The notes under the pieces are model-generated. The model ran no database searches. It saw only the letters and a program-made list of their open reading frames with translations, and was not told where the DNA came from. DNA of 64,000 nucleotides, from assembly GCA_902555695.1 (NCBI GenBank), contig CACDTV010000003.1:1-64000 (forward strand), read 5' to 3'. Shown piece by piece: positions 1-64,000 of this stretch. How positions within the stretch are numbered: position 1 is the first letter of the stretch; every line of letters begins with the position of its first letter. A program made the position numbers and the translations under genes. The DNA comes from an uncultured Alphaproteobacteria bacterium. GTDB lineage: Bacteria > Pseudomonadota > Alphaproteobacteria > HIMB59.

Positions 1-2
1 TT

Positions 3-1022
3 ACAATACTTTCTATTTATTTCATCTATGAAGTGTCTTCTTTCTTTTTAAATTGGACAATATTCGAGGCTGATTTTGTTAATAATTTTAGAGGTGAAAA
101 AATAACAGACAGGACTTTCTGTTCAAAAAATATTGAACCTGGCCAACATGGGGCTTGCTGGGCAATTATTATAGTAAGATTTCATCAGTTTATTTATGGA
201 TTTTACCCTGTTGAGGAAGCTTGGAGAGTTAATTTAGTTTATGGCTTATTACCTTTTGCCTTAGTTGGAATATTTTTTGATAATTTACCTTTCAGAAAGT
301 ATTTTCTTTATTTTACTTTTTTATTTCCATTCATTGGGTATTTCCTTTTATATGGTGGGGCTGGTTTAGATGTTGTTGGAACTAGTAAATGGGGAGGACT
401 TCTTGTTACTTTATTTTTAGGAGTAACGGGCATTCTATTAGCATTTCCCTTAAGCATTATTTTGGCTTTAGGTCGAAGATCTAAAATGCCAGTAATAAAA
501 ACTATTTGTATAATTTTTATTGAATTTATTAGGGGTGTTCCTTTAATTACATTGCTATTTACAGCTAATGTAATGTTACCTCTCTTTTTACCAGAAGGTG
601 TCCGTCCTGATAATTTATTGAGGGCTTTGGTTGCTGTTACCTTATTTCAATCCGCATACATGGCAGAGGCAATAAGAGGAGGATTACAAGCCATACCCAA
701 AGGACAATTAGAAGCTGCTCAATCTCTAGGATTTACATATTGGCAAAGCACTAGAAAAATTATTCTTCCTCAAGCTTTAAAAATTTCAATTCCACCTATA
801 GTTAATACATGCATAGGTCTTTTTAAAGATACTTCACTTGTTTTAATTATTGGTTTATTTGATTTACTTGGTGTGGGAAGAGCGGCAGTTGCAGACATTG
901 ATTGGGCAAAATTACATTACGAGGTTTATGTTTTTATTTCTCTAGTTTTCTTTATATTCTGCTTTGGCATGTCGAGGTATAGTTTATATTTAGAAAAGAA
1001 ATTGAAGACGGATAATAGTTAA
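3..1022 (+). CDS. amino-acid ABC transporter permease (AapM/HisM-like), 5' end probably outside window
   Basis: Frame is open to the window edge ([15 protein letters not shown]...). C-terminal half has the permease EAA-type signature ([50 protein letters not shown]). The listed start at 33 is a GTG. Confidence 0.9.
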
Positions 1023-1023
1023 A

Positions 1024-1764
1024 ATGACAGAGCAAGTAATCCAGCTAGAAAAAGTCAATAAGTGGTATGATGACTTTCACGTTCTCAAAGATATTGATTT
1101 ATCTGTTGATAAAGGTCAAAAAATTGTGATTTGTGGTCCCAGTGGCTCCGGTAAATCAACTATGATCCGTTGTATTAATCGTCTTGAAGCACATCAAGAA
1201 GGTAAAATTGTAGTTCATGGAACTGAGCTTACTAATGACCTCAAAAATATTGATTTAATTAGAAAGAACGTTGGAATGGTTTTTCAACAGTTTAATCTTT
1301 TTCCTCACTTATCAGTTTTGGATAATATTTCTTTGGCTCCAATTTGGGTTAAAAAAATGCCTAAAAAAGAAGCTGAAGAAATCGCCATGTCATACTTGGA
1401 AAAGGTAAAAATTCCTGAACAAGCTGAAAAGTTTCCTGGGCAATTATCAGGTGGTCAGCAACAGCGTGTGGCTATTGCGAGATCTCTCGCGATGAACCCA
1501 GATATCATGTTATTTGATGAGCCTACCTCGGCTCTTGATCCTGAAATGATTAAAGAGGTTTTGGATGTGATGATACAATTAGCTGAAGAGGGTATGACTA
1601 TGTTAGTTGTTACTCATGAGATGGGATTTGCAAAAACTGTTGCTGATCAAATGATTTTTATGGATGAGGGAAGAATTGTTGAACAAGCATCCCCAGATGA
1701 ATTCTTTAATAACCCAAAAAGTGATCGAACTAAACTTTTCTTAAGTCAAATTCTTAATCATTAA
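1024..1764 (+). CDS. amino-acid ABC transporter ATP-binding protein
   Basis: Walker [10 protein letters not shown], signature [16 protein letters not shown], Walker [15 protein letters not shown]; directly follows the permease. Confidence 0.95.
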
Positions 1765-1775
1765 AAAAGTATAAG

Positions 1776-2402
1776 ATGAATGAAGTTGTAATGGCTTTAT
1801 TATCCGGATGGATAATATTTTATTTTGCTGTATTTTTGCCAGGACCTAACACGTTTTTTGTAGCATCTGTTGGAATTAGTGGACAGAAAAAACAAATTTG
1901 GGGTGCTGCAGTTGGTACCGCTATAGGTTCTTTTACTTGGTGCTTACTTGCTACAACAGGTATTTCTTTTCTAATTTCAAATTTAATGGGTTGGGGTTTT
2001 ATTGTTTTAAAGATCTTAGCTAGTCTTTATATGATTTATTTAGCATATCAAATTGGCAGCCAATACTTTAGCTCTGAAAATCAACTCATAAAACTATCCA
2101 ATGAAAGAAATTTTTTAAACAGTATGAAGAAAGCAATAATTGTTGCTTATACCAATCCCAAAGCTTTCGCATTTTGGTCTGCTCTAGCAACTTTACAATT
2201 CAGTGAAAACCTAAATTTTAGTATCGCTCTAATTTTTGCAACAGGTAGTTTTTTTATTTCAGCAATGAATTATTCAATTATCGGCCACTTTTTTGGTATA
2301 AAAAAGTTTTCAAATTACTTCAACAGACCTAAAAATATATTCAATTTAATATTTGCTGGACTTTTTATATTTGTAGCTATTGAAATTTGGGTGTTAGGCT
2401 AG
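1776..2402 (+). CDS. LysE/RhtB family translocator
   Basis: N-terminal FAVFLPGPNTFFVASVGISGQKKQIWGAAVGTAIGS, multiple TM segments. Confidence 0.85.
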   Translation: MNEVVMALLSGWIIFYFAVFLPGPNTFFVASVGISGQKKQIWGAAVGTAIGSFTWCLLATTGISFLISNLMGWGFIVLKILASLYMIYLAYQIGSQYFSSENQLIKLSNERNFLNSMKKAIIVAYTNPKAFAFWSALATLQFSENLNFSIALIFATGSFFISAMNYSIIGHFFGIKKFSNYFNRPKNIFNLIFAGLFIFVAIEIWVLG

Positions 2403-2404
2403 GC

Positions 2405-2428
2405 AAAAAGCCCTAGATAGGGCTTTTT
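2405..2428. terminator. intrinsic terminator hairpin, probably bidirectional
   Basis: AAAAAGCCCTA-GA-TAGGGCTTTTT, perfect 11-nt dyad, A-run on one side and T-run on the other, right after the LysE stop. Confidence 0.85.
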
Positions 2429-2591
2429 AAAATTTTCTAATAAATCTTCTATCTATCTCTTTTTGTCTTCTTTCAAGATCAATCATGTCGATAGCTTGAG
2501 ATAAATATACCTCTTCTTTGTATGACTTTGATTTTTGGTCATTTTTTCCATTAATAATTATTTTTCTAATAGATTTAAATAGATTGCTCAT
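2427..2591 (-). CDS. small DUF1127-like protein (54 aa), absent from ORF track
   Basis: Hand translation: MSNLFKSIRKIIINGKNDQKSKSYKEEVYLSQAIDMIDLERRQKEIDRRFIRKF*. The IDMIDLERRQKEIDRRF tail resembles DUF1127. Confidence 0.6.
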   Translation of the reverse strand: MSNLFKSIRKIIINGKNDQKSKSYKEEVYLSQAIDMIDLERRQKEIDRRFIRKF

Positions 2592-2770
2592 CAGGCAGCC
2601 TCTTTTAAGCTATTTGGAAATGACTGATTTCTTTGATACTCGGAGTAAGCCCATTGCCAATCAGAGCCATATTCAACCTTACAAAAATTTATAATACTGT
2701 CTTCTTTTTTAGTAAATAAAGATAACCAGAATTTTAAAGATCTTTCTGTAAATCCAAAAATTTTATTCAT
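2591..2770 (-). CDS. small hypothetical protein (59 aa), overlaps the DUF1127-like ORF start
   Basis: Hand translation: MNKIFGFTERSLKFWLSLFTKKEDSIINFCKVEYGSDWQWAYSEYQRNQSFPNSLKEAA*. TGATG-type overlap with the next ORF. Confidence 0.5.
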   Translation of the reverse strand: MNKIFGFTERSLKFWLSLFTKKEDSIINFCKVEYGSDWQWAYSEYQRNQSFPNSLKEAA

Positions 2771-2930
2771 AATTTTTTTTCCTTTCTTACATATATATAG
2801 TTTTAAAAAGAAGTTTTACTTTTGCTAAATATAGACAGCTGATGTCTATTTATGAGACTTCAAACAAATTCATTAAATATTTTTAATTTGCATGTAGTCT
2901 AAGTAACAAAAAAAATGATAAATTTATGAC

Positions 2931-4007
2931 ATGGATTATAAAATTTTTGATGGCCATAATGATGTATTATTTAGACTATTTTTAAAGAACAAACCTGACT
3001 CCTATCTTGATTTTATCGATGGAGATAATGAGGGACATTTAGATCTTCCTCGAATGAACCAAGCTAATTTTAAAGGAGGTTTATGCGCCATATATGTTCC
3101 TACCCCAGAACAAGATATCTCTGATTCTGATAAGTTGGTCAACTATAAAGATATGGAGCAAGATGAGTATTTATTACCACTTCCAAGGCCCGTAAACGTA
3201 AACGATGCATTACCAGTTGTTTTAAATCAATTGTCTATCCTTTCAAAAATTGAAAGAAACTCAAAAAATAAAGTTAAGATTTGTTTATCTGGCAAGGATT
3301 TGGAAACCTCGTTTAAACATGATGACCAATTATCTGTAGTGATGCATATAGAGGGCGCAGAATGTATAGATAAAAATTTTTATAATCTCGAAACTTTATT
3401 TCGAGCTGGTCTTAGATCAATTGGGCCAGTTTGGTCAAGACCTACTATTTTTGCAGAGGGCGTTCCCTTTGCTTTTCCAACTTCACCAGATATTGGAGAT
3501 GGTTTAACCGATATAGGAATAGAACTAATAAAAAATTGTAATTCACTAAATATGTTAATTGACACCTCTCATTTAAATGAAAAAGGCTTTTGGGATATAG
3601 CAAAATATTCAAATTCGCCCCTAGTAGCCACGCATAGCAATGCTCATCAGATTTGCCCACATTCTAGAAACCTTACAAATAAGCAATTAGATGCAATCAA
3701 AGAAACTCAAGGGATGGTTGGAGTTAACTTTGCCCCAGCTTTTTTAAGGAAAGATGGAAAAATGGTTTCTGATACAGATTTACAAATAATAGTTGATCAT
3801 TTTAAGTACCTTATTGACTATTTGGGAGATGATAAAGTTGGATTTGGCTCAGATTTTGACGGTGCAATGATGCCAAAAGATCTAGATAGTGTTTTAGGTA
3901 TGCATAAATTAATCGATCTATTAATTTCACAGGGTTTTAATGAAAACTTAATGATTAAAATTTCACATTTAAATTGGATTAATCTTTTAAAAAGAGTTCT
4001 AAATTAA
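2931..4007 (+). CDS. membrane dipeptidase (peptidase M19 family)
   Basis: FDGHNDVLFRL, HIEGAECI, LIDTSHLNEKGFWDIAKYSNSPLVATHSNAHQICPHSRNL, VGFGSDFDGA. Confidence 0.92.
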   Translation: MDYKIFDGHNDVLFRLFLKNKPDSYLDFIDGDNEGHLDLPRMNQANFKGGLCAIYVPTPEQDISDSDKLVNYKDMEQDEYLLPLPRPVNVNDALPVVLNQLSILSKIERNSKNKVKICLSGKDLETSFKHDDQLSVVMHIEGAECIDKNFYNLETLFRAGLRSIGPVWSRPTIFAEGVPFAFPTSPDIGDGLTDIGIELIKNCNSLNMLIDTSHLNEKGFWDIAKYSNSPLVATHSNAHQICPHSRNLTNKQLDAIKETQGMVGVNFAPAFLRKDGKMVSDTDLQIIVDHFKYLIDYLGDDKVGFGSDFDGAMMPKDLDSVLGMHKLIDLLISQGFNENLMIKISHLNWINLLKRVLN

Positions 4008-4051
4008 TAAATATTCAGTGAAGTGAAACTTTAGTATCAAAAAAATTCTGA

Positions 4052-4057
4052 TATAAT
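4052..4057 (+). promoter_or_regulatory. candidate -10 element (TATAAT) 6 nt before the 4064 ATG
   Basis: ctgaTATAATctttttATG; perfect -10 hexamer; weak -35. Confidence 0.45.
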
Positions 4058-4063
4058 CTTTTT

Positions 4064-4249
4064 ATGGGACTTCACTTTGACTATAAATCAAAAGCTGGTG
4101 AAAGAGCTATGGAGAAAGAGCGTAAGCGCCAAGAAAAACTTGCTGCTAAAAAGGCTAAAAGAGAAGCAAAAAGAGAAGCAGAAGAGTTAGCCGAATTAGA
4201 GCGCCTTACAGATCCAAATGCTCCAGCTGAGGGAAATCAGGAACAGTAA
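4064..4249 (+). CDS. small, highly charged Lys/Glu/Ala-rich protein, unknown function
   Basis: 61-aa ORF with a strong -10 immediately upstream; low-complexity charged helix KERKRQEKLAAKKAKREAKREAEELAELERL. Confidence 0.6.
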   Translation: MGLHFDYKSKAGERAMEKERKRQEKLAAKKAKREAKREAEELAELERLTDPNAPAEGNQEQ

Positions 4250-4296
4250 TCTGATTACCTTGAAATATATTAATTTTTTCGATCGCTAGTATCGAC

Positions 4297-5010
4297 TCAG
4301 ATTCTTTTTATCTTATAAATTTTTTGATCCTCTGTCATAGATCTGACTTGCCTTTTATACCATTCCTTAAAATCATTTGATGTGTCATCATAAAACATCA
4401 CTTTCTTTCGAATTAAGAAAATACCAATATCACTCTCTGGAATTCCAATGAAAGTCTGTCTTTCTGTGTGCATCACTTTTACACTTTCTTGCAAAGGTTC
4501 ATGCTCACATAAATAATAACCATAATGCTCTCCCCAAACATATCTTATAATAGGAGTTGTTGCTTCAATCATCATCTGAACATATTTATCCTCATTTTTT
4601 AAAAAATTTTTCATACCTGGTACAGGTTGATGGATTTGAGCAAAACTAAGACCAATTTTTTCTTTAGGCACCCAAACAGAGGGAAATGAAACATGTAAAG
4701 CTATAAGTTTGTTACATCTGTGAAAAATGGCTATATCCTCTTGAAGATTATAGCCAAGTTCTACAAAGTTATTAAAGTTAGAGTTTTTAGATGGGTATTC
4801 TTTTTTTAATATAGAATTTAACTTCTCGCATACAGCTATATCAATTTCTTTTGTAAAATAATCATCAATAAAAATATTTTCTTTACATTTTTTTTTCAAA
4901 CTTAAATATCTTTCTTCATGCTCATCATATTCAATAATTGGAAGGTCTTTTATTTTTTTTATTCCAGGAGCTACAGAATAAATAGGTCCATATGGTTCCC
5001 AGTCGATCAT
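4297..5010 (-). CDS. DUF3445 / heme-dependent oxidative N-demethylase-like protein
   Basis: ALHVSFPSVWVPKEKIGLSFAQIHQPVPG and HTERQTFIGIPESDIGIFLIRKKV resemble the DUF3445/HODM pattern. Confidence 0.7.
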   Translation of the reverse strand: MIDWEPYGPIYSVAPGIKKIKDLPIIEYDEHEERYLSLKKKCKENIFIDDYFTKEIDIAVCEKLNSILKKEYPSKNSNFNNFVELGYNLQEDIAIFHRCNKLIALHVSFPSVWVPKEKIGLSFAQIHQPVPGMKNFLKNEDKYVQMMIEATTPIIRYVWGEHYGYYLCEHEPLQESVKVMHTERQTFIGIPESDIGIFLIRKKVMFYDDTSNDFKEWYKRQVRSMTEDQKIYKIKRI

Positions 5011-5720
5011 TTTGTAAATAAAATCAATACTCCTATCAAAGTGATAGCAATAATAATAAGTTTTTTAAATAGGATTTCCGGTATTTGTTTATGTATAAAA
5101 TAACCCAGCCAAACACTTAACATAACTAAAAGAGCTATTGGATAGTATATTTTCACTATCTCTAAATAGCTTCCTCCCAAAAACATAAAAAATATTGCTC
5201 TCAAAGAGTTTATAATAAAAAAATATCCAGCCATAGTTGATCGCAACTCTTGTTTTGAGGAGAAATAATCTTTATACCCCATTAATACAAATGGTCCTCC
5301 AATAGTATAAATTCCTTGAATAAATCCACCTAGAATTACAAAAAAATTTTTCAAGAATTGAGGAAACCTGATATCAGGAAAGAATAAGTTGAAACATCCA
5401 TAAATAATTAAAATTATTGCAAATATTTTTATTAAAATATCTGATGCAAAATAACTGATAAAATATGTTCCAATTAATGCACCAGGAATTGTATAAATTA
5501 AAATTTTGATCAGATGATTTAAAGAGACATATTTGTATGATTGAATTAAAACAGCTAAACCGGAAGATAGCCCAACAATCATTGCAAGCTTTAACAAAGA
5601 ATTAAAGTCAAAGAAAAATCCACTAATTCCCAGAAAGATTATCGTACCACCAAAACCAAAAATACTTTCAATGGCGTATGCAAAACAAGCTATTAATGCA
5701 ATAGTTGAAAAATTTGGCAT
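5007..5720 (-). CDS. TauE/SafE family permease
   Basis: Repeated TM helices with FGFGGTIIFLG and GALIGTYF-type motifs and GGFIQGIYTIGGPFVLM. Confidence 0.8.
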   Translation of the reverse strand: MPNFSTIALIACFAYAIESIFGFGGTIIFLGISGFFFDFNSLLKLAMIVGLSSGLAVLIQSYKYVSLNHLIKILIYTIPGALIGTYFISYFASDILIKIFAIILIIYGCFNLFFPDIRFPQFLKNFFVILGGFIQGIYTIGGPFVLMGYKDYFSSKQELRSTMAGYFFIINSLRAIFFMFLGGSYLEIVKIYYPIALLVMLSVWLGYFIHKQIPEILFKKLIIIAITLIGVLILFTK

Positions 5721-5766
5721 TTAATTCTATTTAACAATTTAGAATGTTTTATGTTAAAAGTAATCT

Positions 5767-6348
5767 ATGTATTTAAAAGTAATATTTTCTTTTATTGTAA
5801 TATTATTTCTTAAAACGAATTTATTGTATGCCCTTTCTCAAGATATTTCTTTGACAATCATGGTTCGTTCTACATTGGGAACAGAATATATTCTAGCTAA
5901 AAGTATTTGCAAAGTATTGGACAGGGAACTTGAAATATCTCATAGTTATGGTGGCTCCAACACATTAGAATGCAATACACGCCTCGATGATAGCGTTGAT
6001 GAAATAATTAAAAAAATTGAACAAAATCAATTTCAATATGCAATTATTAAAAAATCAGATTTACTCAATCGTCCCTCTAATTTATCGCTTCGTTCAATTT
6101 TAAATTTTCCCGCAGATAATGATTATGTTTTTATTTCAAACCAGAATGTAGATCCTAATGTGATTAAGGATATAAACTTTGGAATTATGAATCATTTGCT
6201 TGAGTTTCGCTATCTTCATAAATCTTTTTTTGAATTTTCGGAAAATAATTTAATTGTTAAAGAAAAAATACCATTACACTTAGGGACTTTAAAATTTAGT
6301 GATGAGTGGAGTAGTGGTAAAAGAAGAAGGTTTACAGAGGTAGACTAA
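5767..6348 (+). CDS. secreted/periplasmic protein, possible short TAXI-like solute-binding protein
   Basis: N-terminal signal peptide-like segment, then LTIMVRSTLGTEYILAKSICKVL...EIIKKIEQNQFQYAIIKKSDLL; family assignment tentative. Confidence 0.4.
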   Translation: MYLKVIFSFIVILFLKTNLLYALSQDISLTIMVRSTLGTEYILAKSICKVLDRELEISHSYGGSNTLECNTRLDDSVDEIIKKIEQNQFQYAIIKKSDLLNRPSNLSLRSILNFPADNDYVFISNQNVDPNVIKDINFGIMNHLLEFRYLHKSFFEFSENNLIVKEKIPLHLGTLKFSDEWSSGKRRRFTEVD

Positions 6349-6421
6349 TTTTTACGAAACCATCAGTTACAACAAAAATAAATATTAAAGCAAAAAATAC
6401 TCCACCAACAAAAACTTTCAT
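6332..6421 (-). CDS. possible 29-aa single-TM microprotein
   Basis: Hand translation MKVFVGGVFFALIFIFVVTDGFVKISLPL*; 3' end overlaps the convergent 5767..6348 ORF. Confidence 0.3.
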   Translation of the reverse strand: MKVFVGGVFFALIFIFVVTDGFVKISLPL

Positions 6422-6479
6422 GACACAAACTTACTAAATAGATTTTAGGTGTAAAGTATATAAACTGTGCAAAATTGTC

Positions 6480-7091
6480 ATGAACGAGTTTATTTTTGGT
6501 TTTTCAACAGGTTTAAGTTTAATACTTGCTATAGGTGCACAAAATTTATTTGTTATAGAGCAAGGTATAAAAAAAAATAATATTTTTTTAGTAACTTCAA
6601 TATGTATAGTTGGTGATTTCTTATTGATTTTTTTTGGAATTTTCATATTTCACTTTATTAAAAATTTCATCAATGATCTGATCAATTTATTATTATCTAT
6701 AGGGCTTGTCCTCTTTCTTTTAAATTTTATATGGTCAAAAATAAAAACATTTAAACATGATATTGTACTTTCACAAAAACACACGCAAACATCAAAGTTA
6801 AAAATAGCCCTTCAGACACTTGCCTTTACTTTTTTAAATCCACACGTTTACTCAGACACTGTTTTTATTTTAGGAAATTTATCAAAAAATTTTCTAACTA
6901 TTTCTGACAAGATTTTATTTGGATTAGGTGCAAGTCTAGCGTCATTTATTTTTTTTTATTTTTTAGGCTATGGTGCTCAATCACTAAGATTATATTTTTT
7001 GAACAAACAAGTTTGGAAGTTAGTTAATATAATAATAATTCTTTATTTGCTTATACTTACCTTATCTATTATTTTCTTGGAAATAATTTGA
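6480..7091 (+). CDS. LysE family amino-acid exporter (ArgO-like)
   Basis: GFSTGLSLILAIGAQNLFVIEQGIKKNNIFLVTSICIVGDFLLI; ALQTLAFTFLNPHVYSDTVFILG. Confidence 0.85.
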   Translation: MNEFIFGFSTGLSLILAIGAQNLFVIEQGIKKNNIFLVTSICIVGDFLLIFFGIFIFHFIKNFINDLINLLLSIGLVLFLLNFIWSKIKTFKHDIVLSQKHTQTSKLKIALQTLAFTFLNPHVYSDTVFILGNLSKNFLTISDKILFGLGASLASFIFFYFLGYGAQSLRLYFLNKQVWKLVNIIIILYLLILTLSIIFLEII

Positions 7092-7136
7092 TTATTAATT
7101 TTTTATTTATAAATTATTTCATCAGCTGTCTGTAAG

Positions 7137-7168
7137 TTGCATAGTTGTTATGCAATCATAACACGTGT
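7137..7168. repeat. nested intergenic dyads
   Basis: TTGCATA-gttgt-TATGCAA (7137-7155), GTTATG-caat-CATAAC (7147-7162) and palindrome ACACGTGT (7161-7168). Confidence 0.6.
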
Positions 7169-7199
7169 TTTTTAAAATATTATATGTATAGATTTATTA

Positions 7200-7281
7200 G
7201 GAGCAGTTTTTAAAAGTTTCGATTAACTCCGTGTTGACATAGATACTTAGTTATTCCCTCCTAGTTATAACAAACTGCTCC
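7200..7281 (+). ncRNA. candidate structured leader/ncRNA upstream of the DUF2721 gene
   Basis: GGAGCAGTTT (7200-7209) is perfectly complementary to AAACTGCTCC (7272-7281); possible internal TAACT/AGTTA pairing (7224-7228/7249-7253). Confidence 0.3.
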
Positions 7282-7290
7282 ATTAATAGT

Positions 7291-7704
7291 ATGCCAAGCT
7301 TCACAACACTTTATCCAGCACTTTTGTTTCCAGCTATACCTTTAATGATGATATCGTTTGGTAATAGATATACTTCTCTTGCCTCATTAATCAGAAAGAT
7401 CCATGACACAATAATAACAAATAGACCAACTAGCAATGTGGTTCAACATCACTTAGATCAAATTAAAGTACTTACAACCCGTTTAACATTAGTTAGGTCA
7501 GTTCAAACCCTCTCTGGGATCAGCTTTTTGATGAATTTAATATCTATTTTTTTTAGCTATATCAAGATTTATGGCTTAGCCTTGAACTTTTTTGGTTTAG
7601 GGATATTGATATTTTCAATAGCTATAATGTTATTTATCTATGAGATACAATTATCTACTAAAGCTCTTAGTAAGCATTTGGAAGACCTGAAAGATTTTAG
7701 TTAA
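7291..7704 (+). CDS. DUF2721 family membrane protein
   Basis: LFPAIPLMMISFGNRYTSLASLIRKIHD...QIKVLTTRLTLVRSVQTL, DUF2721-like layout. Confidence 0.7.
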   Translation: MPSFTTLYPALLFPAIPLMMISFGNRYTSLASLIRKIHDTIITNRPTSNVVQHHLDQIKVLTTRLTLVRSVQTLSGISFLMNLISIFFSYIKIYGLALNFFGLGILIFSIAIMLFIYEIQLSTKALSKHLEDLKDFS

Positions 7705-9047
7705 TTTATTAAGATACCGGACTCTCTTTTAAATAAATATTTCATATGAAAAAAAACAAACACTGAGCCTAGTAAATTTGTAAAAAATATAGCCCACCAA
7801 ATACCAATTAGGCCTTTTTCAAGAGTCTCAGAAAATAAATAAATTACAAATGGGGGAAGAAATACCAATCTAATAAAAGTGTAGAACACATTTACAGAGG
7901 GTTTTCTTAAACCAGAAAGTACAGAATCACACCTATCAATAACTTGATATATAAAAGCCAAAAAAGCTACCATAAATAAGTAACTACCAGCAATAATTAT
8001 CACTTCACTGTCTCTTGAAAAAAAACTAGCAATCCTTTCACCAGCAAATATAAGAACTAATGCTCCAAAAATCATCATTGTCATAGATAACCTTAATGAA
8101 ATTAAAAAAGCTTCATAAATTCTATCAAAATTCTTCGAACCAAAATTTTGTCCTACCATACTTAATAAAGCACTACTAAATCCTATGGCAGGTAATAAAA
8201 TAATTTGCTCAATTCTTAAAGCTATACCATATGCTGCACTAGCTGAGGCACCATAACTTGTAACAAACTTTTGCATTATGAAGAAACCAACTGCAATCAT
8301 AAACATATTCATACTAGAGGGTATAGATTGTCTTAGAATTCTTAATACGAATTTAGTTTCTAGCCAAATATAATTGTAATTGAAATACTTAAACAAAGGA
8401 CTGCGAATAGCATAATAGCTTAAAAAGAAAAAATGGAATAGTTGAGATATGACTGTTGCAAGAGCTATGCCGAGAGTTCCCAATGCAGGAAAAGGACCAT
8501 AACCTAAAGATAAGAAAGGACTAAATATTAAATTAATAAAAAAGCTTATGATTAACGCATTTCTATTTTTTTTTGTATCTCCTTGTGCATATAAAAGAGA
8601 ATTAACGACAAAAGAAACAATAAAAATTGGAGCGCCAATTGAGAGTACTTTTATATACCTTAGACCATTGTTAAGAAAAATACCTTCTGCCCCAAAATAT
8701 AAAAATACAGGTCTAGATAATAGAAAGGTTGTAAACCCAATGGCTATAGAAATCAATAAAGTGATAACTAAAGCTTGGGTATGTATCTTAATTGCCTCAT
8801 TAAATTTTTTTTTGCCAATAGCTATTGAGACAAGAGCTGTGGTGCCTTGTCCAAAACCTACAGCGAAGGCCAATAAAATAAAATACAAGGGGTAAGATAT
8901 TGATAAGCCTGCTATAGCCTCTGTGCTTATGAGACCTGCATAAAAAGTATCTACTACATTGTACAGAGTATAAAATAAAAGACCTGTTCCTGCTGGAACA
9001 GCCATACCGATTAATTGTTTTTTTATATCCCCTTGGGTAAGATCCAT
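7701..9047 (-). CDS. MATE family efflux transporter
   Basis: 12-TM ORF; MAVPAGTGLLFYTLYNVVDTFYAGLISTEAIAGLSISYPLYF; FGQGTTALVSIAIGKKK. Confidence 0.92.
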   Translation of the reverse strand: MDLTQGDIKKQLIGMAVPAGTGLLFYTLYNVVDTFYAGLISTEAIAGLSISYPLYFILLAFAVGFGQGTTALVSIAIGKKKFNEAIKIHTQALVITLLISIAIGFTTFLLSRPVFLYFGAEGIFLNNGLRYIKVLSIGAPIFIVSFVVNSLLYAQGDTKKNRNALIISFFINLIFSPFLSLGYGPFPALGTLGIALATVISQLFHFFFLSYYAIRSPLFKYFNYNYIWLETKFVLRILRQSIPSSMNMFMIAVGFFIMQKFVTSYGASASAAYGIALRIEQIILLPAIGFSSALLSMVGQNFGSKNFDRIYEAFLISLRLSMTMMIFGALVLIFAGERIASFFSRDSEVIIIAGSYLFMVAFLAFIYQVIDRCDSVLSGLRKPSVNVFYTFIRLVFLPPFVIYLFSETLEKGLIGIWWAIFFTNLLGSVFVFFHMKYLFKRESGILIN

Positions 9048-9051
9048 AAAA

Positions 9052-9468
9052 TTAAAAAGGTCTTACAACTACAAGTATTACAATTAAAATTAGAAGAACA
9101 GTAGGCACTTCATTGATTATTCTTAGATATTTTGAGGTATAATCTCTAAAATTACTCTCTAGACTTTTTCTAATTTTACTTAAATACATATGAAATGCAG
9201 AGAGAATTAGAACTAATATAATTTTCAAAAAAAGCCATAATTCAAAACCTACATAATGGATAAGGGCTAAACCAAATACCCAAGTTAATATCATTGCTGG
9301 GTTCATTATAATTTTTAGCAATTTATATTCCATTTTTTGAAATACACTATTCATTTCAGGATTGGTTATGTTTTCTACATGATAAACAAAAAGTCTTGGT
9401 AAATAAAATAACCCAGCAAACCATGATACAAAAGATATGATATGTAAAATTTTTAATAACTCATACAT
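9052..9468 (-). CDS. hemJ: protoporphyrinogen IX oxidase HemJ
   Basis: LLKILHIISFVSWFAGLFYLPRLFVYH...FQKMEYKLLKIIMNPAMILTWVFGL; adjacent to hemF/hemH. Confidence 0.9.
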   Translation of the reverse strand: MYELLKILHIISFVSWFAGLFYLPRLFVYHVENITNPEMNSVFQKMEYKLLKIIMNPAMILTWVFGLALIHYVGFELWLFLKIILVLILSAFHMYLSKIRKSLESNFRDYTSKYLRIINEVPTVLLILIVILVVVRPF

Positions 9469-9472
9469 TTTG

Positions 9473-10294
9473 TTACCATTTAGCCTCTGGAGGCATTGAC
9501 ATTAATATAGCATCAATATTACCACCGGTTTTTAATCCAAATAATGTCCCTCTATCATAAAGCAAATTAAATTCTACGTAACGAGATCTTTTTTTTGAGA
9601 GAGTATCTAAGTCATCTTGATTAAAGTTAAAATCTTTTTTTCTTTTTGAGTTTTCAATTACAAAATTAACAAAGAATTGCCCAACATCTTTTATGAAAGA
9701 TAAGTCCTTATCAAAGTCTGTATTGATATAATCAAAAAAAATCCCTCCTATACCTCTACTTTCTTTTCGATGCTCTAAATAAAAGTATTCATCACATTGT
9801 TTTTTAAATTTTTCATAATAAGTTGAATTATGTTGATCACATGTTCGTTGGAGACCTTGATGAAAATTATCTGTTTCTAATTTTTCAGGTATTGCAGGGG
9901 TTAAATCACAACCACCACCAAACCATTGTTTTCCTTTTGTGGTTATGTACCGAGTGTTAAAATGAGCTGCAGCAATTTTCGGGTTTTTCATGTGAGCTAC
10001 GACTGAGATACCACTGGCCCAAAAGCTTGGATCCTCTTCGGTTCCCGGCATTGATTTTTTAAATTCTTCACTAAAATTACCATGCACTGTTGAAATGTTT
10101 ACTCCTACTTTTTCAAATATTTCTCCTTTTAGTAAGGACATCAAACCTCCACCACCACCAGGTCTTTGCCACTCTTTTTCTATAAATTCAGACCCATCAA
10201 GCTTTTGCATTGATCCAACCATTTGATTTCGAAGTTCTCGAAACCACTTTTCTGCTTTAGTTTGTTGATTTTTTATTTGATCACTCATACCCAC
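9473..10294 (-). CDS. hemF: aerobic coproporphyrinogen III oxidase
   Basis: EKEWQRPGGGGGLMSLLKG, AAAHFNTRYI, WFGGGCDLTPAIP, RKESRGIGGIFFDYIN, SRYVEFNLLYDRGTLFGLKTGGN. Confidence 0.97.
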   Translation of the reverse strand: MGMSDQIKNQQTKAEKWFRELRNQMVGSMQKLDGSEFIEKEWQRPGGGGGLMSLLKGEIFEKVGVNISTVHGNFSEEFKKSMPGTEEDPSFWASGISVVAHMKNPKIAAAHFNTRYITTKGKQWFGGGCDLTPAIPEKLETDNFHQGLQRTCDQHNSTYYEKFKKQCDEYFYLEHRKESRGIGGIFFDYINTDFDKDLSFIKDVGQFFVNFVIENSKRKKDFNFNQDDLDTLSKKRSRYVEFNLLYDRGTLFGLKTGGNIDAILMSMPPEAKW

Positions 10295-11307
10295 CCATGT
10301 AGTTCGTTTTCTATCAACGAAGTGAGTAGGAGTATATGATCTTCTCGATCATTTAGACAAGGAATATATCCAAATTCCTTTCCACCATTTTCCATGAATA
10401 TTTCTCTATTTTCCTCGTTAAGTTCTTCTATTGTCTCGAGACAATCTGAGGAAAAAGCAGGACTTATAACATGAATGTGGTCTGTACCATTTTTTGCTAA
10501 GCTCTCTATAGTTTTATCTGTGTAAGGTTGAAGCCATTCTGCTGGTCCAAATCTAGATTGAAATGTGGTCATATAACTTTCCTCTGGTAAGCCCATGGTC
10601 TCTGCAACCAGCCTAGTAGTTTTTCTGCAAAAACAATGATATGGATCCCCTTTATCTAAATATTTTTTTGGAACACCATGATAGCTAAATATGATTTTTT
10701 TTGGTTTTGAATTTTTAGTCCAAAATTCTTCAATGCTATTTTTAAGAGCTTTAATATAAAGTTCATTTTCGTAATATCCTCCAATAAAACGAAGAGATGG
10801 TACCCAACGCCAACTTTTTAATTCTTCTGCAACAGCATCAAACGTTGAGCCCGTTGTAGCCGCACAATATTGAGGGTATAAAGGTAAAATAATAATACGA
10901 TCACAATTTTGATTTCTAAGATTATTTAAACCCTTAGAGATGCTAGGATTCCCATAACGCATTCCAATATCAAATACGATATTTTGATATTTCTTATTAA
11001 TAAATTCTTTTATTTTCGATAATTGGTTTTTTGTGTGGAATAGAAGAGGTGAACCTTCCTCTGTCCAAACAGATTTGTAATTTTTAGCTGACTTCGCTGG
11101 TCGAGTATTTAAAACTATTCCATTAAGAATAGGCCACCAAATAGCTTTTGGTGTTTCTATGACACGTTCATCTGATAGAAATTGCTTTAGATAAGTCTTT
11201 AAAGACGACTTAGTTGGCTCATCTGGTGTTCCTAAATTTGTGATCAAAATACCTGTCTTAAGACCAGAGCCATGAACGTATAGTTTATTACCTTTAAATG
11301 AAGCCAT
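10285..11307 (-). CDS. hemH: ferrochelatase
   Basis: GILITNLGTPDEPTKSSLKTYLKQFLSDERVIE; PLYPQYCAATTGS; FSYHGVPKKYLDKGDPYHCFCRKTTRLV; FQSRFGPAEWLQPYT. Confidence 0.97.
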   Translation of the reverse strand: MASFKGNKLYVHGSGLKTGILITNLGTPDEPTKSSLKTYLKQFLSDERVIETPKAIWWPILNGIVLNTRPAKSAKNYKSVWTEEGSPLLFHTKNQLSKIKEFINKKYQNIVFDIGMRYGNPSISKGLNNLRNQNCDRIIILPLYPQYCAATTGSTFDAVAEELKSWRWVPSLRFIGGYYENELYIKALKNSIEEFWTKNSKPKKIIFSYHGVPKKYLDKGDPYHCFCRKTTRLVAETMGLPEESYMTTFQSRFGPAEWLQPYTDKTIESLAKNGTDHIHVISPAFSSDCLETIEELNEENREIFMENGGKEFGYIPCLNDREDHILLLTSLIENELHGWV

Positions 11308-11325
11308 TGAAAAACATTACGATTT

Positions 11326-12342
11326 TTATGATAACTTAGTTCTTATCTTTTCTATGAATAAATGAACATTAGCCTCAGGAGTAGTTTTTTTTACACCGTG
11401 ATCGAGGCTAGCAATCCACCCAGATCTATGAGATGACTCACTCTGTAAGCATTCCTCAATATATTTATCAATATAATCAGAAAAGGATTTAGTGTCCTCC
11501 ATAGCTAACAAATCATTTGAAAAATTCCCCTGTAAAGATAAATGTGTCTTTGGTAATTCAGTGAAAACCTCCAAATTAGTTCCTAAAACTGTAAGTTTTA
11601 AATTTTTTAAATTTTGTAATTTATTAAATTTAGTTTGAGAAATTTCTTTAGTGAAATATCCAATTTTATTTGGATAAATATTTGAAATTTTAACTAAAAA
11701 AGGAATAACGAATTCATCAAAATCTTTATCATTTAGTTTATTAGCTTCAGTATCAAATATCATTAACAAATCAATGTCATTTTGTAACTGAATTTGTATA
11801 TTTTTTTGTATTAACATTTCTAAAACGGGCAGGGTTTGTTGAAATAGTGTTTGTGATACAGGATTATTCCTCGTTGCAAAATGGTATAAAGTTACAGGTC
11901 CACCAGTAAATCCAATTAAGGATTTATCATTTGAAAGTTCATTTCTAATATGTTTTAGAGATATATTCTGAAAATCTATAAAACTTTCAAATTCATCAAT
12001 ATTAAATTCGGATATCATTTTTGAACTTAAATTTTTTTCAAATATTGGTCCAGGATTAAACTTCAAACTCATACCTAAATAATCTAAAGGAAAAAGAATA
12101 TCACTAAACAATATTGCAGCATCAAAATCAAATTCAACAATAGGTCCAAGAGTTACCTCACAAGCAAGCTCAGGCTCTTTACATAATTGTTCAAAAGAAT
12201 ATTTTTCTTTTAATTTTCTGTAATGCTGATGATATCGACCAGCCTGTCTCATAAACCAAATTGGAGGAATTTTTTGTTCAACTTTATTTAAGGCATTAAA
12301 AAAATTTTTGTTATAGGTATTTTGCAATATCTCTAGCTCCAT
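11326..12342 (-). CDS. hemE: uroporphyrinogen decarboxylase
   Basis: PIWFMRQAGRYHQHYRKL; DAAILFSDILFPLDYLGMSLKF; GFTGGPVTLYHFA. Confidence 0.95.
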   Translation of the reverse strand: MELEILQNTYNKNFFNALNKVEQKIPPIWFMRQAGRYHQHYRKLKEKYSFEQLCKEPELACEVTLGPIVEFDFDAAILFSDILFPLDYLGMSLKFNPGPIFEKNLSSKMISEFNIDEFESFIDFQNISLKHIRNELSNDKSLIGFTGGPVTLYHFATRNNPVSQTLFQQTLPVLEMLIQKNIQIQLQNDIDLLMIFDTEANKLNDKDFDEFVIPFLVKISNIYPNKIGYFTKEISQTKFNKLQNLKNLKLTVLGTNLEVFTELPKTHLSLQGNFSNDLLAMEDTKSFSDYIDKYIEECLQSESSHRSGWIASLDHGVKKTTPEANVHLFIEKIRTKLS

Positions 12343-13234
12343 AAGTAATAATAAAATCTGCTTGAGCTCTTTTGAGTACCGTTAAAGACTCTATGAGCAA
12401 ATCAACATAATTGCCAAATTTAGCTTTGCTGAGCATTTGTAGACTAGCATACTCACCACTTACTTGGTACGCACCCGTGGGAAGCAGTGTCTCCTTTTTT
12501 ATATCTCTTATTAAATCTATTGAAGTCATACCAGGCTTAACCATTAAATAATTTGCACCTTGGGCTGCATTACTAATTGAGCTTTTAATCGCCTTTGCTT
12601 TGTCTTCAACAGGTAATTGATATGATGACCGATCAAATCCCTGTGGTGATGATTTTGCAACATCTCTAAAAGGGCCGTAAAAGTGACTTTTAAATTTTGT
12701 TGAGTAACTCATTATTTGAGAATTTGAAAAACCATTTTGAACAAATATTTTTCTCAAATATTTAGTCGTATTTTTCATCATGTCACTTGGTGCAATTATA
12801 TCAGCTCCCGCCTCAAGATATGTATTTGCCGCTAATCCTAAAGAGTAATGTGTCTTATTAAGATCAATTGATTTTTTATGAGTAACTCCACAATGCCCAT
12901 CAACAGTTATTGAGCATAAGCATGTATCTATAAGTAAAACTATATCTTTTCCAAAATAATTTTTAATTCTTCTTATAACTTCATAGTGAAAGCTAAAATC
13001 CTCCGGATTTTTTTGTTTTTTATTTGGAACGATAAAAAGTAGAAAATTATTGATACCTTTTTTTAAATCCTTTTCAATTGCCTTAATTATAGATGAAGAT
13101 GACCAACTCTTATTATCACCTAATCCTTTAATTTCCTTTGAATTTTTTACCTTTTGATCCACAAATAACGGTTGAATTAAAATTTTCTTTTTAAGAGATT
13201 TAGACTGATCAATAGGGAAATAATTTTTAATCAT
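12311..13234 (-). CDS. hemB: delta-aminolevulinic acid dehydratase (porphobilinogen synthase), Zn-type cysteine motif
   Basis: LIDTCLCSITVDGHCGV; ADIIAPSDMM; MVKPGMTSIDLI; GAYQVSGEYASL. Confidence 0.96.
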   Translation of the reverse strand: MIKNYFPIDQSKSLKKKILIQPLFVDQKVKNSKEIKGLGDNKSWSSSSIIKAIEKDLKKGINNFLLFIVPNKKQKNPEDFSFHYEVIRRIKNYFGKDIVLLIDTCLCSITVDGHCGVTHKKSIDLNKTHYSLGLAANTYLEAGADIIAPSDMMKNTTKYLRKIFVQNGFSNSQIMSYSTKFKSHFYGPFRDVAKSSPQGFDRSSYQLPVEDKAKAIKSSISNAAQGANYLMVKPGMTSIDLIRDIKKETLLPTGAYQVSGEYASLQMLSKAKFGNYVDLLIESLTVLKRAQADFIITYGARDIAKYL

Positions 13235-14745
13235 TTAAGTTCAAAATTTTTAAAATCATCATAAGTAAGATATACATTTAATTGATTTTTAGGAATAAAT
13301 TTAGAAATTTGAAGATACGTTTGACCAGGTCCACACGAATTACGCTTATTTAGTATTTCTGGTCTTAGTTGTATAGCTAATTTAAATGCAGAGAAGCTCA
13401 TCCAATAAAAACTCTCCGCTACAAATAAATTATCAATCGTATTGTCATTAATCAAAGGGACTAAACTATAGTGTGATATAACAGGGAATTTTTTATTTAG
13501 CATATTTCCTTCATATGTAAGTTTATAAGTAGGTTTTTGATTATCTTTATAAAAATTTTCAGTTTCTCGATAATTTTCACCAAAACTATCGAGAGAAGAA
13601 TTTACAAGAATGCCCATTTTACTTATTTTTTTCCAAGAACTTACGCCGGAAGTTATAAGATTTGATACACTTTTCAAAGATTTAAACTCTTTGAATTCTG
13701 ATCTTGTGGCCAAAACATTTTTATTTTTTACTGTTTTGTTAAATTCATGCAAATTTCTCTGAAACATTTGATATTTTGATAAGCTTGAAGGAAATATATT
13801 TTTAACTTTTTTAACTTTTTTATTATTTAGATATTTTTTTTCTTTAAAATATTTTTTTGTTTGATTATCTTTCCCTTGTGCAAATAAAATTTTTTCATTT
13901 AGAATATTTTCAATAGTTACACCTACATCTAAATTGCAACCACCTCCCCATTTGTATAAATATTTTCTCTCTCTTTGACAATCATCTAACGAAGGTAAAT
14001 GATTAATTTTTTTCAATATTTTTTGAGTTTTTCGATCATCTCTCCTATATTCCAAAGCAATGCATCCTTGTGCTGCCGCACTAGGAAATTCAGAAATTGG
14101 TAAAATTATCTTTTCAAACTTTTTAAATTTCAATTTAAAATTTCTATAATCTTTTTTATTAATTTTTTCTCCATATTTAAAAATTCTATCTATAGCAGCT
14201 TTAGCCATAAACACCCCGTCCTCTTTTGAGGAATTTAATATTTTTTCCAGCCTAGATGGTACGTTTCCCCTAATGTCGAATGGCTTCAATTCTTCAAAGG
14301 GTAAAAACTTTCTTAATTTTTTTAAATAATATTTTCTTCTAGGAGAGGATGTCCCTATAACTAATTTTTTTTTATTTAATGAAGTCTTTTTAATAAGAAT
14401 AACATCTCTTGGATCATCTCTTTTGAGACAAATAAAAGAAGTCTTATTAAGATTTTTAACAGGAAGATCTTTGAATGAATGAACTACCACATCTGCATCT
14501 TTTAAGATTAACTTTTTTGAGAGTGAATTTGTAAATATTCCAAATCCATGTTGTTCCCAAGCTTTAGCTGACATGTCAGTGTCACCAACGCTTGATGAGT
14601 AATGTGTATCAATTATATTTTTTTGTATTTTATTAATTTCTATTTCCGCAATGTGAGTCTGAATTTTAGCGAGAAAACTTTTTCTTGATAATAAAACAAT
14701 CTTTTTCATAACCATTGATGACATTAAGAAATAACAAATAATCAA
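13231..14745 (-). CDS. hemC: hydroxymethylbilane synthase with C-terminal HemD-like extension
   Basis: HSFKDLPVKNLNKTSFICLKRDDPRDVIL, GTSSPRRKYYLKKLRKFLP...DIRGNVPSRLEKI, cofactor-Cys region WGGGCNLDVGV. About 180 extra residues end with FVAESFYWMSFSAFKLAIQ...SCGPGQTYLQISKF. Confidence 0.88.
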   Translation of the reverse strand: MIICYFLMSSMVMKKIVLLSRKSFLAKIQTHIAEIEINKIQKNIIDTHYSSSVGDTDMSAKAWEQHGFGIFTNSLSKKLILKDADVVVHSFKDLPVKNLNKTSFICLKRDDPRDVILIKKTSLNKKKLVIGTSSPRRKYYLKKLRKFLPFEELKPFDIRGNVPSRLEKILNSSKEDGVFMAKAAIDRIFKYGEKINKKDYRNFKLKFKKFEKIILPISEFPSAAAQGCIALEYRRDDRKTQKILKKINHLPSLDDCQRERKYLYKWGGGCNLDVGVTIENILNEKILFAQGKDNQTKKYFKEKKYLNNKKVKKVKNIFPSSLSKYQMFQRNLHEFNKTVKNKNVLATRSEFKEFKSLKSVSNLITSGVSSWKKISKMGILVNSSLDSFGENYRETENFYKDNQKPTYKLTYEGNMLNKKFPVISHYSLVPLINDNTIDNLFVAESFYWMSFSAFKLAIQLRPEILNKRNSCGPGQTYLQISKFIPKNQLNVYLTYDDFKNFELK

Positions 14746-14826
14746 CGCTAATACAATTTAAGCGAGACTTATTGGTCAATATGTACTTATTTCAAAATAT
14801 GTTATAGCTAAATAACGTTTGAAATT

Positions 14827-15504
14827 ATGACACAAAAAGCAGTTTTAATTGTCGGAGCAGGATCAGGTTTAAGTGCTTCTTTGGCTAGAGCATTTAATTC
14901 AAATGGGATGAAAATTGTACTTGCTGCCAGAAACATAGACAAACTTGACAGTTTAAAAAAAGAGATCGACGCTTTAGTTTTTAAGTGTGACTCAACGGAA
15001 AATAAAAGTGTTCAAAATTTATTTTTGCAGACTGACTCAATTATAGGCACTCCAGAAATTGTTATCTATAATCCATCTCTTAGAATTGTAAAACCTTTTA
15101 TTGAATACGATCCTGATGAAATGCTTCAATCAGTAAAAGTAAATAGTTATGGGGCTTTTCTAGTAGCGCATGAATCAGTAAAAAGAATGTTAAAAATAGG
15201 AAAAGGTAATATTTTTTTCACTGGATCATCTGCAAGTGTAAAGGGTTTTGCCAAATCTGCGTCTTTTGCTATGGGAAAGTTTGGTTTGAGAGGCTTAGCA
15301 CAATCTTTGGCAAGAGAGCTGCACCCACAAAATATTCATATAGGTCATTTCGTTATAGATGGAGGAATAGGTAAAGAACCAGTTGGAAATTATCAAATGA
15401 TACACCCTGATGAAATTGCAAAACAATACCTAAATTTTTATTTACAGGATAAAAAAGCTTGGTCATGGGAAATTGAAATTAGAACAAACACTGAAAAATT
15501 TTAG
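14827..15504 (+). CDS. SDR family oxidoreductase
   Basis: AVLIVGAGSGLSASLARAFNSNGMKIVLAARN; GSSASVKGFAKSASFAMGKFGLRGLAQSLAREL. Confidence 0.88.
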   Translation: MTQKAVLIVGAGSGLSASLARAFNSNGMKIVLAARNIDKLDSLKKEIDALVFKCDSTENKSVQNLFLQTDSIIGTPEIVIYNPSLRIVKPFIEYDPDEMLQSVKVNSYGAFLVAHESVKRMLKIGKGNIFFTGSSASVKGFAKSASFAMGKFGLRGLAQSLARELHPQNIHIGHFVIDGGIGKEPVGNYQMIHPDEIAKQYLNFYLQDKKAWSWEIEIRTNTEKF

Positions 15505-15513
15505 AAGAACACC

Positions 15514-16533
15514 TTGGAAATCGGTATAGACAGTTTTGCAGATAAAAGAGAGGGCTCAGATAGTGTTAAAGCCATCAATAATGTTATTGATAGAATTATT
15601 TTTGCAGATGAAGTTGGATTAAATTCATTTGGGATAGGAGAGCATCATAGAAAAGAATTTTTAGACTCAGCACCATTTATGATATTAGCTGCAGCTGCAG
15701 CACAAACAAAAAATATTAAGCTAATAAGTGCTGTAACTGTTTTAAGCGCAGCAGATCCTGTTCGTGTATTTCAAAACTTGTCTACTCTTGATCTGATATC
15801 CGGAGGTAGAGCAGAAATGGTAGCTGGAAGAGGATCATTTTCTGAGGCCTTTCCATTGTTTGGTTTGGATTTCAAAGATTATGATGAATTGTTTATTGAA
15901 AAGCTCGGTTTGCTTTTAAAAATTAGAGAAAATGAATTTGTTAGTTGGTCTGGTAAATTTAGACCTTCGATAAATAATTTACCTATTTATCCAAGGCCTA
16001 TTCAAAACCCTGTCCCAATTTGGTTAGGTGTTGGTGGCACACCTCAATCTTTTGCAAGAGCAGGTTCAATGGGCTTACCTCTAATGATTGCCATAATTGG
16101 AGGCAATACTCATCGCTTTAGGCCTTTGGTAGATATTTATCGACAGGCGGGTAAAGAAGCAGGACACCCCCCAGAAAAACTCTCCGTAGGACTTCATTCA
16201 CTGGGATATGTCGCAAATAGTATGGATGAAGCAATAGATTTGTATTATGAGGGATATCATAAAATGTTCACAAAAATTGGAAAAGAGAGAGGTTGGGGCC
16301 CTGTTACGAGAGACCAATTTGACAATCAAATTGGTCCATTAGGAGCTATAGTTTTAGGCGATCCCGATCAGGTCGCTGAAAAGATTATCAGACATAGTCA
16401 AGCCCTTGGAGGTATTGATAGATTCCAATTTCAAATGGATATAGCTGATATTACCCATGAAAATTTAATCAAATCTATTGAACTGATTGGCAAAGAAGTA
16501 ATTCCTAGAATAAATAGGACAAAAAGCCCCTAA
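15514..16533 (+). CDS. LLM-class flavin-dependent oxidoreductase (luciferase-like)
   Basis: GEHHRKEFLDSAPFMILAAAAAQTKNIKLISAVTVLSAADPVRVFQNLSTLDLISGGRAEMVAGRGSF. Confidence 0.92.
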   Translation: MEIGIDSFADKREGSDSVKAINNVIDRIIFADEVGLNSFGIGEHHRKEFLDSAPFMILAAAAAQTKNIKLISAVTVLSAADPVRVFQNLSTLDLISGGRAEMVAGRGSFSEAFPLFGLDFKDYDELFIEKLGLLLKIRENEFVSWSGKFRPSINNLPIYPRPIQNPVPIWLGVGGTPQSFARAGSMGLPLMIAIIGGNTHRFRPLVDIYRQAGKEAGHPPEKLSVGLHSLGYVANSMDEAIDLYYEGYHKMFTKIGKERGWGPVTRDQFDNQIGPLGAIVLGDPDQVAEKIIRHSQALGGIDRFQFQMDIADITHENLIKSIELIGKEVIPRINRTKSP

Positions 16534-16544
16534 TTAGAGGCTTT
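16523..16544 (+). terminator. hairpin overlapping the stop codon of the LLM gene
   Basis: AAAGCCcctaattagaGGCTTT: stem with one mismatch, followed by only a short T-run. Confidence 0.45.
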
Positions 16545-16596
16545 ATGCGTCTTTATTGCAGTATCTTTTAGATTAGTAAAAAATAAATTAATAATT

Positions 16597-17865
16597 GTGA
16601 AAAATCACAATTGGAAATCTAGTTATCTAAGCACTCTTCAATCTGAAATTGATAAAATTAAGGATGAAGGTCACTACAGAGTATTTAACAACATAGAAAG
16701 AAAAGCCGGACAGTATCCCAAAGCTACAAGACATAGTAATGGTCAAACCGAAGAGATTGATGTCTGGTGTTCAAATGATTACTTAGGCATGAGCCAGAAC
16801 AAAGAAGTTATTTCCGCAATGCAATCTGCTGCTGAAAAGTTAGGAGCGGGAAGCGGAGGAACAAGGAACATATCAGGTACTACTAATTTCCATATTCAAC
16901 TCGAAAAAGAAATCGCACTCTTACATAAAAAAGAAAGAGCTCTAGCATTTAATTCTGGATATAGTGCTAATGAGTCTGCACTAAAGTCTATTATATCTGC
17001 TTTTGATAATTGTTTAGTTTTAAGTGATGAACTAAATCACGCATCACTTATAGAAGGAATTCGTACAAGTAAAAAAGAAAAAGCTATTTATCGTCATAAT
17101 GATGTAAAACACCTAAAGGACATTCTAAAGGGAGTAGATTTTTCTCGACCAAAAATTATCGTCTTGGAGTCTGTCTATTCAATGGAAGCTGATTTTGCAC
17201 CACTAGAAGACATTATTCAGGTTGCACAGGATAATGGAGCATTAATATACTTAGATGAAGTTCATGCTGTAGGTTTATACGGTCCCAATGCAGCAGGTGT
17301 AGCAGATCAAAAAGGATTATCTGAGCATATTGATATTATCAATGGAACATTGGCAAAAGCATTTGGTCTAGCTGGAGGTTACATAGCCTCGACTGAGACA
17401 ATAATTGATTTTGTTAGAAGTTTTTCAAAAGGATTTATTTTCACAACATCCATGTGCCCAGCAGTAGCTGCTGGAAGTCTAGAGAGCATTAGACAAGTAA
17501 AGAAAAACGATGAAATTCGATCTTCATTCTTTGAGAACGTAGATTTTGTTAAAAAAGAACTACGAACCGCAGGTATTCCTTTTTTAGACTCAGGTTCACA
17601 TATAATCCCAGTATTAATTGGAGATAGCAAATTATGTAAAGAGATTAGTGATTTTCTTTTAAATGAGCACCAGGTTTATGTTCAGCCTATTAATTATCCA
17701 ACAGTCCCAAAAGGAACTGAGAGAATAAGAATAACTCCCACTCCATGTCATGATCCAGAGTCTACTGAAAAATTTGTAGAAGCTTTGAAAGATGCTTGGT
17801 TTAAATTTATGCCTCAGTTAGTTAAATTTGAAAATCAATTTACTAATAAAATCAAAGTAATTTAA
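16597..17865 (+). CDS. hemA: 5-aminolevulinate synthase
   Basis: VWCSNDYLGMSQN, GAGSGGTRNISGT, LDEVHAVGLYGPNAAGV, NGTLAKAFGLAGGYIA; GTG start. Confidence 0.97.
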   Translation: MKNHNWKSSYLSTLQSEIDKIKDEGHYRVFNNIERKAGQYPKATRHSNGQTEEIDVWCSNDYLGMSQNKEVISAMQSAAEKLGAGSGGTRNISGTTNFHIQLEKEIALLHKKERALAFNSGYSANESALKSIISAFDNCLVLSDELNHASLIEGIRTSKKEKAIYRHNDVKHLKDILKGVDFSRPKIIVLESVYSMEADFAPLEDIIQVAQDNGALIYLDEVHAVGLYGPNAAGVADQKGLSEHIDIINGTLAKAFGLAGGYIASTETIIDFVRSFSKGFIFTTSMCPAVAAGSLESIRQVKKNDEIRSSFFENVDFVKKELRTAGIPFLDSGSHIIPVLIGDSKLCKEISDFLLNEHQVYVQPINYPTVPKGTERIRITPTPCHDPESTEKFVEALKDAWFKFMPQLVKFENQFTNKIKVI

Positions 17866-17909
17866 ACGCCTTATTTGATCAATCTATACATTTGTTATAA
17901 AACATACTA

Positions 17910-18773
17910 ATGAGAGTCATTGCGTTTTATAGTTTCTTTAACGTATCCAATCCCAGATTATTAAAAGAGAGGTTAAATTTACACTTTCTTTTAAAACAAA
18001 TAAAAGGTTCGATTATTGTCAGTGAGGAAGGTTTAAATGGTACAATAGCAGTCTCTTCAAAATTAGAAAAAAAAATTATCGACTATTTAATGTCTTTAGG
18101 AGTCACTAAAGAAAATATAAAAATATCAGACTTTAATGGCCAAAGAATTTTTAACGAGTTTAAAATCAAACTTAAAAAGGAAATAGTTACATCTGATTTT
18201 GGATTAAAAATTTCAGACATTAAAAAATCTAAATTTATTGAACCAAGTGATTGGGATAAATTTGCTAATGATAAAAATGTAGAAATTCTTGATACAAGAA
18301 ATGATTATGAATTTAAAATTGGTCATTATAAAAATGCTATCAACCCTAAAATTGAAACATTTAAAGATTTCAAAAATTATATAAAGAATAACAAAGAAAA
18401 ATTTCAGAATAAAAAAGTTGGTATTTATTGTACAGGTGGTATTAGATGTGAAAAAGCAGGACCTTTAATGGAAAAATATGGTATTGAGACATATCAACTT
18501 AAAGGAGGAATATTAAAATATTTTGAAACCACATCTGCTGACTCATGGAAGGGTGAGTGCTTTGTTTTTGACTACAGAGTATCTTTGAACAAGCAACTTT
18601 CTCAAGGTACGAGTAAGCTTTGTTACGGGTGTAACATGCCTTTAACTCCAAGAGAGAGAAAATCTCCTAAATATGAAGAGGGATATTCATGTTCCATCTG
18701 TTTTGATAATATGACAGAAAAAAAGAGACGTTCTCTCAAAGATAAGCGAGAACATTGGAAAAAAGTTCTTTAA
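17910..18773 (+). CDS. trhO: rhodanese-domain tRNA uridine hydroxylase (TrhO/YceA)
   Basis: SEEGLNGTIAVS; EILDTRNDYEFKIGHYKNAINP; GIYCTGGIRCEKA; FVFDYRVSL. Confidence 0.92.
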   Translation: MRVIAFYSFFNVSNPRLLKERLNLHFLLKQIKGSIIVSEEGLNGTIAVSSKLEKKIIDYLMSLGVTKENIKISDFNGQRIFNEFKIKLKKEIVTSDFGLKISDIKKSKFIEPSDWDKFANDKNVEILDTRNDYEFKIGHYKNAINPKIETFKDFKNYIKNNKEKFQNKKVGIYCTGGIRCEKAGPLMEKYGIETYQLKGGILKYFETTSADSWKGECFVFDYRVSLNKQLSQGTSKLCYGCNMPLTPRERKSPKYEEGYSCSICFDNMTEKKRRSLKDKREHWKKVL

Positions 18774-18825
18774 TTTCATTAAATATCAATGTTGACCAAA
18801 TTCAAAATTAGTTTAGTTTACGCCA

Positions 18826-19020
18826 ATGGCTAAAAAGTCTACATACCAACTTAAACAGCTAATACCTGAAGAAAAACCTGAAACCGGCACAAAATATATT
18901 GTACGTAAACCCACTAAAGGATTGAAAGTTTCTGACAAACTTCGCCAGAGAAAGTATGACCCTGTTTTGAAACAGCATGTTTGGTTTGTAGAAAAGAAAA
19001 TGCCTCCTCATAGTAAATAA
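18826..19020 (+). CDS. rpmG: 50S ribosomal protein L33
   Basis: GTKYIVRKPTKGLKVSDKLRQRKYDPVLKQHVWFVEKK matches the L33 pattern (KYDPV..HV..E.K); N-terminus divergent. Confidence 0.75.
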   Translation: MAKKSTYQLKQLIPEEKPETGTKYIVRKPTKGLKVSDKLRQRKYDPVLKQHVWFVEKKMPPHSK

Positions 19021-19038
19021 TTTTGTTATTATTTTATC

Positions 19039-20445
19039 ATCGAAAATAGAACTTTATATTGGCTGAGAAGAGACTTTAGGATTACTGATAATCCCTGTCT
19101 GGAATTTATATCAAAACAAAAATCCCCAGCATTACTTGTTTATATTTATGATGACATTGAAAAGAAAGCCACTGGAGATGCTGGTCAATGGTGGTTAAAT
19201 AAAACTCTTCATTTGCATTCCAAGAATTTAGAACAAAAATTTAATGTAAAGCTTATTATCACTGATGGTGAAGCGAAAAAAAATCTCTCACACCTAATTG
19301 AAAAATACAAAATTTCATCATTAATTTGGAATAGGCTCTACTCAGACCAATCTATTAAAAGAGACACTGAGATAAAGAGTTTTTTTAAAAATAAAAATAT
19401 TCATGTTGAAACTTTTAATTCACACTTACTTAATGAGCCCTGGGAAATACAAAATAACTCCGGTCAGTTCTTTAAAGTTTTTACTCCTTATTGGAAAACT
19501 GCTTTTAAAGTTTATTTGAACAAGAAATTTTCTTACCAAAAAAATTCATTAATCAAATCATTTAAACACAATGAAAAAACTAAAATCGATTTTTTATCAA
19601 ATAGAAGTTGGTATGAGAAGTTTAATAATTATTGGAGTCCAGGAGAGGATGCAGCTTTGAAAAAAATTGAGACTTACATTTCTTCTCATATAGATAAATA
19701 TGATGTAAATAGAAATAGGCCTGATTTTGATCAAACATCAAGAATATCTCCTCACTTAAGATTTGGAGAGATATCCCCGCGGGTAATAGTTGAAAAAATC
19801 CAAAATTCAAAAAAATCTAATAATGCTGTAAATACTTATTTATCAGAAATTGGCTGGCGAGAATTTTCTTATACATTGTTGTATTATTCTGAAGATTTAT
19901 CAACTAAACCGATTAACCCAAAATTTAAAAAATTCCCATGGAGAAGTAGTAAAAAAGATTTTGCTTTATGGACTGAGGGTAAAACAGGCATACCTCTTGT
20001 AGACGCTGCAATGAGTCAAATTTATAAAGAGGGATGGATGCATAATAGGCTTAGAATGGTTGTTGGAAGTTTTCTTGTGAAAAATTTATTATTAAACTGG
20101 ACATTAGGTGAGCAGTATTTTCAAAAAAGTTTACTAGATTATGATGAAGCTAGTAATGCAGCTGGATGGCAGTGGATAGCAGGCTGTGGCGCAGATGCTT
20201 CCCCATATTTTCGTGTATTTAATCCTGTGCTTCAGTCAGAGAAGTTCGATCCACAGGCTCAATTTATCTTGAAGTATATTCCACAATTAAAAATATTTAA
20301 TTCATCAAAAACAGTATTTGAGCCATATTTAGATAAAAAATTATTAGATAGTTTAGTTAAAGAAAAAAAATATGTTAATCCAATCGTTGATTTGAAAGAG
20401 TCCCGCAACAGAGCACTTGATGCTTATCAACAAACGAAATCATAA
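19039..20445 (+). CDS. phr: deoxyribodipyrimidine photolyase; start extended upstream of ORF-track call
   Basis: Upstream in-frame translation IIENRTLYWLRRDFRITDNPCLEF...ALLVYIYDD is the conserved N-terminus. C-terminus GIPLVDAAMSQIYKEGWMHNRLRMVVGSFLVKNLLLNW, DYDEASNAAGWQWIAGCGADASPYFRVFNP. Confidence 0.9.
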   Translation: MENRTLYWLRRDFRITDNPCLEFISKQKSPALLVYIYDDIEKKATGDAGQWWLNKTLHLHSKNLEQKFNVKLIITDGEAKKNLSHLIEKYKISSLIWNRLYSDQSIKRDTEIKSFFKNKNIHVETFNSHLLNEPWEIQNNSGQFFKVFTPYWKTAFKVYLNKKFSYQKNSLIKSFKHNEKTKIDFLSNRSWYEKFNNYWSPGEDAALKKIETYISSHIDKYDVNRNRPDFDQTSRISPHLRFGEISPRVIVEKIQNSKKSNNAVNTYLSEIGWREFSYTLLYYSEDLSTKPINPKFKKFPWRSSKKDFALWTEGKTGIPLVDAAMSQIYKEGWMHNRLRMVVGSFLVKNLLLNWTLGEQYFQKSLLDYDEASNAAGWQWIAGCGADASPYFRVFNPVLQSEKFDPQAQFILKYIPQLKIFNSSKTVFEPYLDKKLLDSLVKEKKYVNPIVDLKESRNRALDAYQQTKS

Positions 20446-20446
20446 T

Positions 20447-21712
20447 TTGAAAAAAAGCATAGCTATAATTGGATCTGGTATAGCGGGATTATCTACAGCA
20501 TATTTTTCACAAGAATATTTTGATGTAACACTATTTGAGAAAAATGATTATTTAGGTGGGCATGCAAATACAAGAGAAGTCAAAGATAGTAATGGAAATA
20601 CTATACCAATAGATACAGGTTTTATTGTCTACAATGAACTGACATACCCAAATTTAACAAAATTTTTTGATCTTCTCAAAGTCGAAACTGTTAATAGCAA
20701 TATGTCCTTTAGTTTTCTTAATGAGGAAAACAAATTCGAGTACGGGGGAGGAAGTTTAAGTTCATTATTTGCAGATCGTAAAAATTTTTTTAATTTAAAA
20801 TTCTACAAAATGTTAAAAGACATCATTATTTTTTATAAAGTTTATCAAAAAAAAAATATTACATCAGATATTTCAATTAGAGATTTTCTTAAAACAAAAA
20901 ATTACTCTGATGAATTTATTAATTTCCATCTTGTTCCTTTAATTTCAAGTATTTGGTCAACTCCCGATCAAGACTCTCTTAATCAGCCATTAAAAAGTAT
21001 TATTAATTTTTTTCAAAATCACAAATTGTTTAATTTCACGAATAGACCACAATGGAAAACAATAAGAAATGGTTCTAAACAATATATCAATTTATTAATT
21101 AAATCTGCAAAATTTAAAATCAAAAAGTCATGTAGAATTCAAAAAATTTCAAGAAATGACAAGATTGAAATTTTCTTTGAAGGAAAAAAATCTGTTTTTG
21201 ACATTATAATATTTGCATGTCCTCCCAACCATTTTTTTCCTCTTTTAGATAAAATACATCAGAAAGAGCATGAGGTTTTAAATGAATTTGATTTTCAAAA
21301 AAATTTAGCACAATTGCATCAAAATAACTCTCTTATGCCAACTCATTTAAAAGCTTGGTCAAGTTGGAATTTTCATACGAATTTAAATAATAAATGCACT
21401 TTAAGTTATTGGATGAATAAATTGCAACCACTAGAAACTAATGACAATTTCTTTGTCTCTTTAAATCAGGATCAAAATCAGAATCACTATCAAACAATTT
21501 ACGAACATCCAATATTCTCACCTAAAACTTTAAATGCCCAAAAAAATATTTCACAAATTCAAGGCTATGAGAATTCTTATTATGTTGGTAGTTATCTTGG
21601 CTATGGTTTTCATGAAGACGGTATTCAATCTGCTATAAAAGTTTGTAAAAGGTTAAATATTGATTTGAAGGAGTTTAAAAATGCGGATACATCAAGAGTG
21701 CAATGGAATTAA
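20447..21712 (+). CDS. NAD(P)/FAD-dependent amine-oxidase-like flavoprotein of the photolyase/CFA cluster (likely TTG start; ORF track starts at 20417)
   Basis: SIAIIGSGIAGLSTAYFSQEYFDVTLFEKNDYLGGHANT; IDTGFIVYNELTYPNLTKFFDLLKV; NSYYVGSYLGYGFHEDGIQSA. Confidence 0.92.
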   Translation: MKKSIAIIGSGIAGLSTAYFSQEYFDVTLFEKNDYLGGHANTREVKDSNGNTIPIDTGFIVYNELTYPNLTKFFDLLKVETVNSNMSFSFLNEENKFEYGGGSLSSLFADRKNFFNLKFYKMLKDIIIFYKVYQKKNITSDISIRDFLKTKNYSDEFINFHLVPLISSIWSTPDQDSLNQPLKSIINFFQNHKLFNFTNRPQWKTIRNGSKQYINLLIKSAKFKIKKSCRIQKISRNDKIEIFFEGKKSVFDIIIFACPPNHFFPLLDKIHQKEHEVLNEFDFQKNLAQLHQNNSLMPTHLKAWSSWNFHTNLNNKCTLSYWMNKLQPLETNDNFFVSLNQDQNQNHYQTIYEHPIFSPKTLNAQKNISQIQGYENSYYVGSYLGYGFHEDGIQSAIKVCKRLNIDLKEFKNADTSRVQWN

Positions 21713-22455
21713 TTTCCTCTCATTGTTTTGGAATAGGTAAAATAATTCATAAAAGAACAATGGATACTGATAATTTTTTTCAATATAATGCACCTTACTT
21801 AAGTATAAATCTAAGTAACACAATAAATATCCATCCATTTATATCTCTAAATAGATTTAACTTTTTTTCAATTTTTTATAAACAGCACGGATTTAGAAAT
21901 AAAAAAAAGAGTTTATATGATTTTGCAAAAAATGTTGCTGAAAAACACAATATTAATTTTAATAGTATTCAATTTATATGTATCCCATCAATTGTTGGTT
22001 ATTCTTTTAATCCTATTAGCTTTTATTTATATCTTGATAGTAAAAATAAAGTTAAGTCGATCATATATGAAGTGAAAAATACATTTGGAGACCAAGTTCA
22101 TTATTTAACTTTGAACAAGTTTAAAGATAAAGAGTTTAAAAAAAATATGTATGTATCACCATTTATTGAAATGGACTGCACTTATAAGATTTCTTCAAAA
22201 AATAAAAGAAAAGACCATTTTTTTTGTAATATTAATCAATTTAACCTTAAAAAGGAGCAAATATTTTATGCCTCTATAGATTTAAATTTAAAAGAAATAA
22301 CTTTCTATAATTTTATTTTGTTTTTAATTTTAAATATTTTTGGGAGTGTAAAAACAATCACTCTTATTCACTATCAGGCAATCAAGCTTTTTTTTAAAAA
22401 AAGTAAATTCTTTAAATATTCCAATAGAATAAAAGATAATCTATACTTAGATTAA
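21703..22455 (+). CDS. DUF1365 family protein
   Basis: GYSFNPISFYLYLDSKNKVKSIIYEVKNTFGDQVHYL, YVSPFIEMDCTYKI; lies between flavoprotein and CFA genes. Confidence 0.9.
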   Translation: MELISSHCFGIGKIIHKRTMDTDNFFQYNAPYLSINLSNTINIHPFISLNRFNFFSIFYKQHGFRNKKKSLYDFAKNVAEKHNINFNSIQFICIPSIVGYSFNPISFYLYLDSKNKVKSIIYEVKNTFGDQVHYLTLNKFKDKEFKKNMYVSPFIEMDCTYKISSKNKRKDHFFCNINQFNLKKEQIFYASIDLNLKEITFYNFILFLILNIFGSVKTITLIHYQAIKLFFKKSKFFKYSNRIKDNLYLD

Positions 22456-22473
22456 TTAAATTTAGGTAAAATC

Positions 22474-23643
22474 TTGTTTATTGATAGATATATAAAAAAA
22501 GTTTGTTCTAAAATCAGATATGGATCTTTGACTTTAAATGTTAAGGGTAAATCTTATGAGTTTTACGGTGAATTAGAAGGTCCTTCAGTGCATTTAACAA
22601 TTAGTAGTATCTCTATGATATGGGATTTGTATTTTCGTGGTTCAGTCGGGCTTGGTGAAGCTTATATAAAAAAGAAATTTGAAGCAGACGATTTAAGTAA
22701 ATTCTTAGAATTTGGCGCACTAAATGAAAGAGCTTTTGGTAACGAAATGAGTGGATCTAAGTTTTACAGATTTTTATCAAAAAAATATATGAATAAAACT
22801 AAAAACTCATTATTTCAGAGTAAAAAAAATATTCATGCTCACTATGATCTTGGTAACGACTTCTATTTGGAGTGGCTGGATGATACTTTAACCTATTCCT
22901 CAGGTTTTTTTAAAACAGGCTTGGAAACGTTATCCGAGGCACAAAAAAATAAATTTGAAAGTCTTATTGAGGGTAATGAGCCTAGACCAGGCGATCATGT
23001 TTTAGAAATTGGGTCTGGATGGGGAAGTTTTGCTTTTTATTTAATTTCAAAATTCCCTGATATCAAAATCGATACTTTAACTATCTCAAAGGAGCAATAC
23101 GAATTTGTAAAAACAAAAATTAGAGAACATCATTTAGAAAATAAGCTAAATGTCATATATAAAGATTACAGAGAACATCAAGGAGAATATTCTAGAATTT
23201 ACTCCATTGAAATGTTTGAAGCTGTTGGAATACAATATTGGCAAACTTATTTTGAAAAAATTAAAAACTTGTTAAAACCATCGGGAGTCTTTTCAATGCA
23301 AACTATTGTAATCTTTGAAGATTTCTTTGAGAGGTATACTCGAAAAATTGATTTTATTCAAAAATATATATTTCCTGGTGGAATGTTACCATCAGTAAAA
23401 GCTTTAGAAAAAATAGCTAACCAAAAAAAATTCGACTTCCAAATTAAAAATCAAATGGCGGATAGTTATTATCAAACACTTGAGATGTGGAGAAAAAATT
23501 TTAACAATAAATGGGATATAATAAAAAATTTAGGTTACTCTGAAGATTTCAAAAGAATGTGGAATTTTTACTTATCATATTGTTCAGGAGGTTTTAAGGC
23601 AAAAACTATTGATGTATATCAAATAGATTTTATCAATAAGTAA
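22474..23643 (+). CDS. cyclopropane-fatty-acyl-phospholipid synthase family methyltransferase
   Basis: HAHYDLGNDFYLEWLDDTLTYSSGFF; HVLEIGSGWGSFAFYL; YSIEMFEAVGIQYWQTYFEKI. Confidence 0.95.
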   Translation: MFIDRYIKKVCSKIRYGSLTLNVKGKSYEFYGELEGPSVHLTISSISMIWDLYFRGSVGLGEAYIKKKFEADDLSKFLEFGALNERAFGNEMSGSKFYRFLSKKYMNKTKNSLFQSKKNIHAHYDLGNDFYLEWLDDTLTYSSGFFKTGLETLSEAQKNKFESLIEGNEPRPGDHVLEIGSGWGSFAFYLISKFPDIKIDTLTISKEQYEFVKTKIREHHLENKLNVIYKDYREHQGEYSRIYSIEMFEAVGIQYWQTYFEKIKNLLKPSGVFSMQTIVIFEDFFERYTRKIDFIQKYIFPGGMLPSVKALEKIANQKKFDFQIKNQMADSYYQTLEMWRKNFNNKWDIIKNLGYSEDFKRMWNFYLSYCSGGFKAKTIDVYQIDFINK

Positions 23644-23694
23644 ATTAAATCTGTTAAAGATCTACTTTCATCAATGAGCGTATTGATTGTGTGT

Positions 23695-24219
23695 ATGAGA
23701 AATGTATTAATAGCGAGTATTTTATTAATATTTGTCAGTGGGTGCAATAACATGAAACTTGAAGACTTTGCCAACAAAAAACCAATATTTAAAATAGAAG
23801 AGTATTTTTTAGGAAAAACAACAGCTAGTGGTCTTTTTATTGATAGACTTGGAAAGGTAAGGCGACAATTTACTGTTGAAATGGAAGGTATTCAACAGGA
23901 AGATAATTTTATTCTCAATGAGACTTTCCTCTATGATGATGGAGAGGAAGAGTTCAGAAGATGGGAAATAAAAAAAACTGGTGAAAATACTTACGAAGGA
24001 ATTTCTGATGATATTATAGGTGTAGCTTTAGGTGAAAGTTCAGGTAATGCTTTAAATTGGCATTACACATTAAAACTCAAGTATGGTGATGGAATAATGA
24101 ATGTTAAATTTGATGATTGGATGATTATGCAAGATGAAAAAAATGTATTCAACAAAGCTACTATGAAAAAATTTGGTATTAGATTAGGAGATGTTTATTT
24201 ATTCTTCACTAAGCAGTAG
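23695..24219 (+). CDS. DUF3833 family lipoprotein (start placed at the internal Met; ORF track starts at 23674)
   Basis: Lipobox LLIFVSGC; FKIEEYFLGKTTASGLFIDRLGKVRRQFTVEMEG; DDWMIMQDEKNVFNKATMKKFGIRLGDVYLFF. Confidence 0.85.
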   Translation: MRNVLIASILLIFVSGCNNMKLEDFANKKPIFKIEEYFLGKTTASGLFIDRLGKVRRQFTVEMEGIQQEDNFILNETFLYDDGEEEFRRWEIKKTGENTYEGISDDIIGVALGESSGNALNWHYTLKLKYGDGIMNVKFDDWMIMQDEKNVFNKATMKKFGIRLGDVYLFFTKQ

Positions 24220-24793
24220 TAGACTGTAATTTTTCTGCCTTTTCTTTTGCTTTTCTCTCGCGTTCTGCTTTTCGCTGACCTTTTTCAACTAGTGCTTCGA
24301 GCTCTTCATAAGTGCATAAACCAAGATCAGTTGGGTTTCTAAATTCTGTAATTGGTTGAGATTGATTACCAGCCCTTATATTAGCAACAGTAGGCTTAGT
24401 AGAACTTGTAAGTTTAGCTATTTGTGTATCTGTTAGTATTTGTCCATACTCACGAATTAGCCAAGCTATAGCCTTAGGTCTTTCTTGTCTTACTGATAAT
24501 GGTAAGTATTTTTTTGTTTTAACGCTCGATTGAATGGACTCAGATTTTTTATTTTGCAATTGAAGTTCAAGTGAATGATCTCCCTCACAACGTTTAATCT
24601 CATCCATAGTTAATTGACCACTAGCTATAGGGTTTAATCCTTGCATACGATAAGCGTCCTCACCATCTGCAATACTTTGAACTTCTAGCTCATGTAATTG
24701 ACAGAATTGAGATATTTGGGAAAAACTTAATGCAGTATTGTCTACCAACCATACGGCCGTAGCTAAGGGCATTAAAGGTTTATTGTCAGACAT
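24209..24793 (-). CDS. trcR: DUF1013 / TrcR-like cell-cycle transcriptional regulator
   Basis: MPLATAVWLVDNTALSFSQISQFCQLHELEVQSIADGE...; RQERPKAIAWLIREYGQILTDTQIAKLTSSTKPTVANIR. Confidence 0.85.
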   Translation of the reverse strand: MSDNKPLMPLATAVWLVDNTALSFSQISQFCQLHELEVQSIADGEDAYRMQGLNPIASGQLTMDEIKRCEGDHSLELQLQNKKSESIQSSVKTKKYLPLSVRQERPKAIAWLIREYGQILTDTQIAKLTSSTKPTVANIRAGNQSQPITEFRNPTDLGLCTYEELEALVEKGQRKAERERKAKEKAEKLQSTTA

Positions 24794-24808
24794 GGTCTTG
24801 TTAAAATA

Positions 24809-25030
24809 TTAAATATTAAATGACTTATATTTGTTTTTGAAACGTGCAACTCTTCCACCCGAGTCAACCATTTTTCCAGATCCTTGATTCCAAGCTGGAT
24901 GAGATAATGGGTCAATTTCAAGCTTCATAGTATCGCCAGCTTTACCCCAAGTAGATCTCGTCTTATATGTTGATCCGTCAGTACGTTCTACAGTAATTTC
25001 ATGGTAATCAGGATGTATTTTTTGTTTCAT
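24809..25030 (-). CDS. rpmE: 50S ribosomal protein L31
   Basis: [29 protein letters not shown]...[32 protein letters not shown]. Confidence 0.95.
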
Positions 25031-25076
25031 GGTTATGAGAAAATAGAGATCAAAGGTTAAAAAATCAAGTAAATAT

Positions 25077-25871
25077 TTATAGGCTTTTCAGCAATTCGCT
25101 GCTAATGGCTGCACTAGAGGCTATTAAACTTTCATCATTTAAGGGATCAAAAACATTACCTTTTTCATTTAGGCATATACCACCAGCCTCATTTACTAAA
25201 ATAATACCTGCTACGATATCCCAAAGATTTAATCTTAATGACCAAAATCCATCAAATTTTCCTGATGCCACATTCGCTAAATCAAGAGCTGAAGAACCAA
25301 GTATTCTGACACTTGTTTTCCTTTGAAGCGATCCTATTTGAGCAATTCCTTTTTCAAGAATATCTTCATGCTTGATTTGCACACCAGACGTAAACATACA
25401 TCCATCTAACTTATCTCTTTGGGAAACCCTGAGTCTTTGGTTGTTAATCCAAGATCCAGAACCCTTATGAGCCCAAAACAATTCATTCAAAATTGGGTTA
25501 TATGTAACACCAGCAATAATCTCTCCTTTTTGCATCAATCCAATGGTTACTGCAAAGTAACCATTTCCATGTATGAAATTTTTTGTTCCGTCAAGTGGGT
25601 CTGAGATAAACACAGGAGTATCACCTTTAAGCTTATCTAAATCTTCAGCACTAAAAGTCTCCTCGTCAATTTGAAGAAAATCAGGTCTATCTTTTCCCAA
25701 AGTATAACTGATAGTTTCAGATGCTCTAATATCTGCAGAGGATACAAAATCATTTTTATCTTTTTTAGAAATTTGAAGTTTCTCAAGCTCTCCAAAATCT
25801 CTTATTAAAGATTTAGCTGCATTCCTACATGCCTTTTCCATAACTACAATTACTGGTGGGACAATAGCCAT
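25077..25871 (-). CDS. inositol monophosphatase family protein
   Basis: [12 protein letters not shown]...[42 protein letters not shown]. Confidence 0.93.
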
Positions 25872-25879
25872 AGAAAAAA

Positions 25880-26446
25880 TTATTTTGCTTTTTCTATGTA
25901 AGTTAATTCAGACGTGTTAATTCTAATTTTGTCACCGGTTTCAATATGAGGTGGAACAGTAACTCTTACACCGTTAGTTAACAATGCTGGTTTATATGAT
26001 GAAGATGCTGTTTGTCCTTTAACAACTGCCTCTGTTTCGGCTATTTGTACAGTAAGACTTTCAGGAGGATTAACATTCATTGGTTTTTCATCATAAAACT
26101 CAATAGAGACTCCCATTCCATCTTCAAGAAATTTTGCTGTATTTTCATTTACTTGACTAATATTCATAACTATTTGCTCATAGGTTTGGTTATTCATAAA
26201 AGTAAAATCCTCTCCACTACGAAATAAAAATTGATGATCTATCTCTTCAGCGCGAATTTTTTCAAGAGACTCTGAGCTTCTAAATCTCTCATTTAATTTT
26301 GAATGGTTTGAAATATTTTTCAACTCAGCTTGAATATATGCCCCACCTTTTCCAGGTTGTGTATGGGATAATTTAGCGACTTTCCAAAGCGAATTATTAT
26401 GTTGAATTATATTTCCTATCTTTAAGTCGTTAGCATTAATTTTCAT
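25880..26446 (-). CDS. efp: elongation factor P
   Basis: MKINANDLKIGNIIQHNNSLWKVAKLSHTQPGKGGAYIQAELKNI; VRVTVPPHIETGDKIRINTSELTYIEKA. Confidence 0.96.
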   Translation of the reverse strand: MKINANDLKIGNIIQHNNSLWKVAKLSHTQPGKGGAYIQAELKNISNHSKLNERFRSSESLEKIRAEEIDHQFLFRSGEDFTFMNNQTYEQIVMNISQVNENTAKFLEDGMGVSIEFYDEKPMNVNPPESLTVQIAETEAVVKGQTASSSYKPALLTNGVRVTVPPHIETGDKIRINTSELTYIEKAK

Positions 26447-27360
26447 TTAGATTTATAAATTTGTATCATTCGCTCTAATAAAGCCAAGGCATCTACTCTA
26501 GATCTTTGAAAACAATTTCTTCCAATAATTGAGCCGTTTCCATCTCCCTGGTGAATTGCAAGCACCTCATCCATTAAAGCTTGATCATCTTTTGCATCCC
26601 CACCCGAAAATACTACTAAGCGTTTTCCATCAAATGCAACTTTTTTGATATGAGCCACACGATCTTTTAAAGTGCTTATAGGTATATTATTATCTTCAAA
26701 TGCTTTTTTAGTTGAGTCTTCCTCTAAAAAATCACTAGGAAGTTTTACTTTAATAATATTTGCCCCCAATAGAGCAGACATGTGTGCTGCATATGAAATT
26801 ATGTTCATTGCTGTTTCACCTTTTTTGCTAATCTTTGAACCTCTCGCATAAGCCCATAAAACCACAGCAAGACCTTTTTCTTTAGCCTCGAAACTAAGTC
26901 TCTTAAATTCTTCCATTAATTCAAAATTATGATCAGACCCAGGATAAATTGTAAAACCTATCGCAGCACATCCTAATTTTAATGCATCATTTACACTCCC
27001 AGTAACAGCTTGATCAAGAGATGTTGCAAGAGTATTAGAGCTATTAATTTTCAATATAGTAGGAATTTGTCCATTATAATTTCCAGAACTTGTTTGAAGT
27101 AAACCAAGAGGAGCAGCATAAGCTGATAAACCAGCATCTATTGCAAGTTGGTGATGATAGTTTGGATCGTAAGCTGGGGAATTCACAGCAAAACTTCTAT
27201 CGGGCCCGTGTTCAAAACCTTGATCGACAGGTAAAATTATCATTCTTCCAGTTCCGCCTAACTTTCCATGTCCCAAAATTTTCATTAGATTTGATCTCAC
27301 TCCAATATTTTCGTGAGTGTAGTTTGATATAATTTTTCTTGTAGTATTTGTTACTTTCAT
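26443..27360 (-). CDS. fbaB: class I fructose-bisphosphate aldolase (FbaB/DhnA type)
   Basis: MIILPVDQGFEHGPDRSFAVNSPAYDPNYHHQLAIDAGLSAYAAPLG; AIGFTIYPGSD; LVVFSGGDAKDDQALMDEV. Confidence 0.93.
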   Translation of the reverse strand: MKVTNTTRKIISNYTHENIGVRSNLMKILGHGKLGGTGRMIILPVDQGFEHGPDRSFAVNSPAYDPNYHHQLAIDAGLSAYAAPLGLLQTSSGNYNGQIPTILKINSSNTLATSLDQAVTGSVNDALKLGCAAIGFTIYPGSDHNFELMEEFKRLSFEAKEKGLAVVLWAYARGSKISKKGETAMNIISYAAHMSALLGANIIKVKLPSDFLEEDSTKKAFEDNNIPISTLKDRVAHIKKVAFDGKRLVVFSGGDAKDDQALMDEVLAIHQGDGNGSIIGRNCFQRSRVDALALLERMIQIYKSK

Positions 27361-27368
27361 TATAGCTC

Positions 27369-28385
27369 CTATAAATTACACACTTGAGCCGTTGTCTCAA
27401 GCATTCTATTTGAAAATCCCCACTCATTATCATACCAAGTCAATACTCTACCAAAATTGTCTGACACTGTTGTTGTTTCACTTAAATCTAAAATAGAACT
27501 CCTTGCGTCATGATTATAATCACTCGATACTTTAGGGTCTGTATCTACTCCTAAAATACCTTTAAGAGAGCCATTTGCATATTCTTGGAATTTATTATTT
27601 AAATTTTCAATTGTGATATTTTTTTTAGTGTTAAATTTAAAATCTACAAGAGATACATTTGGCGTTGGAACTCTTATAGCTGTGCCATCTAATTTTCCAT
27701 TTAAATGAGGAAGGACGAGACCGACTGCTTTAGCTGCACCTGTGCTTGTTGGTATAATGTTAGTTGATGCTGCTCTTGCTCTTCTAAGATCTTTATGAAA
27801 TGTGTCTACTGTATTTTGATCACCTGTAAAAGAGTGAATAGTTGTCATGTATCCATTTTCAATTCCGAACTCTTGATCTATGACAAAAGCCACAGGAGCC
27901 AGACAATTAGTTGTACACGAGGCATTAGAGATTATTTGATGATCTATATTAATATTTTTGTCATTAACTCCTTGCACAACCGTTATATCAGCACCAGAAC
28001 ATGGAGCAGAAACTATAACTTTACTTGCTCCGCTTTCGATATGAGACATAGCCTTTTCTTTAGATGCAAAAACACCCGTGCACTCTAAAATAATGTCGAC
28101 TTTCTTATCTTTCCATTTCAAATCAATAGGGTTTCCCTCAGATGTTACAGTTACTGTATTTTCCCCTATTGAAAATTGTTCATTGGAAATTTTTTTTACC
28201 TCCTTATTGAGAGGTCCGTGAATACTATCATATTTAAGTAAGTGAATATTTGAGTCAATATCAGCCAAGTCGTTTATATAGCTTATCTCATATTGATTAC
28301 TAAATTCATTTAATCTTTCCAAAAATGCTCGATAAACAAGCCTACCTATTCTGCCAAAACCATTAATCGCTACTTTTTTTTTCAT
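27369..28385 (-). CDS. gap: glyceraldehyde-3-phosphate dehydrogenase, type I
   Basis: VAINGFGRIGRLVYRAFLE; IISNASCTTNCLAPVAFV; ARAASTNIIPTSTGAAKAVGLVLP; WYDNEWGFSNRM. Confidence 0.98.
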   Translation of the reverse strand: MKKKVAINGFGRIGRLVYRAFLERLNEFSNQYEISYINDLADIDSNIHLLKYDSIHGPLNKEVKKISNEQFSIGENTVTVTSEGNPIDLKWKDKKVDIILECTGVFASKEKAMSHIESGASKVIVSAPCSGADITVVQGVNDKNINIDHQIISNASCTTNCLAPVAFVIDQEFGIENGYMTTIHSFTGDQNTVDTFHKDLRRARAASTNIIPTSTGAAKAVGLVLPHLNGKLDGTAIRVPTPNVSLVDFKFNTKKNITIENLNNKFQEYANGSLKGILGVDTDPKVSSDYNHDARSSILDLSETTTVSDNFGRVLTWYDNEWGFSNRMLETTAQVCNL

Positions 28386-30313
28386 TTTGTTTTAATTTTC
28401 CTTATTATTTTATTAGATATAATTTCTGTTGTTAAACCAAATTTTCTAAAAACTTCATTCCCGGGTGCACTAGCACCAAAATTATCTAATCCAAATATAT
28501 TTTCATATTTTGTGTACTTATTCCAATACATTGTTGATCCAGCCTCAATTACAAAAGTTTCACTAGATTTTGATTTTAATAAATTGTTTTTAAAAGTTTT
28601 TGATTGTTTTTCAAAAATAGAAGTTGATGGCATTGAAATGACTTTTGCAATAATACCATCACCTCTAATTCTTACAGCAACGTTGACAGCTAAAGGTACT
28701 TCTGAACCAGTAGCTATAATTGTAATATCATTATTAATTTTTGGACCATATATAACGTAAGCACCTTTAAATTTTTTTGAGTCTAATTTTTTATTTGAAA
28801 TTTGTGGCAGATTTTGTCTTGAAAGACAGATAAATGAAGGCGCATCTTTAATTTTTAAAGCCTCTCTCCAACATACAATTGTTTCTTTTAGATCGCAGGG
28901 TCTAAAAACATAACTATTTGGTATGAGTCTTAACATATTAATTTGTTCAATAGGTTGATGAGTAGGACCATCTTCACCTAATCCAATAGAGTCGTGTGTG
29001 AAAACTTGTATCGGATTAATTTTCATTAGTGCAGCTAAACGAAGACTTGGCTTCATATAATCAGCAAAGCTCAAAAAAGTCCCTGAATATGTTTTGTAAA
29101 TTTTGGTAGCAGCAATACCATTCATTATTGCAGCCATACCATGCTCTCTTACACCATAATGGATATATTGTCCTGCTGTGTTCATGCTATCCAGAACAGA
29201 CATTTGTTTACCTTTGGTATTATTGGAGCCTGTTAAGTCTGCAGAGCCTCCGAGTATCGGATGATCTTCTTTAAAATAATGTAATATTGCTTCAGAGGAT
29301 TTTCTAGTAGCCTGATCAGACTTAAAATCTTTTAAATCTATTTCAATTTTACTAAATAACTTATCTATGTCTTTATTTGATAAAGTTGTTTGAGATATTG
29401 ATTTAGTTTTTTTGTATATTTGTAAATTTTTGGTGGATGAATTTCGCCAAATCTTTAAAAGTTTATCTGGAATTTGAAAAGGTTTTTCATTCCAAGATAA
29501 TTTACTTCTCGTTAATTTCACCTCCTCTGAACCTAAGGGTGAGCCATGCGATGATGCTTTTGCAGATTTATTTGGAGAACCAAATCCAATAGTAGTTTTA
29601 AAATTTAGCAAACAAGGGACTTTTGATATTTGTACTTTTTTTAAAAGTTTATAAATATTTTCATGATCATGACCTTTTCCGCTATGTACCTCCCAATTTA
29701 CTGATTTAAATCTAAGGTTTGTGTTATCACTAAAAGCTAGGTCTGTAGGTCCATCAATACTAATATTGTTATTATCGTATATTAGTATCAAATTATTAAG
29801 TTTTAAGTGCCCAGCTAGACTTATTGCCTCTTGGCTTATCCCCTCCATTAAACAGCCATCACCACAAAAAACATATACCTTTGGTGCTTTAGACAATTTT
29901 TTCTCTTTTGAAAGCTTTTTAAGTGCTATGGCCATTCCTACCGCATTCGAAATTCCTTGTCCAAGAGGACCAGTCGTTATTTCTATACCAGCATCTGGTT
30001 CATATTCAGGATGTCCTGCTGTGATATAGCCCAATTGTCTAAAATTTTTAATTTGAGATATTGTCAATTTTTTATAACCGGTGAGGTATAAAAGTGAGTA
30101 AAGCAACATCGAACCATGTCCATTAGATAAAACGAATCGATCTCTAAGTAACCAGTTCGGATCCTTGGGATTATGAATAAGAAAATCGTGAAAGAGCACT
30201 GTGGCAATGTCAGCCATTCCCATCGGCATACCAGGATGACCAGATTTAGCTTTTTCTACCGCATCAATTGATAAAAATCTGATACAGTTCGCTAATTTGG
30301 TATAATTTTTCAA
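28382..30313 (-). CDS. tkt: transketolase
   Basis: CIRFLSIDAVEKAKSGHPGMPMGMADIATVLF; TGPLGQGISNAVGMA; THDSIGLGEDGPTHQPIEQ. Confidence 0.98.
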   Translation of the reverse strand: MKNYTKLANCIRFLSIDAVEKAKSGHPGMPMGMADIATVLFHDFLIHNPKDPNWLLRDRFVLSNGHGSMLLYSLLYLTGYKKLTISQIKNFRQLGYITAGHPEYEPDAGIEITTGPLGQGISNAVGMAIALKKLSKEKKLSKAPKVYVFCGDGCLMEGISQEAISLAGHLKLNNLILIYDNNNISIDGPTDLAFSDNTNLRFKSVNWEVHSGKGHDHENIYKLLKKVQISKVPCLLNFKTTIGFGSPNKSAKASSHGSPLGSEEVKLTRSKLSWNEKPFQIPDKLLKIWRNSSTKNLQIYKKTKSISQTTLSNKDIDKLFSKIEIDLKDFKSDQATRKSSEAILHYFKEDHPILGGSADLTGSNNTKGKQMSVLDSMNTAGQYIHYGVREHGMAAIMNGIAATKIYKTYSGTFLSFADYMKPSLRLAALMKINPIQVFTHDSIGLGEDGPTHQPIEQINMLRLIPNSYVFRPCDLKETIVCWREALKIKDAPSFICLSRQNLPQISNKKLDSKKFKGAYVIYGPKINNDITIIATGSEVPLAVNVAVRIRGDGIIAKVISMPSTSIFEKQSKTFKNNLLKSKSSETFVIEAGSTMYWNKYTKYENIFGLDNFGASAPGNEVFRKFGLTTEIISNKIIRKIKTK

Positions 30314-30348
30314 TGGAATAACTTTTCTTAATAACTAATAATTAAAGT

Positions 30349-30609
30349 ATGAACGAATTTCAACAACAAATACTTCAAAAAATCGAGCAAATTGCATCAA
30401 AACTTCAGAATTATAAAACTAATAATCAAGAATTAATCAATGAGAGACAAGAATTAAAAGCCAAGATAGAATATTTAGAAAGAAGAGAGTCAGAATTATT
30501 AACTGAATTAGAAAATAACAAACTTGAGCTATCTGAAAAATCTCAACTTATTGATCAAGCAACTAATAAAATTGAGGAATTACTCGGATCAATAGATATA
30601 GATGGCTAA
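30349..30609 (+). CDS. coiled-coil protein upstream of zapA (DUF4164-like)
   Basis: Heptad-rich IEQIASKLQNYKTNNQELINERQELKAKIEYLERRESELLTELENNKLELSEKS. Confidence 0.6.
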   Translation: MNEFQQQILQKIEQIASKLQNYKTNNQELINERQELKAKIEYLERRESELLTELENNKLELSEKSQLIDQATNKIEELLGSIDIDG

Positions 30610-30934
30610 TTTAACTTTAACAATTGGAGGAAGACCACTAAAAATACAATGCTCCGATGATAATGTTGAAACAGTAAAAGAGATCGCCTCCTCAATTAGT
30701 AAACTTATAGATGATGAGAAGAAAGAGAATGTACCTTTTTTAACATCCACACTTATTGCCTATCTTAAATCTATGGAAGATGTTTTGAAAAAAGAAAAAA
30801 TATTGCAAGACTCTTTGAACAAGAAATTATTTTATGAGAGCCGTATTCAAGAATTACAAAATGAAAATAATCATCTAAAATCTGACATTGAGCAAATTTT
30901 CAAAAAACTAAATGATAATATAATCATTGAATAA
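30602..30934 (+). CDS. zapA: cell division protein ZapA
   Basis: LTIGGRPLKIQCSDDNVETVKEIASSISKLIDD; upstream of formyl-THF cyclo-ligase. Confidence 0.85.
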   Translation: MANLTLTIGGRPLKIQCSDDNVETVKEIASSISKLIDDEKKENVPFLTSTLIAYLKSMEDVLKKEKILQDSLNKKLFYESRIQELQNENNHLKSDIEQIFKKLNDNIIIE

Positions 30935-31490
30935 AAAACAAATTCGAAAACATCACCTGGACCTAAGAATGCAACTAAGCACTTCGGATTTAGATATTTT
31001 TTCCAATAAAATAAATTCAAAAATAATAAATTTAATAGAAAAAATTAATCCAAATAGTTCTGTCGGCTTATTTTATCCATATAAAAATGAGGCAGATGTA
31101 TTAAGGATTTCTAATGATTTAATTAATAAAAATATAAAATGTTCACTTCCGAAAGTAATATCAAAGGGATCCTCTTTAAAGTACTTCGAATATAACCCTC
31201 ATAGTCCAAATTTGGAAAAAGGTTTTGGCGGTATCATGGAACCTAAGGGTGAAAAGACATTAGACCCTGATATAATTATAGCATCATGCTCTGCATTCAA
31301 CGAACAAGGTTTTAGGGTAGGCTATGGAGGAGGTTTTTTTGATAGAACTATTGAGGAATTGAAAAAAAAAGGTAATTTAAAAACCATTTTAGCTGCTTTT
31401 GAAATTCAAAAAACCAATTACAATTTTCAGGAGAGTTTTGACCAAAAAGTAGATTATATTTGTTCAGAACAAAAAATTTATTCTTTATGA
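30927..31490 (+). CDS. ygfA: 5-formyltetrahydrofolate cyclo-ligase
   Basis: RKHHLDLRMQLS; VGLFYPYKNEADV; GFRVGYGGGFFDRTI. Confidence 0.9.
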   Translation: MNKKQIRKHHLDLRMQLSTSDLDIFSNKINSKIINLIEKINPNSSVGLFYPYKNEADVLRISNDLINKNIKCSLPKVISKGSSLKYFEYNPHSPNLEKGFGGIMEPKGEKTLDPDIIIASCSAFNEQGFRVGYGGGFFDRTIEELKKKGNLKTILAAFEIQKTNYNFQESFDQKVDYICSEQKIYSL

Positions 31491-32302
31491 ATTTTTTAGT
31501 TATAGGAGATGTTGTTGGAAGATCAGGTAGAACAGCTCTCAAAGAAAATTTAAAAAAGATACAAGATCAATTTAATATTAGCTTTACAATAATTAATGCC
31601 GAAAATTCAGCTGGTGGTTATGGACTTACAGGAAAAATTTACGAAGAGCTTATAAGTTGGGGAGCTGATGCTATAACTTTAGGAAATCATGCTTGGAAAC
31701 AAAAAGAGATCATAGAATATATGGATCAAAACCCAGATCATAATATTATCAGACCTTTAAATTTCGAAGTTGGATCTCCTGGTAGGGGGTTTAAAATTTT
31801 TACTCATAATAATGGAAAAAGAATATTGGTAAGCCAAGTTCATGGTCAAACATTTATTGACCTTCCTTTAAGCAATCCTTTTAATTCTATTGATACACAA
31901 CTTTTATCTATAATTAATGACCATAAAATAGATTATTCATTTTTAGAGGTACATGCTGAAGTAACATCTGAAAAAAATGGTATAGCTCAAAATTATGATG
32001 GAAAATTTACAGCTATATATGGGACTCATGTTCATATTCCAACCTCGGACGCTAGGGTATTAGAAAAAGGCACTTGTTTTCAAACTGATATTGGCATGAC
32101 AGGAGATTATAATTCTGTTATTGGTATGAAAAAAGAAAGCGCTATCAAAAGAATGAGAACCGGATCGAACTCACATAGATTAGAACCCGCTGAGGGATCA
32201 GCCACTATTTCTGGAGCGGTCATTACTACAAATGTGGGGGATAAAAATTCAATTCAATCTATTCAAATAGGTGGTGTTTTGGATGGTAATTTATTATCTT
32301 AG
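31487..32302 (+). CDS. YmdB family metallophosphoesterase
   Basis: MNFLVIGDVVGRSGRTALKENL; INAENSAGGYGLTGKIYEEL; TLGNHAWKQKEI; AIYGTHVHIPTSDARVL; GMTGDYNSVIGM. Confidence 0.93.
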   Translation: MNFLVIGDVVGRSGRTALKENLKKIQDQFNISFTIINAENSAGGYGLTGKIYEELISWGADAITLGNHAWKQKEIIEYMDQNPDHNIIRPLNFEVGSPGRGFKIFTHNNGKRILVSQVHGQTFIDLPLSNPFNSIDTQLLSIINDHKIDYSFLEVHAEVTSEKNGIAQNYDGKFTAIYGTHVHIPTSDARVLEKGTCFQTDIGMTGDYNSVIGMKKESAIKRMRTGSNSHRLEPAEGSATISGAVITTNVGDKNSIQSIQIGGVLDGNLLS

Positions 32303-32305
32303 CTC

Positions 32306-33046
32306 ATGGCAGGACATTCAAAATTTAAAAATATTCAATATCGTAAAGGTGCTCAGGACAAAAAAAGAGCAAAACAATTTGCCAAAATAGGAAGAGAAAT
32401 TCAAATAGCCGTGAAGATTGGAGGAACTGACCCAGAGTCCAATCCAAGATTGAGACTAGCAATAACAAATGCTCGAAGTGTAAATATGCCAAAGGATAAT
32501 GTGGATAGAGCTATTAATAAAAATAATTCTGAAGCTTCTGATTATTCAGAAGTTCGCTATGAGGGGTATGGTCCATTTGGAACAGCTTTTATAGTTGAGG
32601 CTTTAACTGATAATAAAAATAGAACAGCTTCAGAAATTAGATCTATTTTCTCAAAGAATGGGGGGAATTTGGGTGAGACAGGAAGTGTGAGTTTTAATTT
32701 TAATAAAGTAGGAGAAATACAAATCAAAAAAGAAATAGATGATAGTGCACTGGAGGATTTACTTGACCATGGTTTAGAGGATTACAACACAGATGACGAT
32801 GTAACATATCTTTATTCTTCCTTTGAGGAATTAGCATCTTTTGAGAAAATACTAGTAGATAAAAACTTTGATATTGAAAGTGCAAATATTATTTGGAAGC
32901 CAAATTTAACTGTAAAAATTGAAAAAAAGGAAGATCTTGACAAGCTTATTAGATTAAATGAAGAGTTAGAGGATAACGATGATGTTCAAAATTGTTTCTC
33001 AAATCTTGATTTTGATAGTGAACTTTTAGAGGTTAATAATGCCTGA
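32306..33046 (+). CDS. yebC: YebC/PmpR family protein
   Basis: MAGHSKFKNIQYRKGAQDKKRAKQFAKIGREIQIAVK; SVNMPKDNVDRAI; YEGYGPFGTAFIVEALTDNKNRTASEIRSIFSKNGGNLGETGSV. Confidence 0.97.
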   Translation: MAGHSKFKNIQYRKGAQDKKRAKQFAKIGREIQIAVKIGGTDPESNPRLRLAITNARSVNMPKDNVDRAINKNNSEASDYSEVRYEGYGPFGTAFIVEALTDNKNRTASEIRSIFSKNGGNLGETGSVSFNFNKVGEIQIKKEIDDSALEDLLDHGLEDYNTDDDVTYLYSSFEELASFEKILVDKNFDIESANIIWKPNLTVKIEKKEDLDKLIRLNEELEDNDDVQNCFSNLDFDSELLEVNNA

Positions 33047-33365
33047 TAAAGCTTGGAAAAATAGGGAAAGACTTGTAGCAAAGTTTTTTGGAGGTATGAG
33101 AAATGCCCTTAGTGGAATTAATTCAAAAGTTACTCATTCAGATGTAATTCACGATAAATTATTCATTGAGTGTAAATTAAGAGCTAAACATTCAGCTATT
33201 AAATTATGGGATGATACAAAATCTTTAGCAGACAAGGAAAAAAAGACCCCAGTCATTGCATTATGTGAAAAAAATAGACCTGGTTTTTGGATAATGGTAC
33301 ATTCAGATGATTTTGAGGAAGTCTCTAAAGAACTTAAAAATAAAAATATAATTGATGAAGAATAA
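33039..33365 (+). CDS. small putative PDDEXK-like nuclease
   Basis: 108 aa; NRERLVAKFFGGMRNALSG...SDVIHDKLFIECKLRAKHSAIKLWDDTKSLADKEKKTPVIALCEKNRPGFWIMV; D-x(n)-E-x-K arrangement. Confidence 0.5.
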   Translation: MPDKAWKNRERLVAKFFGGMRNALSGINSKVTHSDVIHDKLFIECKLRAKHSAIKLWDDTKSLADKEKKTPVIALCEKNRPGFWIMVHSDDFEEVSKELKNKNIIDEE

Positions 33366-33368
33366 TTA

Positions 33369-34067
33369 ATGGAAGAAGTAGTCAACTTAGCATCCCTTGA
33401 AGGTTCGGTAGATTTCTCAATGATGGGAATGTTTCTAAAATCTGACTGGGTTGTAAAATTTGTAATAATATTGCTAGTGATTTTTTCAATTCAATCTTGG
33501 AAGACAATTATTCAAAAAATTTTGTTAATAAATAAACTTAAGAAAATATCTAAAAAATTTGAGAACCATTTTTGGTCTGGTGTGTCTTTAGATGAACTAT
33601 ACAAACAAATTGACGAATTTGATCAAGAAAGTTTCTCAAATATATTTAGAAATATTATGAATGAATATGAAAAATCACGAATTCAGAAAAATAAAATAGA
33701 CTCAGCTTTCATTCAAAGACTTTACACCTCTCTTGATTTAAGTATTGCTGTTGAAGATACAAATTTAAATAAAGGATTGTCTTTTTTGGCATCCTCTGGA
33801 TCTGTAGCACCTTTTATAGGATTATTTGGAACAGTTTGGGGAATCATGAATAGTTTTCAAGCAATAGCAATTGCACAAAACACTAATCTCGCTGTAGTTG
33901 CACCTGGTATAGCAGAGGCTTTATTTGTAACTGCTTTGGGCCTTTTCGTTGCTATCCCCTCAACCGCTTACTACAACCTCATAACTTCTAAAATTGATAA
34001 CTATTTGTCAGAGGCTGAGAGTTTTGGGAAGGATTTAGTTAATATAATTTCACGCCAAGTTAAATAA
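33369..34067 (+). CDS. tolQ: TolQ
   Basis: SGSVAPFIGLFGTVWGIMNSFQAIAIAQNTNLAVVAPGIAEALFVTALGLFVAIPSTAYYN. Confidence 0.96.
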   Translation: MEEVVNLASLEGSVDFSMMGMFLKSDWVVKFVIILLVIFSIQSWKTIIQKILLINKLKKISKKFENHFWSGVSLDELYKQIDEFDQESFSNIFRNIMNEYEKSRIQKNKIDSAFIQRLYTSLDLSIAVEDTNLNKGLSFLASSGSVAPFIGLFGTVWGIMNSFQAIAIAQNTNLAVVAPGIAEALFVTALGLFVAIPSTAYYNLITSKIDNYLSEAESFGKDLVNIISRQVK

Positions 34068-34071
34068 CTAT

Positions 34072-34467
34072 ATGAGAAAAAAACATCGACCTGTTTCTAG
34101 TATAAATGTTACTCCGATGGTTGATGTTATGTTGGTTTTACTTATTGTGTTTATGGTCACAGCTCCCCTTCTAACTGTAGGTGTTCCAGTTAATTTGCCA
34201 AAAGTTGAGGCTAATTCTTTAGATGCACAAAAGGAACCACTTGAAATCTCAATTAATGAAAATAATGAAATTTACTTAGGTGAAGAATTAATACCTTTTG
34301 ATGAGTTAATATTGAAAGTTAAAACTATTGCAGGCTCAAATACTGACATAAGAATTTTTTTAAGAGCTGATACCACAATTAATTACGGAGAGGTAATGAA
34401 GGTTCTTGGTGCTCTGAACACATCAGGTTTTTTAAAAATTGCTCTTGTAACGAAAAAACCAAGTTAA
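34072..34467 (+). CDS. tolR: TolR
   Basis: SSINVTPMVDVMLVLLIVFMVTAPLLTVGVPVNLPK. Confidence 0.96.
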   Translation: MRKKHRPVSSINVTPMVDVMLVLLIVFMVTAPLLTVGVPVNLPKVEANSLDAQKEPLEISINENNEIYLGEELIPFDELILKVKTIAGSNTDIRIFLRADTTINYGEVMKVLGALNTSGFLKIALVTKKPS

Positions 34468-35472
34468 GTGTCTAATATTTTAGTATTTAATCCTTTTAGA
34501 AACTTAATCTTATTCATTGAAAATTTCAGTTACAAAAAAAGTGATTTTTATTTTCAAATATTCTCTTTTCTATTACACCTACTAATTTTGATACCAATGA
34601 TAAATTTTACTTTTGAAAAAAAAATCAGTGATATTCCAATGATTTTACCTGTTGAAATGTTCATTATTGAAGAAGAGACAGCTGCGCCTGAATTTGTTGA
34701 GGAGATAAATGAAATTGTTCCAACATTTCAAGAAGAGACTCCAAAACAAAATGAAACTGAGGCTATTGAACCAGATATAAAAGAAATAGCATCTCAAGAC
34801 TCAATTGATCCAATAATTCAGGATACTAATGAAGAAGTATTAGTTGATAACTCTGCAGACAAAACGAATGAATTTATCATTGATGAGAAAGTAAAACCTG
34901 AAATTAAAAAACCAGAAGAGGAGACACCGCCACCGATAGAAAATGATTTTGAGATTAAATTAAAACAAAAACCTGAACCTAAAGAAATACCTGAACCCAA
35001 AAAAGATATTGAGATTGTTGTTAAGAAAAAGCCTGTAAAGAAAACTTTCAATGTTAGTACTGTTCTAAAAGATTTAGAAAATCAAGATAAGGAATTTAAA
35101 AAAGAGCAGGAAGCATCCGAAGTCAAACAAGATGAAGTTTTCACAGAAAAAGTTGGACCAACAATGACTATTTCAGAAATTGATTTATTAAGACAACAAT
35201 TACATGGCTGTTTAAATCTTAATGTTGGTGTCGCAAATTTAAAAGAAATAAAACCTGTCATTTACATAGAAGTCAACCCTGATCGAACTGTAAAAAATTC
35301 TAAAGTAGTCAATAAAGAGAAGTTAAATGATCCATCATTTAGAACTGCTGCTGAAGCTGCAATGAGAGCAGTAAATAATCCAGATTGTAGCCCTCTTTTA
35401 TTACCTGCAGATAAATATGAACAGTGGAAAGAAATTAACTTTACTTTTGATTTCAGCTGGATGTTTGATTAA
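34468..35472 (+). CDS. tolA: TolA
   Basis: N-terminal TM, long acidic/Pro-Lys linker (PEPKEIPEPKKDIEIVVKKKPVKK), C-terminal TolA-like domain; between tolR and tolB; GTG start. Confidence 0.85.
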   Translation: MSNILVFNPFRNLILFIENFSYKKSDFYFQIFSFLLHLLILIPMINFTFEKKISDIPMILPVEMFIIEEETAAPEFVEEINEIVPTFQEETPKQNETEAIEPDIKEIASQDSIDPIIQDTNEEVLVDNSADKTNEFIIDEKVKPEIKKPEEETPPPIENDFEIKLKQKPEPKEIPEPKKDIEIVVKKKPVKKTFNVSTVLKDLENQDKEFKKEQEASEVKQDEVFTEKVGPTMTISEIDLLRQQLHGCLNLNVGVANLKEIKPVIYIEVNPDRTVKNSKVVNKEKLNDPSFRTAAEAAMRAVNNPDCSPLLLPADKYEQWKEINFTFDFSWMFD

Positions 35473-35517
35473 TAAAAATTTAGAATAAGTATTGAGTGAT
35501 CAGTTAGAAATATTCTT

Positions 35518-36837
35518 ATGATTAAAAAAATCCTAATAATTTTATTTTTTTCACTTAATGCTAACGCTGCATTAGAGGTAACCATTGCACAAGGTAAAGT
35601 TGAGCCTACTCCCATAGCTATAACTCAAATTTTTGGGGCTGACTCAGACACAGCTAGATACGGAAACACACTTAGACAAATTATTTCAAATAATCTTACC
35701 AATTCTGGACTTTTTTATACTGTGAATGAGGACCTTTACATTCAATCAGACAATTTAGTTGAAAAAGTCCCACGTTTTGAAGACTGGAAATTAATTAAAG
35801 CACAGTTTTTATTAAGTGCAGATGTCAGTAAAACTGATAAAGGTATCAGACTACGAATGAGGCTATACGATGTCTTTAATGCAAAAGAAATAGAGAAATT
35901 ACAACTAACAATACCTGATGAAAATTTAATAAGAAGAGTAGGTCATACAGTAAGCGACATTGTTTACGAAAGGATCACTGGTGAAACAGGTTATTTTGAT
36001 ACAAGAATTGTTTATGTTTCTGAAATTGGCCCGCTAGACCAAAGAGTAAAAAGATTAGCAATCATGGATCAAGATGGACATATAGATAGTCATCAATTTT
36101 TAACAGATGGAAAAAATATGGTATTAACTCCTCGCTTTGCACCAAATAAACAACTAATAACATATATGGAATACAAAAATAATCTTCCAAGAGTTTATAT
36201 TTATAATCTTAAAACAGGTGAAAGAGAAATTGTTGGAGATTTTCCTGGAATGACTTTCGCACCTAGGTTTTCACCTGATAGTCAAAGTGTTGTAATGTCT
36301 TTTTCAGATCCTAGTAATGCAGCAAATTCTGAAATATATTTAATGGATTTAAATACCAGATCTCGTTCAAGACTAACAAACGACTCTGGAATTGATACAT
36401 CACCCTCATTTTCGCCTAATGGTGAAAAAATTGTATTCAACTCTGATCGTGGCGGAAGCCCCCAATTATTTATTATGGATAAGAATGGAGATAATATTAA
36501 AAGAATTTCAAAAGGCAGAGGTGTATATGGAAACCCAGTGTGGTCTCCAAGAGGCGACTTAATAGCTTTTACTAAGTTAACCCAGGGTAATTTTCATATA
36601 GGAGTTATGGATACAAATGGAAATAATGAAAGAGTAATTGTTAGGGATTTTGCATTAGAGTCACCGGCTTGGTCTCCAAATGGTAGATATTTGATATTTC
36701 ATAGACAAAAAAGATCCAATCTCGATGGTACTGGAGGTGAGGTAACAATACATTTTATCGATATTACTGGATATAATGAGAGGATTATTCCAACTCCAAG
36801 AGATGGAAGTGACCCAGCTTGGTCACCTTTGTTATAA
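35518..36837 (+). CDS. tolB: TolB
   Basis: Repeated beta-propeller motifs (APRFSPDSQSVVMSFSD, SPSFSPNGEKIVFNSDRGGSPQLFIMD, PAWSPNGRYLIFHRQ). Confidence 0.97.
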   Translation: MIKKILIILFFSLNANAALEVTIAQGKVEPTPIAITQIFGADSDTARYGNTLRQIISNNLTNSGLFYTVNEDLYIQSDNLVEKVPRFEDWKLIKAQFLLSADVSKTDKGIRLRMRLYDVFNAKEIEKLQLTIPDENLIRRVGHTVSDIVYERITGETGYFDTRIVYVSEIGPLDQRVKRLAIMDQDGHIDSHQFLTDGKNMVLTPRFAPNKQLITYMEYKNNLPRVYIYNLKTGEREIVGDFPGMTFAPRFSPDSQSVVMSFSDPSNAANSEIYLMDLNTRSRSRLTNDSGIDTSPSFSPNGEKIVFNSDRGGSPQLFIMDKNGDNIKRISKGRGVYGNPVWSPRGDLIAFTKLTQGNFHIGVMDTNGNNERVIVRDFALESPAWSPNGRYLIFHRQKRSNLDGTGGEVTIHFIDITGYNERIIPTPRDGSDPAWSPLL

Positions 36838-36886
36838 AAATTCATTAGAATTCAATAAAATCCCAAAAAATTTAATAAAAATTGTC

Positions 36887-36916
36887 TTGATTTCCAAAAA
36901 ATTCAGTGTTTATTTA
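36887..36916 (+). promoter_or_regulatory. possible pal promoter
   Basis: TTGATT-N18-TATTTA in the AT-rich intergenic region upstream of pal. Confidence 0.3.
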
Positions 36917-36959
36917 CCTAAACTATAGTAAGAATATATTTACGCGGAGATTTATAATA

Positions 36960-37454
36960 ATGTTAAAAAAATTGTTTATGCTTATTGTTGCGGGTTTCTT
37001 CCTTGCTTCATGTGCTGCTACTAAGACTGATCAAGGTGGAGACGTTGATGCAGCTTCAGCTAGTGCAAGTTCATCTTCAGGTGGTGAAATTACAGCTGGT
37101 ACTCAAGAAGATCTCATTGTTAATGTGGGTGACAGAGTGTTTTTTGAGTTTGATAGCTCAGAGCTCACCGTTGATGCTCAAGCAACACTTGATGCACAAG
37201 CAGCTTGGTTAATGCAATACCCTGACACTAACATAACTGTTGAGGGCCATGCAGATGAAAGAGGCACCAGAGAGTACAACTTGGCTTTGGGTGATAAAAG
37301 AGCATTTTCTGTTTACTCTTATCTAGCTCAAGCTGGAATTGACACCAATAGAATGGAATATGTAAGTTGGGGAAAAGAAAGACCAGAAGTTATTGGATCT
37401 GATGAAACTGCATACAGTCAAAACAGACGTGGCGTCACATTAGTAAGTAATTAA
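36960..37454 (+). CDS. pal: peptidoglycan-associated lipoprotein Pal
   Basis: ATG with GCGGAGA RBS; lipobox FFLASC; VFFEFDSSELTVDAQATLDAQAAWLMQYPDTNITVEGHADERGTREYNLALGDKRA. Confidence 0.96.
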   Translation: MLKKLFMLIVAGFFLASCAATKTDQGGDVDAASASASSSSGGEITAGTQEDLIVNVGDRVFFEFDSSELTVDAQATLDAQAAWLMQYPDTNITVEGHADERGTREYNLALGDKRAFSVYSYLAQAGIDTNRMEYVSWGKERPEVIGSDETAYSQNRRGVTLVSN

Positions 37455-37469
37455 TCAAAATTTCATTTA

Positions 37470-37493
37470 GGTGCTCTTTTAAAAAAGAGCACC
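37470..37493 (+). repeat. strong inverted repeat between pal and cpoB
   Basis: GGTGCTCTTTT-aa-AAAAGAGCACC, perfect 11-bp dyad, no T-run after it. Confidence 0.8.
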
Positions 37494-37503
37494 GAAAACG
37501 TTC

Positions 37504-38532
37504 ATGAAAAAAATAAACTTAATATTTGTTATTTTTTTCCTAGTTCTTTTTAGTAACCAATCTTATTCAGAAAAACATAATCAAGTATCTGTAGAGTTAG
37601 ACAGAATTAAAAATGATATAATTGATCTTCAAAAATTTGTTTATAATAATGAGTCTTCATTAGGAAATAATTCCGATGCAAGTAAAAAAAATCAAATTGA
37701 GGAGTTAAAAATATTAATAAATGATATTTCAAATAATATTATTTCATTAGAAAAACAAATTTTAGATATTAAAGATGATGTAAGCAATTTATACTCACTA
37801 TACACATCATCTGAGTCTGACAAAAAAAAAATTATCAGCACATCTGATCAATTAAACATAGAGGAAAGCTCCTCAAATATTGTAGATAATTCAGAGAATG
37901 AACAGGTATTAGGACAAATTAGTCTATCTGATCTTGAAGGAGAAGAAGTAAAAAAAATAGAAATTTCCAATGAGGGGTCTGATGAAATAAATTCTTTAAA
38001 AGATCTTGAAAAAGAGGAATTAGATGAAATAGAGATAAAATATATATCTGAAGTAAATATTTCGTTGCTTGATGATTTAGATAAGTTGATGGATGAAAGA
38101 GAATTAGAGCTAAGTAAACCAATTATTAACGTTGAGGAAGAGTTAAAAAATGCAAAAGTAAGTTTTTCAAGTTTTGATAATAAGTCCGCTATTGAAAGTT
38201 TACTTTTAATAGTTAATTCAGATACTGATCAAAAAGAATATTTAGCAGAAACTTACTATCTTCTTGGGAGATCCTATTTTTTAGAAAATGAGATAATCGA
38301 AGCAGTTAAATATTTTGGAATGAGACACAGAGATTTCCCATCATTTACTAAATTTAAGTCAGAAAACTATTTTTGGCTTGGAAAATCTCTCTTTGGTATT
38401 GGAGATCAAGAAAATGGATGTTTAATTATGGAAGATCTTATTTTTTCAAATATTTATATAGATAGCAAAGAGGTTATCGAGTCTGCAAAATTACTTCAAT
38501 CAGAAAAAGATTGTGGTTTGATTATTGACTAA
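37504..38532 (+). CDS. cpoB: CpoB/YbgF-like Tol-Pal system protein
   Basis: Signal peptide, coiled-coil N-terminus, C-terminal TPR region (AETYYLLGRSYFLENEIIEAVKYFGMRHRDFP); follows pal. Confidence 0.8.
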   Translation: MKKINLIFVIFFLVLFSNQSYSEKHNQVSVELDRIKNDIIDLQKFVYNNESSLGNNSDASKKNQIEELKILINDISNNIISLEKQILDIKDDVSNLYSLYTSSESDKKKIISTSDQLNIEESSSNIVDNSENEQVLGQISLSDLEGEEVKKIEISNEGSDEINSLKDLEKEELDEIEIKYISEVNISLLDDLDKLMDERELELSKPIINVEEELKNAKVSFSSFDNKSAIESLLLIVNSDTDQKEYLAETYYLLGRSYFLENEIIEAVKYFGMRHRDFPSFTKFKSENYFWLGKSLFGIGDQENGCLIMEDLIFSNIYIDSKEVIESAKLLQSEKDCGLIID

Positions 38533-39478
38533 AGAAGTATTGTCTTCACTTAGTTTAAAGAATTATCTCCAAAATAATATAAGTGCTAATAAAAAAATAT
38601 TAATCTCTATTTCATGCGGTCTAGACAGTACAGTTCTATTTGATTTAATAATAAAATCAAAATATTTTCATAATAAAAAAATATATTATTTAATATTTGA
38701 TCACCAAATAAGATCCGAGGGAAAATATGAAATTAAACAATTCATTAAATTTTATAAACTTGAAAATAAAAATCTTTTTATAAAGAAATTATATTTGAAA
38801 AATAAATTTAAAGGTTTTCAAGAAAAATCTAGGTCTAGTAGATACGATTTTTTATATAAACTTTCAAAAAAAAATAATATCGAAGATATTTTTTTAGGTC
38901 ACCATCTAAATGACATAAATGAAACTTTTTTTTTGAGAAAAATTCAGCAATCTAATACACTCGGTTTATCAAATATTTTTTTGCGAAAACATAAGGACCT
39001 CAAATTACATCGTCCATTAATGAAATATTCAAAAAAGCAAATTCAAAGCTATGCTAAAAAAAATAAACTGATTTGGTTTGAGGATAGAAGTAATTTAGAG
39101 CTAGATTATACAAGAAATAAAATAAGATATTTTTTATATTCAAAAAAACTTTTTAAAACAGTTAACCGTGAAAGAATAAATTTTTCTGAGATATTTTACC
39201 TTGATAGTTTACACAAAAATTTTTTTAAAAGAGAGAGAAAAAAAATTTTTGTAATTGAAATAAATAAATTTAACTGTTTAACCGAAAATCTTAAGTTTTT
39301 TGTAGTACAGTCATTTTATTACGAATATCGTAATTTATTAAAAAAACAAATTCGTGATGAAAATATAAGGAATTTTATTAAAATTCTAAAAACCCATATT
39401 CTAAATAGTAAAGAAATGCCAGTATTTTCAGGAAAAATAGGTGTCTTTAATAAAAAAACATGTATAAATCTTACTTAG
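38525..39478 (+). CDS. tilS: tRNA(Ile)-lysidine synthetase
   Basis: [18 protein letters not shown] (SGGxDS-type P-loop), [48 protein letters not shown] start. Confidence 0.9.
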
Positions 39479-39515
39479 TACTTTAAACGTAAGTATCACT
39501 AACTATATTAAACAT

Positions 39516-41450
39516 ATGAAAAATTTTTCTAAAAATATATTTGTTTGGATTATTATTAGCCTAATATTACTTGGCTTATTTAATGTATTCAAGAACTCTC
39601 AACGAGATTACTCTTCTGTTACTTACACGTATTCAACATTATTAGATAAGGCACAGAATGGTGAAATCAAATCTGTCGAGATACAAGGAAACAATATTTT
39701 TGGTCAAACTATGGACGGTGTTGACTTTTCTACTTACGCACCAAGGGATCCTAATTTAATTGAAACTCTTAATGATAACCAAGTTGCTATCAACGCAAAA
39801 CCCGAACAATCCGGTATGCACCCTTTATTAAGTATATTTGTGTCTTGGTTTCCAATGCTTCTTCTTATAGGTGTTTGGATATTTTTTATGCGTCAAATGC
39901 AATCAGGTAAAGGTGGAGGCGCTCTAGGCTTTGGAAGATCAAAAGCAAAATTACTAAATGAAAATAAACAAAGAGTTACTTTTAACGATGTTGCAGGCAT
40001 TGATGAGGCTAAACAAGAATTAGAAGAGGTAGTATCTTTTTTAAAAGACCCTCAAAAGTTTCAAAGATTGGGTGCAAAAATTCCTAAAGGTGCTCTGTTG
40101 GTTGGACCACCTGGAACTGGTAAAACTCTTCTTGCTCGAGCAATAGCAGGTGAAGCTGGAGTGCCATTTTTTTCAATTTCTGGATCAGATTTTGTAGAGA
40201 TGTTTGTGGGTGTTGGAGCTAGTAGAGTTAGAGATATGTTTGAACAAGGTAAGAAAAATGCTCCATGCATTATATTCATTGATGAAATAGATGCTGTTGG
40301 AAGACATAGAGGAGCTGGATTGGGTGGCGGTAATGATGAAAGAGAACAAACACTCAATCAACTACTTGTTGAAATGGATGGATTTGAAGCTAATGAGGGT
40401 GTGATTATCGTTGCAGCAACTAACAGGCCAGATGTTCTTGATCCTGCCTTATTAAGACCAGGCAGATTTGATAGACAAGTTGTTGTCCCTGCTCCCGATA
40501 TTATTGGCAGAGATAAAATTTTAAAAGTACATACAAGAAAAATTAAAATGGATAAATCTGTTAAAACAATTGCTATAGCTAGATCTACACCTGGGTTTTC
40601 TGGAGCAGATTTAGCCAATATCGTAAATGAAGCTGCACTTATTGCAGCAAGAAAGAATAAAAAAATTGTTACAATGGACGATTTTGAAGATGCAAAAGAT
40701 AAAGTAATGCTTGGAACACAAAACAAATCAAAAATAATATCTGATAGTGAGAAGGAAGTAATAGCTTACCATGAAGCTGGTCATGCTTTAGCAAATTTAC
40801 ATTGTAAGCATGCTGATCCAATATATAAATCTTCAATTATTCCTACAGGAAGAGCTTTAGGCTTTGTGATGAGTGTACCAGAGCAAGATAAAGTAATTCA
40901 TCGTAAAGATGAATATCTAGACAAATTAGTGGTTACAGTAGCAGCGCGAATAGCCGAAGAGTTAATTTTTGGTCCTGAAAAAATAGGTTCTGGAGCTGCT
41001 GGCGATATTCAACAAGTTACCAATTTGGCAAGAGCAATGGTAACACAGATGGGCTATAGTGATAAACTTGGTAGAGTAAGATATACCGGTAATCAGGAAG
41101 AGGTATTTTTGGGTCATTCTGTAACACAATCAAAAAATATTTCTGAGGAAACTGCGAGAGTCATTGATCAAGAGGTCATACGCCTCGTAGAAGATGCTGA
41201 GTCAAAAGCTAGAAAAATACTTACTGATAACATTAAGGATCTTCATACCATAGCGAAGGGTCTTTTAGAATATGAAACTCTTACAGGTGAGGAAATTATT
41301 AATTTAATAAAGGGCATTAAACCAAAAAGGGACGATGATTTATCCTCTGACAGCAGTTCTGATGATAGTCAAAATAATCAAAAAGAAAGATTAAATAAAG
41401 GTCCTTTACCATCTTTTACAAAAGATCAAGATTTTCCTCTTCCAAATTAA
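39516..41450 (+). CDS. ftsH: ATP-dependent zinc metalloprotease FtsH
   Basis: [60 protein letters not shown]. Confidence 0.98.
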
Positions 41451-41477
41451 CTCTAAGTCCAATATTAGATAATCCTT

Positions 41478-42830
41478 ATGAGGTTATTCGGTACGGATGG
41501 AATCAGAGGAGAAGTAGGTAAGTATCCACTAACACCTGAAAATGTACTTAAATTAGCTAAAGCCTCCTCACTTGTTTTAAGAAAAAAAAATTCAATCTCA
41601 AGAGTCGTTATCAATAAAGACACTCGATTATCGGGATATATATTCGAACCAGCGCTAACATCGGGTTTTTTATCTATGGGAATAGAAGTAATATTAGTTG
41701 GTCCATTACCTACACCTGCTTTGACGGTTTTAGGCAAGTCATTAAGGGCAGATTTTTCTGTGATGATAACCGCATCTCATAATCCTTATAAAGATAATGG
41801 TCTAAAGTTCTTTTCTGGGCAAGGTCTTAAAATTTCTCCAGATGAGGAAAATAAAATAGAAGATTTATTTTTTAACTATGATTTTGATAAATTTAAAATT
41901 AAACAGTCAAATTATGGTAAAGCTATAAGACTCAAAAATGCAATAGGAAGGTATTCTGAGGCGCTTAAGCTAAGTGCTGATAGAAATCTGAATTATAGTA
42001 AATTAAAAGTGGTGTTAGATTGTGCAAATGGTGCCTCTTATAAAGTAGCACCAGAGGTTTTGTTTGAATTAGGTTTAGATTTAGTCACTATTGGAAACAA
42101 TCCATCTGGCGTCAATATTAATCAAAACTGTGGTTCTTTATTTCCCAATAAAGCATCAAAGTTAGTTAAGAAAAAAAAATGTGACATTGGAATTTGCTTA
42201 GATGGTGATGGAGATAGAGTTATTATCATTGATGAAAATGGTAATCCATTAAGTGGAGAAGAAATAATATTTATTTTTGCTAAATACTATCTATCAAAAA
42301 AAAAAATTAAAAAAGGCTCTATAATTGTAACAAATGAAATAGCAAATTTTGGTCTTGATATTGCTTTAAAAAACTTAGGTTTGAAATTAAAACGAGTAAA
42401 AGTTGGTGATAAAAATATCCTAAAGGAAATATTAAATAATAAATACTTTTTTGGTGGCGAACCGTCCGGTCACTTTATATTTAAAGATGACATTTTAATA
42501 GGTGACGGTATGACGACAGCTTTGAGATTATTAACCTTAATTCTAAAAGAAAATAAAAAGTTATCAGTTTTAAAAAATGGCATTAAATTACTAGAAGTAA
42601 TTAATATAAATCAAAGAATAGATCGAGAACAATTCTATTTGAATCAAGAAAGTATTTATAAAAAACTAAATAAATTACTTATAAATTTAGATATTTATTA
42701 TAATATTCGTCCTTCCGGCACAGAACCACTTTTAAGAGTGAACTTGCAATATCACAAAAGAAATATAAAAGTAAATACTCTAAACAAATTAAAAAAACAA
42801 ATAATAAAAGTAATTTCGGATGCTTGTTAA
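41478..42830 (+). CDS. glmM: phosphoglucosamine mutase
   Basis: MRLFGTDGIRGEVGKYPLTPE; ITASHNPYKDNGLKFFSGQG; CLDGDGDRVIIIDENG; GGEPSGHFIF; RPSGTEPLLRV. Confidence 0.96.
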   Translation: MRLFGTDGIRGEVGKYPLTPENVLKLAKASSLVLRKKNSISRVVINKDTRLSGYIFEPALTSGFLSMGIEVILVGPLPTPALTVLGKSLRADFSVMITASHNPYKDNGLKFFSGQGLKISPDEENKIEDLFFNYDFDKFKIKQSNYGKAIRLKNAIGRYSEALKLSADRNLNYSKLKVVLDCANGASYKVAPEVLFELGLDLVTIGNNPSGVNINQNCGSLFPNKASKLVKKKKCDIGICLDGDGDRVIIIDENGNPLSGEEIIFIFAKYYLSKKKIKKGSIIVTNEIANFGLDIALKNLGLKLKRVKVGDKNILKEILNNKYFFGGEPSGHFIFKDDILIGDGMTTALRLLTLILKENKKLSVLKNGIKLLEVININQRIDREQFYLNQESIYKKLNKLLINLDIYYNIRPSGTEPLLRVNLQYHKRNIKVNTLNKLKKQIIKVISDAC

Positions 42831-43527
42831 TTCTTTTGATACAAAATACTCAAAAACAGCAAAAAAATATGAGAGTCTAGATAACTCATTTACTAAAATC
42901 GTAAGTGCGAACAAAAAATTTTCAAGAATATTTACATCCGTAATCGAAGATAAATCTTTAAATTCGACATCAGATGCTACTCTTCGTTCAGATATTACCG
43001 GCCAGGTTTTAAATACAATTCTAACACATGACCCAAACTCTAAACACTTTCTTTATTACATGGGAGATGTTTTTAAAAAAGACAAAATGAATAGAAATAA
43101 TATTAAACAATTTAGACAACATGGTATTGAAATAATCAATTTATCAAAAAAAGAGTCCTTTAAAGAAGTTTTAAATATTTTAGATAAGCTACTAAAAAGA
43201 ATTTTAAAAAAAAATTATACATATGTCTTCACAGATCCAAAAATATCAAAAGATACAAAATATCTTTTAGATAGTAATAGTTATAAAAACAATATTTCGA
43301 AATTTATTGATATTTTTCAAAAAGGAATTAACGCACCTTTTGAATTAAATTTAGAGAAAGATTTCTTTTCTCAAGACTATCATCAGGATATTTTTTTTTA
43401 TGTTTATTCAAATTCTTCAAAAAAAATATTAGCCCAAGGTGGTGGCTATAAATATTTAAAAAATTCAAAAAAAATCGAGGGTTTTGGTTTCTCATGTAAT
43501 GTTGATTACATTGCTGAATTGATTTAA
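42820..43527 (+). CDS. hisZ: short HisZ-like (class II aaRS-like) protein
   Basis: DATLRSDITGQVLNTILTHDPNSKHFLYYMGDVFKKDK resembles motif 2 of HisZ/HisRS; immediately upstream of purA. Confidence 0.55.
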   Translation: MLVNSFDTKYSKTAKKYESLDNSFTKIVSANKKFSRIFTSVIEDKSLNSTSDATLRSDITGQVLNTILTHDPNSKHFLYYMGDVFKKDKMNRNNIKQFRQHGIEIINLSKKESFKEVLNILDKLLKRILKKNYTYVFTDPKISKDTKYLLDSNSYKNNISKFIDIFQKGINAPFELNLEKDFFSQDYHQDIFFYVYSNSSKKILAQGGGYKYLKNSKKIEGFGFSCNVDYIAELI

Positions 43528-44780
43528 TGAACAAAGCAGTTATAGGACTTCAGTGGGGGGATGAAGGTAAGGGTAAAATTGTTGACTATCTATCAGAAGA
43601 ATTTGATTTAGTTGTAAGGTATCAGGGTGGTAATAACGCTGGTCACACCGTAATTGTTGATGATATCACTTATAAATTAAACCTAATTCCATCTGGTGTA
43701 ATTCGTGGAAAAGTTTGTTATTTAGGTCAAGGTGTCGTTCTTGATCCAATTCATTTTTATAATGAGTATGATCAAATTTCAAAAAAGATTGATAAACCTA
43801 ATATATATCTGTCATCAAATATATCTCTAATATTAGAATATCATAAGCAGCTAGATAAAATTAATGAGTTAATTTTAAAAAATGAAAAAAAAATTGGCAC
43901 TACATCTAAAGGCATTGGGCCCGCATATCAAGATAAAGTTGGTAGAAAGAGTATCAAACTTTATGATTTAAAATCAAAATACATAATTCAAGAAAAATTA
44001 CAAACAATAAAGATGTTTTATGATCCTATTCTTGAAAAGTATAACGAAAATAAAATTAATATCGAAAAGATAGTCAAAGATTTATTAAGTTTTTATGATT
44101 TGGTTAAAGAGTTAATTGTTGATAATTCATTTATAAAAAGAAAATTTAAAAATAAGAAAATTTTATTCGAAGGTGCCCAAGGTGCACTCCTTGATTTAGA
44201 TCATGGTTCATATCCTTTTGTAACCTCTTCAAATACTGTCTCATCAAATATTGTTATTGGTTCAGCATTGCAAGTTGATTATAAAACTGTTGGTATATTT
44301 AAAGCTTATGCTACTAGAGTTGGAAATGGACCATTCCCATCTGAATTATTTGATAACATTGGGGACTATATCGCTGAAAAAGGATTGGAAATTGGCACAG
44401 TTACAAAAAGAAAAAGAAGGTGTGGTTGGCTTGACTTAGTCTCTTTAAAGTATAGCTGTGAAATAAATCGTGTTGATGAACTCTGCATGACCAAAGCCGA
44501 TGTATTAAATAATCTCTTAGAAATAAAAGTATGTAAAAGTTATAATTCAAAAAAATACGAAGACATTAATTTTAGTGAAAGTGATACTCTAGAGTCATTA
44601 TCCTTAGATGATAGTGATTTTGAGCTTTTTCTGAGTTGGGGAGAAATTAAGGACATTAGTAATTTTGAAAGCCTACCTGATAATCTAAAAAAATATATAT
44701 CTTATATTGAAGAGTACTTAAGTATTCCAATTAGAATTATTTCATTAGGACCTGAAAGAAATCAAACAATTATAAGATAA
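43527..44780 (+). CDS. purA: adenylosuccinate synthetase
   Basis: AVIGLQWGDEGKGKIVDYLSEEFDLVVRYQGGNNAGHTV; GTTSKGIGPAYQDKVGR; YATRVGNGPFPSEL. Confidence 0.98.
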   Translation: MNKAVIGLQWGDEGKGKIVDYLSEEFDLVVRYQGGNNAGHTVIVDDITYKLNLIPSGVIRGKVCYLGQGVVLDPIHFYNEYDQISKKIDKPNIYLSSNISLILEYHKQLDKINELILKNEKKIGTTSKGIGPAYQDKVGRKSIKLYDLKSKYIIQEKLQTIKMFYDPILEKYNENKINIEKIVKDLLSFYDLVKELIVDNSFIKRKFKNKKILFEGAQGALLDLDHGSYPFVTSSNTVSSNIVIGSALQVDYKTVGIFKAYATRVGNGPFPSELFDNIGDYIAEKGLEIGTVTKRKRRCGWLDLVSLKYSCEINRVDELCMTKADVLNNLLEIKVCKSYNSKKYEDINFSESDTLESLSLDDSDFELFLSWGEIKDISNFESLPDNLKKYISYIEEYLSIPIRIISLGPERNQTIIR

Positions 44781-44781
44781 A

Positions 44782-45675
44782 TTAAGATTTAGGTAAAAGT
44801 TTCTGATCCGTAATTATTTTGATTTCTTCTTGGAGTTTTTTAATTGCCTTATTCTCTATTTGTCTGACTCTTTCCCTACTTATTGAATACCTCTGACTTA
44901 AGTCTTCAAGTGTTTTCGGTTCCTCATCTAGTCGTCTTGCAGTCAATATTTCTAATTCTCTAGGCTCAAGTTTTGTTACGGCTTGCTTATAAAGGGCTTT
45001 TCTTTTTTTTAATTCATCATTTTGTTCAACTTTAGAGACAGTATCAATTGTTTCGTCCTCTACTTGATCTATCCATTCTGAGTCATTTTCATCGTTTAAA
45101 GGTGTGTTCAATGAAAAATCTTGGTTAAAAACTCTTCCTTCCATTTGTTTTACTTCTTCTTCAGTTACTCCAAGATCGTCAGAGATAGATTTTATTTGAT
45201 CATTATTTAAATAACCTTCTTCATATTTTTTGAGTTGATTTCTGAGCCTTCGAAGATTAAAAAAAAGCTTTTTTTGGGCTGCTGTTGTTCCAATCTTTAC
45301 TAGAGACCAACTGTGTAATACGTATTCTTGAATAGAAGCTCTTATCCACCATATTGCATAGGTTGCCAATCTGAAACCTTTTTCAGGATCAAATTTTCTA
45401 ATAGCTTGGATAAGTCCTAAATTGCCTTCAGAGATTAAATCAAACAAAGGCAAGCCATATCCCTTGTAACCCATAGCTATTTTTGCAACTAATCTTAAAT
45501 GGCTTGTAACAAGCTTTTGAGCAGATTTGGTATCACCATTTTTTAGCCAATTTATTGCCAGCCTTTTCTCCTCATCATCTGATAAAATTGGAAACTGATT
45601 TATTTTTTTTAGGTAGGGATAAATGTCGTTTTCAGACGTAATAACAGGTAGTAAATTTTTATTTTCTATATTCAT
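44782..45675 (-). CDS. rpoH: RNA polymerase sigma-32 factor
   Basis: LVTSHLRLVAKIAMGYKGYGLPLFDLISEGNLGLIQAIRKFDPEKGFRLATYAIWWIRASIQEYVLHSWSLVKIGTTAAQKKLFFNLRRL. Confidence 0.96.
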   Translation of the reverse strand: MNIENKNLLPVITSENDIYPYLKKINQFPILSDDEEKRLAINWLKNGDTKSAQKLVTSHLRLVAKIAMGYKGYGLPLFDLISEGNLGLIQAIRKFDPEKGFRLATYAIWWIRASIQEYVLHSWSLVKIGTTAAQKKLFFNLRRLRNQLKKYEEGYLNNDQIKSISDDLGVTEEEVKQMEGRVFNQDFSLNTPLNDENDSEWIDQVEDETIDTVSKVEQNDELKKRKALYKQAVTKLEPRELEILTARRLDEEPKTLEDLSQRYSISRERVRQIENKAIKKLQEEIKIITDQKLLPKS

Positions 45676-46421
45676 TGCAATTTTGTCTTTAAATTTCTCA
45701 TGTCATTAGGTAAATCACAAGTAATTTTAATGTGTTTTTCTGAAATTGGATGATCAAATTCAATTTTATATGAGTGTAATGCTTGTCGCGGAAATAATGA
45801 AACTAAATTTCTTAGATTATCAGCCATATTTCCCAAACGAAATTTTTGCTCTCTATTTAAGTTATAATCTCTGTCACCTATTATTGGAAGACCTAAACTC
45901 AAAAGATGCACTCTAATTTGATGAGTTCTTCCAGTTATAATTTCACAATCTAGTAGACTAATTGATCCGTGAAATGTTTGAATATTAGATACTTTTGTAA
46001 TTGCACTTTTTCCTAGGTCATCAGATACACCAAATTTAGTTCTTAGTATTTTATTTCTCGATATCTTTTTGTTGATTTCAATATTATTTTGATTTAGCAC
46101 ACCGTATGTAAAGGCAAAATAATTTTTCTTTATATTTCTATTTTTAAATATTTCTCTAATTTTATTTTTTGAAGATTGATTTTTTGTAATAATTATAACT
46201 CCACTTGTATCCTTATCTAAGCGATGAACAATACCCTCCTTAAAATTTTCATTATCATTTATTTCAAATTGACCTTTTAGACTTTCCTGTAAACTAGGAC
46301 TATTATCTAATTCATTTTTTTTATGTGTAAGAAGCCCAGAAGGTTTATTTAATATTGCTATATCACTATCCTCGTATAATATTTCTATTCTAAAATTTTT
46401 GTAATTATATGATTTATTCAT
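45672..46421 (-). CDS. rluD: RluC/RluD family pseudouridine synthase
   Basis: ILNKPSGLLTHKK; GIVHRLDKDTSGVIIITKN; TGRTHQIRVHLLSLGLPIIGDRDY. Confidence 0.92.
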   Translation of the reverse strand: MNKSYNYKNFRIEILYEDSDIAILNKPSGLLTHKKNELDNSPSLQESLKGQFEINDNENFKEGIVHRLDKDTSGVIIITKNQSSKNKIREIFKNRNIKKNYFAFTYGVLNQNNIEINKKISRNKILRTKFGVSDDLGKSAITKVSNIQTFHGSISLLDCEIITGRTHQIRVHLLSLGLPIIGDRDYNLNREQKFRLGNMADNLRNLVSLFPRQALHSYKIEFDHPISEKHIKITCDLPNDMRNLKTKLQ

Positions 46422-46428
46422 TAGGTAT

Positions 46429-46704
46429 ATGTTAAAAAAAAAACTTTTAATTAGTTTAGTTATAATACAAGGCTTATTAATAATTTCAGGAATAATAGCA
46501 ATTATTTTTGGTGTTTTCTATAAAATGAGTAACATCAATAATTCAACAAAAATAACAAATAAAAATATTAATTTGCATGATGTATATTTATTAAATGAAA
46601 ATCAATTTCAACAAAAAGTAGTTTTAGATAACAAAGTTATTTTTCAAATTATAGAAATCAAATCAAAAAAAGTATTGAAAGAAATAGTTATTGAAAAAAA
46701 TTAA
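46429..46704 (+). CDS. small single-TM protein (DUF6476-like position)
   Basis: 91 aa with N-terminal TM; divergent from rluD. Confidence 0.5.
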   Translation: MLKKKLLISLVIIQGLLIISGIIAIIFGVFYKMSNINNSTKITNKNINLHDVYLLNENQFQQKVVLDNKVIFQIIEIKSKKVLKEIVIEKN

Positions 46705-47692
46705 ATTTATTGTGATTGCAGGTTCTTCAGGAGGTCATATCTTACCAGCTCTTAAATATATCAATCACTTAAGCTCGATAAAAAACCCAAATGAAATTCT
46801 TTTTATAACAAATGAAATTGGTAAAAATTATTTAAAAAAAATAAAAAGCGATAAAATAAATTTAATTATTTTAAACTCTAAAAATAAATTGACTTTTGTT
46901 TTAAATATCTTTTTTAAAATTTTTCTTATTTTTATACTTAATAGAAGAATAACTTTGATTGGTTTTGGTGGATTTATTACAACGCCTGTTTTAATAATTT
47001 CAAAATTATTTAATATTTTTCTTTTATCTTTTAATAAAATTTATATTCATGAGCAAAATATTATTTATGGATTGGCAAATAAAATAAATTATTTTATTGT
47101 CGAAAATTCATTTATTTCATTTCCTAAATTTAAAATGCGTAGTAAAGAAATATTTGTTGGTAATTGTTTCATAGATCAAAATAAATCAAGAGAAAAACTT
47201 AATAATAATTTTATTAATATTTTATTAATGGGTGGAAGCGCAGGTTCATTAGAGTTGAATAAAATTATGTTAGAAAAAATAAGAAATCTTAAAATAATAA
47301 CTTTAAAAAATACTATATTCTCTATTCAAATACCTGACTCTCATATTGATATTATAAAAAAAAAATATTCCAACTTATTAGATACTAATCTTTGTAAATT
47401 TTTTTCTTTTAACGATAATCTTAGTTTCAATAAATATGATATCATTCTTTCAAGGTCTGGTTCAGGTTCATTAAATGAAATTCTTTATTACACTGACAAT
47501 GTCTATTTTATCCCTCATTTAATATCAAGAGATCAACATCAAAAATTCAATTTAAACTATTTTCTCTCTCATGAGATAAGTTTAAAGAAATTTTTATTAC
47601 CAAATAAAAAAAAACCTACTAGTCAATTTTATTTTAATTCATTTATAAATCCTCATTCTATCGAAAAAATTATCTGTTATACCACAAGATGA
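46691..47692 (+). CDS. murG: UDP-N-acetylglucosamine transferase MurG (divergent)
   Basis: IAGSSGGHILPALKYI, GFGGFITTPVLI, IHEQNIIYGLANKI, GGSAGSLELNKIM, SRSGSGSLNEI; followed by murC. Confidence 0.9.
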   Translation: MKKIKFIVIAGSSGGHILPALKYINHLSSIKNPNEILFITNEIGKNYLKKIKSDKINLIILNSKNKLTFVLNIFFKIFLIFILNRRITLIGFGGFITTPVLIISKLFNIFLLSFNKIYIHEQNIIYGLANKINYFIVENSFISFPKFKMRSKEIFVGNCFIDQNKSREKLNNNFINILLMGGSAGSLELNKIMLEKIRNLKIITLKNTIFSIQIPDSHIDIIKKKYSNLLDTNLCKFFSFNDNLSFNKYDIILSRSGSGSLNEILYYTDNVYFIPHLISRDQHQKFNLNYFLSHEISLKKFLLPNKKKPTSQFYFNSFINPHSIEKIICYTTR

Positions 47693-49068
47693 AATTCTCA
47701 GAATTAATATCAAGAAAAGTACATATTATAGGAATTAATGGTATAGGTATGAGCGCATTAGCCATCTATTTAAAAAAAAATAATATTAACGTTACAGGTA
47801 GTGATATTACATACAATGCAAATACGTTGAATTTAGAAAAAAATAAAATACCAGTTCATATTGGACACAAAATATCTAATATAAAAGATAGGGACATAAT
47901 ATTTTACTCCTCAGCAATTAAAAATAATCCGGAAATAAAAGAAGCAAAAAAAAATAAAATACCCTGTTACAATAGATCCAAACTTTTACAGCTTATATGT
48001 AAAGATAAATTTACTATTGTTGTTTCTGGCTCACATGGAAAAACATCAACTACATCTGTTTTGGGACATTTATTAGTTCTTGCAGGTCTGAATCCAACAA
48101 TCATTTCTGGTGGTATTATGGAGAATTTTGGACAAAATATATATCTTACTGATTCTAATTACGTAGTTGTAGAGGCTGATGAAAGTGATGGGACTGTATT
48201 TAAGTTATCTCCAAAGTATTTACTATTCTTAAATGTTGATAGAGAACACATTGATTTTTATAAATCTTTCACAAAATTTAAATACAAATTAAAAAAATAT
48301 ATTCTTAATCAGGCAGAAAAAAATGTTAATATTTTTATTAATCATGAGGATCAATTTCTTTCTTCATTAAAAAAATATACTAAGAAAATAAAAACATTTG
48401 GTTCAACTAAAAAAGCAAACTACAGTTATAGATTAATTAAATTAACTGAAAAAATATCATCATTCGATGTTTTTAAAGGGAATAAAATATTATCAAAAAG
48501 CTTATCTACAAATTTACTTGGCGAGCATAATGTACAAAATTTAACAGCAGTAATATCAATTATAGATGATTTAGGGTACAAAATAAAAAAATCTCATTTA
48601 TTTAATTTTAAAGGAACAAAAAGAAGGATGAATATCCTTGGTAAATTAAAAAAAGCTACATTTATAGACGATTATGCTCATCACCCTACTGAAATAGAAA
48701 AATTAATCGAAGTATCTTCATTGTATAAAAACAAACATGTAATTTTAATTATTGAACCTCATAGATACTCTCGATTAAATGATTTATATAAAGAATATTT
48801 GAGAGTGTTAACTAATATTAATAATTTAATTATATTAAAGACATATGGGGCTGGAGAAAATTACAAGAAAGGTATGAAAAATTCAAAAAACTTAGTAAAT
48901 GATTTGAATGTTTTAAATAATCAAAAGACTAAATATATTGGTAGTTATATTGACTTATTTAATTTATTAGATCAATCCCTATTGAATAAAAAGGCTAGCA
49001 TAATCATTTCTGCTGGAGCAGGAGATATTTCAAATCAAATCCGTTTTTTTTATGACTCTAGAAAATAA
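47689..49068 (+). CDS. murC: UDP-N-acetylmuramate--L-alanine ligase
   Basis: HIIGINGIGMSALAIYL, VSGSHGKTSTTSVLGHLL, EADESDGTVFKLSP, DDYAHHPTEI, EPHRYSRLNDL. Confidence 0.97.
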   Translation: MKFSELISRKVHIIGINGIGMSALAIYLKKNNINVTGSDITYNANTLNLEKNKIPVHIGHKISNIKDRDIIFYSSAIKNNPEIKEAKKNKIPCYNRSKLLQLICKDKFTIVVSGSHGKTSTTSVLGHLLVLAGLNPTIISGGIMENFGQNIYLTDSNYVVVEADESDGTVFKLSPKYLLFLNVDREHIDFYKSFTKFKYKLKKYILNQAEKNVNIFINHEDQFLSSLKKYTKKIKTFGSTKKANYSYRLIKLTEKISSFDVFKGNKILSKSLSTNLLGEHNVQNLTAVISIIDDLGYKIKKSHLFNFKGTKRRMNILGKLKKATFIDDYAHHPTEIEKLIEVSSLYKNKHVILIIEPHRYSRLNDLYKEYLRVLTNINNLIILKTYGAGENYKKGMKNSKNLVNDLNVLNNQKTKYIGSYIDLFNLLDQSLLNKKASIIISAGAGDISNQIRFFYDSRK

Positions 49069-49927
49069 AAATTTTTTTTCAAACTATCCATCAGCTAAAT
49101 ACTCTTGGCTCAAATCTGGTGGTAAAATTAGCCATCTCTATAAAATTTACAACCTATTTGATTTAAAAAAACTATTTAGTGATAATCATATCAAAGAAAA
49201 ATCATTATTAGTTATTGGAAATCTTTCAAACACATTAATAAAAGATAAGGGGTTTAGAGGCACAGGAATTAAGCTCTCGGGAGATTTTAGTAATGTTCAA
49301 ATAAATAATGATCACATGTTAGTTGGCGCAGCAGTTTTAGATAATTATTTTTCAAAACTATGTTATAAAAAAGGCATCTCAGGCTATGAGTTCTTGTATA
49401 CAATTCCTGGTTCTATTGGTGGTAATATATTTATGAATGCTGGTTGTTATAATCAAGAAATAAAAGATAAATTAATAAGTGTAATTTATTACGACGTCAA
49501 TGAAAACAATGTTTATGAAAAAAAAATCAACGAACTACAATTTCATTATAGAAAAGGTTTTCAAAAAAGTAATACAATAATTCTATATGGAAAATTTAAA
49601 ATTACTTCTGGTGACCAGAAAAATATTAAAAAATTAATGCAAGAATATGAGGCAATTAGAAATCAGACTCAACCAAAAAAAGCAAATTGTTGTGGTAGTA
49701 TTTTTAAGAATCCTATTAATAAAAGTGCATGGAAATTAATAAAATCCTCTATAGATGAGAGCTTTTATGAAGGTCCAATAAAATTATCTAAATTACACTC
49801 TAATTTTTTTGAAAATGACCCTAACATAAGCGCAAATAGTATTGATTTATTTATATCCAAAATTCAAGATAGAGTGAAAGAAAAACATCAAATTCTTCTT
49901 GAAAGAGAATTAAGAATTGTAGATTGA
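49052..49927 (+). CDS. murB: UDP-N-acetylenolpyruvoylglucosamine reductase
   Basis: GYEFLYTIPGSIGGNIFMNAGCYNQEI; YRKGFQKSN; NCCGSIFKNP. Confidence 0.95.
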   Translation: MTLENKNFFSNYPSAKYSWLKSGGKISHLYKIYNLFDLKKLFSDNHIKEKSLLVIGNLSNTLIKDKGFRGTGIKLSGDFSNVQINNDHMLVGAAVLDNYFSKLCYKKGISGYEFLYTIPGSIGGNIFMNAGCYNQEIKDKLISVIYYDVNENNVYEKKINELQFHYRKGFQKSNTIILYGKFKITSGDQKNIKKLMQEYEAIRNQTQPKKANCCGSIFKNPINKSAWKLIKSSIDESFYEGPIKLSKLHSNFFENDPNISANSIDLFISKIQDRVKEKHQILLERELRIVD

Positions 49928-50817
49928 TATACAAAAAAATTAAATTTATTAAAATTCTTGTTGTGGCGGGTGGATGGTCAGATGAAAGAGAGATATCTCT
50001 AATGACTGGCAGAAATGTATTTTCTTGTCTAAAAAAAAATAAATTTAATGTGATCTTTCTAGATCTTAAAAAAAATAATATTGGACAAATCTTAAAATCT
50101 AAACCTGATATTATATTTAATGCTCTTCATGGTGAATTTGGTGAGGATGGTGGATTGAATTCATTCGCTCATAAAAATAATATAAATATTACTCATTCTG
50201 GCGCTATTTCATCAGCTTTATGTTTTAATAAACGTTTGTTAAAAAAATTTTTAAAGAAAGAGCTAAACATTTTATCTCCAAAAGAGATTATACATAAAAA
50301 TAAAATTAAATTTCCTGTCATATCTAAGCCTAATTGGGGAGGGTCATCAAAAGGTATAGAATTTATTTATAACAATAAAAATTTTATGAAAAAGATCAAT
50401 AATCATCAAAATTTAATTGAAGAAGTAATTTTTGGTAAAGAATTAACTGTAACGGTAATGGAAAATAATAATAGAATTGAGGCTCTTGGTGTTACAGAAA
50501 TTAAGTTTGACAATGTACATTATGACTATATTGCCAAATACACAAAAAATAAAAGTTTACACTTTTTACCAGCACGAATATCAAAGTTGCATTATAATTT
50601 TCTCATAAAAATATCAAAAAAAATATTTAATGTTTGTGGCTGTAAAGGGATTGCAAGGCTTGACTTTATAATGAGTAATAAAAATGAAAATATATATTTT
50701 TTAGAAATAAATACTCATCCGGGATTAACAAAAATATCATTAGCACCTGAACAGGCTAAATACCAAAGGATTTCATATTTATATCTACTTAAACAAATTA
50801 TTTGCTCATCTTTATGA
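49924..50817 (+). CDS. ddl: D-alanine--D-alanine ligase
   Basis: VAGGWSDEREISLMTGRNV; NALHGEFGEDGGLNSFAHKNNINITHSGAISSALCFNKRLLKKFL; EINTHPGLTKISLAPEQA. Confidence 0.95.
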   Translation: MIYKKIKFIKILVVAGGWSDEREISLMTGRNVFSCLKKNKFNVIFLDLKKNNIGQILKSKPDIIFNALHGEFGEDGGLNSFAHKNNINITHSGAISSALCFNKRLLKKFLKKELNILSPKEIIHKNKIKFPVISKPNWGGSSKGIEFIYNNKNFMKKINNHQNLIEEVIFGKELTVTVMENNNRIEALGVTEIKFDNVHYDYIAKYTKNKSLHFLPARISKLHYNFLIKISKKIFNVCGCKGIARLDFIMSNKNENIYFLEINTHPGLTKISLAPEQAKYQRISYLYLLKQIICSSL

Positions 50818-51461
50818 ACTTTAGGTACAAGGAAATTTCTATATATTTATTTTCAATCTCAGCACTTTTAATCTTCGTTTATTTTTCTATTAATTATTTG
50901 GCAAAGAAACCTTTAGAAATTATAAACTTTATTGACTCTGACATTCATGAGGATTTTGAAATAAAAATAACTAATAATTTAAATGATATAAATAATTACC
51001 TTAAAGAGTATTTATTTATAGAAAGTCATCTGTTAAAACGTAAAAATAAAGAAATTGATATCCAAATAAATCTTAAGAAACCTTTTGCACTTAATAATTT
51101 AACAAAAGAAGTAATATTTTATGATAATACTACAGCACCACTTTATTACTTTAAATCAAAGTATCTAGAATCTATTAATCTAATCGACATATCTAATGAG
51201 AGTATTTATATAAACAATTATCTCCAAAGCACTTATCAAACCTTATCTTCCATCTTTGAAATTGATCAAATAGAATACATAGAAAATAGGAGATATAATT
51301 TAGTTTTAAGTAATGGTAAAATAATTATGCTTCCAAAAGTGATTGATTCCGAATTGTTATATTTCGTTAAAAATAATATTAATTTAATTAATAAAAATAC
51401 AAACTATGAGTTATATCTGGATTTAAGAAATTTCCATAAAAAAACTATTAGATTAAAGTAA
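50802..51461 (+). CDS. ftsQ: FtsQ-like divisome protein
   Basis: N-terminal TM, short ORF between ddl and ftsA; assignment by synteny. Confidence 0.7.
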   Translation: MLIFMNFRYKEISIYLFSISALLIFVYFSINYLAKKPLEIINFIDSDIHEDFEIKITNNLNDINNYLKEYLFIESHLLKRKNKEIDIQINLKKPFALNNLTKEVIFYDNTTAPLYYFKSKYLESINLIDISNESIYINNYLQSTYQTLSSIFEIDQIEYIENRRYNLVLSNGKIIMLPKVIDSELLYFVKNNINLINKNTNYELYLDLRNFHKKTIRLK

Positions 51462-52652
51462 TTGGATAATTTCAACACAATAATTGAGATTGGATCTTTT
51501 TCTATTAAGACAATTATTTATTCAGAATATAATGGAGATCATCAAATAATAGGAACTGGCAAGTCTATTACACAAGGTTATAATGGTAATGATATAGAAA
51601 ATATCGATGATTTTATTGATTGTATAAAAAATTCTATTGTTCAAGCAGAAAAACAAGCAAATTATATTATAAAAAAGGCTTACTTATTAATTACTAATAA
51701 AAGTGTTGTCATAAAAAAAATTAAGAAAGATTTAATGCTAAAAGGTAATATAATTGAAAAAAATGATATAAGAAAAATATCAAAGATTAATATATCTAAA
51801 GATAAAAAATTCTATCAAAATATTTATACTTCACATTTTTTAATTGATGAAAATTTAGTCACTGATAATCCAATTGGATTAAATTCACAAAAATTATCCA
51901 TAATTTCTTTAATTTCAATGATTGAAGAAAAGCAAATAATGTTATTAAATAATATTTTTCAAAAACTTCAAATCAAAATAATTAATTACTTAGACTCAAC
52001 GACATCTTATTTTTTTTATTTGAAAAATAAAAAAATAAGTAAGTCTAATATAATTTTAATCGATTTTGGATTTAATCATACAAATGTAATTTTGATTAAA
52101 AATAAACAATTGTCTTTCATAAAAAAAATTCCTTATGGATGTAAACTTATATCTGATGATCTTGTAAAGATGTTGAATGTAAGCTTTGACTTTGCTGAAA
52201 AATTAAAAATTTCAACAATTGATTTACTTGATACAAGAAATACTTCAATTGAAATACCAGTCTGGGAAGAGTTTGGTAATAATGTTAAAAATAAAATTGA
52301 GCATAATTATATTAAGAAAATTGTGTTATCGCGTCTAGATGAAATATTCAAATTAGTCATGGAAACTTTACCAAAGGATAGAAACTACTACACTTATTTA
52401 TTTACAGGTGGCGGATCAAAAATTAAAAATTTTGATAATTATTTTCGATCAAGATATGGTCATGATATTAAGTTTTTAGAGCCTCCAAAATCTTGTGGCA
52501 TTCCAAAAGTTTTAAATGATGCTTGTATTATGTCACTTTACTCAAGTTTTTGTCTACTAACTGACAAAAGTTCAGAAAATATTGATGTTATTAAAAAAAT
52601 AGATTCTTTTTCAAATAAAATATGGTACAAAAGATTCGTAGACCTACTATAG
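51462..52652 (+). CDS. ftsA: cell division protein FtsA
   Basis: TTG start; TIIEIGSFSIKTIIY, ILIDFGFNHTNVILIKNKQ, YTYLFTGGGSKIKNFDNYF; precedes ftsZ. Confidence 0.88.
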   Translation: MDNFNTIIEIGSFSIKTIIYSEYNGDHQIIGTGKSITQGYNGNDIENIDDFIDCIKNSIVQAEKQANYIIKKAYLLITNKSVVIKKIKKDLMLKGNIIEKNDIRKISKINISKDKKFYQNIYTSHFLIDENLVTDNPIGLNSQKLSIISLISMIEEKQIMLLNNIFQKLQIKIINYLDSTTSYFFYLKNKKISKSNIILIDFGFNHTNVILIKNKQLSFIKKIPYGCKLISDDLVKMLNVSFDFAEKLKISTIDLLDTRNTSIEIPVWEEFGNNVKNKIEHNYIKKIVLSRLDEIFKLVMETLPKDRNYYTYLFTGGGSKIKNFDNYFRSRYGHDIKFLEPPKSCGIPKVLNDACIMSLYSSFCLLTDKSSENIDVIKKIDSFSNKIWYKRFVDLL

Positions 52653-52672
52653 GTTGATTTGCGGGGAAAAAA

Positions 52673-54199
52673 ATGACACTAGATATAGAACCAGTAGTTG
52701 ATCAAAAAAACTTAAAACCATCTTTAACAGTTATGGGTATAGGCGGGGCAGGATGTAATGCCGTGAATAATATGATCCAATCAAATCTTAATAATGTTGA
52801 ATTTATTGTGGCTAATACGGATGCACAAGCAATTGAAAATTCTCTATGTTATAATCGTATCCAATTGGGTTTGGAAAAAACCAAAGGTTTAGGAGCAGGG
52901 GCAGATCCACTTATTGGAAAAGATGCAGCTGAGGAGAGCATTGATTTAATTTCAGAAGAATTAAGAAATACCAACATGTTATTTCTAACAGCTGGTCTAG
53001 GTGGTGGCACAGGAACAGGCGCGCTACCAGTCATTGCAAGTATTGCCAAAAAATTAGGCATCGTAACTGTTGCAATAGTCTCTACACCTTTTAACTTTGA
53101 AGGTACTAAAAGGATGAATTTAGCATTACAAGGTCTTGAGGATGTAAAGAAAAACGTAGATACTCTTTTAATAATTCCAAACCAAAATTTATTTAAAGTA
53201 TCTAACGAACAAACTTCTTTTGCTGAGGCCTTTCAAAAAGCTGACAATGTTCTCTTTGATGGTGTAAAAGGTTTAACTGATTTAATAACACAACCTGGTC
53301 TTATAAATTTAGATTTTGCAGATGTCAGAACAGTTATAAAAGAAATGGGTTTTGCAATGATGGGCACGGCTGTTGCTGAGGGTGATAATAAGGCAGTTGA
53401 GGCATCTAATTTAGCTCTAACTAATCCTTTGATTGAAAATATTGATATGAATACAGCTAAAGGAGTTATAGTTAATATTTCTGGAGGTAGCGACATGACT
53501 TTATTAGAAGTAGATCATGCTGCTAATATTATAAGACAGAGCGTTAATCCAGAGGCGAATATAATTTTTGGTTCTCTGATTGATGAGACCCTTCAAGGAA
53601 AATTGAAAATAAGTATTTTTGCAACTGGCTTAGAGGCATCAGGAAAAAAAATTCTCTACTACCCAGAAACTGAAAATAATTCAGGATTTAGTTCTATACA
53701 AAATAAAATTGACGGAACTTTTTCTTATGAGGGGTCAGATAATAAACATCTTGAAGATATTTCAAGTGTAGTTGAAAAAAAACAATTTGTTTCAGAAACA
53801 GAGGAATTCAATTTAACTCATTCCCCGGATAACACTCCAGTGGATAAAGATGAATTAATTGAAAAAAACACTGAAAATTCAATAAATGTAGAAAATCTTG
53901 AAGAAAAAAAGAAAAAAGGTTTTTTTAGTATGCTTTCCAATCTGATGACTTCTGATAAAAAAAATACAGAAGAAAGTGTTGAAATTCCTGAAAAAAAGCA
54001 AAAAACGAAAAAAACAAAAACAGATCCAAATCTTTTTTTATTTAGTGATGTTGTTCAAGAGGATATCGAAAAAACTAAACAAATCAAAGATATTGATGAA
54101 ATATCAGAAATTTCAGATATTTCAGAATTCAGTGATGAAAATGAGACAATTGAAGATATAGATACCCCTTCATATCTTCGTAAAGGCTCCAATCAATAA
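52673..54199 (+). CDS. ftsZ: cell division protein FtsZ
   Basis: VMGIGGAGCNAVNNMI; FLTAGLGGGTGTGALPVIASIAKKLG; FNFEGTKRMNLA; C-terminal DTPSYLRK peptide; GGGG-type RBS upstream. Confidence 0.98.
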   Translation: MTLDIEPVVDQKNLKPSLTVMGIGGAGCNAVNNMIQSNLNNVEFIVANTDAQAIENSLCYNRIQLGLEKTKGLGAGADPLIGKDAAEESIDLISEELRNTNMLFLTAGLGGGTGTGALPVIASIAKKLGIVTVAIVSTPFNFEGTKRMNLALQGLEDVKKNVDTLLIIPNQNLFKVSNEQTSFAEAFQKADNVLFDGVKGLTDLITQPGLINLDFADVRTVIKEMGFAMMGTAVAEGDNKAVEASNLALTNPLIENIDMNTAKGVIVNISGGSDMTLLEVDHAANIIRQSVNPEANIIFGSLIDETLQGKLKISIFATGLEASGKKILYYPETENNSGFSSIQNKIDGTFSYEGSDNKHLEDISSVVEKKQFVSETEEFNLTHSPDNTPVDKDELIEKNTENSINVENLEEKKKKGFFSMLSNLMTSDKKNTEESVEIPEKKQKTKKTKTDPNLFLFSDVVQEDIEKTKQIKDIDEISEISDISEFSDENETIEDIDTPSYLRKGSNQ

Positions 54200-54268
54200 G
54201 TTTTGTAAATACAAAGCTTTACAAATATAAAGTAATACTTTTTTGGTATTTTCATAATATCTTTTTAT

Positions 54269-55126
54269 ATGAAAAGTTTTACTCTCAATGAGCCTGTAAG
54301 TATAGAGGGTATTGGATTACACACTGGTGTTAAAACTAATATTACTCTAAATCCTGCACCTCTAAAGTCTGGCATTTTTTTTAATAGAACAGATAAATCA
54401 ACAATTATTCCTGCTAAATGGGATAATGTAATATCAACAAAATTTTCAACCAACATAGCCTCAAATGGAGTTGAGGTTAAAACCATTGAACACTTATTGA
54501 GTGCCCTTGCAGGTCTACACATTAATAATTGTGAAATTTTAATTGACAATGTTGAAGTACCTATTCTAGATGGTAGTTCTAATGTATTCGTTGAAAAAAT
54601 CTTAAAAAAAGGAATTAAAGAGCAAGACTCAGAACAAAAGATTTTAGAAATCGTTAAGCCTGTAAAGTTTTCATGTGATTATGGATTTGCTGAGTTAACA
54701 CCTAATTTACCAAAAGATGATGGGTTAAATATTAATTTAGAGTCTAGTTTCGATGGAAAGTATGAAGATCAAGACATTAAAATTAAGAACTTAAATGGTA
54801 ACTATATCGAGTCTATATCAAAAGCAAGAACTTTTGGTTTTTTTCAAGAAATTGAATACCTCAAGTCACAAAATCTAATTAAAGGAGGTTCACTAGATAA
54901 TGCAATTGTTATCAAAGACAAAAAACCTCTTAATAAAGATGGATTAAGATATGATAACGAATTAATGCGCCATAAAGTTTTGGATGTTGTTGGTGATCTT
55001 TATTTATCTGGTTACCCTATTATTGGAACTTATAAGGGTTTTAAAACAGGTCACTTCATTACAAATAATTTACTTAAAGAATTATTCAAATCAAAAGAAA
55101 ACTATAAGATACATAAGATAAACTAA
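54269..55126 (+). CDS. lpxC: UDP-3-O-acyl-N-acetylglucosamine deacetylase
   Basis: SIEGIGLHTGVKTNITLNPAP; TIEHLLSALAGLHINNCEILIDNVEVPILDGSS; RYDNELMRHKVLDVVGDLYLSG. Confidence 0.97.
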   Translation: MKSFTLNEPVSIEGIGLHTGVKTNITLNPAPLKSGIFFNRTDKSTIIPAKWDNVISTKFSTNIASNGVEVKTIEHLLSALAGLHINNCEILIDNVEVPILDGSSNVFVEKILKKGIKEQDSEQKILEIVKPVKFSCDYGFAELTPNLPKDDGLNINLESSFDGKYEDQDIKIKNLNGNYIESISKARTFGFFQEIEYLKSQNLIKGGSLDNAIVIKDKKPLNKDGLRYDNELMRHKVLDVVGDLYLSGYPIIGTYKGFKTGHFITNNLLKELFKSKENYKIHKIN

Positions 55127-56511
55127 ACCATTTTCTTAGGATCAGTATATTTATTAAACTCTTCTTCAGATAAATCAGTCAGTTCCATACACGATTCTTT
55201 TAATGAAATGTTTTTATTATAAGCATTTAGTGCCACTTTAGAGGCTAGATCGTAACCTATAACCTTGGTTAAGGGTGTCACAAGCATTAAAGAGCGATTT
55301 AAAAGTTCATTTACTCTTTTTTTGTTAACTTTTAATCCCTTCAAACAGTTTTTATTAAATGAAGCCATAGCCTCGCTAATTAAACTAATTGCATCGAGAG
55401 CATTATGTACAATTAATGGATTATAAACATTTAATTGGAAATGGCCTTGCGTACAGGCGAAGGTTATAGAATTTCTAAGGCCAATCACATGCGCACACAC
55501 CATCGATAGAGCCTCACACTGTGTAGGATTTATTTTTCCTGGCATGATTGATGAGCCAGGTTCATTGGCTGGAAGAATTATCTCAGAAATTCCACTTCTT
55601 GGCCCAGATGCTAATACCCTAATATCATTTGCCATTTTAAATAAAGCACTAGTCAAAATTTCGATACCAGACATAACTTCAATAAATACATCATGGGAAG
55701 CAAGTGACTCATACTTATTTGGGGCAGATTTAAACGGAAGTCTTGTTTCCTTTTTTAAGTATTTAATAAATATTTTAGAAAAATTTTTTGGCGCATTTAC
55801 TCCCGATCCAACTGCAGTTCCTCCTTGAGCTAGTTCGTAGAGTTTATCTAAACTTTTTTTAATAGCATTTTCTGCATAAGATATTTGATCATAAAACGCT
55901 AAAAATTCATTTGAAATTTTTATTGGTGTTGCATCCTGAGTGTGAGTCCTTCCAATTTTAATTATTCCTTTGAACTCAGAAATTTTCTTTTTTAAAGTTT
56001 TTTTAAAAAAAGCTATTTCAGGAAGTAATATTTTATTTATTGATAATACAGTGGCTATGTGCATAGCAGTAGGAATACTGTCATTTGATGATTGAGACCT
56101 ATTAATATGATCATTAGGGTGAAGTGGGTTATTTGTTGGGAGTTTTCTTCCTAACAACTGATTACTTTTATTAGCAATGACTTCATTAAGATTCATGTTG
56201 ATTTGAGTTCCTGATCCTGTTTGCCATACAACAAGAGGAAAGTGATCATTTAATTTTCCAGATATAATTAAATCACAAACTTTACCAATAATTTTTGTGT
56301 GATTTGTCGGTAATAATTTTAATTCTCCATTTGCAAAAGCACATGATTTTTTTTGTAAGGCAAGGGCCTCTATAAAAATATTTTGAAAATGAAATTTCCC
56401 AATACCTATTTGAAAGTTTTCTATTGATCTTTGAGTTTGTGCTCCCCAAAGTTTCGTGCTTTCAACTTTAATTTCACCTAAGCTATCTTTTTCAATGCGA
56501 AATTTGACCAT
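55123..56511 (-). CDS. fumC: fumarate hydratase, class II
   Basis: KLWGAQTQRSIENF; VWQTGSGTQINMNLNEVIAN; RSQSSNDSIPTAMHIA; GSSIMPGKINPTQCEAL. Confidence 0.97.
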   Translation of the reverse strand: MVKFRIEKDSLGEIKVESTKLWGAQTQRSIENFQIGIGKFHFQNIFIEALALQKKSCAFANGELKLLPTNHTKIIGKVCDLIISGKLNDHFPLVVWQTGSGTQINMNLNEVIANKSNQLLGRKLPTNNPLHPNDHINRSQSSNDSIPTAMHIATVLSINKILLPEIAFFKKTLKKKISEFKGIIKIGRTHTQDATPIKISNEFLAFYDQISYAENAIKKSLDKLYELAQGGTAVGSGVNAPKNFSKIFIKYLKKETRLPFKSAPNKYESLASHDVFIEVMSGIEILTSALFKMANDIRVLASGPRSGISEIILPANEPGSSIMPGKINPTQCEALSMVCAHVIGLRNSITFACTQGHFQLNVYNPLIVHNALDAISLISEAMASFNKNCLKGLKVNKKRVNELLNRSLMLVTPLTKVIGYDLASKVALNAYNKNISLKESCMELTDLSEEEFNKYTDPKKMV

Positions 56512-56539
56512 GAGTAATTAATAATATATATCAAATTCA

Positions 56540-57163
56540 ATGAAAAATATTTTATTAATTCGCCATGGTCAAAGCGAGTGGAATAAATTAAATCTTTTTA
56601 CTGGCTTTAAAAATATTGAATTATCTGAACAAGGCATTGAGGAGGCGAATAAAGCGGGGCAAAACTTCAAAAATTTAGATATTAAATTCAATATTGTATT
56701 TACAAGCGAATTAAAAAGAGCTCAAGAAACCGCTAAAATAATTCTTCAAAACCTTGGTCAGTGGGATTTTTTAAATAATGAAGGAAAAATAATCTCAAAC
56801 ATTAATTTAAATGAGAGAGACTATGGCGATCTCACGGGTTTAAACAAAAAAGAAACTGCTGAAAAATTTGGAGAAGAACAAGTTCATAAATGGAGAAGAG
56901 GTTATTCTGATCAACCCCCTAACGGTGAAAGTCTTGAGGATGTGGTAAGAAGAGTAACAAAATATTTTGAGGAAGTAATTAAACCTGCTATTCAAAGCGA
57001 TGAAAATGGTAATATTTTAATTGCAGCACATGGGAACTCTCTAAGAGCGCTTCTAATTGTAATGAATATTTATGAACCAAATAACATTAATTCTGTTGAA
57101 CTCTCAACTGGTGTTCCAATACATGTTATCTTAAAAGATAATAAGTTTAGTATTAAAGATTAA
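56540..57163 (+). CDS. gpmA: 2,3-bisphosphoglycerate-dependent phosphoglycerate mutase
   Basis: ILLIRHGQSEWNKLNLFTGFKNIELSEQGIEEA; SELKRAQETAKIIL; NERDYGDLTGLNK; AAHGNSLRALLIVM. Confidence 0.95.
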   Translation: MKNILLIRHGQSEWNKLNLFTGFKNIELSEQGIEEANKAGQNFKNLDIKFNIVFTSELKRAQETAKIILQNLGQWDFLNNEGKIISNINLNERDYGDLTGLNKKETAEKFGEEQVHKWRRGYSDQPPNGESLEDVVRRVTKYFEEVIKPAIQSDENGNILIAAHGNSLRALLIVMNIYEPNNINSVELSTGVPIHVILKDNKFSIKD

Positions 57164-57167
57164 TTAA

Positions 57168-57767
57168 TTGATAGATATAGCTTTAGTTATAGCAATCGTG
57201 TCATATTACACCGTCATGTTTATAACACCTGGACCCAATAATGCTATGTTGACGATCTCAGGCTTAAAATTTGGTTTTAAAAGGTCTCTACCACATATTA
57301 CTGGTATTTCTTTAGGTCATGCACTTCAAGTTTCATTAATTTGCACAGGTTTAGGTTTAATTTTGATTAATAAACCAGAATTTCAAATGATACTAAAATG
57401 GCTTTGTTTTTTTTATCTCATTTATTTAGCTTATCAAATGATTGGGTCTCTAAAGGATTATAAGAAAGATACAGGTAGACCTCTAAATATATATGAAGCT
57501 GCTCTTTTTCAATGGGTAAACCCTAAGGCATGGACTATTGCCATTACAGTTGCATCTGGTTTTATGCCTTTAGAAGAAAAGCTTTGGATAGCTGTTATTT
57601 TTACAGGCTTGATGTCATCATTGGTAAGCTTTCCATGTATAAGTTTATGGGCACTTTTTGGAAGTTTAATTAAAAATTTAGTATCTAATCCTAAATTAAA
57701 AAGAAGCTTTGAGTATTTCTTTGCATTGTTATTAGTATCTACGGGTATTTATTTAATATTAAACTAA
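57168..57767 (+). CDS. LysE family translocator
   Basis: MFITPGPNNAMLTISGLKFGFKRSLPHITGISLGHALQVSLICTGLG; QWVNPKAWTIAITVASGF; TTG start. Confidence 0.9.
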   Translation: MIDIALVIAIVSYYTVMFITPGPNNAMLTISGLKFGFKRSLPHITGISLGHALQVSLICTGLGLILINKPEFQMILKWLCFFYLIYLAYQMIGSLKDYKKDTGRPLNIYEAALFQWVNPKAWTIAITVASGFMPLEEKLWIAVIFTGLMSSLVSFPCISLWALFGSLIKNLVSNPKLKRSFEYFFALLLVSTGIYLILN

Positions 57768-58310
57768 TTTTTCAAGTAAACTTAAATAACGAAAATTAAT
57801 ATATCCTTTTTTGGATAAATAAAATTTTTCAATACTGTCTCTTTTTAATGAATTACAAAATACTGGTAATTTTAATTTTAATTTTTTGCTTATATAAATA
57901 GTTGATTTTAGCAAATGCTCTTTATTAGCAGATTTTAAAATTTTGATTGAGTGTTTGCCACTCAATAAATCATAAAATAACAGAGAGCAATTATTTTTTA
58001 AAATTTTATTCAACATAGCTTTATTTTGCTCAACATACTCTACAACATCGAATAAGACTAAGTAATTTTGATTTGACTTTATTTGACTTTGTTTCAAACC
58101 TTGCATTGATAAGAATAAATCTATTTTTTGATTTGTATAGTGCTTACACCCAACTGAAATATATTCTTTCTCGTCAATTATTTTGTCAGTAAATTTTTCA
58201 ATATAAAAATTGAATTTGGTTGATATGTTTTTTAGCTCAATAATATCATCTGGTGTCAGGGGCATTCTTTTTTCTTTTTTAACTATATCTGAAAGCATAC
58301 AAATATTCAT
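57759..58310 (-). CDS. orphan N-terminal domain-like protein of the AlaDh/PNT or saccharopine dehydrogenase type
   Basis: MLSDIVKKEKRMPLTPDDIIELKNISTKFNFYIEKF resembles the substrate-binding N-terminus of that superfamily; no Rossmann GxGxxG segment in the ORF. Confidence 0.45.
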   Translation of the reverse strand: MNICMLSDIVKKEKRMPLTPDDIIELKNISTKFNFYIEKFTDKIIDEKEYISVGCKHYTNQKIDLFLSMQGLKQSQIKSNQNYLVLFDVVEYVEQNKAMLNKILKNNCSLLFYDLLSGKHSIKILKSANKEHLLKSTIYISKKLKLKLPVFCNSLKRDSIEKFYLSKKGYINFRYLSLLEKLV

Positions 58311-58325
58311 AATTAGAAAAAAATA

Positions 58326-58336
58326 TATACTATAAT
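58326..58336 (+). promoter_or_regulatory. candidate -10 element just before aguA ATG
   Basis: TATACTATAATcttATG: two overlapping -10-like hexamers within 14 nt of the start codon. Confidence 0.4.
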
Positions 58337-58339
58337 CTT

Positions 58340-59329
58340 ATGAAGTTAATTCCAGAATGGGAAGTACATGACAAATGTCTAATGGCTTGGCCATGTAATA
58401 AAAATCTTTACAAAGAAATAATTAAAGATGCCAGATTAGAAATGGCGCATTTAGCTAATTGTATTTCGGATGAAGAAACAGTTTATATGTATTGTAATAA
58501 AGAGGATTACAATGAATGTAAAAATTATATTAATAATCAAAAAATAAATATTATCCAACTAGAACTAGATGACTCTTGGATGAGAGATATTGCCCCAATC
58601 TTTATCAAAGAGGACAATGAACTTAAATGTATTAACTTTAATTTTAATGGTTATGGAAAATACCCAAATTATTTTAATGATAATAAAGTAGGTGAATATA
58701 TCTCAAATCAATTTTCTATTACTTCATATTTAAATGATCTTACTTTAGAAGGGGGTGCTATTACTTACGATGAATATGGAAACTTGTTTTCCACTGAAAG
58801 TGCGCTACTTAACCCAAATAGAAATAATCCTAAAAAAGCAAAAATAGAGCAAACACTTACTAGTTTATTTGATTTAAATTCAATAATTTGGATCCCTGAG
58901 GGTTTAAAAGATGACGATACTGATGGGCACATAGACAATATTTTATGTCCTATTGGAAATAGAAAATATTTAATAGCAAAAAGTTATGATTTAGATGATT
59001 TGAACTCAAATAATTTAACTAAGATTAAATCAATTATTCTAAGTAACCTTTCTAGCATTGACAGTAACATAGAATTAATTGATATACCCCTTCCTTCAAA
59101 AATAGTTGTTAATGATAAAAAGCTTATTGCCTCATATATTAATTTTTATTTTTCAAAGCATAAAATCTTTGTCCCAAAATTTAATGTTAAAGAAGATGAA
59201 ATGGTTTATGATATTTTTAAAGATATTTTTAAAGATAAAAAAATTGAGATGATTGAAACTTCACATATAAATTATGGTGGAGGTAATATCCATTGTGTTA
59301 CTATGAATGTGCCAAAAAATGTCAGTTAA
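58340..59329 (+). CDS. aguA: agmatine deiminase
   Basis: MAWPCNKNLY; DDSWMRDIAPIFI; EGGAITYDEYGNLFSTESALLNPNRN; DDDTDGHIDNILCPIG; NYGGGNIHCVTMNVP. Confidence 0.95.
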   Translation: MKLIPEWEVHDKCLMAWPCNKNLYKEIIKDARLEMAHLANCISDEETVYMYCNKEDYNECKNYINNQKINIIQLELDDSWMRDIAPIFIKEDNELKCINFNFNGYGKYPNYFNDNKVGEYISNQFSITSYLNDLTLEGGAITYDEYGNLFSTESALLNPNRNNPKKAKIEQTLTSLFDLNSIIWIPEGLKDDDTDGHIDNILCPIGNRKYLIAKSYDLDDLNSNNLTKIKSIILSNLSSIDSNIELIDIPLPSKIVVNDKKLIASYINFYFSKHKIFVPKFNVKEDEMVYDIFKDIFKDKKIEMIETSHINYGGGNIHCVTMNVPKNVS

Positions 59330-60176
59330 AGTAGCTGCTTCGCAGTTTAAATCAATAAAAGAAAAAAAAGATTTAAACATAAATAAGGCTATAGATATTG
59401 CTCAACAAGCATCTAAGGAAAATGTAAATATTTTCCTCCTACAGGAGTTATTTCAAACTGAATACTTTTGCTCAACTCAGGATAAAAAGTTTTTTAATTA
59501 CGCCATTGAATTTCCTAATGACAAACTATTTGAAATTTTTTCTAATTTTTGTAAGAAAAATAATATGGTCATGCCGATCAGTTTTTTTGAAAAAAAAGAA
59601 AATAATTTTTTTAATTCTCTAGTTGTGATTAATGCTGATGGTAAATTAAGTGATTTATATAGAAAGTCGCATATTCCCGAGGGTCCTGGTTATAACGAAA
59701 AGTTTTACTTTAAGCCCGGAGATACTGGCTTCAAAGTATTTAACACAAAATTTGGAAATCTTGGTTGTGGTATATGCTGGGATCAATGGTTTCCTGAATG
59801 TGCAAGATCTATGACACTTTCTGGTGCAGATATTTTATTATATCCCACAGCAATTGGTTCTGAGCCTCAAGACCCTTTATTAGACTCAAAAGATCACTGG
59901 CAAAACGTAATGAGAGGTCATGCAGCTGCAAATCAAATTCCTGTCATTGCCTCTAATAGAATTGGCACAGAAAATGAAGGTTTAATATCTGTTACATTTT
60001 ATGGAAGCTCCTTTATCGCTAATCATTTGGGTAATATTGAAATTGAAATGGGCAAAAAAGATGAGGGCTTTGTATCTAAGAATTTCGACTTTTCAGAAAT
60101 AACAAAATACCGCCAATCTTGGGGAAATTTTAGAGATCGTAGACCAGATCTATATAAAAAAATTTGTGATTTTTAA
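59319..60176 (+). CDS. aguB: N-carbamoylputrescine amidase
   Basis: Nitrilase-fold LLQELFQTEYFC, YRKSHIPEGPGYNEKFYFKPGDTGF, LGCGICWDQWFPECARSMTLSGADILLYPTAIG; start set at MSVKVAAS. Confidence 0.95.
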   Translation: MSVKVAASQFKSIKEKKDLNINKAIDIAQQASKENVNIFLLQELFQTEYFCSTQDKKFFNYAIEFPNDKLFEIFSNFCKKNNMVMPISFFEKKENNFFNSLVVINADGKLSDLYRKSHIPEGPGYNEKFYFKPGDTGFKVFNTKFGNLGCGICWDQWFPECARSMTLSGADILLYPTAIGSEPQDPLLDSKDHWQNVMRGHAAANQIPVIASNRIGTENEGLISVTFYGSSFIANHLGNIEIEMGKKDEGFVSKNFDFSEITKYRQSWGNFRDRRPDLYKKICDF

Positions 60177-60226
60177 AAAAAATTATCATATTATTCAAAC
60201 TCTACTTATTTAAGAGGAGAGGTAAT

Positions 60227-61294
60227 ATGAACAAATTTTTAACAGCTCTTTTAGTGCTAATACTCCCTATGAGTTTGAGCGCTAAAGAAGAGTTATTTAT
60301 ATACAATTGGTCCGATTATATAGCTGAAGATACAATTGCAAATTTTGAGGAAGAAACTGGTATTGATGTAACATACGATGTATTTGACTCAAACGAAGTT
60401 CTAGAGGCTAAGCTTTTAGCTGGAGGAAGTGGTTATGACTTAGTTGTTCCATCAGGCTCCTTTATGGAAAACCAAATTAAAGCAGGAGTTTTTCAAAAAC
60501 TTGATAAAAGTATGATTCCAAACCTCAAAAATTTAGATCCAAGTGTTTTAGATAAAACTGATGCTCATGATCCAGGTGGGGAATACTCTGTTAATTACAT
60601 GTATGGTACAACTGGAATTGGTTACAACGTTGCTGCCGTCGAGGAAAGAGGTGGAGATGTTGAGTCATGGGACATAATATTTGATGTAGATCAAATTTCT
60701 AAATATGAAGATTGTGGTGTGGCTTTCTTAGATGCACCAAGTGAAATTGTTGAGATTGCATTAAATTATCTTGGCCATGATCCAAATACAGAAAACACTA
60801 AAGCTAATCAAGAGGCACTAGAATTATTGAATAATATTAGACCTTATATAAAGTATTTTGACTCTTCTCAGTACATTGATGATTTAGCAAATGGTGAGAT
60901 TTGCTTAGCAATAGGTTGGTCAGGTGATGTATTTATAGCAGCATACGAGGAAATCGAAGAGGTCTGGTATTCAATTCCAAATGAAGGAACAGTAATTTGG
61001 TTTGATATGATGGGAATTCCAGCAGACGCAAAAAACGTAGAAAATGCTCATAAATTTATAGATTATATTTTGAGACCAGAAGTTGTTGCAGAAATTACTA
61101 ACTATGTGTGGTACTCAAACCCTAATCTAGTAGCTAACACAACTGAAGGTTTGATAGATCCTGATATTCTTTCAGACCCAGCAATTTATCCAACAGAAGA
61201 GACATTAACTAAACTTTTTGCAGATACAGCTGACTCACCTCAAAAGTCTAGGATATCTTCGAGAGTATTTAATAGTTTTAAAGCTTCTCAATAA
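60227..61294 (+). CDS. potF: polyamine (putrescine/spermidine) ABC transporter substrate-binding protein
   Basis: LFIYNWSDYIAEDTIANFEEETGIDVTYDVFDSNEVLEAKLLAGGSGYDLVVPSG; MYGTTGIGYNV; RBS AGAGGAGAGG. Confidence 0.93.
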   Translation: MNKFLTALLVLILPMSLSAKEELFIYNWSDYIAEDTIANFEEETGIDVTYDVFDSNEVLEAKLLAGGSGYDLVVPSGSFMENQIKAGVFQKLDKSMIPNLKNLDPSVLDKTDAHDPGGEYSVNYMYGTTGIGYNVAAVEERGGDVESWDIIFDVDQISKYEDCGVAFLDAPSEIVEIALNYLGHDPNTENTKANQEALELLNNIRPYIKYFDSSQYIDDLANGEICLAIGWSGDVFIAAYEEIEEVWYSIPNEGTVIWFDMMGIPADAKNVENAHKFIDYILRPEVVAEITNYVWYSNPNLVANTTEGLIDPDILSDPAIYPTEETLTKLFADTADSPQKSRISSRVFNSFKASQ

Positions 61295-61301
61295 TTTAAT
61301 T

Positions 61302-61333
61302 AAAGCGCAACTTTTACTTAAGTTGCGCTTTTC
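61302..61333 (+). terminator. strong hairpin between potF-like gene and potA
   Basis: AAAGCGCAAC-ttttacttaa-GTTGCGCTTTT: 10-bp perfect stem followed by a T-run. Confidence 0.85.
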
Positions 61334-61345
61334 ACAATCTTTTTT

Positions 61346-62404
61346 ATGTCTGAACCTTTTTTACAAATCATAGATGTATCAAAAAGGTTTGATAATGTTG
61401 TTGCTTTAGACAAAGTTAATCTAAAAATAGCAAAATCTGAAATATTCAGTCTCCTAGGATCTTCAGGATGCGGTAAGTCAACACTTTTGAGAATTATAGC
61501 AGGTTTCGAGAAGCCTGATGAAGGAAGAATTCTACTCGAGGGAAAGGATATCACGAAACTTCCACCATATGTAAGACCTTTAAATATTATGTTCCAAAAT
61601 TATGCACTATTTCCGCATTTAAATGTCACTAATAATATCCAGTTTGGACTAAAAGAAGAAAAAATTTCTAAAGAAGAAATCAATCATCGTGTTAATGAAA
61701 TTTTAAATTTACTAGAGCTGAATGGTTTAGAGAAAAGAAAAATCAATGAGATATCTGGTGGTCAACAACAACGTGTAGCATTAGCAAGATGTCTAGTCAA
61801 AAAACCAAAATTACTTTTATTGGATGAACCACTTGCAGCATTAGATAAACAGCTAAGAGTGCAAACACAATTCGAGTTAGTTAATCTACAATATAAGTTA
61901 GGCATCACTTTTATTATTGTTACCCATGATCAAGAGGAAGCAATGTCATTATCTGACAGAATGGCAATTATGAAAAATGGAGAAATCCTCCAAGTCGGTA
62001 ATCCTGTTGAGATATATGAAAAACCGAAGGACAAATATATAGCGAATTTTATTGGCACAGCCAATATCTTTAATGTTCTTAATAAAAATAATCAAATCAT
62101 CATTAAAGAATTAAATTATGAAGTTAAAAATATTAACAACAAAGAAAACTATGTTAAATGTTTAATTAGGCCTGAAAAAATTTCTGTTAAAAAACTAGAA
62201 AATCAATCTGATAATTTAAATATTGGTGTAGTTAAAGAAGTAGCTTATTTAGGGAGCTATACAAAGTATTTAATTGAGGTTAATGGATTTGAATTTTATT
62301 CTTTTATGCAAAATAGTTTAGTTTCAGATAACCTTCAAATAAGATGGGATGACAAAGTTCAGATAAGTTTTAACGAAACATCAATATATTTCTTTAATGA
62401 TTAA
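61346..62404 (+). CDS. potA: polyamine ABC transporter ATP-binding protein
   Basis: [60 protein letters not shown]-terminal TOBE-like region. Confidence 0.95.
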   Translation: MSEPFLQIIDVSKRFDNVVALDKVNLKIAKSEIFSLLGSSGCGKSTLLRIIAGFEKPDEGRILLEGKDITKLPPYVRPLNIMFQNYALFPHLNVTNNIQFGLKEEKISKEEINHRVNEILNLLELNGLEKRKINEISGGQQQRVALARCLVKKPKLLLLDEPLAALDKQLRVQTQFELVNLQYKLGITFIIVTHDQEEAMSLSDRMAIMKNGEILQVGNPVEIYEKPKDKYIANFIGTANIFNVLNKNNQIIIKELNYEVKNINNKENYVKCLIRPEKISVKKLENQSDNLNIGVVKEVAYLGSYTKYLIEVNGFEFYSFMQNSLVSDNLQIRWDDKVQISFNETSIYFFND

Positions 62405-63290
62405 AAATTTAAAAAAACAAAACGTGTGGTTTGTATTCACTCCATATTTATGGCTAGTTTTGTTCTTTTTTGTTCCATTAGCTTTAATTTTTAAAATATC
62501 AATATCTGTGTCTGAATGGGGTATGCCACCTTATCGTGATCTTTTCTCTTTTTCTGAAAATGGATTGAAGATTAATTCAACTCTTGGAAATTATTTATTC
62601 ATTTTTTCAGACCCTTTCTATATAAGATCATATCTCAATTCACTATCATTAGCTTTTACATCCACGGTATTATGTTTATTAATCGGTTATCCCATAGCTT
62701 TTTACGTTGCAAAATCTAAACCAAGTATAAGAAACATACTTTTGATTATGCTTATCATACCTTTTTGGAGCTCTTTTCTTTTAAGGGTATATGCATGGAA
62801 AGTCTTACTGCAAGGCTCTGGTATTATAAATTCAATTCTTATACATATTGGACTAATTTCTGAACCAATATCTATGTTACACAATCATTATGCTGTGATT
62901 TTAGGCGTTGTTTATACTTACCTTCCATTTATGATTTTACCGCTTTATGGATATTTGGTTAAATTTGATTTAAATTTGATTGATGCATCTAATGATTTAG
63001 GTGCAAAGCCTTTAAACACGTTTGTAAAAGTTATCTTACCTCTCTCTTTACCAGGAATTGTTGCGGGGAGTATGTTGGTTTTTATACCAGTTGTTGGAGA
63101 ATATATAATTCCAGAAATGTTAGGTGGCAGTGATAAACTTTATTTTGGGAAAATAATTTGGGATGAATTTTTTGTAAATAGAGATTGGCCTATTGCTAGC
63201 GCACTTGCTATGTCTGGTATTGTAATTCTTGTATTTCCAATAATTATTTTTCAATTAATGTACGCAAAATATAATTTTAAAAATGAATAA
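62397..63290 (+). CDS. potB: polyamine ABC transporter permease PotB/PotH
   Basis: PFWSSFLLRVYAWKVLLQGSGIIN; DASNDLGAKPLNTFVKVILPLSLPGIVAGSMLVFIPVVGEYIIPEMLGG. Confidence 0.94.
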   Translation: MIKNLKKQNVWFVFTPYLWLVLFFFVPLALIFKISISVSEWGMPPYRDLFSFSENGLKINSTLGNYLFIFSDPFYIRSYLNSLSLAFTSTVLCLLIGYPIAFYVAKSKPSIRNILLIMLIIPFWSSFLLRVYAWKVLLQGSGIINSILIHIGLISEPISMLHNHYAVILGVVYTYLPFMILPLYGYLVKFDLNLIDASNDLGAKPLNTFVKVILPLSLPGIVAGSMLVFIPVVGEYIIPEMLGGSDKLYFGKIIWDEFFVNRDWPIASALAMSGIVILVFPIIIFQLMYAKYNFKNE

Positions 63291-64000
63291 ATTATTTTTT
63301 AAAATTTTTACCTTAACAATTGGATTTTCATTTTTATATTTTCCTATTTTAACTCTTATAGCTTATTCTTTTAATGATAATAAAAGAGTTATGGTTTGGA
63401 AGGGTTTCTCTTTTAGATGGTATAAGGAATTATTTCAAAATGAACAAATTTTAGAGGCTTTTTATACTAGTTTAAAAATTGCCTCTCTTTCAGCAACATT
63501 TGCAACAATCATGGGTGTAATGATTGGTTTTTCATTAACAAGAATATCAAAAATTCCAGCCAGGCCTTTCTTTATTTTCTTGAGTTCTTCTCCTTTGGTT
63601 ATGCCTGAGATAATTTTAGGGCTTTCTTTGTTGTTATTCTTTATATCATCTAACCATATTATTGGCTTTCCTTCCTCAAAAGGACAACTAACAGTCTTAA
63701 TATCGCATATAACTTTCTCTGTAGCTTTTGTTGCAGTTATTATCCAGTCAAGGTTGAGTAGTTACGATAAAAATATAGAAGAGGCTGCTCAGGATCTTGG
63801 GACAATTCCAAATATGATTTTTTGGAAAGTAACTGCTCCTGTAATATTACCTGCAATATTATCAGGTTGGTTACTTGCATTTACACTCTCTTTGGACGAT
63901 CTTGTCGTTGCTAGTTTTACTACCGGTCCAGGAGCTAACACTTTGCCAATAGTGGTTTTTTCTAAAGTTAGATTGGGATTGAGTCCAGAAGTTAATGCTC
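63284..64000 (+). CDS. potC: polyamine ABC transporter permease PotC/PotI, truncated by window end
   Basis: Hand translation from ATG 63284: MNKLFFKIFTLTIGFSFLYFPILTLIAYSFNDNKRVMVWKGFSFRWYKELF...; EEAAQDLG motif; open to window end. Confidence 0.92.

Follow-up and report, generated by a model that had tools for sequence, protein, structure and literature searches.

The gene between yebC and tolQ

The window, by which we mean the whole 64,000-nucleotide stretch of DNA that was analyzed, comes from the genome (1.08 Mb, 71% complete) of an uncultured alphaproteobacterium of the order HIMB59, which is the same as AEGEAN-169 of the marine literature (PMC10308909, PMC10734472), a common and streamlined group of surface-ocean bacteria. 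On its forward strand, yebC (positions 32,306 to 33,046) is followed by an ORF of 108 amino acids with an ATG start (33,039 to 33,365), which shares 8 nt with yebC and ends 3 nt before tolQ (33,369 to 34,067), such that the three genes are packed like those of a single operon. Pfam confirmed the identities of the neighbors ymdB, yebC (TACO1/YebC) and tolQ (MotA_ExbB), and the list of ORFs places tolR, a TolA-like gene, tolB and pal downstream of tolQ. The layout given in an earlier note on this DNA, including the 8-nt overlap and the lack of ruvCAB and ybgC in the yebC–tolQ gap, thus proved accurate. Its premise that the gap is the customary site of ruvCAB(-ybgC) is borne out in other Alphaproteobacteria, in which the order is either yebC-ruvC-ruvA-ruvB-ybgC-tolQ (genome G300) or yebC, a divergent ORF and ruvC-ruvA-ruvB-tolQ (G371).

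An open frame of 108 codons has a chance probability of about 1e-4 at 29.7% G+C, and the G+C values at the three codon positions (41/31/17%) are as for coding sequence; together with conservation far beyond the species, these values exclude a chance frame. Among 100 relatives, the named ones being single-cell genomes of uncultured marine Alphaproteobacteria and "Pelagibacteraceae", 89 carry the ORF, as do all 20 of those that are at least 90% complete. Its position is kept in 79 of 80 named loci, with yebC directly upstream in all 80 and tolQ directly downstream in 79, so the gene is conserved in both presence and place. In one contig (CACKTS010000014.1, positions 2118 to 3023 of locus L102), the resolvase frame stays open and merges in phase with a pyrE-like phosphoribosyltransferase (total length 301 aa) that replaces tolQ; the junction is probably that of a chimeric single-cell assembly, and we set it aside for that reason. 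The gene is under purifying selection, with a median dN/dS of 0.047 within the window's own family (f1), 0.037 within the order's other family (f2), and 0.047 among the copies found in phages.

Family, predicted fold and active site

The window protein matched PHROG 2002, annotated "Holliday junction resolvase", with E=1.9e-9 (residues 3–103 of 108 on 16–121 of 130), and in profile searches the same family was matched by all 52 aligned bacterial and phage members, 17 of which also matched PHROG 244 (RusA-like resolvase). No significant match was found in Pfam or NCBIfam, nor any sequence match to a solved structure in the PDB. The gathering score of the Hjc family (PF01870) was reached by none of these proteins, the window protein having no match and two of the 52 members matching with a best E of 0.15. 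Weak matches of the ORF product to DDE transposase, BcfB, RanBP2 and TPR were taken as chance.

An AlphaFold2 model of the window protein, built on an alignment of the family, has a pLDDT of 83.3 and consists, in order, of a helix (5–17), strands near 20, near 36 and at 41–48, a helix (59–66), strands at 70–77 and 84–86, and a final helix (89–107). A model of a phage homologue (L162), built on a different alignment, has a pLDDT of 85, and both contain the alpha-beta-beta-beta-alpha-beta core of PDDEXK nucleases. When searched against the PDB with Foldseek, the ten best neighbors of the window model were all archaeal Hjc-type resolvases (top hit 1gef, probability 0.90), and the 12 best neighbors of the phage model were Hjc chains (E 0.009–0.05, probability up to 0.98); the E-values are weak (at best 0.12 for the window model and 0.009 for L162), and TM-scores lie at 0.5–0.56. 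Viral structural neighbors include proteins annotated as Holliday junction resolvases. The nuclease fold that the earlier note had suspected is therefore predicted in two models, both with Hjc-type neighbors.

Across 36 members, including the most divergent phage ones, the residues E10, R21, L24, S25, G26, N28, T32, D35, H38, E44 and K46 are invariant, and the series E10...R21...SG...D35...E44-x-K46, along with L24 and H38, is also invariant in the alignment of 52. E10 (codon at 33,066 to 33,068, forward strand, as for all codons given here) is an acidic residue of the nuclease core that lies in helix alpha1; the R21-x-x-L24-S25-G26 segment (33,099 to 33,116) supplies an arginine and a Ser-Gly pair; D35 (33,141 to 33,143), a likely metal ligand, precedes the ExK strand in both models; and E44-C45-K46 (33,168 to 33,176) forms the E-x-K motif on the strand at 41–48. 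Together, D35, E44 and K46 fit the D...(E/D)-x-K metal-site pattern of PDDEXK enzymes. The proposal that the segment DKLFIECKLR holds this core was right with respect to E44 and K46, but the aspartate of the motif is the invariant D35 and not the variable D39 within HDKLFIECK. The N-terminal stretch, previously thought of as a possible DNA binder, is instead helix alpha1 of the nuclease fold, the helix that carries E10.

The order E...R..SG...D...ExK is also that of Hjc, in which an arginine and an SG pair presumably correspond to R21 and S25-G26. The archaeal Hjc/Hje enzymes (PF01870) thus resemble the ORF product in predicted core and residue order and provide its nearest PDB structures, but the ORF product lacks a significant sequence match to them (the best E in the family being the 0.15 given above), belongs to bacteria and viruses rather than archaea, and has a shorter D-to-E spacing (9 residues, as compared to about 13 in Pyrococcus Hjc). 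The phage resolvases of PHROG 2002 are similar in size and in their full-length profile match but are found in phages, whereas the ORF has become fixed on the chromosome throughout a bacterial order, as a core gene at the ruvCAB locus. With RuvC (PF02075), whose fold is RNase H-like, the ORF shares its place in the operon and presumably its cellular task; however, the ORF product has no Pfam match, its predicted fold is unrelated, it has no RuvAB partner, and a single 108-aa gene stands in place of three. RecU of Firmicutes, which works with RuvAB, and RusA of lambdoid prophages are precedents for bacterial resolvases other than RuvC, but RuvAB is absent from the lineage bearing the ORF, and RusA differs in fold.

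Distribution of the gene and absence of RuvCAB

RuvABC, the standard machinery that moves and cuts crossed DNA in recombination, is generally regarded as almost universal among Proteobacteria. By profile search, RuvC was detected neither in the window's own genome nor in any of the 100 relatives, which include the 20 that are at least 90% complete and a genome of the same genus as the window (G029), 99% complete in one contig of 1,410,127 bp. RuvA_N was likewise detected in none of the 100, and RuvB_C in none of 16 mostly near-complete genomes, G029 among them, so the search for ruvC and ruvAB elsewhere in the genome, which the earlier note had proposed, returned neither. Matches to RuvB_N did occur in relatives, in frames of about 420, 540 and 815 aa, but they scored at most 32 bits and lacked RuvB_C; because a true alphaproteobacterial RuvB (that of G371) scores 266 bits, we regard them as other AAA proteins. 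The searches for RuvC, RuvA and RuvB were positive in control genomes, E. coli and Caulobacter among them. Within the set of 16 genomes, RecA was present in all, RecG in 14 and RuvX (YqgF) in 13, and the RusA profile matched in none. One genome of a further family, f25 (G428, estimated contamination 6%), has two full-length recA matches, in C5 and C19.

In a sample of 385 Alphaproteobacteria genomes drawn evenly across the class, the ORF occurs in nine, which belong to HIMB59 and to f25. RuvC was found in 353 of the 385, that is, in none of the nine genomes with the ORF and in 353 of the 376 others (Fisher 6e-11, uncorrected for kinship); given the kinship among genomes, this mutual exclusion reflects no more than one or two independent events. 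The f25 locus reads ymdB-yebC-[resolvase gene]-tolQ-tolR-tolA-tolB-pal, the same place as in HIMB59, and in a tree of the neighboring genes f25 comes out as the sister group of HIMB59 with a support of 84, which is not decisive. The remaining 23 genomes, among them the complete 1.2-Mb genome G196 (family f99), have neither a detected RuvC nor the ORF, and loss of RuvC thus does not require this gene.

Phage homologues and a probable exchange at the ruvCAB locus

Marine podophages represented by IMG/VR contigs carry copies of the resolvase that are mostly 55–77% identical to the window protein. The gene for the large terminase subunit, TerL, lies directly downstream of the resolvase in 69 of 91 phage contigs; in most of the others, TerL lies no more than about 1 kb away, the contig breaks off, or TerL is undetected in divergent members. 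None of the 91 contigs contains yebC, tolQ or tolB. The terminase of the resolvase-bearing phages is at 77% to TerL of Pelagibacter phage EXVC032P Baldr, and Baldr itself has an unrelated 108-aa ORF (L170, positions 2844 to 3170) where its kin have the resolvase. More distant copies (43–47% identity) occur in Bacteroides phages, and in Bacteroides phage BS162P1 a resolvase-like domain, which shares 45% identity with the window protein across 93 residues, is fused to the C-terminal end of an HNH homing endonuclease resembling I-HmuI (WAX08862.1; L052, positions 5323 to 6315). Two IMG/VR sequences, L197 and L284, are divergent phage members, the former being 161 aa long with a long charged C-terminal tail. 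Scans for distant phage homologues with L198 and L197 as queries added few members, and plasmid sequences yielded no homologue.

We consider it probable (roughly 0.8) that a phage-type resolvase of Hjc fold replaced RuvC, and with it RuvA and RuvB, in situ at the yebC-ruvCAB-tolQ locus of HIMB59. The earlier note had offered as alternatives a substitute resolvase or a nuclease of phage origin that became fixed in a core operon; a member of a phage-type family in the ruvCAB slot is probably both, with its activity predicted from family and fold. The product would be a PDDEXK endonuclease of the PHROG 2002 family that is small, depends on metal and probably forms a dimer. Joint molecules would be made by RecA and their branches moved or regressed by RecG in place of RuvAB; a dimer of the resolvase would recognize the shape of the four-way junction and introduce two paired nicks, one by each active site (E10, D35, E44 and K46). 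Such cleavage may suffice to make the protein the cell's resolvase. The phage homologue would remove branches from replicated DNA immediately before packaging by the terminase, a role that fits the place of its gene directly before terL.

Two other functions deserve weighing. The protein could be a structure-selective PDDEXK nuclease that trims flaps, forks or mismatches, with junctions left to RuvX or avoided through RecG and topoisomerase. RuvX and RecG are present in most of the genomes surveyed, and RuvX could share the work; moreover, some Alphaproteobacteria seem to live with neither RuvC nor the ORF. RuvX accompanies RuvC in most bacteria, however, and so does not explain the swap, and a shared function is indicated by the Hjc-type fold, by the precision of the exchange in situ and by the fact that the ORF and RuvC exclude each other. 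We therefore hold this reading to be quite unlikely, although the typically lower junction specificity of phage resolvases compared with cellular ones (PMC3864405) speaks in its favor. Far less probable still is a phage-related nuclease serving in defense or superinfection exclusion, for example by cutting incoming branched phage DNA, that came to lie in the ruvCAB slot by coincidence: phages exert pressure on HIMB59 populations (PMC10734472), and close relatives of the gene occur in marine phages, but such a nuclease would not tell self from phage DNA. Defense genes are usually patchy, whereas this gene is present at one locus in 20 of 20 near-complete genomes with a dN/dS of about 0.04.

As to origin, the bacterial copies form three groups (f1, f2 and f25) that lie within the diversity of phage copies and are interleaved with them, and a single clade of all bacterial copies is rejected (p-AU 0.0017). 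With some 100 columns and long branches, the tree is suggestive only. Transfer from phage to bacterium is favored by the wider spread of the family in phages, which includes the Bacteroides phages and the divergent L197, L198, L284 and L286, as against two lineages in 385 bacterial genomes. The opposite course, in which an old cellular resolvase was acquired by marine podophages beside their terminase genes, appears unlikely overall; for the f1/f2 part of the tree, a single host lineage could have passed the gene on to phages at a later time, since the phage clade L162–L168 is sister to the f2 copies (support 98/91) and f1 and f2 as one clade are not rejected (p-AU 0.377).

Phage resolvases of the PDDEXK type were already known, as were bacterial resolvases other than RuvC. 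Within the open-licence literature that was searched, we found neither a report of RuvABC loss or of a phage resolvase in HIMB59/AEGEAN-169, although reports elsewhere are possible, nor a case of the whole RuvCAB block being exchanged in place for one phage-type gene across an order. Tentatively, and at somewhat less than even odds, the HIMB59 order and a second family, probably its sister, run chromosomal recombination on a phage packaging-type resolvase of Hjc fold together with RecG and without RuvAB, the slot having been captured more than once or the gene still being exchanged with phages, such that hosts and phages would share one pool of resolvases. The order-wide swap of three genes for a single gene of about 100 codons would provide a natural case in which to ask whether the RuvAB motor is dispensable when the resolvase is less choosy, and it also bears on how recombination is maintained in streamlined ocean bacteria. 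It would be a case in which a core DNA-repair function was taken over by a non-homologous gene of phage type, close copies of which still circulate in phages.
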